A stretch of 40,679 nt of DNA from Deltaproteobacteria bacterium (GTDB lineage Bacteria > Myxococcota_A > UBA9042 > DTJE01), in NCBI GenBank assembly GCA_016875475.1, contig VGRB01000003.1:1-40679 (forward strand). The letters are read 5' to 3'. Each line of letters begins with the position of its first letter. Position 1 is the stretch's first letter. This document shows positions 1 to 40,679 of the stretch, piece after piece. The translations under genes were made by a program, and so were the position numbers. The notes beneath the pieces are model-generated. The model was given only the letters and a program-made list of their open reading frames with translations, was not told the origin of the DNA and searched no databases.

Positions 1-12
1 GGGGCCACGGCC

Positions 13-279
13 CTACTCCGATGGGTTCTTCGGCAGGATCCCCTGGTCCTTGAGGAGGAGCAGGAACTCGCGCACGTCCCGGTCGAGGTCGTCGGAGGGA
101 CCGACCTCGAAGCGCTTCGCCAGCTCCTTCCGCACGCCCTCCGCGTCGAGCCCCTGCTTCAGCAGTTCCAGGATGGCCCGGCCGGTCTCGTTCGCGCTGA
201 AGGTCGAGCCCGTGTAGGGGTCGAACAGGAACCCCGAATCGCTGACCGCCAGGTTCCTGAGCCGGGTCGCGACGTCCAT
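13..279 (-). CDS. PqqD-like protein of the HPr-rel-A type
   Basis: 88 residues. The body (MDVATRLRNLAVSDSGFLFD, then PYTGSTFSANETG near residues 21-33, and a C-terminal DVREFLLLLKDQGIL helix) follows the small PqqD-related family found in HPr-rel-A gene sets. PqqD relatives are winged-helix carriers that bind peptides or partner enzymes; the biochemical role of this subfamily is not established. The ATG at 279 is preceded by a good GGGAGG ribosome site. The gene is the first of its transcription unit and runs toward the window edge, so partners (for example an HprK-related kinase) would lie outside the window. A sigma-54-type promoter and two palindromic sites lie upstream, which points to control by the neighbouring enhancer-binding protein. 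Family assignment is fairly confident; function is inferred. Confidence 0.78.
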   Translation of the reverse strand: MDVATRLRNLAVSDSGFLFDPYTGSTFSANETGRAILELLKQGLDAEGVRKELAKRFEVGPSDDLDRDVREFLLLLKDQGILPKNPSE

Positions 280-332
280 GCCGCACCTCCCTGGACGGGG
301 GTCCGGTCCCCGTCCCCAGGGCACCGGCCTAG

Positions 333-348
333 TGCACGGGACGTGCCA
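333..348 (-). promoter_or_regulatory. Sigma-54 (-24/-12) promoter of the PqqD-like gene
   Basis: Read on the minus strand the site is TGGCACGTCCCGTGCA, which matches the consensus TGGCACGNNNNTTGCW at every fixed position but one. The invariant GG and GC are exactly 10 bases apart. Transcription would start near 322, giving a leader of about 43 nt before the ATG at 279. Caution: the element also contains the inverted repeat GCACG-TCC-CGTGC, so a different DNA-binding protein is a possible alternative. Confidence 0.7.
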
Positions 349-392
349 CCGCCGAACCCCCCGGAACCACGCAAGTTCACCGCCGGGGAGAT

Positions 393-408
393 GTAGCATT
401 CCTGCTAC
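393..408. promoter_or_regulatory. Palindromic activator site 1, GTAGC-N6-GCTAC
   Basis: Perfect inverted repeat with 5-bp arms and a 6-bp spacer (attcct). Its centre lies about 79 bp upstream of the predicted sigma-54 start, a normal distance for an enhancer site. It is 30 bp centre to centre from site 2, about three helical turns, so both would face the same side of the DNA. Confidence 0.65.
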
Positions 409-422
409 CATGGATCGGCAAT

Positions 423-434
423 GTAGCGATTGCG

Positions 435-438
<4 letters not shown>
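423..438. promoter_or_regulatory. Palindromic activator site 2, GTAGC-N6-GCTAC
   Basis: Same arms and spacing as site 1, with spacer gattgc. It straddles the stop codon (435-437) of the enhancer-binding protein gene. Its centre is about 109 bp upstream of the predicted sigma-54 start of the PqqD-like gene. Confidence 0.65.
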
Positions 439-1652
<1,214 letters not shown>

Positions 1653-1664
1653 CGCGGGGGTATG

Positions 1665-1680
1665 GTAGCAGGATCGCTAC
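1665..1680. promoter_or_regulatory. Palindromic site 3, GTAGC-N6-GCTAC, before the enhancer-binding protein gene
   Basis: Third copy of the palindrome seen at 393-408 and 423-438, with spacer aggatc. It lies 13-28 bp upstream of the regulator start codon and overlaps the likely core promoter. Binding here would be expected to repress rather than activate, so autorepression is the simplest reading (inference). Confidence 0.6.
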
Positions 1681-1712
1681 ACGAGGTCTTCGGACCCTTC
1701 CGGCCCGTCCCG

Positions 1713-2215
1713 CTACACCAGGTCTTCCAGCCTCACCGTCTCTTCCAGGTGCTTCGGCCCGCTCGAGTCGGCGTGCAGGAACGGCAGGTTCACGTCGTAC
1801 GACCCGGCGCCGGACATCAGCGCCTCGACCGCCTTCCGCGCCGCCCCGGCGATCCGCTCCCGCGCGTTCGGATCGCCGGCCGCGTCGAGCCCCGTCTTCG
1901 CCCTGAAGCGCCCGCAGAGCACCGAAACCAGCCGGGCCTCGGCCTCGGCCCCGCTCCCCCGGAACTGCCCGCGCGGGGTGCGGACGTCGATTCCGGACAT
2001 CGCGAACGACGTGCTCGTGCTCGCGCTCGTCGTCCCCTGCCCCGCGGCGCCGGCCTGCCCGAGCATCTGCCGGACGAGGTCGACCGTCGCCGGGTCCGTT
2101 CCCGCGTTCCGGAGCTGATCCAGGGCAGCGCCGAACGGATCGCCGCGGCCGGGAGCAGGCGGATCGGCGACGGGCGCCGCGGCCCGCCCGGCCGCCGGCT
2201 CGACCACCGGTTCGG
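1713..2215 (-). pseudogene. Hsp70 (DnaK) fragment
   Basis: The C-terminal 70 or so residues of this frame, with TGLDAAGDPNARERIAGAAR, YDVNLPFLHADSSGPKHLEE and a final EDLV, align with the middle of the DnaK ATPase region (compare the DVNLPYITAD-x-x-GPKH motif and the following LTRAKFE-L). The chain then stops where DnaK would continue for about 300 residues. The part before it (an Ala/Pro/Gly-rich stretch and DPFGAALDQLRNAGTDPATV) does not look like DnaK, and no ATPase phosphate-binding motifs are present. An ATG at 2000 would give a 95-residue product. The 5' edge is uncertain because the frame runs into the tcmP remnant. The 3' end is partly duplicated 36 bp further on. A remnant is more likely than a working protein. 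Confidence 0.5.
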
Positions 2216-2219
2216 CGCG

Positions 2220-3002
2220 ATCGTCCGCGACTACGCCCAGGAGTACTCGAGGATCCTCTCGAATCAGGCGAATCCAGCCTTTCATCACGTGTACATCGAC
2301 GGGTTCTCCGGCCCGGGCGTCCACATGGTCAAGAAGACCGGCGAGTTCGTGCTGGGGAGTCCGCTGAACGCCCTCGGGATCGTGCCTCCGTTTCGCGAGC
2401 ACTACCTCATCGACCTCGACGGCGACAAGGTCGAGAACCTGCGAGCGCTCGTGGGTAGCCGGTCCGACGTGCACCTCTTCACCGGCGACTGCAACAAGAT
2501 CCTCCTGGAGCGGGTGTTCCCCAACGTGCGTTGGGACCAATACAGGCGGGGCCTGTGCCTGCTCGATCCCTACGGACTCCACCTCGATTGGGAGGTTCTC
2601 GCAACGGCCGGAAGGATGCGGACCATGGACGTCTTCCTGAACTTCCCCACCATGGACATGAACCGGAATGCGCTCTGGAGGAGCCCGGGAGGCGTCGCGA
2701 CCGAAGACCTGGCGCGGATGACTGCCTTCTGGGGCGATGAGTCGTGGCAGGCACAGGCCTACAGGCCGGTGCCGCAACTCGGGCTCTTCGGTGACGTCGA
2801 CACCGAGAAGGCCTCAAACGACGAGATCGCAGAGGCATTCCGCAAACGTCTTCGCGATGTTGCCGGATTCGCCTACGTCCCGAAGCCAATCCCAATGCGA
2901 AACTCGACGCGTGCCGTGGTGTACTACCTGTTCTTCGCCAGCCACAAGAGCGTGGCGACGAAGATCATCGAACACATCTTTGAACGCTACGGGAGGATGT
3001 AG
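2220..3002 (+). pseudogene. tcmP: Three-Cys-motif partner protein TcmP, 5'-truncated
   Basis: From IVRDYAQEYSRILSNQ onward the reading frame matches the TcmP family throughout: YIDGFSGPG, GSPLNALGIVPPFREHYLID, LCLLDPYGLHLDW, FLNFPTMDMN, and the ending [20 protein letters not shown]. The usual first 15-20 residues and a start codon are missing: upstream of 2220 the frame continues into unrelated Gly/Arg/Pro-rich sequence, and the first in-frame ATG (2325) lies inside conserved sequence. The G+C content drops visibly here compared with flanking genes, which suggests transfer. TcmP genes are typically paired with a DUF5131 three-Cys protein, which follows here after a one-base gap. The function of the pair is not established. 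Confidence 0.75.
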
Positions 3003-3003
3003 C

Positions 3004-3526
3004 ATGGCTCAGTCGTCCATCGAGTGGACGGAGTTCACGTGGAATCCGGTTACGGGCTGCACGAAGATCAGTTCGGGGTGTCGCAACTGTTACGCGGAAG
3101 TGATGACGCGGCGCCTCGAGGGAATGGGCCAGCCGAACTACCGAAACGGGTTCATGGTCACTCTGCACGACGCCATGGTCGACCGTCCATTGAGTTGGAC
3201 CAGACCATCGATGGTCTTCGTGAACTCGATGTCCGATGCTCGGACCTTTGCCCGACCTGGATCTGACCGGGATCGACTGGGTCATCGCTGGCGGCGAATC
3301 CGGACGCGGGGCACGCCCGATGGACGGGGCATGGGTGCTCGAGATCAGGGACAGGTGCACGGCTGCCGGAGTGCCGTTCTTCTTCAAGCAGTGGGGCGGA
3401 TGGCCCAAGAAGAAGGCGGGGCGATTGCTCGACGGCCGAACCTGGGATCAGATGCCTGTCCCGAGGGCGGCGCCCCGATCCGCGCCGTGCGTGCCGTTCA
3501 ACGCGTCGCGGCCTTCATCTCGGTGA
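3004..3526 (+). pseudogene. DUF5131 (phage Gp37/Gp68) three-Cys-motif protein, deleted and frameshifted
   Basis: The ATG at 3004 follows a GGGAGG site and the tcmP stop. The first frame has the N-terminal signature [20 protein letters not shown] with the three cysteines ([11 protein letters not shown]) and runs to FVNSMSD at about 3237. The family C-terminus then appears in another frame ([42 protein letters not shown]). Roughly 80-100 codons expected between these two blocks are absent, and the junction shifts the frame, so the gene cannot make a normal product. The 3' end overlaps the end of trpA on the opposite strand by about 29 bp. Confidence 0.78.
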
Positions 3527-4304
3527 CGAAGGTCAGGACGTCCGCGCGCATCGCGGCCGGGTCCCCCAGGTGGGACTCCACGCGCGCCACCACGGCGGAT
3601 CCGGAGATCGCGCCCGCGGCGCCCGCGGCGATCGCGGCGCGCACGTGCTCCGGACTCGAGATGCCGAAGCCCAGCAGCGCGGGAGGTGCGCCGAGGCCGG
3701 CGAGTCGGTCGAGCAGGGCGCGGTGGCCCGTTGCGGCCCGCTCGTCCGCACCCGTGACGCCCGTACGGGTCACGACGTACGTGTAGGCCGCGCCCAGCCG
3801 CGCCACGTCCGCGAGGTGGGCGTCGGGGCTGTTCGGCGCCGCGATCAGGACCGGCGCCACGCCCGCGGCCCGCGCGGCGGCGGCGTACGGCGCGGCCTCG
3901 ACCGTGGGCACGTCCGCCACCAGCACGGAATCCACCCCCGCCACGGCCGCCGCGGCGTAGAACGCCTCCCGGCCCGGCGCCTCCACGAGGTTCGCATAGA
4001 CCAGCAGGCCGACCGGCACGTCGGGCCGGCGCGCGCGGAACGCGGCGACCAGCCCGAGGCAGTCGCGCGGACGCGCGCCCGCGGCCAGCGCGCGAAGGTC
4101 CGCGGCCTGGATCGCCGGCCCGTCCGCGACCGGGTCGGAGAACGGGATCCCGAGTTCCAGGGCGTCCGCGCCGCCGTCCGCGAGCGCGAACAGCAGGTCG
4201 AGGCTCGTCGCCGGATCCGGGTCGCCGAGCACGAGGAACGGCACGAACGCGCCCTCCCCGGCCGCGGCCAGGCGCGCGAACATGGCGTCGTAGCGCGTGG
4301 TCAT
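3498..4304 (-). CDS. trpA: Tryptophan synthase alpha chain
   Basis: 268 residues, normal family length. TrpA cleaves indole-3-glycerol phosphate to indole and glyceraldehyde 3-phosphate, and passes indole to TrpB inside the alpha2-beta2 complex. The catalytic Glu and Asp are visible in [18 protein letters not shown], and the phosphate-binding end in [20 protein letters not shown]. The ATG at 4304 overlaps the trpB stop by 4 bp (ATGA); the upstream G7 tract can serve as ribosome site. It is the last gene of the twelve-gene aro/trp block and ends against the decayed DUF5131 gene. Confidence 0.97.
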
Positions 4305-5500
4305 GGTCGCCCCCCCGCTCCGCCGAGCCGGCCCGAGAGCTGCGCGAGGTCCTTGTCGCCGCGGCCGGACAGGTTGACGAGCAGGACCGTGTCCCGGTCG
4401 GCCGCGGCGGCCATCTTCAGCGCGTGGGCCAGCGCGTGAGCGGACTCGACCGCGGGCAGGATGCCTTCGGCCTCGGCCAGCCTGCGGAACGCGTCCACCG
4501 CCTCGTCGTCGGTCGCGCCGACGTACTCGGCGCGGCCCGTGGCCTTGAGGTGCGCGTGCTCGGGGCCGACGCCGGGGTAGTCGAGCCCGGCCGCGATCGA
4601 GAACGACTCCTCGACCTGGCCGTCCTCGTCCTGGAGCACGAGGCTGTACGCGCCGTGAAGCACGCCGGGCCGGCCCTTCCGGAGCGTCGCGCCGTGGTGC
4701 GCCGTGTGCAGGCCGCGGCCCGCCGGCTCGACCCCGACCAGCCGGACGTCCGGATCGCCCAGGAAGTCCGAGAAGATCCCCATCGCGTTCGACCCGCCGC
4801 CCACGCACGCGACGACCGCGTCCGGCAGGCGGCCCTCGGCCTCCAGCACCTGCCGCCGCGCCTCGCGGCCGATCACCCGCTGGAACTCGCGGACCATGGT
4901 CGGGTACGGGTGGGGCCCGGCCACCGTGCCGAGCAGGTAGTGCGTGGTCTCGAAGGACCCGGCCCAGTCGCGCAGCGCCTCGTTGATCGCGTCCTTGAGC
5001 GTGCGCGCGCCCTGCGTCACCGCGACGACCTCGGCCCCGAGCAGGCGCATGCGCAGGACGTTCGCCTGCTGCCGCTCGACGTCCTTCTCGCCCATGTAGA
5101 TGCGGGTGGTCATGCCGAAGAGCGCCCCGGCCATGGCGGTCGCGACGCCGTGCTGGCCGGCCCCGGTCTCCGCGATGAGGCGGGTCTTCCCCCCCCGGCG
5201 CGCGAGCAGGGCCTGGGCGAGCACCTGGTTCGTCTTGTGCGCGCCGCCGTGCAGCAGGTCCTCGCGCTTCAGGCAGAGCCTCGCGCGCGTTCCCTCGGCG
5301 ATGCGGCGGCAGCGGTACAGCGGCGTCGGCCGCCCGGCCCAGTCGCGGAGCAGCGCGTCCAGCTCCGCCGCGAACGCGGGGTCCTCCCGCGAGTCCAGGA
5401 ACGCGGCCTCGAGCGCCTCGAGCGCGGGCAGCAGAACCTGGGGCACGAAGCAGCCGCCGAACTCACCGAACCGGCCCGATTGCCTCATCTTGAGCCCCAT
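4301..5500 (-). CDS. trpB: Tryptophan synthase beta chain
   Basis: 399 residues from the ATG at 5500, or 395 from a second ATG at 5488 ([17 protein letters not shown]), which matches the usual start of the family. TrpB is the PLP enzyme that condenses indole with serine. The PLP lysine is in HGGAHKTNQ and the phosphate clamp in [10 protein letters not shown]. The start lies inside the 3' end of trpCF (overlap about 38 bp) and the stop overlaps trpA by 4 bp. It is the classic TrpB1 type, next to trpA. Confidence 0.97.
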
Positions 5501-6911
5501 CCGCGCCGCGACGCCGCGGGACCTGCCGCGCCGTCCCGGCGCGGCCGTTTCCGCGCAGGACACCGAAGAACGCCGCGATCCGCGCCCCGTCCTTGATCCC
5601 CGGCGCCGCCTCCACGCCCGACGACACGTCCAGGGCCCAGCACCCGAGCGCGTCCGCGGTCGCGGCATTCGCGGGCGAGAGCCCCCCCGCGAGCACGATC
5701 CGGTTGCGCCCGGCCGCCGGGACGAGCGACCAGTCGAACGCGCGGCCCGTGCCGCCCGCCAGCGCCGCGTCCGCCGTGTCGAGGAGGACGCGGTCCGCCC
5801 CGCACGCCGCGAGGTCCGGCGGCGCGTCCCCGACGCGTACGACCTTCCACACCTCGCACCCGGCCGGCAGCAGCGGCCGGAGCGCGGAGACGTACGCCTC
5901 GTCCTCGCGGCCGTGGAGCTGGACCGCGGCGAGGTCGAGCGAGCGCGCCGCCTCCGCGACCGCCCCGGCCTCCTCGTCCACGAACACGCCGACCCAGGCC
6001 AGTCCGGGCGCGCCGTCGCGGACCTCCCGGGCGCGGTCGGGCGTCAGCCGCCGCGGGGACGGCGCGAGGACGAGCCCGCCGTGCGTCGCACCCGACCGGA
6101 AGGCCGCCGCGGCGTCGTCCGGCCGGGTCAGCCCGCAGACCTTCGCGCGGCCGAAGACCAGCTCGCGGACCGCGCGCCCGAGGTCCGGCCGCGTCATCAG
6201 GGAGGTGCCGACCAGGAAGGCGTCCGCGAGCGGCCGGAGGTCGCGCACGTCCGCCCGGTCCCGGACCCCGGACTCGCACACGAGCGCGACCCCGGGCGGC
6301 ACGAGCGGGGCGAGCCGCCTCGTCACGTCGAGGTCCACCGCGAGCGTGCGGAAGTCGCGGTTGTTCACGCCGACGATCCGCGCGCCGAGCGCGACCGCGT
6401 CCGAAAGCTCCGCCTCGTCGTGCACCTCGACGACGCAGTCCATGGCAAGCCGGTCCGCGGCCGCCGTGCACGCCGCGATCGCGGCCGGCTCGAGCACCGA
6501 CCGCATCAGCAGCACCGCGTCCGCGCCGTGGAGCCGCGCCTCGAAGACCTGGTACGGGTCCACGGTGAAGTCCTTGCACAGGACCGGCACGGGCACGCAG
6601 GCGCGGACCGCGGCCACGTGGTCGAGCGAGCCGCCGAACCACGGCGCGTCCGCGAGCACCGACACCGCGTCGGCGAAGGGCGCGTATTCCTTCGCGATCC
6701 CGACCGGATCGTAGTCCGGACGGATCGTGCCCTTCGACGGCGACGCCCGCTTGCACTCGAGGACGAACCCGGTCCGCGGGGCGCGGAGCGCGGCATCCAG
6801 GCTCCGGTCGGACGGCGCGAGCGCGTCCGCGAACGAGGCGAGCGGGCGGGCGGCCTTGCGCGCCGCGACCTCCGCGCGCTTGCCCTCGACGATCCGCTCG
6901 ATCACCGTCAT
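5463..6911 (-). CDS. trpCF: Bifunctional indole-3-glycerol-phosphate synthase / phosphoribosylanthranilate isomerase
   Basis: 482 residues. TrpC domain, residues 1-253: [28 protein letters not shown] and CESGV carry the catalytic Lys, Glu and Asn residues. TrpF domain from about residue 255: [11 protein letters not shown] with the catalytic Cys, [28 protein letters not shown] and [14 protein letters not shown]. The order TrpC then TrpF is that of the E. coli fusion, but there is almost no linker. A tail of about 25 residues after FFGVLR is extra and overlaps the start of trpB. The ATG at 6911 overlaps the trpD stop by 4 bp. Confidence 0.96.
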
Positions 6912-7888
6912 CGGGCCGCACCGTCGTTCGACCGCTCCACCCACCGGCGCAGCCGCGCGGCCGCGCGGCCGGACCGCAGCACGTCGAGCGCCGAGGCCAC
7001 GCCGCAGGGCCAGTCGGCGGCGCGGCCGGACACCCAGAGGAGCGCGCCCGCGTTCATCGCAACCGCGGCGCGCTGCGCTTCCGTCCCCCCCCCGCCGGCG
7101 AGGTCGCCGAGCCACGCGGCGTTCTCAGCGGCCGTGCCGCCGGCCAGCGCCGACAGCGGCGCCCGCGCGATCCCGCACGCCTCCGGCGCGAGGGTCAGGC
7201 GGGTCGTCCGCCCGTCCAGCAGGAGTACGGCCTGCGTGTCCGCGTGCAGGGCGATCTCGTCGAGTCCGCCGCCGTGCACGACCAGCGCGCCCTCGCACCC
7301 GAGCCGCGCGAGCGTCGCGGCAACCGGCTCGCAGAGCCCGGGATCATAGACTCCGACGACCTGCCACCGGGGCCGCGCCGGGTTCGACAACGGCCCGATC
7401 ACGTTGAAGATGGTGCGCCCCCCGAGCCTCCGGCGAACCGGCGCGGCGTGCCGCGTCCCCGCGTGGTAGAGCGGCGCGTACAGGAAGCAGATGCCGACCT
7501 CGCGCAGCGTGTCCGCCGCCTCCCCGGGTGACTGGTCGATCCGGACCCCGCACGCCTCGATCACGTCCGCGGATCCGCACCGCGACGAGATCGACCGGTT
7601 GCCGTGCTTCGCGACGGGCACGCCGGCCTCCGCCGCGACCAGGGCAGCCGCGGTCGATATGTTCAGAGTCCCCCCTCCGTCCCCCCCGGTGCCACAGGTG
7701 TCCGCGACCGCGAGGTCCCCGATCGGCACCGGGACCGCGGCCTCGCGCAGGGCCATCGCCGCCCCGGCGATCTCCTCCGCGGTCTCGCCGCGCGCGCGCA
7801 ACGTCACCAGGACCTCGGCGATCTCCAGCTCGCACGCGTCGCCGCGGACGATGCGGCGGAACGCCTCGGCGGCCTCGTGCTCGGTCAT
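6908..7888 (-). CDS. trpD: Anthranilate phosphoribosyltransferase
   Basis: 326 residues. It transfers phosphoribose from PRPP to anthranilate. The PRPP and anthranilate site reads DTCGTGGDGGGTLNIST, followed by AKHGNRSISSRCGSADVIEACG and FNVIGPLSNPARP. It overlaps trpG upstream (7885-7888) and trpCF downstream (6908-6911) by 4 bp each. A run of nine G (7085-7093 on the plus strand as C9) encodes part of a four-Gly stretch (LAGGGGTEAQ) near the C-terminus and is a possible slippage site. TrpD is a separate gene here, not fused to TrpG. Confidence 0.97.
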   Translation of the reverse strand: MTEHEAAEAFRRIVRGDACELEIAEVLVTLRARGETAEEIAGAAMALREAAVPVPIGDLAVADTCGTGGDGGGTLNISTAAALVAAEAGVPVAKHGNRSISSRCGSADVIEACGVRIDQSPGEAADTLREVGICFLYAPLYHAGTRHAAPVRRRLGGRTIFNVIGPLSNPARPRWQVVGVYDPGLCEPVAATLARLGCEGALVVHGGGLDEIALHADTQAVLLLDGRTTRLTLAPEACGIARAPLSALAGGTAAENAAWLGDLAGGGGTEAQRAAVAMNAGALLWVSGRAADWPCGVASALDVLRSGRAAARLRRWVERSNDGAAR

Positions 7889-8493
7889 CCCGCCCCCCCG
7901 TCGCACCGGCGGGTCGCCCACGCGAGCACGTTGTCCACGATCCCGCCCCCCTCGGGCGTCAGCACGGACTCCGGGTGGAACTGGACGCCCGCGACCGGCC
8001 AGGACACGTGCTCGACCGCCATCACCAGGTCGCCGCAGCGCGCGGTGACGCGCAGGTCGTCCGGCACGCGGTGCGCCACGAGGGAATGGTACCGGCCCGC
8101 GCGGAGCGGGGACGGCAGGCCCTCGAAGATCCCGCGGCCGTCGTGCGTCACGGCCGCGGCCTTCCCGTGCAGGACCTCGCCCGCCGGGCCGACCACGCCC
8201 CCGAACGCCTCCACGATCGCCTGGTGCCCCAGGCAGACCCCGAAGACCCCGACGCGGCCCCGGATCGCGCGCACCAGCGGCACGGTGCAGCCCGCGCCGG
8301 CGGGGCAGCCGGGCCCCGGCGACAGCACCACGAGGGACGGCCGCGGAAGCGACACGGCGAGCCGCTCCGCCTCCTCCACGGCCAGGTCGTTCCGCCATAC
8401 CTCGACCGCGCACCCGCGGGACCTCAGGTCGTGGACCAGGTTGAACGTGAACGAGTCGAAGTTGTCGATGAGCAGCACGCCGGGCGCGGTCAT
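7885..8493 (-). CDS. trpG: Anthranilate synthase glutamine amidotransferase subunit
   Basis: 202 residues. It hydrolyses glutamine and delivers ammonia to TrpE. LLIDNFDSFTFNLVHDL at the start, LSPGPGCPAGAG, the catalytic Cys in GVFGVCLGHQAI, and the His-Glu pair in VQFHPESVLTPEG are all present. Such subunits can also serve para-aminobenzoate synthesis; position between trpE and trpD favours tryptophan. The start overlaps trpE by 4 bp, with a G8 tract as likely ribosome site. Confidence 0.96.
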   Translation of the reverse strand: MTAPGVLLIDNFDSFTFNLVHDLRSRGCAVEVWRNDLAVEEAERLAVSLPRPSLVVLSPGPGCPAGAGCTVPLVRAIRGRVGVFGVCLGHQAIVEAFGGVVGPAGEVLHGKAAAVTHDGRGIFEGLPSPLRAGRYHSLVAHRVPDDLRVTARCGDLVMAVEHVSWPVAGVQFHPESVLTPEGGGIVDNVLAWATRRCDGGAG

Positions 8494-10055
8494 GGCGTCC
8501 CCCCCCCGGCCTCCGCGATCGCGGCGAGGACCGCGTTCGCCTTCCGGCGCGTCTCGTCCGCCTCGGCCTCCGGATCCGAATCGAAGACCACGCCCGCCCC
8601 CGCCCGCACCCCCGCCGTGCCGTCGCGCACCACCGCGGACCGGATCACGATCCCGGTGTCCATCCGCCCGTCCGCCGCGAGGTAGCCGACCGCGCCGCCG
8701 TACGGCCCACGCCGCGTCCGCTCGTGCACCCGCAGCAGGCGCGCGGCCTCGATCTTGGGCGCGCCGGTGAGCGTCCCCATCGGCAGCGACGCGACCAGCG
8801 CGGCGAGCGCGTCGAGGTCGGGCCGAAGCTCCCCTGACACGGTCGAGACGAGGTGCATCACGTGCGAGTACCGCTCGACCGCCAGCAGCGAGTCCAGCCG
8901 CCGCGTGCCGGGCACGCAGACCCGCGCGACGTCGTTCCGCGCGAGGTCCACGAGCATCATGTGCTCGGCCACCTCCTTGGGGTGGGTGCGAAGCTCGGCC
9001 TCGATCCGGCCGTCCGTGTCCGGGTCCGGCCCGCGCCGCCGCGTCCCCGCGATCGGCCGGATCTCGACCCGCCGGTCCGACCCGACCCGCACCGCGGTCT
9101 CGGGCGAGGCGCCGAACAGAACCCCCGAGGACGCGGCCAGGTAGAACATGTACGGGCTCGGGTTCAGGTCGCGAAGCGCCCCGTACGCCGCGAGCGGCGC
9201 GGGGCAAGGCAGGGAGAACGTGCGGGAAGGGACGATCTGGAACACGTCGCCGGCCACGATGTGCCCCTTCAGCCGCTCGACGAGAGCGGCGTACTCCGCG
9301 TCGCAGAGGTCGGCCCGGACCGACGCGCCCTCGGCCCGCGCCGTCGCCTCCGGCGCGGGCCGCCCGGTTCGAACGGGACGGGCGCGTGCGGGCCGGCGGG
9401 CCACCTCGTCGCTCAGCTCCGCCACCGCAGCCGCCGCCCGGGCGGTCTCGCCCGCGCCGAACGCGACCGCCACGACCGTGGCGCGGGCGTGCCGGTGGTG
9501 CACCCAGACCATCCGGTCCGCCAGCACCATCTCGAAGTCCGGCCACCCGAGCGGGTCGGAGGCGGACTCCGGCAGCCGCTCGAACACGCCGATCAGGTCG
9601 TAGCCGAACACCCCGGCGATGATCGGCCCGTACCCCTCGGGCCCCGACACGGGCAGGTAGCGCGTCAGCGCGCGCAGGACGTCCATCGGCGACGGAGCCT
9701 TGAGCCGCGCCTCGTCCTCCCCCCCCGGCGGAGGCTGGAACCGCGCGACGAGCCCGTCGGCCCCGTCCGCCGCGACCTCGGAGGCGATCCCGGTCAGGCT
9801 CTCCGCGAGCCACGGGAGCAGCGCCGCCCCGTTCGACGACAGCGCCCGGACCTCGACCTCCCTGCCCCGGCACGCGATGCGCAGCGCCGCGCCCGCGACG
9901 ATCAGGCTCCGCTCGCCGTGACGCGCCGTGGTGTCGCCCGACTCGAGCAGCAGCGTGTCCGTCCTGGTGCCGTTCGCCGAGAGGGCGGCGTACAGCGCGA
10001 GGGGGTCCGGCTGGACCGGCAGGGATCGGACCAGCACCTCAGCGTGCGCGGTCAC
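8490..10055 (-). CDS. trpE: Anthranilate synthase component I
   Basis: 521 residues from a GTG that overlaps the aroF stop by 4 bp (GTGA). It converts chorismate to anthranilate with TrpG. The feedback motif LLES (residues 36-39) that binds tryptophan is kept, so the enzyme should be feedback-inhibited. The chorismate-binding part shows IRPIAGTRRRG, LRTHPKEVAEHMMLVDLARND, YSHVMHLVSTV, GTLTGAPKIEAARLL and RAGAGVVFDSDPEAE. The upstream tract GGGGGGGAGG is a good ribosome site. TrpE stands at the chorismate branch point, directly after the common aromatic genes. Confidence 0.97.
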   Translation of the reverse strand: MTAHAEVLVRSLPVQPDPLALYAALSANGTRTDTLLLESGDTTARHGERSLIVAGAALRIACRGREVEVRALSSNGAALLPWLAESLTGIASEVAADGADGLVARFQPPPGGEDEARLKAPSPMDVLRALTRYLPVSGPEGYGPIIAGVFGYDLIGVFERLPESASDPLGWPDFEMVLADRMVWVHHRHARATVVAVAFGAGETARAAAAVAELSDEVARRPARARPVRTGRPAPEATARAEGASVRADLCDAEYAALVERLKGHIVAGDVFQIVPSRTFSLPCPAPLAAYGALRDLNPSPYMFYLAASSGVLFGASPETAVRVGSDRRVEIRPIAGTRRRGPDPDTDGRIEAELRTHPKEVAEHMMLVDLARNDVARVCVPGTRRLDSLLAVERYSHVMHLVSTVSGELRPDLDALAALVASLPMGTLTGAPKIEAARLLRVHERTRRGPYGGAVGYLAADGRMDTGIVIRSAVVRDGTAGVRAGAGVVFDSDPEAEADETRRKANAVLAAIAEAGGGTP

Positions 10056-11068
10056 AGGTGCCTCCCCCCCGCCTCCACGAACGGCCTCAGCGCGGCCATC
10101 AGCGCCGCGAACTGCTCCGGAAACAGCGACTGCTTGCCGTCCGACAGCGCGACTTCGGGGTTCTCGTGGACCTCGACGATCAGCCCGTCCGCGCCGCACG
10201 CGGCCGCCGCGAGCGCCATCGGCGTCACGAGGTCGCGGATCCCGGTCCCGTGCGAAGGGTCGACCAGGATCGGCAGGTGGCTCCGCTGCTTGACGAACGG
10301 GACCGCGGACAGGTCGAGCGTGTTCCTCGTCGCGGTCTCGAAGGTCCGGATCCCGCGCTCGCAGAGCACCACGTTCGGGTTGCCCTCGGCGACCACGTAC
10401 TCCGCGGCCATCAGGAGGTCCGTGACGGTCGCGGCGGGCCCGCGCTTCAGCAGGACCGGCCGCGGGCACTGGCCGACCGCCTGGAGCAGCCGGAAGTTCT
10501 GCATGTTGCGCGCGCCGACCTGGATCATGTCCGCGTGCTCGACCACCGCGTCGAGGTCGGACACGTCCACCACCTCGGTCACCACCGGGAGCCCGCGCCG
10601 GCGGCCGACCTCGGACAAGAGGGCGAGCCCGTCGCGGCCGAGCCCCTGGAAGCTGTAGGGGCTGGTCCGGGGCTTGAACGCGCCCCCGCGCAGCACCGAG
10701 GCGCCGGCCTCCTTCACGCGCTCCGCGGTCGCGTCGAGCTGCTCGCGGCTCTCGACCGCGCACGGCCCCGCGACCACCACGAACCGGTCCGACCCGATCC
10801 GCGCTCCGGGCCCGAGCGGCACCACGGTGTCGTGCGGGTGCAGCTCGCGGCTGACGAGCTTGTACGGCGACAGGATCGGCGTGACCGTCTCGACGTGCGG
10901 GTTGCCCTCCAGGTGGAGTCCCGCGAGCACCCGCTCGTCGCCGATCGCGCCGAGCACCGTCCGCTCGGTGCCGGGCAGGTAGAGCGGCTTCAGTCCCGTG
11001 GCCGCGATCTGGTCGAGGATCCGGTCGCAGTCCTCCTTCGACGTGCCGGGCTTCAAGACGATGATCAT
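10052..11068 (-). CDS. aroF: 3-deoxy-7-phosphoheptulonate (DAHP) synthase, type I-beta
   Basis: 338 residues. It condenses PEP and erythrose 4-phosphate, the first step of the shikimate pathway. Residues 1 to about 75 form the ferredoxin-like N-terminal domain seen in the Thermotoga-type enzyme, where it mediates feedback by Tyr or Phe (family knowledge). The barrel carries AGPCAVES, LRGGAFKPRTSPYSFQG, QVGARNMQNF, LLKRGPAATVTDLLMAAEY, ILVDPSHGTG and EVHENPEVALSDGKQS. The ATG at 11068 has a strong GGAGGAG site and overlaps aroC by 4 bp. Confidence 0.96.
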   Translation of the reverse strand: MIIVLKPGTSKEDCDRILDQIAATGLKPLYLPGTERTVLGAIGDERVLAGLHLEGNPHVETVTPILSPYKLVSRELHPHDTVVPLGPGARIGSDRFVVVAGPCAVESREQLDATAERVKEAGASVLRGGAFKPRTSPYSFQGLGRDGLALLSEVGRRRGLPVVTEVVDVSDLDAVVEHADMIQVGARNMQNFRLLQAVGQCPRPVLLKRGPAATVTDLLMAAEYVVAEGNPNVVLCERGIRTFETATRNTLDLSAVPFVKQRSHLPILVDPSHGTGIRDLVTPMALAAAACGADGLIVEVHENPEVALSDGKQSLFPEQFAALMAALRPFVEAGGRHL

Positions 11069-12342
11069 CGCTTCTCCTCCAGTGCGCCGAACACCGCGTC
11101 CGCGACGGTCGCGTCCACCCCGAGCCGCTCCGCCGCCTCGCGCCTCGCCGCGGCGATCCGCTCGGCCGCCTCGCCGGACGGCCGTGCGCCCGCGGCCCTC
11201 GCGACCTCGGCCCGCGCCGCGACCGCGCGGAGCAGCTCCGCGTCGCGATACGCGATCTCGGCCTCCCAAGCGCCGGGATCCGCGGCCGCCCCCGCGATCG
11301 CGGACTGGCGCAGCGCCGCGTCGCACAGCACGATCGCGACCATCGCCTCGGCCACGGGCACGAGCCTGGGCGCGATGCACGGGTCGTGTCGGCCCGGCAC
11401 CGAGATCGTCACCCCCTCGCCCGCCGCGTTCACGGTGCGCTGGGGCAGCGCGATCGACGAGGTCGGCTTGACCGCGACCCGCGCGACGATCGGCTGGCCG
11501 GTCGAGATCCCGCCGAGCAGGCCGCCCATCCGGTTCGTCTCGAACCCCCCCGCCACAAGCGCGTCGTTCGACGCCGAACCCCGCATGCCCGCGAGGGCGA
11601 ACCCGGCCCCGAACTCGACCGCCTTGACCGCGCCGATCGACAGGAGCGCCGCCCCGAGCAGCGCGTCGAGCTTGCCGAAGACCGGGTCGCCCCAACCCGC
11701 GGGCACGCCCTCCGCCACGACCTCCACCACCCCGCCGAGCGAGTCGCCCGCCGCCTTGGCGTCGAGCACCGCGGCCTCCATGCGCGCCGCCGCCTCCGGG
11801 TCCGCGCACCGGACCGCGTTCCGCTCGATCTCCGCCGGGTCGAACCGCGCCGCCTCCACGTCCCCTATCCGGACAACGTGTCCGGTCACGCGCGCGCCCC
11901 GCGCCGCGAGCACCTGCTTCGCGATCGCGCCCGCCGCGACCCGGGCCACGGTCTCGCGTCCCGACGTCCTGCCCCCCCCGCGCCAGTCCCTCACGCCGAA
12001 CTTGGCCCCCCACGTCCAGTCCGCGTGGCCCGGCCGGAACACGTCCTTCAGCGCCTCGTAGTCCGCGCTCCGCTGGTCGCGGTTCCGGACCAGCAGCGCG
12101 ATCGGCGCGCCCGTGGTGCGGCCCTCGAAGATGCCCGAGAGCACCTCGACCTCGTCGGCCTCGCGACGCCCGGTCGACACGGCGCTCTGCCCGGGCCGCC
12201 TCCGCGCGACCTCGGCCCGGAGCGCGTCCAGGTCCACCGGCACGCCCGGCATGACCCCGTCCACCACCACGCCGAGCGCCGGGCCGTGGCTCTCGCCGAA
12301 CGTGGTCACGCGGAAGCAGTCGCCGAAGGAGTTCGCGGACAT
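11065..12342 (-). CDS. aroC: Chorismate synthase with C-terminal chorismate-mutase-like tail
   Basis: 425 residues; the family usually ends near 350-365. Residues 1 to about 350 are a complete chorismate synthase (SFGDCFRVTTFGESHGPALG, GRREADEVEVLSGIFEGRTTGAPI, RPGHADWTWGAKFGVRDWRGGG, GRHDPCIAPRLVPVAEAM), which needs reduced FMN. The extra 74 residues are helical and resemble an AroQ chorismate mutase (EIAYRDAELLRAVAARAEVA, then RIAAARREAAERLG and a C-terminal helix). The turn that normally holds the active-site Lys is shortened and has no Lys, so activity is doubtful. The ATG at 12342 has a G7-A-G ribosome site. A 94-bp gap separates it from aroA. Confidence 0.93.
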   Translation of the reverse strand: MSANSFGDCFRVTTFGESHGPALGVVVDGVMPGVPVDLDALRAEVARRRPGQSAVSTGRREADEVEVLSGIFEGRTTGAPIALLVRNRDQRSADYEALKDVFRPGHADWTWGAKFGVRDWRGGGRTSGRETVARVAAGAIAKQVLAARGARVTGHVVRIGDVEAARFDPAEIERNAVRCADPEAAARMEAAVLDAKAAGDSLGGVVEVVAEGVPAGWGDPVFGKLDALLGAALLSIGAVKAVEFGAGFALAGMRGSASNDALVAGGFETNRMGGLLGGISTGQPIVARVAVKPTSSIALPQRTVNAAGEGVTISVPGRHDPCIAPRLVPVAEAMVAIVLCDAALRQSAIAGAAADPGAWEAEIAYRDAELLRAVAARAEVARAAGARPSGEAAERIAAARREAAERLGVDATVADAVFGALEEKR

Positions 12343-12384
12343 GGGTCTCCCCCCCGCCGCGCGTCCGTCCGATTCACCCCCGGC

Positions 12385-12413
12385 GGGCCGCGGCGGCGTC
12401 AACGCCGCGGCCC
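12385..12413 (-). promoter_or_regulatory. Hairpin in the aroA-aroC gap
   Basis: Perfect 11-bp stem GGGCCGCGGCG / CGCCGCGGCCC with a 7-nt loop, in the 94 bp between the aroA stop and the aroC start. No T run follows on the minus strand, so it is not a typical intrinsic terminator. It may set mRNA processing or partial termination between the two halves of the block. It is one of only two real gaps in the twelve genes. Confidence 0.5.
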
Positions 12414-12436
12414 GAGGACGCGCGGCGGGCAAATCC

Positions 12437-13654
12437 TCAACCCGGCCCGTCGGCCGCGGCCCGGATCGCGTCGATCGCGTCCCAGAAGGCCGGGAACGAC
12501 TTCGCGACGCACCCGGGATCCTGCACGCTGACGCCAGGGATCGCGAGCGACACGGCCGCGAACGCCATGGCCATGCGGTGGTCGCCGGCCGGGTCCAGCG
12601 CGACATTGCGCGGGATCCGGTCGGCCAGCGGCAGGACCTCCATCCCGTCCGTGTGCTCGACGATCCTCGCTCCGAGCGCCCGGAACCCGCGCACCAGCAC
12701 GGCGATCCGGTCGGACTCCTTGATCCTCGTGTGCGCCGCGCCGTCGATCCGCGTCGCGTGGGACGCGAGCAGGGCGCTCGCCGCGAGCGGCGGCAGCAGG
12801 TCCGGGCAGTCCGCGAGGTCGAACGCGTGCGGCCGCGGCAGGTCCAGCTCGGCGAGCATGCCCGCGAACCGCGAGTCCCCCTGGAGCGACTCGCCCGGCG
12901 GCGGCAGGCCCGGCAGCGCGACCTCCACGCCGGCGGCGCGGCCCGCCGCGAACAGCAGCGCGGCCCCGGACCAGTCGGGCTCGACCACGACCGCGTCGCC
13001 GGCCCACGCGTACCGTCCGGGGCGCACGACGAAGGTGCGGCCGTCGGGCCGATCCGCCGCGGCCCCCGCCGACGCCATCATCCTGGCCGTCATGTCGAGA
13101 TAGGGCTCGGACACGACCCGGCCGACGAGCCTGATGCGCAGCCCGGCGGGCAGCCGCGGCGCGACCATCAGGAGGCCGCTCGCGAACTGGCTCGAGAGCG
13201 ACGAGTCGATGTCGACCTCGCCCCGGATCGCCCCCCCACCGGTCAGCGCGACCGGCGGGAACCCCGCGCGGCGGAGCCACCGCACGCCGACGCCGAGCGA
13301 CTCGAGCGCCTCGCCGAGCGGGTTGAGCGGCCGCTCCCGCATCCGCGCGTCGCCGTCCAGCGTGATCGTGCCCCGGGCGACCAGCGAGAGCGCCGCGCCG
13401 AAGCGCACCGCCGTGCCCGCGTTCCCGCACCAGACCGGCGCGCCGCCGGCCGCGAGCGGGCCCGGGGTGACGAGGACCTGGTCCGCGTCCCATTCGACGC
13501 GCGTGCCGATCGCGCGCAGCAGGTCGGTCAGCCGGGCCGAGTCGTCGCACGCGAGCGCGCCCCTCACCCGCGCCGGCCGCTCGCCGAGCGCGGCCAGCAT
13601 CAGGGCCCGCTGCGTGATGCTCTTGGAGCCCGGCGCCTTCAGGGTCACGGTCAT
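12437..13654 (-). CDS. aroA: 3-phosphoshikimate 1-carboxyvinyltransferase (EPSP synthase)
   Basis: 405 residues, slightly shorter than the common 427. It joins PEP to shikimate 3-phosphate. Visible are the N-terminal PGSKSITQRALMLAAL with the conserved Lys, the GNAGTAVRF loop, MRERPLNPLGEAL, VDIDSSLSSQFASGLL, AAHTRIKESDRIAVLV, and DHRMAMAFA near the end. The N-terminus has only six residues before PGSK, shorter than average. The ATG at 13654 overlaps the aroDE stop by 4 bp. Confidence 0.96.
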   Translation of the reverse strand: MTVTLKAPGSKSITQRALMLAALGERPARVRGALACDDSARLTDLLRAIGTRVEWDADQVLVTPGPLAAGGAPVWCGNAGTAVRFGAALSLVARGTITLDGDARMRERPLNPLGEALESLGVGVRWLRRAGFPPVALTGGGAIRGEVDIDSSLSSQFASGLLMVAPRLPAGLRIRLVGRVVSEPYLDMTARMMASAGAAADRPDGRTFVVRPGRYAWAGDAVVVEPDWSGAALLFAAGRAAGVEVALPGLPPPGESLQGDSRFAGMLAELDLPRPHAFDLADCPDLLPPLAASALLASHATRIDGAAHTRIKESDRIAVLVRGFRALGARIVEHTDGMEVLPLADRIPRNVALDPAGDHRMAMAFAAVSLAIPGVSVQDPGCVAKSFPAFWDAIDAIRAAADGPG

Positions 13655-15018
13655 GCCAACAACTCCGACAGCTCCGCGGGCGAGACGGGCTCGCCGAGCA
13701 GGAACGTCATCTGGGCGGCGCCCTGGTGCACCCACATCGCGTGGGGACCGAGCACGACCGCGCCCGCGGCCCGGGCCCGCGAAAGCAGCTCCGACGGGCC
13801 GTCGGCCATCGCCAGGTCGAACACCACGGCAGCCCCGGGAGGCGCGTCGAACGGCCACGAGGCGTCCGGCGTCGCGTTCACGATCACGTCCGCGGCCGCG
13901 CGGTCGCGGCGGTCCCAGGGCACCGATTCGAGACCCGCGACCGGTTTCCGCGCCGCCACGACCACGTCCAGGCCGAGGTCCCGGCAGGCCGCGATCGCGG
14001 CCGACGCGGCGCCCCCCGCGCCGAAGACCAGCGCCCGGCCGCGCCGCGTGCCGAGAACCGCGGCGAGCGGCTCCCTCACGCCCGCCACGTCCGTGTTCGT
14101 CGCGAGGAAGCGCGTCCCGTCGACCTTGAGCGTGTTCGCGGCGCCGACCCGCGCGGCCTCCGCGTCCGGCTCGCCGTGCGCGAGCGCGGCCTCCTTGTGC
14201 GGCATGGTCACGGCGATCCCCGCGGCCCCGAGCGCGGCCAGCAGGTCGAACGTCTCGCGCGGCCTCGGGGAAGCCTCGATGCCGCGCTTCCGGAACAGGC
14301 GGCCATAGACCCGGGGACCGGGCGAGCGCGCGACGACCGGACCGCCGACCAGCGCGTGGAAGGGCCGGTCGGCCGAGCCGGGAAGGCCCGCGTCGATCGC
14401 GTCGTCGAGCGACGGCTGCCCCGGAGCGGACGCGGTCGCGGAAGACGCGGCCACGTAGGTCCACGGCGAGCCGAAGGCGCGGTAGCGGACCCGCGAGAGC
14501 GCGCCCGCCGCGCCCATGCCGATCAGGACGCGGCGTCCGGGCGACCGCGACGCGAGCAGGCGCGCGAGGTCCGCGGGGTCATCCACCCGGACCGCGACCT
14601 TGACCACGTCGGCCCCCGCCGCCTCGAGCGCGGTCGCGCGGGCCGCGATGTCCGGCGGGAAGCCGTTGAAATCGTGGAACGACCTGACGATCCGCGTGGC
14701 GGTCGCGCCCCCGCGCGGGATGGCGGCATCGACGTCGGCCTCCACGTCCGCCGCGAACGGCCCGAGCGCGATCGCGGCCCGGAGGAGGTCCAGGCGCGCG
14801 GCCTCGTCGCCGGTCCACAGCCCCCCCTGGCGGACCGGCCGCGCGGCGAGGATCAGCGAGCCGATCCATGGCGAGAGCGAGGGCAGCACCTCGGCGGGGG
14901 GGTCTTCGAGCGCGTCGAGCCGGACCTCCTGGATGCAGCCCGGGAGGCGCGAGGCCACGGCCGCGACCCGGGACAGCAGGGGCCCGGCCGCGCGCTCGAG
15001 TCCGGTCACGCAGAGCAT
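13651..15018 (-). CDS. aroDE: Bifunctional 3-dehydroquinate dehydratase (type I) / shikimate dehydrogenase
   Basis: 455 residues. Residues 1 to about 215 are a type I dehydroquinase: catalytic His in RIVRSFHDFNGFP, Schiff-base Lys in DVVKVAVRVDD. The rest is shikimate dehydrogenase: HALVGGPVVARSPGP at the substrate loop, TMPHKEAAL with the catalytic Lys, AANTLKVDG, LATNTDVAGVREPL, the NADP motif VFGAGGAASAAIAA and NATPDASWPFD. This domain order is best known from plants and chlamydiae, and occurs in other bacteria. The stretch between GRLFRKRGI and the PHK motif is several residues shorter than usual. The start overlaps the end of aroB by 13 bp. Confidence 0.94.
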   Translation of the reverse strand: MLCVTGLERAAGPLLSRVAAVASRLPGCIQEVRLDALEDPPAEVLPSLSPWIGSLILAARPVRQGGLWTGDEAARLDLLRAAIALGPFAADVEADVDAAIPRGGATATRIVRSFHDFNGFPPDIAARATALEAAGADVVKVAVRVDDPADLARLLASRSPGRRVLIGMGAAGALSRVRYRAFGSPWTYVAASSATASAPGQPSLDDAIDAGLPGSADRPFHALVGGPVVARSPGPRVYGRLFRKRGIEASPRPRETFDLLAALGAAGIAVTMPHKEAALAHGEPDAEAARVGAANTLKVDGTRFLATNTDVAGVREPLAAVLGTRRGRALVFGAGGAASAAIAACRDLGLDVVVAARKPVAGLESVPWDRRDRAAADVIVNATPDASWPFDAPPGAAVVFDLAMADGPSELLSRARAAGAVVLGPHAMWVHQGAAQMTFLLGEPVSPAELSELLA

Positions 15019-16073
15019 GCGCGCTCCCAGGCGTCGGCGAGCACGGCCGCGGGCACGGGCACGGTGTAAAGGCCGTCCCCCGGCTCCATCTCGCCGATGC
15101 GGCGGGGAAGGGCGCACCGGACCTCGCCCTCCCGGCCCTTCTTGTCCGCGGCGAGCCACGGCTCCGCGAGGGCGAACGGCACGGGGGGGGAAGCGGGGAG
15201 CCCGATCGTCCGGAGCACGGCGCGCAGGCGGTCCACGGAGGCCTCCGGGAACGAACCGAGACGCGACGCGACGATCGCCTCGACGACCATCCCGGCGGCG
15301 ACCGCCGCGCCGTGCGGGACCGAGTGTCGCGTGGCGGCCTCGATCGCGTGGCCCGCGGTGTGGCCGAAGTTCAGGACCGCGCGCAGGCCCCGCTCGGTCT
15401 CGTCCGCCTCGACCACGCGCGCCTTGACCGCGGCGAGCCGGACCAGGAGCTTCGGGGACAGGGACCGCGGCGACGCGGCGATCCCCTCGACCTCGGCGAA
15501 CAGGTCCTCGCCCGCGATCACCGCGTGCTTGACCGCCTCGGCGAGCCCGTTTCGCCATTCCGCGTCGGGCAGCGACGAGAGCGCGGCGTGGTCCAGGAAG
15601 ACCGCGGCCGGCTGCCGGAACGCGCCGACGAGGTTCTTGCCGCGCGGCGTGTTGACGCCGGTCTTCCCGCCGATGGCCGCATCGACCTGGGCGAGCAGGG
15701 TGGTGGCCACGTTGACGTGGGCGACGCCGCGCAGGTACGTCGCCGCGACGAAGCCCGCGACGTCGAGCGCGATCCCGCCGCCGACCGCGACGACGCAGGC
15801 GTCCCGGTCCACGCCGGCGGCGAGCATCGCGTCCTCGAGGTTCGCCTTGGTCTCGCGCGTCTTGTTCGTCTCGCCCGCGGGGAAGTCGAGGACGAGGGTG
15901 CTGCGGACGAACGGCTCGATCGCGCCGGCGATCGCGCCGCCGAACCGGCCCGCCGTGTTCCTGTCGCCGATCACCACCCCCTGGCGCCACGCTGGGTCCC
16001 AGGCCCCGACGATCGCGGCCGGAGCGTACCCGCCCGAGTAGACCGGGCAGGAGCGGCCGCCGGGCAGGCGCAT
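15006..16073 (-). CDS. aroB: 3-dehydroquinate synthase
   Basis: 355 residues from the ATG at 16073. A GTG at 16091 is an in-frame alternative with a weak AGG upstream; neither has a strong ribosome site. It cyclises DAHP to 3-dehydroquinate using NAD and a divalent metal. NAD-binding and substrate motifs are VVAVGGGIALDVAGFVAATY, TTLLAQVDAAIGGKTGVN and GKNLVGAFRQP. The metal ligands lie in NGLAEAVKHAVI and NFGHTAGHAIEA with SVPHGAAVAAGM. It follows argH after an 83-bp gap. Confidence 0.96.
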   Translation of the reverse strand: MRLPGGRSCPVYSGGYAPAAIVGAWDPAWRQGVVIGDRNTAGRFGGAIAGAIEPFVRSTLVLDFPAGETNKTRETKANLEDAMLAAGVDRDACVVAVGGGIALDVAGFVAATYLRGVAHVNVATTLLAQVDAAIGGKTGVNTPRGKNLVGAFRQPAAVFLDHAALSSLPDAEWRNGLAEAVKHAVIAGEDLFAEVEGIAASPRSLSPKLLVRLAAVKARVVEADETERGLRAVLNFGHTAGHAIEAATRHSVPHGAAVAAGMVVEAIVASRLGSFPEASVDRLRAVLRTIGLPASPPVPFALAEPWLAADKKGREGEVRCALPRRIGEMEPGDGLYTVPVPAAVLADAWERACSA

Positions 16074-16156
16074 GACGAACGCGGGATCCACGATCGGGCA
16101 ACCTCGCGATCCGGAGGCAGAAGGATACCCGAAAACGTGGGGAGGCGGGGCCGGAG

Positions 16157-17341
16157 CTACAGCGAGTCCTTCACCACGCGGTAGGCCTCGCGGAACGGGA
16201 TCCCGCGGTCGCGGACCAGGGCGTAGGCGCGCTCGGTCGCGAGCAGGGAGCCGTCCATCGCGGCGGCGAGGCGCTCGGCGACGAACTCGACGCCGGGCAG
16301 CGCGTGGGCCATCACGGCCGCGGTGTCGCGCACGGAGTCCATGCCGCGGAACAGGGGCTTCTTGATCCCCTGGAGGTCGCGGTGGTAGCCGGAGGTCAGC
16401 TTCGAGACGACCCCGAGCACCTCGTGGAGGGCCGCGACCGCCTCGGCCGTGCGGCCGCGCGCCAGCTCGAACACGTCCGGGTTGCGCTTCTGGGGCATGA
16501 TGGACGAGCCCGTGGTGAACCGATCCGGCAGCCGCACGAATCCGAACTCGGCGGTCGCGAACAGGCAGAGGTCCGCGGAGAGGCGGCCGAGGTCGATCGC
16601 GAGCAGGGCCGCCTCGAACAGCGCGGACGCCTCGGCCTTGCCGCGCGAGAGCTGGACCGCGGTGACCGGCTCGTGCGGGGCCGCGAACCCGAGCGCCGAC
16701 GTGGTCGCGGCCCGATCGAGGGGCAGCAGCGGCACGCCGTAGCCCGCCGCGGACCCGAGCGGGTTCAGGTCGGCCCGCCGGCGCGCGAGCCGCATCCCCT
16801 GCGCGTCGTCCCGCACCTCGGCCGCGAACGCGCCGGCCCACAGTCCGACGGTGGACGGCATGGCGCGCTGCGCGTCGGTGTAGCCGGGCATCGCGAGCGC
16901 GCCCTGTCGCGCCGCGAGGCCGTCGAGCGCCGCGGCGACCTCCTCGGCCTGGTCCGCCAGTTCCGCCGCGGCCGCCTTCAGCCACAGCCGGACCGCCGCG
17001 AGCACCTGGTCGTTCCGCGACCGGCCGAGGTGGACCCGGCCGCCCGCCTCGCCGATCCTCGCGACCAGCCGGTTCTCGATCGCGGTGTGGCAGTCCTCCT
17101 CCTCGGGCGAGACGCGCCACTCCCCCCGTGCGTGCGCCTCGCCGACCTCGCGGAGCGCGTCGCGGATCGCCGCGTGGTCCGTGTCCGAGAGGAAGCCCGC
17201 GGCGTGCAGCATCGCCGCGTGCGCCGCGGACGCCTCCACGTCGAAGGCCACGAGGCGCTCGTCGAGCGCGTGGTCCTCTCCCGCGGTGTACCGGAGCACC
17301 AGGTCGTCGAGCGGCTCGCCCTTGTCCCACAAGCGCTTCAT
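16157..17341 (-). CDS. argH: Argininosuccinate lyase, short C-terminus
   Basis: 394 residues. It splits argininosuccinate into arginine and fumarate. Conserved blocks: HLGRSRNDQVLAAVRLWL, MPGYTDAQRAMPSTVGLW, NPLGSAAGYGVPL, and the signature GSSIMPQKRNPD with the catalytic Ser. The type resembles the roughly 445-residue forms of Bacteroidetes, but the chain ends at FREAYRVVKDSL, where relatives known to me continue for another 45 or so residues. A stop right there suggests a truncated or compact form. The ATG at 17341 has no Shine-Dalgarno site and lies 8 bp after a possible -10 element, which fits a leaderless mRNA. It is the first gene of the aro/trp block although it belongs to arginine synthesis. 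Confidence 0.92.
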   Translation of the reverse strand: MKRLWDKGEPLDDLVLRYTAGEDHALDERLVAFDVEASAAHAAMLHAAGFLSDTDHAAIRDALREVGEAHARGEWRVSPEEEDCHTAIENRLVARIGEAGGRVHLGRSRNDQVLAAVRLWLKAAAAELADQAEEVAAALDGLAARQGALAMPGYTDAQRAMPSTVGLWAGAFAAEVRDDAQGMRLARRRADLNPLGSAAGYGVPLLPLDRAATTSALGFAAPHEPVTAVQLSRGKAEASALFEAALLAIDLGRLSADLCLFATAEFGFVRLPDRFTTGSSIMPQKRNPDVFELARGRTAEAVAALHEVLGVVSKLTSGYHRDLQGIKKPLFRGMDSVRDTAAVMAHALPGVEFVAERLAAAMDGSLLATERAYALVRDRGIPFREAYRVVKDSL

Positions 17342-17348
17342 GACGGTG

Positions 17349-17377
17349 GTTGTAGACGACGCGGCGCCGGGGCGCAA
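17349..17377 (-). promoter_or_regulatory. Candidate sigma-70 promoter for the argH-aro-trp block
   Basis: On the minus strand TTGCGC (17372-17377) and TACAAC (17349-17354) are separated by exactly 17 bp. The -10 ends 8 bp before the argH ATG, so transcription would begin at or next to the start codon (leaderless). Match to consensus is moderate (3/6 and 4/6). Confidence 0.45.
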
Positions 17378-17387
17378 GTCGAGCGAT

Positions 17388-17403
17388 CCGCGCCGAGGCG
17401 CGG
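17388..17403. repeat. Short perfect hairpin CCGCGCC-GA-GGCGCGG
   Basis: 7-bp stem with a 2-nt spacer, immediately before the 48-bp dispersed repeat and part of the same palindrome-rich intergenic region. Confidence 0.5.
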
Positions 17404-17404
17404 A

Positions 17405-17452
17405 GCGCTCGGCGGCCGCAAGGCGGCCGCGCAAGGGGGGTGGCCCGCGCCC
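17405..17452 (+). repeat. 48-bp dispersed repeat, copy 1
   Basis: These 48 bp are identical to the reverse complement of 40632-40679, the last bases of the window. The repeat contains the hairpin GCGGCCGC-AAG-GCGGCCGC (17412-17430), a G6 run and TGGCCCGCGCCC. Seventeen bases of its core recur inside the membrane protein gene at 30672-30688. It lies in the intergenic space between argH and the divergent nucleotidyltransferase gene. Confidence 0.85.
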
Positions 17453-17485
17453 GGGCTCGGGTTCGGGCTCGGGTACGGGCTCGGG
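17453..17485 (+). repeat. Hexanucleotide GGGYWC array with G-quadruplex potential
   Basis: Six GGG runs (17453, 17459, 17465, 17471, 17477, 17483) are each separated by 3-nt loops (CTC, TTC, CTC, TAC, CTC). This is an ideal sequence for a plus-strand G-quadruplex. It follows the 48-bp repeat directly and lies in the shared upstream region of argH and the nucleotidyltransferase gene. The same hexamers recur at 23107-23163, 28482-28508 (complement) and 31834-31858. Confidence 0.75.
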
Positions 17486-17559
17486 CTTGGACGGGCACGG
17501 GAGGCTCGCGGTCCCGGCGACCGTGCTACACTGATGCGAATCCGATCGAGGCGCGCGCG

Positions 17560-18075
17560 TTGGAAGCCACGGTCCGAGTCCTGAACGACCTGGAAGCCGC
17601 GGGCGTCGTCCGTCGGTACGCAATCGCCGGGGCCATGGGCGCCAACTTCTACATCGAGCCGACGGCCACGGAGGACCTGGACGTGCTGGTGCTCCTCCCG
17701 GCGGCGCCGGCGTCGCCGGACGTCCTTCGCCCCATCTACAGGTTCCTCGTTGACGAGAGGGGCTTCGCCGCGGAGCGCGAGTGTGTCGTGGTCGCGGGGA
17801 TCCCCGTGCAGTTCCTGGAGGTCTTCGACCCGCTCACGACCGAGGGCCTGGACGAGGCGGTCGAGTTCCCGGTGGGCGGGACACGCGCCCGCGTGCTGCG
17901 GATCGAGCACTTGATGGCCATCATGCTCCAGGTCGGGCGGCCGAAGGACCACGTCCGCCTGGCCCTGGCGATCGAGCAGGCCGACTGGGACCGCGACCGG
18001 TTCCGCGCGGTCATCGGCCGGCACGGCCTCCGCGCGAGGTGGGCGGCCTTCCGCCGGAGGTTCAACCATGGGTGA
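17560..18075 (+). CDS. Nucleotidyltransferase-fold protein (DUF6036-like)
   Basis: 171 residues from a TTG at 17560; the frame is open further upstream but there it only reads through the repeat array. YAIAGAMGANFYIEPTATEDLDVLVLL (about residues 21-47) is the nucleotidyltransferase core: Gly-rich helix followed by a DxD pair. VPVQFLEVFDPL adds a third strand, and EHLMAIMLQVGRPKDHVRL the helix typical of minimal AbiEii or DUF6036 relatives. Such proteins usually pair with a small helical partner, and here the next gene starts inside this one (8-bp overlap). A toxin-antitoxin or defence role is possible but not shown. A -10-like TACACT lies at 17527-17532 without a clear -35. Confidence 0.72.
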   Translation: MEATVRVLNDLEAAGVVRRYAIAGAMGANFYIEPTATEDLDVLVLLPAAPASPDVLRPIYRFLVDERGFAAERECVVVAGIPVQFLEVFDPLTTEGLDEAVEFPVGGTRARVLRIEHLMAIMLQVGRPKDHVRLALAIEQADWDRDRFRAVIGRHGLRARWAAFRRRFNHG

Positions 18076-18259
18076 GCGCGAGCTGCCCGCACGCGTGCGC
18101 GAGCGCCTGGCGGCCCGGGAGGCGTCGCGGCGAGCGCTGGCGAGGCTGCCCATCGAGGAGAAGGTGAGGATCATCGTCCGGATGCAGCGGGCGGCGCGCG
18201 CGATCGCCCTGGCGACGGGAAGGCCTCCCCCGAGGGTCTGGGACCTGCCGACGGATTGA
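18068..18259 (+). CDS. Small helical partner of the nucleotidyltransferase-fold protein
   Basis: 63 residues, highly charged, mostly helical (ARVRERLAAREASRRALARL, then LPIEEKVRIIVRMQRAARAI and a short RVWDLPTD tail). The LPxEEKxRxxVxxQ pattern ending in a Trp motif is one I associate with small proteins next to DUF6036-type nucleotidyltransferases. The ATG overlaps the upstream gene by 8 bp, so the two are translationally coupled. No function is known to me. Confidence 0.65.
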   Translation: MGERELPARVRERLAAREASRRALARLPIEEKVRIIVRMQRAARAIALATGRPPPRVWDLPTD

Positions 18260-18305
18260 ACCCCGGTCGAATCGAGGACGGGTCCGGGCGCAGCATCGGG
18301 GGGAT

Positions 18306-18320
18306 TCCGGGGTAGAATCC
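18306..18320 (+). promoter_or_regulatory. Promoter element TCCGGGGTAGAATCC of the tandem-CNB gene
   Basis: Contains a -10-like TAGAAT (18313-18318) about 27 bp before the ATG at 18346. The same 15 bp occur in front of the CNB-PilT gene (21535-21549, minus strand), at about the same distance. No good -35 hexamer is visible in either copy. Confidence 0.55.
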
Positions 18321-18345
18321 GTGCGGCCGACACGGGGGTGCTGCG

Positions 18346-19650
18346 ATGGAATCCACGCCCGACCCGAGGGCGCTGCTCGCGGGGGTGCTGCCGATCCGGA
18401 TCGTGAACGAGGGCGAGGTCCTCTTCAGGGAGGGCGAGCCCGGCGACTCGATGGTGATCGTGTTCGCGGGCATGCTCCGGATCGAGGTCGGGGTGCGCGG
18501 CGGCGGCAGCGTCGAGATCGGCCAGGCCGGCCCGGGACAGGTGGTCGGCGAGATGACCTGCCTCGACCCGGCGCCGCGGTCCGCGACCGTCACGGCCGCG
18601 CTGGACTCGACGATCATCACGCTCGACCGCGGCACGCTGAACTCGCTTCGGACCTCGGCGCCCGCGGTGTTCACCGAGGTGCTCAAGGTCGTCATCGCGC
18701 AGGTTACGCACCGCGTGCGCGAGGCGGACGAGCGGGTCGGCGACCTCGCGGCCGGGCTCGGGGTGCCGCCCCCGGCCGCCGGCTCCCCGTCGCCGGGCGG
18801 ACCGCCCCCCGGACCGGCGCAGGCCCCGGCGGGGTTCTCCGCGACCGAGATGGCGCTCCTGGACGGCGCGCTCCCGCGCGAGTCCTTCGACGACGGGGGG
18901 GTCGTGTGCCGCGAGGGCGCGCCGGGCGGCTCGTGCTTCGTGCTGCGCTCGGGCGCGGTCGAGGTGCGCAAGGGCGTGGACGGCGGCGAGATCGTGCTGG
19001 CGGTCCTGGCCCCGGGCGCGATCATCGGCCAGATGGCCCTGGTGGACGAACGCCCGAGGTCCGCGACGGTCCGCTGCCGGGGGCCGGTGGACGTGCTCGT
19101 GCTCGACCGGGACCTGTTCGACCGCATGCTGTCCGCGCAGGCGCCGCTCGCGTTGAGGCTCCAGGAGCAGATCGCTATCTCCGGGATCCGGCAGCTCCGC
19201 AACGCGGACCGCTGGCTGTCGTCGCTGTCGGGCAGGCGCCGGACCCTGCCGATGGCAATCGTGTCGCCGCCGCGCCCGCCGGCCCCGGCCGCATCCACCG
19301 CACCGGCTTCGCGGTCCGCGCCCGCCGCGCGGCCCGCTCCGACCTCGGGACCGTCGACCACCCCGAAGCTCCCCGCGTTGCTCGCGGAGCACCCCGCTCC
19401 GGCTCCGAAGACGGAGGCGGCGCCCCTCCGGGCGGCGCCCCCCCGCGTCCCGGGCAGCCCCGTAGCGGCACCCGTCGGCTCCGAGGCGAGCGAGGCGCAG
19501 CGCGAGGCGCACCTGTTCATGTTCATGCGGACCGCGCTGAACGAGTGGGGGATGTCCACGGACGACGTCGATGGGGTGAAGGCGGTGGAGCCGCACGGGC
19601 ACATCAGCAAGGCCGAACTGAACGCCCGGAAGGGGAAGTGGACGGATTGA
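18346..19650 (+). CDS. Tandem cyclic-nucleotide-binding domain protein
   Basis: 434 residues. Two CNB (Crp-like) domains: about residues 12-125, with cassette VVGEMTCLDPAPRSATV, and about 160-275, with IIGQMALVDERPRSATV. Both keep the Arg that holds the cyclic phosphate; the second has Gln in place of the usual Glu. A Pro/Ala-rich linker (about 300-375) leads to a compact C-terminal segment (REAHLFMFMRTALNEWGMST to the end) that I do not recognise. No DNA-binding or catalytic domain is seen, so it is probably an adaptor that senses a cyclic nucleotide. It converges with the CNB-PilT gene (48-bp gap) and shares a promoter element with it. Confidence 0.83.
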   Translation: MESTPDPRALLAGVLPIRIVNEGEVLFREGEPGDSMVIVFAGMLRIEVGVRGGGSVEIGQAGPGQVVGEMTCLDPAPRSATVTAALDSTIITLDRGTLNSLRTSAPAVFTEVLKVVIAQVTHRVREADERVGDLAAGLGVPPPAAGSPSPGGPPPGPAQAPAGFSATEMALLDGALPRESFDDGGVVCREGAPGGSCFVLRSGAVEVRKGVDGGEIVLAVLAPGAIIGQMALVDERPRSATVRCRGPVDVLVLDRDLFDRMLSAQAPLALRLQEQIAISGIRQLRNADRWLSSLSGRRRTLPMAIVSPPRPPAPAASTAPASRSAPAARPAPTSGPSTTPKLPALLAEHPAPAPKTEAAPLRAAPPRVPGSPVAAPVGSEASEAQREAHLFMFMRTALNEWGMSTDDVDGVKAVEPHGHISKAELNARKGKWTD

Positions 19651-19697
19651 GGGGGGGGCGCGCGCGACCTCTCCGGCGCGTTACTCGCCCGAACCCG

Positions 19698-21512
19698 TCA
19701 CCCCCCGGCGGGCTGCGGCGCGATCCCCAGCCGGCGCGCCATGTCGGCCTTGTCGAGCGCGTGGGACATCGCCTCGTCGGCCTCGATCGCGCCGGACTTG
19801 ACCAGGCGCTCCAGCGAGGCGTTCAGGAAGCAGTTCCCGGCCGCGCCGCCCGTGCTCATGATGCTCGCGATCTGGTGGGTCTTGCCCTCGCGGACCAGGT
19901 TCGCGATCGCGGCGTTGACCACCATGACCTCGACCGCCGCCACCCGGCCGCCCCCGATCCGGCGGCACAATGCCTGTGAGACCACCCCCTTCAACACGTC
20001 GCCGAGCGTCGCGCGGACCTGGGCCTGCTGCTCGGCCGGGAACAGGTTCACGATGCGGTCCACCGTGCTGATCGCAGTCGAGGTGTGGAGCGTCCCGAAC
20101 ACGAGGTGCCCCGTGTTCGCGGTCTCGAGCGCGAGCGAGATGGTCTCGAGGTCGCGCATCTCGCCGACGAGCACGATGTCCGGGTCCTCGCGGAGCGCGG
20201 ACTTCAGCGCGCGCGAGAACGACTTCGTGTGCGTCCCGACCTCGCGCTGGTTCACGAGGCAGGCCGCGGACGCGTGCACGAACTCGACCGGGTCCTCCAG
20301 CGTGATGATGTGACCCTTGCGCTTCTTGTTCAGCGCGTCGATCATGGCCGCGAGCGTGGTGGACTTGCCGGAGCCGGTCGGACCGGTCACCAGGACCAGG
20401 CCCTTCGGGTACTCGCACAGCTTCATCACGACCGGCGGCAGGTCGAGCTTGTCGAGCGGGAGGACCTTCTCCGGGATCTGGCGCAGGACCGCGCACACGC
20501 CACGGATGTCGCGGAACAGGTTCACGCGGAAGCGGGCGAGCCCCGGCACGCCGTGCGCGAAGTCCAGATCCCCCCCGGACTCGAACTCCGCGCTCTGGTC
20601 GTCGTTCAACAGGGGCCGCATCATGTCGCGCACGTCGGACGGCCCGAGGGGCTCGCCGTCGGGGACCTCGCTCACCTGGCCGTCCACGCGCCAGCGCGGC
20701 TTCCCCCCCGCGGACAGGTGCAGATCGGAGGCGCCCTCCCGGACCATGCGGTACAGCAGCCGATCGAGACGGCCAGCGGCGCTTCCGGCCGCGCCAGGAG
20801 TCGTCGCCGGCGCGGGGTGCGCGGTCGCGTCGAGCACGCGGTCAGCGAGGGCCGCGGGGATGCGCACCGGGAGGATCCGGACGCCGGGCATCAGCCGGCG
20901 GACCGCCTCGAGCACCTGCGTGGACGGGTCCCGCACGAACCCCATTTCGAGCTGGTCGTCCTTCAGCCTGAGCGGCAGCACGCGGTGGTTCTGCAGGAAC
21001 GGCAGCGGCAGCCGCGACACGAGGTCCGGGTCCGGGTCGGCGACGTCGGACGCGACCAGCGGGACCTGGTGGGACGCGTCCGCGACCCGCTTGGCGAGCA
21101 CGCGGCAGACCGCGAGCCCGAACTCCGGGATCCGCCGGAACAGCTCGACGAACACGTCCTCGCCGAACCGGAGCGCGAGCACCTGCGTCTCGGCCACCAC
21201 GGTCGCGGTGCGCGGAGTGCCGAGGATCAGGCCCAGCTCGCCGATGACGTCGAGTTGCGCGAGGTGCGCGACCGTGCTCGCGGCCCCGCCGCCCGGCGGC
21301 TCGACCTGCACGACCGCCTCGCCCCTCATCAGGACGTAGAAGGCGTCGGACCGCTCGCCCTCGCGGACGATCGTCTCCTTCGGCTCGTACTGGACCGCCG
21401 TCGCCATGTGCGCGACGCGCTCGGCCCGCTCCTCGCCGAGCGGCTGGAAGAGCGGGGCGCGCACGAGCGCCGCCGCGACCGTCCGCGGGTCCGGGATCGG
21501 CACCTGCCGCAT
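19698..21512 (-). CDS. CNB domain - type II/IV secretion N-domain - PilT ATPase fusion
   Basis: 604 residues. N-terminal CNB domain (about 15-140, cassette DVIGELGLILGTPRTATVV with Glu and Arg kept). Then a GspE/PilB-type N-domain (about 150-225, LPLPFLQNHRVLPLRLKDDQLEMGFV). Then a PilT-like hexameric ATPase: SDLHLSAGGKPRWRVDG, Walker A GPTGSGKSTT, LVGEMRDLETISLALETANT, HTSTAISTVDRIVNLFP, and AAIANLVREGKTHQIASIM, the hallmark of PilT retraction ATPases. Plain PilT is about 350 residues, so the front half is extra and probably couples retraction to cAMP or cGMP. A GGAGGA site precedes the ATG, with a TAGAAT element 24 bp upstream. Confidence 0.9.
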   Translation of the reverse strand: MRQVPIPDPRTVAAALVRAPLFQPLGEERAERVAHMATAVQYEPKETIVREGERSDAFYVLMRGEAVVQVEPPGGGAASTVAHLAQLDVIGELGLILGTPRTATVVAETQVLALRFGEDVFVELFRRIPEFGLAVCRVLAKRVADASHQVPLVASDVADPDPDLVSRLPLPFLQNHRVLPLRLKDDQLEMGFVRDPSTQVLEAVRRLMPGVRILPVRIPAALADRVLDATAHPAPATTPGAAGSAAGRLDRLLYRMVREGASDLHLSAGGKPRWRVDGQVSEVPDGEPLGPSDVRDMMRPLLNDDQSAEFESGGDLDFAHGVPGLARFRVNLFRDIRGVCAVLRQIPEKVLPLDKLDLPPVVMKLCEYPKGLVLVTGPTGSGKSTTLAAMIDALNKKRKGHIITLEDPVEFVHASAACLVNQREVGTHTKSFSRALKSALREDPDIVLVGEMRDLETISLALETANTGHLVFGTLHTSTAISTVDRIVNLFPAEQQAQVRATLGDVLKGVVSQALCRRIGGGRVAAVEVMVVNAAIANLVREGKTHQIASIMSTGGAAGNCFLNASLERLVKSGAIEADEAMSHALDKADMARRLGIAPQPAGG

Positions 21513-21534
21513 GGTCGTCCTCCTGCGAGCAGGG

Positions 21535-21549
21535 GGATTCTACCCCGGA
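21535..21549 (-). promoter_or_regulatory. Promoter element TCCGGGGTAGAATCC of the CNB-PilT gene
   Basis: Fifteen bases identical to 18306-18320, here on the minus strand, with TAGAAT at 21537-21542. Transcription would start near 21530, leaving a leader of about 18 nt that holds the GGAGGA ribosome site. Confidence 0.55.
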
Positions 21550-21704
21550 TGACCGCCCGCCATTCGCGCCGGATTCCCGAGCGCCCCCGCGGAGGTGCGA
21601 GCCGGCGGTTCGCGCCGGCCTCGCGGCGTCTCCTACACTGGTTACCTTGCGGGTTTCGCCTTGCTGGTTGCGGCCGCGGGAGCGCGGCCACGGAGGTGAT
21701 GGGA

Positions 21705-22082
21705 ATGGAGAAGAAGGTCAACGTCGCCAACTGGTTCGAGATCCCGGTGCGCGACATGTCGCGGGCGGTCGCGTTCTACGAACACGTGTGCGGCGTGAAG
21801 CTCCGCCCGAACGAGATGGGGCCGCTCAAGATGGCGTGGTTCCCCTGGGAGGCCGGCGCCGAGGGCGCGCCCGGGTCCCTCGTGTGCGGGCCCGGCTACG
21901 TCCCGTCGGACCGCGGCTCGATCGTCTACCTGACCGTGGACGACCTGGACGCCGCGCTCGGCCGCGTCGAGGCGACGGGCGGCAAGGTGCTCCAGCCGAG
22001 GACCCCGATCGGCGAGTACGGGTTCGTGGCGCACTTCGGGGACTGCGAAGGCAACCGCGTCGCCCTGCACTCGATGCAGTAG
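21705..22082 (+). CDS. VOC (glyoxalase/bleomycin-resistance fold) family protein
   Basis: 125 residues from the ATG at 21705, which has a GGAGG site 8 nt upstream; an ATG 6 bp earlier is too close to that site. The single VOC module shows VNVANWFEIPVRDMSRAVAF, YEHVCGVKL, YLTVDDLDAALGRVEATGGKV, TPIGEYGFVAHFGDCEGNRV and a final ALHSMQ. Proteins of this type bind a metal and small organic substrates as dimers; the substrate cannot be told from the sequence. It stands alone, converging with the next gene. A -10-like TACACT is at 21634-21639. Confidence 0.88.
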   Translation: MEKKVNVANWFEIPVRDMSRAVAFYEHVCGVKLRPNEMGPLKMAWFPWEAGAEGAPGSLVCGPGYVPSDRGSIVYLTVDDLDAALGRVEATGGKVLQPRTPIGEYGFVAHFGDCEGNRVALHSMQ

Positions 22083-22175
22083 GGGCGGCCGCAGCGGGGG
22101 CCGGCGCGCCCTCGGCCGTCGGCGTTCATGCCGCCGCCGGCCGCCCGGGATGAAACGGGCCGGGCGCGCCGGGCG

Positions 22176-23159
22176 TCAGCCCCCCCCCGTCCGCTCCTCG
22201 CGCACGGTGTAGGCCGGCTTCTCCATCATGCGGAAGTGCATGCGCGCGAGGTACTCCCCGATCACGCCGATCGCGAAGAGCTGCGCGCCCGAGAAGATCG
22301 CGACGATCGACGCGAGGAACGGGAACCCGGGCACGCTCCCCCCCTCGACCAGGTAGCGCCCGAAGACCCAGGCGAGCACGCCCACCCCGAACAGCGCCAG
22401 CGAGAACCCGACCACGCTCGCGACCTGGAGCGGGAACGTCGAGAACCCGGTCATCATGTTCATCGCGTGCCGGATCAGCGAGCGGAACGTGTAGTTCGAC
22501 GCGCCGTGGCGCCGCGGCTCGTGCCGGACCGGCACCGCGGAGAAGCGGTCGGTCCCCCACGTCAGGAGCACGTCGATCGACACGAACGGGCTGCGGTACC
22601 CGTCGAACGCCTCGCGCACCTTCGTCCGGAACGCTCGGAACGCGCTGACGTGGCGGGCGTTCTCGCCGCCGATCGCCTGCGACAGCGCCGCCTTTGTCAC
22701 GCGCGACGCGACCTTCCGCCACAGGTTGTGACGTTCGTCCTCCGGCGTGCCGAACACGACGTCGAACCCCTCGTCGAGGCGCGAGAGCAGCTTCGGGACC
22801 TCCTCGGGGGGGTGCTGGAGGTCGTCGTCCAGGGTCACGATCACGTCGTGTTGCGCCGCGCGGATGCCGCAAAGCAGCGCCGCGTGCTGGCCCGAGTTGC
22901 GCGCGAGGTCGAACGTCCTGAGCCAGGGGCGGCCGGGCAGCAGCGAGTCCATGACCGTCCGGCTCGCGTCGCGGCTCGCGTCGTTGACCAGGATGACCTC
23001 GTGGGCTTCGCAGATCGGGTCCAGCGCGGCGTGGAGGCGGTCGACCAGGTCCGGCAGGGAACCCGCGGCGTTGAAGACGGGGATGACGACGGAGACCGTG
23101 CGGGCGGGCACGGGCACGGACACGGACACGGGCATGGGCTCGGGCTCGGGTACGGGCAC
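22176..23159 (-). CDS. GtrB/ArnC-like polyprenyl-phosphate glycosyltransferase (GT2)
   Basis: Up to 327 residues. GT-A domain: VSVVIPVFNAAGSLPDLVDR, ILVNDASRDASRT, NSGQHAALLCGI and TLDDDLQHPPEEV with the catalytic DDD. Two C-terminal membrane helices (FPLQVASVVGFSLALFGVGV and ASIVAIFSGAQLFAIGVIGE) are typical of enzymes that load a sugar onto undecaprenyl phosphate. The first 20 or so residues (PVPEPEPMPVSVSVPVPA) come from a hexanucleotide array, and no start has a ribosome site; the GTG at 23159, ATG at 23135 and GTG at 23117 are all possible. The gene ends in a G9 tract. It is divergent from rmlB. Confidence 0.9.
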   Translation of the reverse strand: MPVPEPEPMPVSVSVPVPARTVSVVIPVFNAAGSLPDLVDRLHAALDPICEAHEVILVNDASRDASRTVMDSLLPGRPWLRTFDLARNSGQHAALLCGIRAAQHDVIVTLDDDLQHPPEEVPKLLSRLDEGFDVVFGTPEDERHNLWRKVASRVTKAALSQAIGGENARHVSAFRAFRTKVREAFDGYRSPFVSIDVLLTWGTDRFSAVPVRHEPRRHGASNYTFRSLIRHAMNMMTGFSTFPLQVASVVGFSLALFGVGVLAWVFGRYLVEGGSVPGFPFLASIVAIFSGAQLFAIGVIGEYLARMHFRMMEKPAYTVREERTGGG

Positions 23160-23163
23160 GGGA
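23107..23163 (+). repeat. Imperfect hexanucleotide array (GGGCAC/GGGCTC/GGGTAC)
   Basis: About nine imperfect 6-bp units, mostly GGG plus three bases, overlapping the 5' end of the glycosyltransferase gene. On the minus strand they encode alternating Pro with Val, Glu, Ser or Met. The right half has five GGG runs with 3-nt loops and could fold as a G-quadruplex. Confidence 0.65.
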
Positions 23164-23168
23164 GGACT

Positions 23169-23193
23169 CCGTCGCGCGACGGGGGGAATTCTA
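23169..23193 (-). promoter_or_regulatory. Candidate -10 and 14-bp palindrome upstream of the GT2 gene
   Basis: On the minus strand TAGAAT (23188-23193) is followed by the perfect palindrome CCGTCGCGCGACGG (23169-23182), which lies between the presumed start point and the start codon. The palindrome is a possible operator. Confidence 0.4.
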
Positions 23194-23199
23194 GCGCGA

Positions 23200-23228
23200 T
23201 TGCGGGCGGACCGGCGAGGTGCTAAAAC
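23200..23228 (+). promoter_or_regulatory. Candidate sigma-70 promoter for the rmlB operon
   Basis: TTGCGG (23200-23205) and TAAAAC (23223-23228) are separated by 17 bp. A GGAG ribosome site follows at about 23244, 8 bp before the ATG at 23256. Confidence 0.4.
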
Positions 23229-23255
23229 CCTTCGTCGCGGGGCGGAGCGCGCTCA

Positions 23256-24467
23256 ATGACGGTCCTGGTCACGGGCGGGGCGGGGTTCATCGGCTGCGCG
23301 TTCGTGCGCCGCCTGCTCCGGACCGACCCGGACGCGCGCGCGGTCGTGCTCGACGCGCTGACGTACGCGGGCAACCTCGACAACCTCGCGGAGGCGCTCG
23401 GCGACGCGCCGGTCGTGACGCCCGCGGCCCACGCGGTGGCCGGGCTCGTGGAGTTCGCGCTCGATGCGGGCGCGGCCGTTCCCCTGCCCCAGGCGCCGGC
23501 GGTCGAGCGCGAGCGCTGGGCCCGGAAGCTCGCGGGACGGCCCGCGAGGGTCGTGCCGCGGGAGGACGCGACCGCGGCCGCCCTGGACCTGGCCGCGGGA
23601 CCCGGGCGCCTCGCGGTCGTGGTCGGCCACGTCACGGACCCCGGGCTCACCCGCTCGCTCGTCGCAGCGTGCGACGCGGTCGTTCACTTCGCGGCCGAGA
23701 CGCACGTGGACCGATCGATCGTCGATGCGGACGCGTTCCTCAGGACCGACGTGCACGGAACCTACGTGATGCTGGAGGCCGCCCGCGCCGCGAAGCGGCT
23801 GTCCCGCTTCGTCCACGTCTCGACGGACGAGGTCTACGGCCCGGCGGACGGCGCGTCGTTCACGGAGTCCGACGCGGTCAACCCGTGCAACCCGTACTCG
23901 GCGGCGAAGACCGCTGCGGACCGGCTCGCGTTCGCCTACCACCGGACGCACCGGGTGCCGGTCAGCATCGTGCGTCCCTCCAACAACTTCGGCCCGTTCC
24001 AGTACCCGGAGAAGCTCATCCCGGTCACGATCCTGAAGGCCCTCGCCGACGAGCCGATCCCGGTCTATGGCGACGGGCGGCAGGTCCGCGACTGGCTGTA
24101 CGTGGACGACACGGCGCACGCGATCGACCTGGTCCTGCGCGGCGGGGCGGACGGCGAGGCGTACAACGTGGCGGGCCGCAGCGAGCGCGAGAACCTCGAC
24201 ACGGTCGGCCGCATCCTGGCGCGCCTCGGCAAGCCGGCGTCGCTCGTCCGGCACGTCACCGACCGCCCCGGTCACGACCGGCGGTACTCGCTCGACGACT
24301 CGCGCATCCGCGAAGACATGGGCTTCACGCCGGGGGGGAGGTTCGAGGACCGCCTCGACGCCACGGTGGACTGGTACGTGGCGAACCGCGCGTGGTGGGA
24401 GCGGACGCTGCGGGAGGATCGGGAGTACAGGGAGTTCATGGAGTTGTGGTACGCCGGTCGGCGGTGA
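23256..24467 (+). CDS. rmlB: dTDP-glucose 4,6-dehydratase with an insertion
   Basis: 403 residues against the usual 320-360. It makes dTDP-4-keto-6-deoxyglucose. The NAD motif TGGAGFIG is at the start, the catalytic region reads VSTDEVYGP and YSAAKTAADRL (YxxxK), and FGPFQYPEKLIPVTI and RQVRDWLYVDDTA follow. Between ALGDA (about residue 51) and VVVGHVTDPGL (about residue 120) lie some 70 residues not found in ordinary RmlB, rich in Ala, Arg and Val. They fall at a surface loop after the second strand, so the core should stay intact. First gene of the dTDP-sugar operon. Confidence 0.92.
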   Translation: MTVLVTGGAGFIGCAFVRRLLRTDPDARAVVLDALTYAGNLDNLAEALGDAPVVTPAAHAVAGLVEFALDAGAAVPLPQAPAVERERWARKLAGRPARVVPREDATAAALDLAAGPGRLAVVVGHVTDPGLTRSLVAACDAVVHFAAETHVDRSIVDADAFLRTDVHGTYVMLEAARAAKRLSRFVHVSTDEVYGPADGASFTESDAVNPCNPYSAAKTAADRLAFAYHRTHRVPVSIVRPSNNFGPFQYPEKLIPVTILKALADEPIPVYGDGRQVRDWLYVDDTAHAIDLVLRGGADGEAYNVAGRSERENLDTVGRILARLGKPASLVRHVTDRPGHDRRYSLDDSRIREDMGFTPGGRFEDRLDATVDWYVANRAWWERTLREDREYREFMELWYAGRR

Positions 24468-24480
24468 CACGGAGGCCACC

Positions 24481-25212
24481 TTGAAGGGCGTCATCCTCGC
24501 TGGGGGGAAGGGGACACGGCTCCACCCTTTGACCAAGACGCTCAACAAGCACCTCCTGCCGGTCGGGCGCGAGCCGATGATCCACAACCCGATCCGCAAC
24601 ATGGTCGCGTGCGGGGTCCGCGAGGTGCTCGTGGTCACCAGCAGCAGCCACATGGGCGACATCGTGAACCTGCTCGGCGGCGGGCGCGAGTTCGGGCTCG
24701 ACCTGACTTACAAGGTGCAGGACGAAGCGCTCGGCATCGCGGACGCGCTCCGGCTGGCCGAGGGCTTCGCGGGCGCGGACAACGTGCTCGTGCTGCTCGG
24801 GGACAACGTGTTCGAGAACCCCGTGGACTTCTTCGTCCGCAACTACCTCGACGGCCAGGGCGGTCGCGGCGCGCGCGTGATGCTGTGCGAGGTCGCGGAG
24901 CCGAGCCAGTTCGGGGTCGCCGCGCTCGACGAGAAGAAGGTCGTCGAGATCCAGGAGAAGCCGGACAGGCCGAAGAGCCCCTACGCCGTGGTCGGCGCGT
25001 ACCTGTACGACCCGCGCGTGTGGGACGTCATCCGGGGGCTCTCCAAGTCCGCGCGGGGCGAGTACGAGATCACTGCGGTCAACAACGAGTACATCCGCCT
25101 GGGCGAGCTGGAGTACGACTTCGTGCGCGGTCGCTGGATGGACACCGGCACGTTCGAGTCCTACGCGATCGCGAACGCCTGGATGTTCGAGCGGCCGTTC
25201 CCCGGGGGGTAG
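24481..25212 (+). CDS. rmlA: Glucose-1-phosphate thymidylyltransferase, short type
   Basis: 243 residues from a TTG with a GGAGG site 5 nt upstream. It activates glucose 1-phosphate with dTTP. GVILAGGKGTRLHPLTKTLN with NKHLLPVG is the nucleotide-binding loop; VLLGDNVFE, QFGVAALDEKKVVEIQEKP, and RGEYEITAVNNEYI with GRWMDTGTFES complete the sugar site. It is about 45 residues shorter than E. coli RmlA, like the compact forms that lack the C-terminal dimer helices. It lies 13 bp after rmlB. Confidence 0.92.
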   Translation: MKGVILAGGKGTRLHPLTKTLNKHLLPVGREPMIHNPIRNMVACGVREVLVVTSSSHMGDIVNLLGGGREFGLDLTYKVQDEALGIADALRLAEGFAGADNVLVLLGDNVFENPVDFFVRNYLDGQGGRGARVMLCEVAEPSQFGVAALDEKKVVEIQEKPDRPKSPYAVVGAYLYDPRVWDVIRGLSKSARGEYEITAVNNEYIRLGELEYDFVRGRWMDTGTFESYAIANAWMFERPFPGG

Positions 25213-25217
25213 CCGAA

Positions 25218-26348
25218 GTGATCCCGTTCAACCGCCAGACCCTCTACGGGCCCGAACTCGACTGCATACGCGAGGCGTACGAGCGCGGCAGGACCTGCGG
25301 CGACGGCGAGTTCGGGCGGCGGTGCGAGGCCTTCATCGAGCGGCGGCTCGGGTGCCGCAAGGCGCTGCTGACCCCGTCCGGCACGGCCGCGCTGGAGATG
25401 GCCGCGGTCCTCGCGGGCGTGGGCCCCGGGGACGAGGTCGTGGTGCCGTCGTACACGTTCGTCTCCACGGCGAACGCGTTCGTGCTGCGGGGCGCGCGGC
25501 CGGTCTTCTGCGACGTCCGGCCCGACACGCTCTGCATGGACGAGTCGCTGGTCGATGCGCTCGTCGGACCGCGCACGCGCGCCGTGGTGCCCGTGCACTA
25601 CGCGGGCGTGGCCTGCGGGATGGACTCGATCCTGGACGTGGCCGCGCGCCGCGGGCTCGTCGTCATCGAGGACGCGGCCCAGGCGTTCGACGCGCGCTGG
25701 CGGGGACGTGCGCTCGGCACGATCGGCGCGATCGGGTGCCTCTCCTTCCACGAGACCAAGAACGTGTCCATGGGCGAGGGCGGCGCGATCCTGCTGAACG
25801 ACGAATCGCTGGTGGAGCGCGCCGAGATCGTTCGCGAGAAGGGCACGGACCGCTCCCGCTTCTTCCGCGGGCAGGTGGACAAGTACAGATGGGTGGACGT
25901 CGGGTCGAGCTGGCTGCCGTCCGAGATCTCCGCGGCGGTCCTGTGGGTCCAGCTCGAGCGCGCGGACGCGATCCGCGAGCGCCGGCTCGCCCTGGTCGCG
26001 GCGTACCGCGAGGCGTTCGCGGACCTCGAGGCCGACGGTACGGTGCGGCTCCCCGTGACCCCCTTCCAGGCGGACCCGAACGGCCATATGATGTATCTGC
26101 TGCTGCGGACGGAGGCGGAGCGGGACCGGCTGATCGCGCACCTCGGGTCGCGCGGGATCACGGCCGTGTTCCACTACGTGCCCCTGCACGAGTCCGCGTT
26201 CTGCCGCGAGCGGTGGGGCGCGATGAGCCTGCCGGTGACCGAGTCGGTCAGCCGGCGCCTCGTCCGGCTGCCGCTGTTCCACGGCCTGACCGACCCCGAG
26301 CAGCGGGAGGTCGCGGGCGCGGTCCGCGGCTTCTTCGGCAGGTCGTGA
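25218..26348 (+). CDS. wecE: dTDP-4-amino-4,6-dideoxygalactose transaminase (WecE-like)
   Basis: 376 residues from a GTG five bases after rmlA. It is a DegT/DnrJ/EryC1 PLP aminotransferase that would convert dTDP-4-keto-6-deoxyglucose to the 4-amino sugar. PSGTAALEMAA, VVVPSYTFVSTANAFVL, VIEDAAQAFDA, and SFHETKNVSMGEGGA with the PLP Lys are present; the SFHETKN form is typical of WecE. FRGQVDKYRWVDVGSSWLPSE and AVFHYVPLHES support this. With rmlB, rmlA and the WecD-like acetyltransferase it outlines a dTDP-Fuc4NAc route. Confidence 0.9.
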   Translation: MIPFNRQTLYGPELDCIREAYERGRTCGDGEFGRRCEAFIERRLGCRKALLTPSGTAALEMAAVLAGVGPGDEVVVPSYTFVSTANAFVLRGARPVFCDVRPDTLCMDESLVDALVGPRTRAVVPVHYAGVACGMDSILDVAARRGLVVIEDAAQAFDARWRGRALGTIGAIGCLSFHETKNVSMGEGGAILLNDESLVERAEIVREKGTDRSRFFRGQVDKYRWVDVGSSWLPSEISAAVLWVQLERADAIRERRLALVAAYREAFADLEADGTVRLPVTPFQADPNGHMMYLLLRTEAERDRLIAHLGSRGITAVFHYVPLHESAFCRERWGAMSLPVTESVSRRLVRLPLFHGLTDPEQREVAGAVRGFFGRS

Positions 26349-26368
26349 CGACGGGGAGGCTGCTCGAC

Positions 26369-27106
26369 TTGGCCAAGCCCTACTACGAGGACGCGAACCT
26401 GGCCGTGCTCCGGCAGGCCGGGATCGGCAAGCGGGTCCTGGACGTCGGCTGCGGCCGGGGCAGGCTCGGCGCCGAGCTGAAGCGCCGCGGGAACACGGTC
26501 CACGGGATCGAGATGGACCCGGACGCCGCGGCGGTCGCGGCGACCCGACTCGACCTCGTGCACCGCGGGGACGCGACCGATTTCGCGAGGCTCCCGCCGG
26601 AGATCCGGTCGGGGGGGTACGACGCGATCGTGCTCGCGGACGTGCTGGAGCACATCCCCGACTCGCTGGGCTTCCTGCGCAAGGTCTGCGAGCTGCTACG
26701 GCCGGAAGGGCGCGCGATCGTGTCGCTCCCGAACGTCGCGGTCTGGCCGGTGCGGCTGAGCCTGGCGCTCGGCGACTTCACGTACGCGGACTCCGGGATC
26801 CTCGACCGGACCCACCTGCGCTTCTTCACGCGCGCGACCGCGAACCGCCTGCTCGCGGACGCGGGCCTGCGCGTGGTCGCGTCCGACCTGAACCCGTGCA
26901 TCGTCCGGGCCGCGCTCCCGGCCATCAAGGCCGTGCTGAACGGCCACGGCGGCGCCGGCGCACCATCGGACCCCGCCGCCATCATCGACTCCCCGGCGTA
27001 CCGCGCGTACGCCCGCTGGATCGAGCCCGTCGAGGCGGCAATCGCGCGCCTCCGGCCCGAGCTGCTCGCGTTCCAGATCGTGCTGGTGGGTGTGCGCGCG
27101 GCGTGA
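26369..27106 (+). CDS. Class I SAM-dependent methyltransferase
   Basis: 245 residues from a TTG with a strong GGGGAGG site 9 nt upstream; a GTG at 26345 that overlaps the wecE stop is the alternative. SAM-binding motif VLDVGCGRGRLGAEL, then GIEMDPDAAAV and IVLADVLEHIPDSLGFLRKV, and the ending of a Methyltransf_23-type protein. In sugar operons such enzymes methylate a sugar or a glycan end. The substrate is not evident. Confidence 0.85.
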   Translation: MAKPYYEDANLAVLRQAGIGKRVLDVGCGRGRLGAELKRRGNTVHGIEMDPDAAAVAATRLDLVHRGDATDFARLPPEIRSGGYDAIVLADVLEHIPDSLGFLRKVCELLRPEGRAIVSLPNVAVWPVRLSLALGDFTYADSGILDRTHLRFFTRATANRLLADAGLRVVASDLNPCIVRAALPAIKAVLNGHGGAGAPSDPAAIIDSPAYRAYARWIEPVEAAIARLRPELLAFQIVLVGVRAA

Positions 27107-27185
27107 CCGCGGCTCCGTCACTCCCGGAAGACCGCTGCGCCCGCGAGCCTGAGGGAATGCGCGGAGCGCCCGGGGACGGCCGGAG

Positions 27186-28235
27186 TCAGACGGGCGCGAC
27201 CGCCAGATCCAGCCACGCCACCCCGTCGAGCGGACCGCCCGCGGCCGGGCGCACCTGGGCCACGGCGTGCGCTCGCCCCCCCCCCGCGTCCAGCACCGGG
27301 AAGCTCACGCGGACCACGCGGGCACCGGCCCCGTTCCCGGGCCGCACCGTCGCCCGCGACAGGCGCGCGACGTACGGCGAAGCGAGCGGGCACGCGTCGC
27401 GCACGGCCGCGACCAGCGCGGCGTCCGGGGCCGAGTCGCCGAGGTCGGCCGGGAGCGGCACCTCGGCCGGGGGCACGGCCGACGCGGACAGGAACGCGTT
27501 CACGTGCAACGTCAGCAGGGCCTCCGCGATCGCGAACCCCTCCCGCGACCAGACCTTCTGGACCGCGACGTTCTGGACCTGGGTCGAGACCTTCATCAGC
27601 CGCGCGCCGCGGTCGCGGAAGTGGGCCTGCGAGAAGCGGATCAGGTCGCCATAGACCCCCCCGCCGGACGCCTCCGTGGTCACGCCGTACAGCACGCCCT
27701 CGCACTCGTCGGCATGTCGCGCGCAGGTCAGGAACGCGACCGGCTCGCCGGCCCGGCGGACCAGCCACGCCACGCGGCCGGACGGGTCGCCGTCCGGCAG
27801 GCAGTGGCCGCGCGCCCACTCCTTGTAGCCCTCCAGCACGCCGTCGCGCGGCAGGAAAGGGTTCGAGGCGTAGTGGCTCGAGTAGCCGTCGAACGTGCGC
27901 TCGACGAGCCGGTCCACGTCCGCGTGGTGCGCCTCGCCGCACCGCTCGAACGCGAGGTCCGCGTTCCGGAGCGGGGCCGGGACGTGCCGCAACAGGTCCG
28001 CGTGGTACCACACGAGCGTGTCCGCCACGACGACCGGGAGCCCGGCCGACGCGAGCCCCGCCACCTCGGGCTGCCGCGCCGCCGGCAGGCGCAGGATCGC
28101 GACGTCCGCCCGCAGCGCGTCGATCTCGTCGAGGATCGCGACCGCGTCCAGGCGGTCGAACCGGCCGCGCACGACCTTGAAGCCGAACCGGTTGGAGTCG
28201 AGGGGCGATTCGACCACCCGCGCGTCCCCGCGCAT
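27186..28235 (-). CDS. WecD-like GNAT N-acetyltransferase
   Basis: 349 residues. The front part (ESPLDSNRFGFKVVRGRFDR, then DVAILRLPA and LVWYHADLL) has the arrangement of WecD, which acetylates dTDP-4-amino-4,6-dideoxygalactose. The acetyl-CoA part is around GGGVYGDLIRFSQAHFRDRG and STQVQNVAVQKVWSREGFAI. It is about 120 residues longer than E. coli WecD, with an extra C-terminal domain (roughly 240-349) that I do not recognise. A G10 tract (C10 at 27276-27285) encodes Gly residues in that domain. The ATG at 28235 has no ribosome site, and TACAGT lies just upstream, so it may be near-leaderless. It converges with the methyltransferase gene (79-bp gap, nothing notable seen there). Confidence 0.75.
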   Translation of the reverse strand: MRGDARVVESPLDSNRFGFKVVRGRFDRLDAVAILDEIDALRADVAILRLPAARQPEVAGLASAGLPVVVADTLVWYHADLLRHVPAPLRNADLAFERCGEAHHADVDRLVERTFDGYSSHYASNPFLPRDGVLEGYKEWARGHCLPDGDPSGRVAWLVRRAGEPVAFLTCARHADECEGVLYGVTTEASGGGVYGDLIRFSQAHFRDRGARLMKVSTQVQNVAVQKVWSREGFAIAEALLTLHVNAFLSASAVPPAEVPLPADLGDSAPDAALVAAVRDACPLASPYVARLSRATVRPGNGAGARVVRVSFPVLDAGGGRAHAVAQVRPAAGGPLDGVAWLDLAVAPV

Positions 28236-28264
28236 GCCGAGGCGAACTGTAACACGGTCCCCGG

Positions 28265-28293
28265 TTGATCCCCCCCGGGCCGTGCCGTATACT
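28265..28293 (+). promoter_or_regulatory. Sigma-70 promoter of the MopE-type lipoprotein gene
   Basis: TTGATC (28265-28270), a 17-bp spacer and TATACT (28288-28293), the best housekeeping promoter in the window. The ATG follows at 28320. Confidence 0.65.
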
Positions 28294-28319
28294 GTCGTCC
28301 GGCAAGCACGGGGGCTCCG

Positions 28320-30080
28320 ATGAGGCGTGCCTCGACCGCAGTGCTCGCGACCGCGATGCTCGCGACCCTGCTCGCGTGCGCGCCCGGCAAGGGCCGGGAC
28401 GACCCGTGCGGCGGCACGGACCTCCCGGCGGAGACGCCCGAGTCGACGCCGGCGGACCTCCCGCCCGAACCCTCTCCCGTCCCCGAACCCGAGCCCGAGC
28501 CCGAACCCGATGTCCCGCCGGACCCCGCGCCGGACCTCGCGCCCGACCCTGCGCCGGAGCCCGGCCCCGACGTGCCGCCCTGCACCCCTGCCGCGGAAAG
28601 CTGCAACGGCAAGGACGACGACTGCGACGGGGTGACGGACGGCCCGGGGGACGGGCTGCCAGGCTGCACGCCGCGCTTCGCGGATCGCGACGGCGACGGC
28701 CACGGCGACCCCGGCGACGAGCGCTGCCTGTGCGCGCCCGTGCCGCCGCACTTCGCGACCGCGGGAGACGACTGCGACGACGGGGACCCGGGCATCCCGA
28801 GCCCGACGTCCGGGTGCGACGGCGGCTGCCCGGACGGGCAGACCACGGGCACGGAGGCGTGCGACGACGGAAACGGGTTCCCCTGGGACGGCTGCGACGC
28901 GTGCAAGAAGCGCGGTTTCGTCGCGGCCGCCCAGTCGGACCATGCCGACCCGGCGATCGCGACGTCCGGCGACCGGCTCGCCGTGGTCTTCACCGCGGAC
29001 GGATACACGCGCAACGTGTACGCGCAGGTGTTCGATTTGTCCGGGCCGAAGCTCACGAAGGTCGGCGCGGAGGTGGCCCTCGGCGGGGGGCACTTCCTTC
29101 CCGGCGGCGAGCAGCTGCAGGGCGGAGGCTCCGTCGCGGGTCTCGCCAACGGCCGGTTCATTGCGGCGTGGGACGCATGGGGGCTCGACGGCGACGACTT
29201 CGGGGTGTTCCTGGCGACGTTCACGTCGAACGGGGTCGACAGCCGGAGCACGGCCAACGAGCACTGGCAGGCGCGCCAGCTCGCGCCGGCGGTCGCGGCC
29301 CGGGCGACCGGCGGGCTCGTGGCGTGGCAGGGCTGGGACGACGGCGGCAGCGGGTACGACGTCTATGCGCGCCCGTTCGGGACGTGGGGCGACCCGTCCT
29401 CGCCGGAGGTCCGGCTGAACGAGTTCTGGGCCGGCGACCAGGAGCGGCCGGACGTGGTCGCCTTGACGGACGGCGGGTTCGCGGTCGCGTGGCTGTCGGA
29501 CCTCCAGGCCGACGGCAAGCCCGCGATCGTGGTCCGCGGCTTCGCGGACGACTCCGCGCCGATCTCGGCCGAGGTCGTACTCCCGGTCGGGCGGTCGGCG
29601 GGAAGGCCGTCGCTCGCCGCGCTCGGGGCAAAGCGGATCCTCGTCGCCTGGGACTCGCAGGAATCCTGGGAGGTCCGGCCGCAGGTCCGGCACGCCGTCG
29701 TGGACCTCTCGGCGCCGGGACCGGTCGCGGTAGCCGAGGTCCCGCCCGTGCCGGACGCGCCCTGGTACGTCACCGGTGCCGGCACCGCGGGCGTCGCGGC
29801 GATCCCGGGGAAGGGCTTCGCGATCGCGTACGAGGCCTGGCAGCACCGCTGGATCCGCGCGCGGGGGTTCACCGAGGCAGGCGAGGTCGCCTGGGAGCGG
29901 GACGTCAGCCCTGCGCACGACGGCCTCGGCGGCTGGGGAGACATGGGGGCGTCCCCGGCCGCGACGTTCCTGCCCGACGGCCGGCTGGCGATCGCCTGGG
30001 TGTGCACGTTCTCGAGCGGACACCCTACCCACGGGACGTGCCTGTCCGCCCTGACCGTCCCCTTCACGCCGTCGCCTTGA
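28320..30080 (+). CDS. Lipoprotein with MopE-type and DUF4215-type Cys/Asp motifs
   Basis: 586 residues. Signal peptide with lipobox MRRASTAVLATAMLATLLAC, so it is membrane-anchored after export. A Pro/Glu/Asp linker (about 40-90, PEPEPEPEPD) is encoded by hexanucleotide repeats. Next come MopE-type metal-binding motifs (CNGKDDDCDGVTDG, FADRDGDGHGDPGDERC, GDDCDDGDPGI) and a DUF4215-like unit (EACDDGNGFPWDGCDACKK). The rest (about 200-586) is a series of beta-strand repeats (RFIAAWDAWG, GGLVAWQGWDDGG, GGFAVAWLSDLQADG, GRLAIAWVCTFSSG) that suggests a beta-propeller. This design is common in myxobacterial surface proteins of unknown role. Confidence 0.88.
   Translation: MRRASTAVLATAMLATLLACAPGKGRDDPCGGTDLPAETPESTPADLPPEPSPVPEPEPEPEPDVPPDPAPDLAPDPAPEPGPDVPPCTPAAESCNGKDDDCDGVTDGPGDGLPGCTPRFADRDGDGHGDPGDERCLCAPVPPHFATAGDDCDDGDPGIPSPTSGCDGGCPDGQTTGTEACDDGNGFPWDGCDACKKRGFVAAAQSDHADPAIATSGDRLAVVFTADGYTRNVYAQVFDLSGPKLTKVGAEVALGGGHFLPGGEQLQGGGSVAGLANGRFIAAWDAWGLDGDDFGVFLATFTSNGVDSRSTANEHWQARQLAPAVAARATGGLVAWQGWDDGGSGYDVYARPFGTWGDPSSPEVRLNEFWAGDQERPDVVALTDGGFAVAWLSDLQADGKPAIVVRGFADDSAPISAEVVLPVGRSAGRPSLAALGAKRILVAWDSQESWEVRPQVRHAVVDLSAPGPVAVAEVPPVPDAPWYVTGAGTAGVAAIPGKGFAIAYEAWQHRWIRARGFTEAGEVAWERDVSPAHDGLGGWGDMGASPAATFLPDGRLAIAWVCTFSSGHPTHGTCLSALTVPFTPSP
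28482..28508 (-). repeat. Hexanucleotide array inside the lipoprotein gene
   Basis: Five CCC runs at 6-bp spacing (GGGTTC/GGGCTC on the minus strand), encoding Pro-Glu repeats. The minus strand could form a G-quadruplex. Same units as at 17453-17485. Confidence 0.6.
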
Positions 30081-30112
30081 CACGCCCGCCCGCCCGCGCG
30101 ACCCTCCGCGCC

Positions 30113-32332
30113 GTGGAAACGCTCCGGCCGAAATCCGTCCGCGTCGCCCTCGCCTGCATCGCGGCGCTGTACGCCGCGGTCTGCCTGCGCGGGATCGCGA
30201 ACGGCTTCTACTGGGGGCACGACGGCTACAACGCGGCCGGGTTCGCGATCGCGGCCAGGAACACGCTCCGGCACGGCGTCGTCGGCATGGCGCTCTCGAC
30301 CGACCCGGCGCCGCCGGCCCCGACCGACCGCTACGTGACGCACCCGCTGCTCATCCACTACCACCACGTCGCGGCCATGGGAGCCTTCGGGGACTCGCCG
30401 CTCGCCCTGCGCGCGACCGCCGCGGCCTACAGCCTGGGCACGCTCCTCCTGCTGTTCGCGGTCGTGCGGCGTCTCGCGGGCCCCGGGCAGGCGCTGGTCG
30501 CGGCCGCGGCCTTCGCACTCGCCCCGCTGAACGCGGTCTTCGCGAACGTGCTGATCCACGACCACGGGTGCATCTTCTGGACGCTCCTGTTCGCGTACCT
30601 CGCGGTCCGTTGGCTCGCGGAAGGCGGCGGGCCCCGAGGCGCCGGGTCCCCGGGCGCCGGGTCCCGAGGCGGCGGCCGCCTTGCGGCCACGGCGGTCGCG
30701 ATGATGCTCGCGCTCTCGCTCGACTGGCCCGCGTACTTCAGCGCGTTCGCGGTCTTCTGCTTCGCGCTCGCGACCGCGGCGAGGCGGCCCGACGCACGCC
30801 GCCGCGCCATCGCGCTCGCGGGGATCGCGGTCGCGTGCGTGGCCGCGAGCGCGGCGCTGCACCTGTGGTACGTACTCTCGGCCTTCGGGGACGTCGCGAG
30901 CCTCAAGTCGATGTACGGCGTCCGCACCGCGCACCACGCGGAGGGCTACCTCGCGTACGTCGCGCGCTGGGCGTGGGACATGTACGGCCCGGTCCCGATC
31001 GCGCTCGGCGGGGCGTGGCTCGCGTCGCTGCCGTTCCGGGTCCGGCGCGGGACCGCGACCGGCGCGGACGCGATCGCCGCGGTCTTCCTGTTCGCCCAGG
31101 TCGCGAACTCGGCCCTCTTCCGGCAGGGCGGGTTCATCCACCGGTTCTGGCTCGCGCACGGCACGGTCGCGCTCGCGATCGCGTCGGGCGTCGTGCTGTG
31201 GGAAGCGGCGGTCCGGCTGCGCGAGGCGGCCCGCGACCGGAGGGCCGGGACCGCGGCGGCCGTCGCCCTGATCGCGCTCGCGGCGGTGCCGCAGGTCGTG
31301 TTCGCCGCCCGGATCGCGGCCTGGGGCGCGCGCACCGGGGCGCTCGCGGTCGGGAAGCCGGAGGAGCGCTTCCGCGACTGGTTCGACGAGATCGAGTGGC
31401 TGAAGGACCTGCGACGCACGTACCACCGCGACAACGCGACCTTCCTGGCGCACCCGTCGGTGGGCGAGGTCCGGCGCGAGATCGAGTACCACCTGGACGC
31501 GCCCGTCAGGACCGTGGAACAGGCGCCGGCCAGGGCGCCGCCGGATGCGTCGGGACGGCACGCGGTCATGCTGTTCGACCTGTACGACGGCTCGGCGCGC
31601 GACCTCGTGCGGGGCCTCGCCGCGAGACATCCGGTCGTGGTGCACGATCGCCGGTTCGTCGCGGTGGACATGTCGGCGTCCGGCGAGGGGTTCGCCGCCC
31701 GGGCCCGCGCTGACGGCGAGGCGGGGTGCGCGTGGCGGTGGCTGGTCAACTGGTGGCGGCCGCCGGTGTCGTGGGTGGAGGACCCGTTCGCGGAGGGGAT
31801 TCGGGCCTGGGTCATGGTGGGGGCGGGGGAAGCCGGGTCGGGTACGGGTACGGGTAGGGCTATCGGCGGGCGGGGAGGGACGGCGTTCTCGTGGCGATGC
31901 CCGCCCGGGCTCGCGCTCGCGGCGATCGACGTGAAGACGCGCGACGGCCGGGACGGCTCGATGGTCGATGCGGTCCGGCCGGTGTGCGCGCCTCACGGCG
32001 AGAACCCGGCGGGCGTGCGCGCGGTCCTCGGCCCCTGGTACGGCGAGCCGTGGCACGACGGGTACCCGGGGGCGCACGCGCGGCTCTCGTGCCCCGGCGA
32101 GTCGCTCGCGGGCGTACACGGAACGGCCGGCCGGTACGTCGCGTCGCTCGGGGTCGCCTGCCCGGATCGCACGCTCGGCCCCGCGCACGGCCGCGCGGAC
32201 GGCGCGCCGGACCTCGCGACCTGCCCCGCGGACGCGCGCGCGGTCGGGATCCACGGCCGCTACGGCGCCCTCGTGGACGCGGTCGGCGCGGACTGCGCGC
32301 CGCTCGCGGGAGGCGCCCGGACAATTCGGTGA
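30113..32332 (+). CDS. GT-C membrane glycosyltransferase with Cys-rich C-terminal repeats
   Basis: About 739 residues from a GTG at 30113; an in-frame TTG at 30077 overlaps the lipoprotein stop, and neither has a clear ribosome site. The N-terminal two thirds are hydrophobic with about ten membrane helices; an Asp in GFYWGHDGYNAAG after the first helix fits the catalytic loop of ArnT/PMT-like enzymes that use polyprenyl-linked sugars. A cytoplasmic loop (PRGAGSPGAGSRGGG) is low-complexity. After residue 590 or so come three repeats, each with paired Cys and a G-x-x-G/S-x-x-V-x-x-x-x-x-x-C pattern (SLAGVHGTAGRYVASLGVAC, AVGIHGRYGALVDAVGADC). They look like an extracytoplasmic binding module and are unusual on a GT-C enzyme. 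Confidence 0.75.
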   Translation: METLRPKSVRVALACIAALYAAVCLRGIANGFYWGHDGYNAAGFAIAARNTLRHGVVGMALSTDPAPPAPTDRYVTHPLLIHYHHVAAMGAFGDSPLALRATAAAYSLGTLLLLFAVVRRLAGPGQALVAAAAFALAPLNAVFANVLIHDHGCIFWTLLFAYLAVRWLAEGGGPRGAGSPGAGSRGGGRLAATAVAMMLALSLDWPAYFSAFAVFCFALATAARRPDARRRAIALAGIAVACVAASAALHLWYVLSAFGDVASLKSMYGVRTAHHAEGYLAYVARWAWDMYGPVPIALGGAWLASLPFRVRRGTATGADAIAAVFLFAQVANSALFRQGGFIHRFWLAHGTVALAIASGVVLWEAAVRLREAARDRRAGTAAAVALIALAAVPQVVFAARIAAWGARTGALAVGKPEERFRDWFDEIEWLKDLRRTYHRDNATFLAHPSVGEVRREIEYHLDAPVRTVEQAPARAPPDASGRHAVMLFDLYDGSARDLVRGLAARHPVVVHDRRFVAVDMSASGEGFAARARADGEAGCAWRWLVNWWRPPVSWVEDPFAEGIRAWVMVGAGEAGSGTGTGRAIGGRGGTAFSWRCPPGLALAAIDVKTRDGRDGSMVDAVRPVCAPHGENPAGVRAVLGPWYGEPWHDGYPGAHARLSCPGESLAGVHGTAGRYVASLGVACPDRTLGPAHGRADGAPDLATCPADARAVGIHGRYGALVDAVGADCAPLAGGARTIR
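30672..30688 (-). repeat. 17-bp core of the dispersed repeat, inside the GT-C gene
   Basis: GCGGCCGCCTTGCGGCC is identical to 40654-40670 and to the complement of part of 17405-17452. It sits next to the low-complexity loop of the membrane protein, which might be an old repeat insertion kept in frame; chance similarity in GC-rich DNA cannot be excluded. Confidence 0.4.
31834..31858 (+). repeat. Hexanucleotide GGGTAC array in the GT-C gene
   Basis: Four to five GGG runs at 6-bp spacing encode GSGTGTGR, at the linker between the membrane part and the C-terminal repeats. Same unit type as at 17453-17485. Confidence 0.55.
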
Positions 32333-32355
32333 CAGCCACCGGGTTTCCCGAGCGG

Positions 32356-32399
32356 CCGCGGATGACCTGCGAGCCAGGACGAGTCAGGTCCATCCGCGG
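32356..32399. promoter_or_regulatory. Long inverted repeat upstream of the heptose operon
   Basis: CCGCGGATGACCTG (32356-32369) pairs with CAGGTCCATCCGCGG (32385-32399), a 14-bp stem with one bulged C and a 15-nt loop. It lies 24 bp after the GT-C stop. No T run follows, so a standard terminator is not clear. Confidence 0.55.
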
Positions 32400-32400
32400 G

Positions 32401-32429
32401 GTTTCGCGCCGCTTCAGTCGGCGCGAAAC
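32401..32429. promoter_or_regulatory. Perfect inverted repeat at the heptose operon promoter
   Basis: GTTTCGCGCC (32401-32410) and GGCGCGAAAC (32420-32429) are perfect 10-bp arms with a 9-bp spacer. The right arm ends 4 bp before the -10 element and the spacer covers the -35 position, as expected for an operator. It could also form an RNA hairpin in read-through transcripts from upstream. Confidence 0.65.
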
Positions 32430-32433
32430 GATG

Positions 32434-32439
32434 TACAAT
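32434..32439 (+). promoter_or_regulatory. -10 element of the heptose operon
   Basis: TACAAT matches the -10 consensus in 5 of 6 bases and would give a leader of about 25 nt before the TTG at 32471. The -35 position falls in the spacer of the inverted repeat and is a poor match, which suggests a promoter that depends on an activator. Confidence 0.5.
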
Positions 32440-32470
32440 CCGCGCCGCTCGTCGGAGGCAGGGGAAGCCC

Positions 32471-33787
32471 TTGACCGCCCGAGACACGAGACCGCAGGAC
32501 GCCACGACGCCGTACGCCGGCCCGGGGCACGTCCAGGTCGTGGTCTTGATGGGCGGCCTCGCGACCCGGCTCGGCGACGCGGCGCGAACGGTGCCGAAGG
32601 CCCTGATCGACGTCGAGGGGCGGCCGTTCTTCGCGATCGTGCTCGACGCGCTGAAGCGCCGGGGGCTCCGGCGGTTCCTGCTCCTGACCGGGCACCTGGG
32701 CGACCAGGTCCGCGCGGCGTTCGTGGACGGGGCCGGCCTCGGCGTCCGGATCGACTACCGCGACGACGGGCCCGAGCCGCTCGGCACCGGGGGGGCGCTC
32801 CGGGCCGCGCTGCCGCTGCTCGACGAGCGCTTCTTCCTGCTCTACGGCGACTCGTACATGGACATCGACTACGAGCGCCTGTACCGCGAGCACCTGCACC
32901 ACGAGCGGGAAGGCCGCGCCGCGCTGATGTCGCTCTACCGGAACGACGACGCGCTGGAGCGGAGCAACGCCCGGTTCGAGGGCGGGCGCCTCGTGCGCTA
33001 CGACAAGCGTGCGGACCCGGCCGGGATGCGCCACGTGGACTTCGGCGTGTCCGTGGTGAGGCGGGACCTGGTCGCGCGGATCCCGGCGAACACGCCGGCG
33101 GACCTCGCCGACCTGATGCGCGACGCGACCGCCGAGGGGCTCGTCGCGGGCTGCGAGCTGCGCGACCGCTTCTGGGAGATCGGGCGGCCGGGCCCGCTGG
33201 AGGCGTTCCGGGCGTACGTGCGGGACCGCGCCGCGCGCCCGCGCAAGGCGGTGTTCCTGGACCGCGACGGCACGATCAACGAGCAGGTTCGCGGCGGCGC
33301 CGAGGGGGTCGATTCGCCCTTCCGCCCCGAGGACGTGCGGCTGATCCCCGGCGCGGCGGACGCGTTGAAGCGCTTGAAGTCGCTCGGGTACCTGCTGATC
33401 GTGGTCACGAACCAGCCCGGCGCGACCAAGGGGAAGGCGACCGTCCCGGACCTGTGGCGAGTGGACGACAGGGTGCGCGACCTGCTGGCCGCGGAGGGCG
33501 TCGCGATCGACGACTCGCTGGTCTGCCCGCACCACCCCGCGGGCGTGCCGGATCGCTGCCCCGGGGCGGGCCTGATCGGGCCGTGCGCCTGCCGCAAGCC
33601 TGCGCCGGGCCTGATCGGAACCGCGGCCGCGAAGCACGGGATCGACCTCGCCGCGTCGTTCCTGGTCGGGGATTCGGACGCGGACATCGGCGCCGCGGAG
33701 GCCGCCGGCGTCCGCGCGGTGCGCGTCGGCCCGAATGGCGGGACGCTCTCGGAGTTCGCGGATCGGCTTCTGCAGGGGGAGGCATGA
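32471..33787 (+). CDS. Heptose-1-phosphate nucleotidyltransferase / heptose-bisphosphate phosphatase fusion
   Basis: 438 residues from a TTG with AGGGGAAG upstream. Residues 20-255: an HddC-like nucleotidyltransferase (VVVLMGGLATRLGDAARTVP, PKALIDVEGRPF, GTGGALRAALPLL, LLYGDSYMDIDY). Residues 258-438: a HAD phosphatase of the GmhB type (AVFLDRDGTINEQV, VVTNQPGATKGKAT, Cys/His zinc site CPHHPAGVPDRC...CACRKPAPG, LVGDSDADIGAAEAAG). The pair would dephosphorylate manno-heptose 1,7-bisphosphate and activate the resulting 1-phosphate, two consecutive steps in one chain. GDP is the likely nucleotide given the HddA-type kinase in the operon; ADP is not excluded. Confidence 0.88.
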   Translation: MTARDTRPQDATTPYAGPGHVQVVVLMGGLATRLGDAARTVPKALIDVEGRPFFAIVLDALKRRGLRRFLLLTGHLGDQVRAAFVDGAGLGVRIDYRDDGPEPLGTGGALRAALPLLDERFFLLYGDSYMDIDYERLYREHLHHEREGRAALMSLYRNDDALERSNARFEGGRLVRYDKRADPAGMRHVDFGVSVVRRDLVARIPANTPADLADLMRDATAEGLVAGCELRDRFWEIGRPGPLEAFRAYVRDRAARPRKAVFLDRDGTINEQVRGGAEGVDSPFRPEDVRLIPGAADALKRLKSLGYLLIVVTNQPGATKGKATVPDLWRVDDRVRDLLAAEGVAIDDSLVCPHHPAGVPDRCPGAGLIGPCACRKPAPGLIGTAAAKHGIDLAASFLVGDSDADIGAAEAAGVRAVRVGPNGGTLSEFADRLLQGEA

Positions 33788-33789
33788 GG

Positions 33790-34506
33790 ATGGTCACGCT
33801 CGCGACCTTGAGGATCAAGCTCTACACGGACAGCGCCAGCCCGGACGACTTCCGGCGGTTCGCGCCGCTGCCGCACATCGCCGGGTTCACGACGAACCCT
33901 TCCCTGATGCGGAAGGCCGGCGTGTCGGACTACCTCGCCTACATGGACGAGGTCCTGCCGCTCTGCCAGGGCAAGCCGGTGTCGTTCGAGGTCATCGCGG
34001 ACGACCTCCCCGAGATGCGGCGGCAGGCCATGCTGCTGGGCCGCAAGGGGGACAACGTGTTCGTGAAGATCCCGATCATGAACACGCGCGGCGAGGACAC
34101 GTGCGGGCTCGTGCGCGAGCTGTGCTCGGAGGGCGTCAAGGTGAACGTGACCGCGCTGCTCGCGCTTGCGCAGGTCGAGCGCGTGGCCGCGGCCTTCCCG
34201 GCGGACGCGATTGCGATCGTGTCGGTCTTCGGAGGCCGCATCGCCGACACGGGGGTGGACCCGATGCCGATCATGCGCGCGTCGAAGGAGCTGATCGCGG
34301 GCATGCCGGGCGTGGAGCTGCTGTGGGCCAGCCAGCGCGAGATGCTGAACGTGGTCCAGGCCGAGGAGTGCGGGTGCGACATCATCACGGTCCAGCCGGC
34401 GACGCTCGACAAGCTCGCGATGCTCGGGACCGACCTCGTGGACCTGTCGCGCCAGACGGTGGTCATGTTCGCTCGCGACGCCGCGGCGTCCGGGCTCTCG
34501 CTGTAG
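33790..34506 (+). CDS. Transaldolase-family protein
   Basis: 238 residues from the ATG at 33790, which has GGGGGAGG 7 nt upstream. An ATG at 33784 overlaps the previous stop but sits right on that site. It has the small transaldolase/fructose-6-phosphate aldolase fold: LRIKLYTDSASPDD, IAGFTTNPSLMRKAG, VSFEVIADD, NVFVKIPIMN with the Schiff-base Lys, GVKVNVTALLALAQVERVA, VSVFGGRIADTG, CDIITVQPATLDKLA. It sits between the two heptose enzymes, so it may supply sedoheptulose 7-phosphate locally (inference). Confidence 0.87.
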   Translation: MVTLATLRIKLYTDSASPDDFRRFAPLPHIAGFTTNPSLMRKAGVSDYLAYMDEVLPLCQGKPVSFEVIADDLPEMRRQAMLLGRKGDNVFVKIPIMNTRGEDTCGLVRELCSEGVKVNVTALLALAQVERVAAAFPADAIAIVSVFGGRIADTGVDPMPIMRASKELIAGMPGVELLWASQREMLNVVQAEECGCDIITVQPATLDKLAMLGTDLVDLSRQTVVMFARDAAASGLSL

Positions 34507-34523
34507 CGCCGGAGGGGGATCCC

Positions 34524-35111
34524 ATGGTTCGTCCGTTCGTGGACCGCTACCTCGACGAGGTCGCCGAGATCGCCCGCACGATCGACCGCGACGCGCTCAC
34601 CGCGCTGGTCTCCGGCCTCGCGGCCGTGCGCGCGCGCGGGGGACGCCTGTTCATGCTGGGGATCGGCGGGTCCGCGGCGAACGCGTCCCACGCCGTCAAC
34701 GACTTCCGCAAGATCGGCGGGATCGAGACCTACGCGCCGACCGACAACGTGGCCGAGCTGACCGCGCGCACGAACGACGACGGCTTCGAGACCGTGTTCG
34801 CCCGCTGGCTCGAGACCTCGCGCCTCGACGCGGACGACGCGGTGTTCGTGCTGTCGGTCGGGGGGGGGTCGGACACGACGTCGCGGAACCTCGTCGCGGC
34901 GATGGAGTACGCCCGCAGGGTCGGCGCGAAGGTCCTGTCCGTGGTCAGTCGCGACGGCGGGGCCGCGCGCGGACTGTCAGACGTGTGCGTGCTCGTCCCC
35001 GTGGTCGAGCCGACCCGCATCACGCCGCACGCCGAGGAATGGCAGGCGGTCGTCGGGCACCTCGTGGTGAACGCGCTGTGCCCGCCCGAAGCCGGAGGAG
35101 GCGCCCCGTGA
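34524..35111 (+). CDS. gmhA: GmhA-like sedoheptulose-7-phosphate isomerase (SIS domain)
   Basis: 195 residues, usual family size. GGAGGGGGAT precedes the ATG. It would turn sedoheptulose 7-phosphate into D-glycero-D-manno-heptose 7-phosphate. SIS motifs: LFMLGIGGSAANASHAVNDF, TDNVAELTARTNDDGF, DAVFVLSVGGGSDTTSRN, and the C-terminal ITPHAEEWQAVVGHLVVNAL. A run of nine G at 34860-34868 encodes the three Gly of SVGGGSD and is a possible slippage site. The stop overlaps the next gene by 4 bp (GTGA). Confidence 0.88.
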   Translation: MVRPFVDRYLDEVAEIARTIDRDALTALVSGLAAVRARGGRLFMLGIGGSAANASHAVNDFRKIGGIETYAPTDNVAELTARTNDDGFETVFARWLETSRLDADDAVFVLSVGGGSDTTSRNLVAAMEYARRVGAKVLSVVSRDGGAARGLSDVCVLVPVVEPTRITPHAEEWQAVVGHLVVNALCPPEAGGGAP

Positions 35112-36067
35112 CCATCCTCGTCGTCGGCGGCGCCGGGTTCATCGGCAGCCACCTCGTGAAGACCGTGATGGGCGAGGACCCGGACGTGGCCGTCCGCATC
35201 TTCGACAACTTCTCGTCCGGCCGCGAGTGGCACCTCGCGGAGGTCGCCGGCGACCCGCGCCTGGCGGTCGTGCGCGGCGACGTGAAGGACCTGCCCGCTC
35301 TGCAGGCGGCGATGCGGGGCGCGGACGCGGTCTATCACTTCGCCTCGAACCCGGACATCGCACGCGCGGTCACCGAGCCGGACGTGGACTTCTGGGAGGG
35401 GACGTACCTGACCAACAACGTGGCCGAGGCGATGCGACGCGAGGGCGTCCGCCGCGTGCTGTACGCGTCGGGCAGCGGGCTGTACGGCGACACCGGCGAG
35501 GCGGTCGCGCACGAGGACTGGTCGCCGCTCCGGCCGATCTCGACGTACGGCGCGTCCAAGCTCGCCGGCGAGGTGCTGTTCTGCTCGTACTGCCACATGT
35601 TCGGGCTCGTCGCGACCGCGTTCCGGTTCGCGAACGTGGTCGGCCCGCACCAGACGCACGGCGTCGGCTTCGACTTCGTGAAGCGGCTGCTCGCGGACCC
35701 GACGCGCCTGCGGATCCTCGGCGACGGGACGCAGAACAAGTCGTACCTGCACGTTCACGACGTGATCGCGGCGATGCGGCTGTGCCACCGCGTGCAGGAG
35801 GACGGCTTCGCGACCTACAACGTGGCGACCGAGGACCTGCTGACCGTGTCCCGGATCGCCGACCTCTCGTGCGAGGTGGTCGGGGTCACGGGCGTCCGCT
35901 ACGAGTACACGGGGGGGAACCGCGGGTGGAAGGGCGACGTGCCGGTCGTGCGGCTCGACAGCAGCCGCATCCGCGCGCTCGGCTGGAAGAACCGGTTCTC
36001 GGCGCGCGAGGCGATGCGGGACGCGCTCGTCTCGATGCTCCGGGACGCCCGCGCCGGCAAGCTCTGA
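35108..36067 (+). CDS. NAD-dependent sugar-nucleotide epimerase/dehydratase
   Basis: 319 residues from a GTG, with GGAGGAGG upstream. Extended SDR fold: VVGGAGFIGSHLV, YHFASNPDIARAVTEPDVDF, YASGSGLYGDTGE, the catalytic STYGASKLAGEVL (YxxxK), FRFANVVGPHQTHGVGFDF and NKSYLHVHDV. The position in a heptose operon suggests an NDP-heptose as substrate (a 4,6-dehydratase or epimerase acting on GDP-heptose), but UDP-sugar epimerization is an alternative; the sequence alone does not decide. Confidence 0.85.
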   Translation: MTILVVGGAGFIGSHLVKTVMGEDPDVAVRIFDNFSSGREWHLAEVAGDPRLAVVRGDVKDLPALQAAMRGADAVYHFASNPDIARAVTEPDVDFWEGTYLTNNVAEAMRREGVRRVLYASGSGLYGDTGEAVAHEDWSPLRPISTYGASKLAGEVLFCSYCHMFGLVATAFRFANVVGPHQTHGVGFDFVKRLLADPTRLRILGDGTQNKSYLHVHDVIAAMRLCHRVQEDGFATYNVATEDLLTVSRIADLSCEVVGVTGVRYEYTGGNRGWKGDVPVVRLDSSRIRALGWKNRFSAREAMRDALVSMLRDARAGKL

Positions 36068-36089
36068 TTCCGACCCGGCGGAGGCTGCC

Positions 36090-37073
36090 ATGATCGTGTC
36101 GCGCGCTCCGGTCCGGCTCTCGATGGGCGGGGGGGGCACGGACCTGCCGTCGTACTACCGGCGGCACGGCGGCTTCCTGATGGCCGCGGCGATCGACCGC
36201 TACGTGCACGTCGCCGCGAACCGCCGGTTCAACCGCGAGATCCGCCTCGCGTACTCGAAGACCGAGATCGTCTCGTCGGTGGACGAGATCGAGCACCCGA
36301 TCTTCCGCGAGGGGCTCCGGCTGACCGGCGTCACGGAGCAGATCGAGCTGGCGTCGGTCGCGGACATCCCGGCGAACTGCGGGCTCGGCACGTCGTCCAC
36401 GTTCACGGTCGCGATGCTGAACGCGCTCTACTCGTATCGCCGAGAATACCTGTCGCTTCGGGACCTCGCGGAGGCGGCGTGCGGGATCGAGATCGGGCGA
36501 GCGGGGCGGCCGATCGGCAAGCAGGACCAGTACGCGGCCGCGTACGGGGGGTTCAACGCCTACACGTTCGCGACCGACGGGACCGTGACCGTCGAGAAGG
36601 TCGCGATCAAGGACGAGCACCTGCGCGACCTCCAGAACAACATGGTGATGTTCTGGCTCGGGATCGAGCGCTCCGCGGCCGAGGTGCTGTCGGTCCAGGA
36701 CAAGGCGAGCCGCGAGGGGGACGAGGCGACCATCGCGCGGCTGGGGAGGATCAAGGACATCGGGCTTCACACGCGCCGGCTGTTCGAGGAGGGCCGGATC
36801 GACGAGTTCGGCGAGGTGATGCACGAGCACTGGGAGACCAAGCGGCGCCTGTCCTCGGCCGTGTCGAATCCCGCGATCGACGAGGCGTACGAGACCGCGC
36901 GTCGCAACGGCGCGCTCGGCGGGAAGGTGGTCGGCGCGGGCGGCGGGGGGTTCCTGCTGGTCTACTGCCCCGGGTCGAAGCAGGGGCTGGTTGCGGCGAT
37001 GGAGAAGCTCGGGCTCCAGCCGACGTGGGTGAGGTTCGAGTTCGAGGGCGCGAAGGTCGTGTACCAGCACTAG
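36090..37073 (+). CDS. hddA: HddA-like D-glycero-D-manno-heptose 7-phosphate kinase (GHMP family)
   Basis: 327 residues with a GGAGG site before the ATG. GHMP kinase motifs: MIVSRAPVRLSMGGGGTDLP at the start, DIPANCGLGTSSTFTVAML for ATP, and KVVGAGGGGFLLVYCP at the end. It would phosphorylate heptose 7-phosphate at C1, ready for the phosphatase domain of the operon's first gene. A G8 run (about 36129-36136) encodes the Gly stretch of the N-terminal motif. Confidence 0.9.
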   Translation: MIVSRAPVRLSMGGGGTDLPSYYRRHGGFLMAAAIDRYVHVAANRRFNREIRLAYSKTEIVSSVDEIEHPIFREGLRLTGVTEQIELASVADIPANCGLGTSSTFTVAMLNALYSYRREYLSLRDLAEAACGIEIGRAGRPIGKQDQYAAAYGGFNAYTFATDGTVTVEKVAIKDEHLRDLQNNMVMFWLGIERSAAEVLSVQDKASREGDEATIARLGRIKDIGLHTRRLFEEGRIDEFGEVMHEHWETKRRLSSAVSNPAIDEAYETARRNGALGGKVVGAGGGGFLLVYCPGSKQGLVAAMEKLGLQPTWVRFEFEGAKVVYQH

Positions 37074-37085
37074 CGGAGGCCGGAG

Positions 37086-37757
37086 TTGATCACCGTCGCG
37101 ATGATCACCATGAACGAGGAAGGCGCGGTCGGGAAGGTCATCGCGGACATCCGTGCCGCGGTCCCGGACGCCGAGGTCCTGGTGGTGGACTCGTCGAAGG
37201 ACCGCACGCCCGAGATCGCGGAGGCCGCCGGGGCGCGCGTGATCCGCCAGTTCCCGCCGCAGGGCTACGGCCGCGCCATGGACCTCGCGCTGCGCTCGGC
37301 GAAGGGCGACGTGGTGGTGACGCTCGACTGCGACGACACGTACCCGGTGTCCATGATCCGGCCGATGGCGGAGCGGGTGCTGTCCGGGGCCGCGGCCCTC
37401 GTGGACGGGAACCGCGTGCACCGGAAGCCGGAGGCGATGCCCTGGCTGAACTACGCGGCCAACCGCGGGTTCGCGGCGCTCGCGTCCGTGCTGATGATGC
37501 GGTGGGTCGAGGACCTGCACAGCGGGATGCGGGCGTACCGGAAGTCCCTGATCGACGAGATGGCCTGCGACCCGTCCGGCCCCGCGCTGCCGGTCGAGCT
37601 GCTGCTCCGGCCGATCTCGATGGGGCGGCGGGTCGAGGTCGTGCCGATCGACTACCGCGAGCGGGTGGGCGCATCGACCATGCAGCCGCTGCCGTCAGCG
37701 TGGTGGACGCTGAAGCGGATCGTGCGGGTTCGGATCCACGGCGGCGCGAAGGGGTAG
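37086..37757 (+). CDS. Glycosyltransferase family 2 (dolichol/polyprenyl-phosphate mannosyltransferase-like)
   Basis: 223 residues from a TTG with GGAGG 6 nt upstream. GT-A fold: ITVAMITMNEEGAVGKVI, EVLVVDSSKDRTPEIAEAAG, QGYGRAMDLALRSAKGDVVV, LDCDDTYPVSMI and HSGMRAYRKSL. There are no C-terminal membrane helices, so it resembles the soluble dolichol-phosphate-mannose synthase type. It probably moves a sugar from the operon's nucleotide donor to a lipid carrier. Confidence 0.87.
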   Translation: MITVAMITMNEEGAVGKVIADIRAAVPDAEVLVVDSSKDRTPEIAEAAGARVIRQFPPQGYGRAMDLALRSAKGDVVVTLDCDDTYPVSMIRPMAERVLSGAAALVDGNRVHRKPEAMPWLNYAANRGFAALASVLMMRWVEDLHSGMRAYRKSLIDEMACDPSGPALPVELLLRPISMGRRVEVVPIDYRERVGASTMQPLPSAWWTLKRIVRVRIHGGAKG

Positions 37758-37760
37758 CGA

Positions 37761-39041
37761 ATGAGCATCGGGATCCTGGGCGGGGGCCTCGCGGGCGTGA
37801 GCCTCCAGCGGTTCACCAGCCGGCCGAGCGAGGTGCTGGAAGCCTCGGATCGGCCGGGCGGCCTTTGCCGTTCCTGGGGGCCGGAAGGCTGGACGTTCGA
37901 CGTGGGGGGGCACATCCTGTTCTCGAAGGACGCCTCCGTGTTGGACACGTTCCGCGGCGTCCTCGGCGACAACCTCCACGCCTGCCGCCGCGCGAACCAG
38001 GTCCTCTACCGCGACCGGTTCGTCAAGTACCCGTTCGAGAACGGGCTTTCCGTGCTCGATCGCGAGGAGATCCTCGACTGCCTGCTCGGGTTCCTGGAGA
38101 ACCCCCACCCGGCGCCGGCGAACTTCCGCGAGTGGCTGCTCCACACGTTCGGCGACGGCCTGTGCGGCAAGTACCTGCTGCCGTACAACGAGAAGATATG
38201 GAAGGTCGATCTGGCGACCATGGGCCTGGAGTGGGTCGAGCGCGTGCCGAAGCCCCCGCTCGCGGACGTGCTCAGGAGCGCGCTCGGCATCGAGACCGAG
38301 GGGTACGTGCACCAGTTGAACTTCCTCTACCCGACGCGGGGGGGGATCGAGGCGCTGGTCAGGGGCTTCATGGCTCACGACCGGGCGGCCGTGGCGACGG
38401 GCGCCGAGGTGACGGGCCTCCGCAGGCGGCCGGACGGCTGGGAGGTCGCGACCGCGTCGGGGGCCGCGAGGCACTACGAACGCCTGGTCGTCGCGTGCCC
38501 GGTCGACAAGGCGGTGGGCTGGCTGCCGGACGTGCCGGACGAGGTGCGCGCGGCCGCGGCCGGCCTGGTCCGGAACACCGTCCGGGTGGTGCTGGTCGGC
38601 GCCTGCAACGAGTCGCTGCTCGACAAGAGCGCGGTCTACATCCCCGATCCGACCGTGCTCCCGCACCGCGTGTGCTACATGGCGTTCTTCTCGCGCCACA
38701 ACGCCCCGCCCGGGTGCTCGTCGCTCATCGCCGAGGTGACCGCGCGCCCGGGCAGCGAGTGGGACGTGGCGAGCGATGCCGCCGTCACCGAGCGCGTCGT
38801 CGCCGATCTCGACCGGATCGGCTTCGTCCGCCGCGGGGACGTGGTCGTGACGGAGGTCCGCAACGAGCCGTACGGCTACCCGGTCTACGACCTCCGCCAC
38901 GCCCGCAACCAGCGCGTGCTGCGCGAGTACTTCGCGGGGCTCGGCATCGACCTGCTCGGGCGCTGGGGGGAGTGGGACTACATCAACATGGACGAGGTCG
39001 TCCGCCGGAGCCGCGCGCTGGCGGCGCGGCTGGACGGGTAG
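37761..39041 (+). CDS. FAD-dependent amine-oxidase / UDP-galactopyranose-mutase-like protein
   Basis: 426 residues. FAD motif GILGGGLAGVSLQRF and the second flavin contact DRPGGLCRSW, then FDVGGHILFSKD. LLPYNEKIWKVDLATMGLEW and RGGIEALVRGF follow the UGM-like/protoporphyrinogen-oxidase-like pattern. It lacks a clear classical UGM signature, so the reaction may be another flavin-dependent sugar or lipid oxidation. It starts 3 bp after the GT2 stop and is the last gene of the operon. Confidence 0.78.
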   Translation: MSIGILGGGLAGVSLQRFTSRPSEVLEASDRPGGLCRSWGPEGWTFDVGGHILFSKDASVLDTFRGVLGDNLHACRRANQVLYRDRFVKYPFENGLSVLDREEILDCLLGFLENPHPAPANFREWLLHTFGDGLCGKYLLPYNEKIWKVDLATMGLEWVERVPKPPLADVLRSALGIETEGYVHQLNFLYPTRGGIEALVRGFMAHDRAAVATGAEVTGLRRRPDGWEVATASGAARHYERLVVACPVDKAVGWLPDVPDEVRAAAAGLVRNTVRVVLVGACNESLLDKSAVYIPDPTVLPHRVCYMAFFSRHNAPPGCSSLIAEVTARPGSEWDVASDAAVTERVVADLDRIGFVRRGDVVVTEVRNEPYGYPVYDLRHARNQRVLREYFAGLGIDLLGRWGEWDYINMDEVVRRSRALAARLDG

Positions 39042-39159
39042 GGCGCCGGCGCATCCTCATCCTCGTGGCCGCGTGGACCTCGTTGTCCCCGGGGTGGCCG
39101 CCGGCGCACCCGGCCGCGAACGCCGTCAGGATCGCGATCAGGAGCGGCAGGAATCGCAC
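38983..39159 (-). CDS. Possible small lipoprotein
   Basis: 58 residues from a GTG that has GGGGAGG 9 nt upstream. The start VRFLPLLIAILTAFAAGCAG reads as a lipoprotein signal peptide with cleavage before Cys18. The mature part is short and Arg/Pro-rich. It overlaps the end of the GT-C gene upstream by 22 bp and the 3' end of the convergent flavoprotein gene by 59 bp. The signal and ribosome site argue for it, the overlap against it. Confidence 0.38.
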   Translation of the reverse strand: MRFLPLLIAILTAFAAGCAGGHPGDNEVHAATRMRMRRRPTRPAAPPARGSGGRPRPC

Positions 39160-40415
39160 TGCGACGGACCTCCCCGGCCGCGGAGCATGGCGCCGCGCCA
39201 CGCGCGGTCGATGCCGATCGCGCCGAACAGGATCACGATCGGCATCACGGGGTACGTGTAGCGCGCGATCGACAGGGCCGCGGTCGTCACGATCCAGAAG
39301 TACGCGATCACGCCGAGCAGCGTCAGGGCCAGGCGCCGGTCCGCCGCCGGCGGCGCCCGGGACAGGGCGACGAGCCCGAACAGGCCCAGGATCAGGTACG
39401 GGACCTGGATCGCGAGGACCACGTCGTCCCACCGGAGCGAGTCCGTCCCGTACCAGGCCCGGCACGCCTTGATCGCGACCAGGCGCAGCACGGGAAGGGG
39501 ATCCGCCGCCAGCTCGTCGATCAGGGCGCCGGCCACGCCGCCCGTCGCCGCGCCGTCGATCCTCGCCCGGATGCGGGTCTGGACCTCGACGACCTCCGGG
39601 GACGGGGCGCGTCCGGGCTCGCGGGAGGGCCCCAGCGCGAAGGTCAGGCCGTCCGCCAGCGCCGCCGGCCCGAGAGGCGACACCGGGACGAAGCGCAGAA
39701 GGGCCGCCGAGGCGTGAACGGACCACGGCGCGACGAACGCGAGCCAGCACGCCAGGAACAGGACGGCCCGGGTCGCGCGGACCCGGCGGCTGCCGCTGCC
39801 GGAAGCCGCGATCCCCACGGCGAGGAGAGGGGGGAGGAAGGCGACGAACGGCCGGACAAGCGCCGCCGCCCCGAAGGCGGCTCCGGCGGCGGCGAACGTG
39901 GCGTGCCGCCCGTGGCGGAGCCCTGCGGCGAGCGCGAGGACGGCGGCCAGGAAGACCGGAACGAACGGCTGCTCGGTCGAGGCCAGCACGTCCGCGTAGA
40001 GGCCGAGCGGGTACGTCGTCCAGAGCAGCGCCGCCAGGAGGGCCGCGCGCGGGCCGGCGAACAACAGGCCGAGACGATGGACGAGGACGGACGAGAGCAC
40101 GGCGCAGAACGCGTTGAACGCGAAGACCAGCTCCGGCATGCCCGCGCCGGTTGCGCGCGAGGTCGCGAGGAGCGCGGCCAGCACGGCGGGGTAGCCGGGC
40201 GGCGTCCTCGTGGCGGGTTCCCCGTCTGGCGCGACGAGGCCGCGGCCGTCGGCCAGGCTCTCGGCAACCGGGAAGTAGTGGTGGACGTAGTCGTGGCTCT
40301 CGGCGCCGAGGCCCGCCGCCGTTGCGACGACCACGACCCCCGCGTTCACCGCGAGGGACGCCGCGACCACCCACGCCAGGGCGCGAGAGGAGCCGCCTGT
40401 CGTGCCGTCCGCCAT
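39138..40415 (-). CDS. GT-C (ArnT/PMT-like) membrane glycosyltransferase
   Basis: 425 residues from the ATG at 40415, which has GGAGG 9 nt upstream. An ATG at 40445 is in frame, but it overlaps a TATGAT that more likely is the -10 element. There are about ten membrane helices. An acidic loop after the first helix (GAESHDYVHHYFPVAESLADG) followed by RTPPGYPAVLAALL is the pattern of family 39/83 enzymes that transfer a sugar from a polyprenyl carrier outside the membrane. It lies on the opposite strand to the heptose operon. Confidence 0.82.
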   Translation of the reverse strand: MADGTTGGSSRALAWVVAASLAVNAGVVVVATAAGLGAESHDYVHHYFPVAESLADGRGLVAPDGEPATRTPPGYPAVLAALLATSRATGAGMPELVFAFNAFCAVLSSVLVHRLGLLFAGPRAALLAALLWTTYPLGLYADVLASTEQPFVPVFLAAVLALAAGLRHGRHATFAAAGAAFGAAALVRPFVAFLPPLLAVGIAASGSGSRRVRATRAVLFLACWLAFVAPWSVHASAALLRFVPVSPLGPAALADGLTFALGPSREPGRAPSPEVVEVQTRIRARIDGAATGGVAGALIDELAADPLPVLRLVAIKACRAWYGTDSLRWDDVVLAIQVPYLILGLFGLVALSRAPPAADRRLALTLLGVIAYFWIVTTAALSIARYTYPVMPIVILFGAIGIDRAWRGAMLRGRGGPSQCDSCRS

Positions 40416-40589
40416 GTCGACCGGCCTCCGGATCGCGGCGATCATAGCGCGACATCGTCAGTCACCCATCCTGTCAGTGAGCATTCCGCGCTGTCGCCAG
40501 GCCCGCGCGGCAGGCGGTCCCGAACGACACCCGTCGGGATTCGTACCCCACGCCCCGGACCCCGGCAGGCCCCAGGGGCATCGATCGGA

Positions 40590-40610
40590 GGGGGGCGCGG
40601 CTCGCCCCCC
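40590..40610. repeat. Hairpin GGGGGGCG-CGGCT-CGCCCCCC
   Basis: Perfect 8-bp stem with a 5-nt loop, first of three hairpins in the last 90 bp of the window. Confidence 0.6.
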
Positions 40611-40617
40611 TGCCCGC

Positions 40618-40636
40618 CGCCCCGCGTTGCGGGGCG
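40618..40636. repeat. Hairpin CGCCCCGC-GTT-GCGGGGCG
   Basis: Perfect 8-bp stem with a 3-nt loop, second of the three. Its right arm overlaps the start of the 48-bp repeat. Confidence 0.6.
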
Positions 40637-40679
40637 CGGGCCACCCCCCTTGCGCGGCCGCCTTGCGGCCGCCGAGCGC
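40632..40679 (-). repeat. 48-bp dispersed repeat, copy 2
   Basis: Reverse complement identical over 48 bp to 17405-17452, and cut off by the window edge, so it may extend. It contains the hairpin GCGGCCGC-CTT-GCGGCCGC (40654-40672). Nothing else is recognised between the GT-C start and the end of the window. Confidence 0.85.

Follow-up and report, generated by a model that had tools for sequence, protein, structure and literature searches.

A conserved CNB-MshEN-PilT fusion in two bacterial phyla: a plausible cyclic-nucleotide-gated pilus-type motor

According to a 2024 review on the control of pilus assembly, cAMP exerts its effects via transcription and c-di-GMP acts on the extension motors directly (PMC11656802). 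The window analyzed here, 40,679 bp that make up an entire contig of a draft genome from the Myxococcota (5.67 Mb in 721 contigs), contains two convergent genes 47 bp apart, one (P2) encoding a PilT-type motor ATPase preceded by a CNB domain and an MshEN-type domain, the other (P1) a tandem-CNB protein (Table 1). P2 resembles the PilT/PilU retraction ATPases (TIGR01420; PilT4 of Geobacter metallireducens, 6ojx; PilT of Pseudomonas aeruginosa, 3jvu) in its complete motor with all ATPase motifs, in about 50% identity to these PilT proteins and in a matching fold. It differs from them in the extra N-terminal CNB and MshEN-type domains and in reading AIANLVRE for the classic PilT AIRNLIRE, and most of its clade has GN.LLN in place of the PilT motif GMQT.D. 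The MshE/PilB/GspE extension ATPases likewise link a nucleotide-messenger module to a pilus-type ATPase via an MshEN-type domain (PMC11656802); in P2, by contrast, the motor is of the PilT type, the c-di-GMP motif is absent and a CNB domain stands in front. In the PKA regulatory subunit, the SthK channel and the mycobacterial acetyltransferase Pat, a CNB domain with pocket Glu and Arg is fused to or controls an effector, as in P2, where the effector is instead a pilus-type motor ATPase. For Myxococcus xanthus CbpB, two cAMP-binding domains have been reported (Kimura et al. 2005, as cited in PMC10313047). P1 is likened to CbpB by description, as a tandem-CNB protein, and not by sequence, and PKA RI-alpha is among its best PDB matches; unlike CbpB, it is homologous to the CNB portion of a bacterial kinase and has Gln for Glu in its second CNB domain. 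Our literature search, with most subscription papers beyond reach, found no publication on a CNB-PilT protein or on direct cAMP/cGMP control of a pilus motor.

An earlier, sequence-only reading of the locus had described P2 as a CNB domain and a GspE-type N-domain joined to a complete PilT motor, with two further CNB domains in the convergent neighbor. Both descriptions held, with all domains above their curated cutoffs (the MshEN-type N-domain weakly) and PF00027 matching P1 twice. In P2, the CNB domain scored 58.7 bits with PF00027 (cutoff of 27.5; 62.9 bits in the genome search), the N-domain 29.1 bits with PF05157 (cutoff of 23.1) and the motor 444.7 bits with TIGR01420 PilT/PilU (cutoff of 319.1), while PF00437 matched residues 249 to 519. 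Walker A (GPTGSGKST), Asp box, Walker B and His box were all intact. An AlphaFold model of P2 from 18 sequences had a mean pLDDT of 80, and its predicted motor resembled PilT4 of Geobacter (TM score of 0.89 by target length); because the pTM of the model was 0.52, the position it gives the CNB domain relative to the motor is untrustworthy. A single-sequence structure prediction of P1 (mean pLDDT of 39.9) was set aside.

Table 1. Features of the P1-P2 locus, in window coordinates
Feature	Position	Strand	Basis
TCCGGGGTAGAATCC upstream of P1, probable extended -10 element, TAGAAT 33 bp before ATG	18306..18320	+	
P1, tandem CNB protein, 434 aa	18346..19650	+	PF00027 twice; homology to CNB half of C298 kinase
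P1 CNB-A, pocket Glu and Arg both present	18403..18648	+	PF00027, 65.2 bits
P1 CNB-B, Arg kept, Gln for Glu	18880..19134	+	PF00027, 78.9 bits; Gln recurs in homologues
P2, CNB-MshEN-PilT fusion, 604 aa	19698..21512	-	ORF; Pfam and NCBIfam; orthologues inspected full-length
P2 PilT ATPase region, residues 249-589, motifs intact	19746..20768	-	TIGR01420; motif table; PilT4 fold match
P2 MshEN-type N-domain, residues 149-216, without c-di-GMP-binding motif	20865..21068	-	PF05157
P2 CNB domain, residues 40-127, pocket G91 E92 R101 A103	21132..21395	-	PF00027; pocket conservation
TCCGGGGTAGAATCC upstream of P2, probable extended -10 element, TAGAAT 30 bp before ATG	21535..21549	-	

The CNB-MshEN-PilT fusion is a conserved architecture. 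Of 379 genomes sampled from the same phylum, about 41 have it, counted at E ≤ 1e-139, after which a gap extends to about 1e-127; a few weaker matches may also belong to it. Members inspected at full length carried CNB and MshEN-type domains ahead of PilT (Pfam check on two), and 13 of 40 genomes of a second phylum, the Riflebacteria, had matches spanning almost the entire query. The ATPase domains of the fusions formed one clade (SH-aLRT of 99) in a quick tree of 103 ATPase domains with long branches outside that clade. A CNB domain was present in 42 of the 43 rows of the clade, and the remaining sequence (L042) starts at a contig end. The search for other CNB-PilT fusions that the sequence-only reading had proposed has thus turned up a conserved subfamily in two phyla. 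Among 12 other sampled genomes of the window's own family there was no close match to P2, and the gene is therefore patchy in that family.

The ligand pocket ranks among the most conserved portions of the fusion's CNB domain. The pocket of P2 (GELGLILGTPRTATV) is near the PKA consensus and fits the cAMP/cGMP consensus (GE...PRTATV), with the Gly-Glu and Arg-x-Ala expected of a cAMP/cGMP-binding PF00027 domain. Thr after the pocket Arg is common in cGMP-binding CNB domains; P2 has it, which is not taken to favor cGMP over cAMP. In P1, the first pocket reads GEMTCLDPAPRSATV (GEM...PRSATV) and the second GQMALVDERPRSATV (GQM...PRSATV), the latter with Gln at the position where cAMP/cGMP-binding domains have Glu. 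The phosphate-binding Arg is accordingly kept in all three CNB domains, as had been read from the sequence, although the Gln had gone unmentioned. With duplicates removed, Myxococcota fusions outside one family, f6 (n = 21), retained Glu92 in 21, Arg101 in 20 and Ala103 in 21 sequences, with a median column conservation across the CNB region of only 0.45. All 11 Riflebacteria sequences had pocket Glu, Arg and Ala, a count that is less informative because these sequences are closely alike. For both phyla outside f6 combined, Glu was kept in 32/32, Arg in 31/32 and Ala in 32/32, whereas in f6, also of the Myxococcota (n = 18), Glu was found in 14, Arg in 16 and Ala in only 4. By these counts, most lineages preserve the pocket and one is losing it; since f6 retains the architecture while the pocket erodes, the CNB domain has some use without a normal pocket.

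This bears on an alternative in which the CNB domain has lost nucleotide sensing and serves as a structural or protein-docking module, for dimerization or for placement at the pilus base. We consider it unlikely, though it draws on two observations: f6 keeps the architecture with a damaged pocket even though class III cyclase domains are abundant in its genomes, and a sister fusion in the window genome, of CNB-MshEN with a GspE/PilB-type ATPase, is without pocket Glu and Arg. The gene for that second fusion is split across two contigs, the end of C120 (L012) breaking off in a CNB-MshEN gene and the start of C215 (L010) repeating the same 126 bp and continuing into the ATPase. Complete genes of this type are present in six genomes of the same family (L236-L241), in one of which the order CNB-MshEN-T2SSE was confirmed by Pfam. 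Against a structural module stands the near invariance of pocket Glu, Arg and Ala in the 32 two-phylum sequences outside f6, and the CNB domains of the Myxococcota outside f6 vary widely beyond the pocket, a pattern that would not be expected from a purely structural role. Missing cyclases were rejected as an explanation of the erosion, the cyclase matches of f6 genomes equaling or exceeding those of the rest.

The output of the motor was considered separately. The genome has eight PilT-family genes, seven besides P2, and one of these (on contig C122) sits between pilB and pilC in a canonical pilB-pilT-pilC cluster. Unlike that canonical PilT, P2 is not encoded with pilB and pilC, and both the C122 PilT and the other paralogues of the genome fall outside the fusion clade. 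Because seven other PilT-family genes exist, one of them between pilB and pilC, P2 is probably an accessory motor, special-purpose or condition-specific, with a putative role in retraction. Two of the paralogues have other N-termini (L007:679-2601 and L004:1369-2724), with HEAT repeats in one and an MshE-like RLGEILLDRG stretch in the other, and each adjoins another PilT gene. No pilus gene recurred beside the fusion across the neighborhoods examined, where neighbors were lineage-local only, and conserved gene neighborhood was dropped as a clue to function. Somewhat less probable again than a structural module is a CNB domain that does sense a cyclic nucleotide, on a motor serving a task other than twitching, such as another type IV filament, a secretion-like system or regulation of the platform. 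The number of PilT-family genes with the canonical PilT elsewhere, the orphan context in every neighborhood and the diverged AIRNLIRE and GMQT.D motifs are consistent with such a task (the first Arg of AIRNLIRE is absent throughout the fusion clade, and many of the remaining PilT-family sequences examined lack it too), but the motor scores far over the PilT/PilU cutoff and over any GspE/PilB model.

A source of messenger is predicted in the same genome, which has three PF00211 matches (class III cyclase domains). One of these proteins, on contig C242, also has a GAF domain and, read by eye, keeps an Asp pair that we take to be the metal ligands, a Lys/Asp pair that presumably selects adenine and an Asn/Arg pair that we take to be that of active adenylate cyclases; it is a predicted adenylate cyclase. 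Another protein (C306, L155:64-1947) joins a Ser/Thr kinase to a partial class III cyclase-like domain (36 bits). The MshEN motif RLGxx(L/V/I)(L/V/I)xxG(L/V/I)(L/V/I)xxxxLxxxLxxQ was absent from P2 and from all other fusions tested, and control by c-di-GMP via the MshEN-type domain was rejected on this basis. That the CNB domain binds a different ligand, for instance c-di-GMP, has precedents in the CNB domain of Clp regulators (PMC10333796) and in the c-di-GMP-binding MshEN domains of extension ATPases (PMC11656802), but is very improbable given the fit of the P2 pocket to the cAMP/cGMP consensus and the missing MshEN motif.

The sequence-only reading had also taken the identical 15 bp upstream of P1 and P2 as a sign of co-expression. 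The identity is exact, and P1 and P2 each have their own promoter; the inference of co-expression was not supported, near copies also preceding four other, apparently unrelated genes. At ≤1 mismatch, CCGGGGTAGAATCC occurred six times genome-wide, compared to none for the reversed control, every time 10 to 64 bp upstream of a possible ORF start. The products at the other four sites, assigned by eye, are a probable outer-membrane protein, a probable lipoprotein, a protein of unknown function and a 5'-nucleotidase-like protein, so the motif is not restricted to cyclic-nucleotide or pilus genes. TAGAAT was found 17 times in 440,679 bp of the genome; non-coding DNA and ORF 5' ends, together ~20% of the sequence by heuristic gene calls, hold 15 of these copies. 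The 15-mer appears to be an extended -10 element belonging to the general promoter type of the genome, the outcome that the earlier reading had itself named as speaking against its proposal, and because such an element also precedes unrelated genes, co-regulation is unsupported by it. P1 shares 41 to 47% identity with the C-terminal portion of a two-CNB Ser/Thr kinase (C298, L156:1-2604), and the P1-related forms of relatives, stand-alone as well as kinase, are encoded apart from the PilT fusion. P1 and P2 as a conserved pair were rejected, given that no listed P1 homologue in relatives adjoins the fusion and that none of the 12 same-family genomes has a close P2 match; P1 probably lies next to P2 by chance. 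A co-regulated two-gene cyclic-nucleotide system flagged by the 15-mer, for which the exact repeat and two adjacent, convergent genes with CNB domains could be cited, is therefore highly unlikely, the motif preceding four other genes, the listed P1 homologues lying apart from the fusion and the two genes being on opposite strands. Within the C298 kinase, the Ser/Thr kinase domain precedes the two CNB domains, PKG-like parts in a different order, and its relatives in the same family are L169, L170, L177 and L180; Gln replaces the pocket Glu in CNB-B of this type in the listed homologues. The C-terminal tail of P1 (residues 385-434, window 19498-19647; FMRTALNEWGMS...) comes after a Pro/Ala-rich linker and is shared with the C298 kinase (YMRAALREWGMS...). 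Elsewhere in the genome, a PP2C phosphatase is joined to a CNB domain (C89, L159:631-1908).

Cyclic-nucleotide control of the PilT-type ATPase is the best single explanation for P2 because the fusion is real, its architecture is conserved and, within the CNB domain, few parts are as well conserved as the pocket. Judged from sequence, ligand gating of such an ATPase is plausible, the arrangement suggests that a small messenger directly switches the motor, and gating by nucleotide is the leading but unproven explanation. From these data we infer nucleotide binding, gating, a hexamer, and retraction as the output. Six CNB domains would encircle the motor hexamer, and cAMP (possibly cGMP) from the cell's class III cyclases would enter the CNB pocket; the usual CNB hinge movement would be relayed through the degenerate MshEN-type N-domain and would alter how the motor hydrolyzes ATP or docks onto the pilus platform. 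The altered motor would then tune type IV pilus retraction, with P2 supplementing the canonical PilT, either as an accessory motor or under particular conditions. As a whole, a cyclic-nucleotide-tuned accessory PilT-type motor is the best explanation, held tentatively and at a little under an even chance. More doubtful is the broader proposal of a widespread class of PilT-type motors gated directly by cAMP/cGMP via a fused CNB domain which, with the sister CNB-PilB/GspE-type fusion, would constitute a post-translational switch on pilus motors, operated by cyclic mononucleotides. Testing the gating idea should be easy, as the pocket lies in a single domain whose key Arg is known. If true, cAMP could act quickly and post-translationally on pilus dynamics through a PilT-type motor that carries a cAMP/cGMP pocket of its own and is conserved in two phyla.
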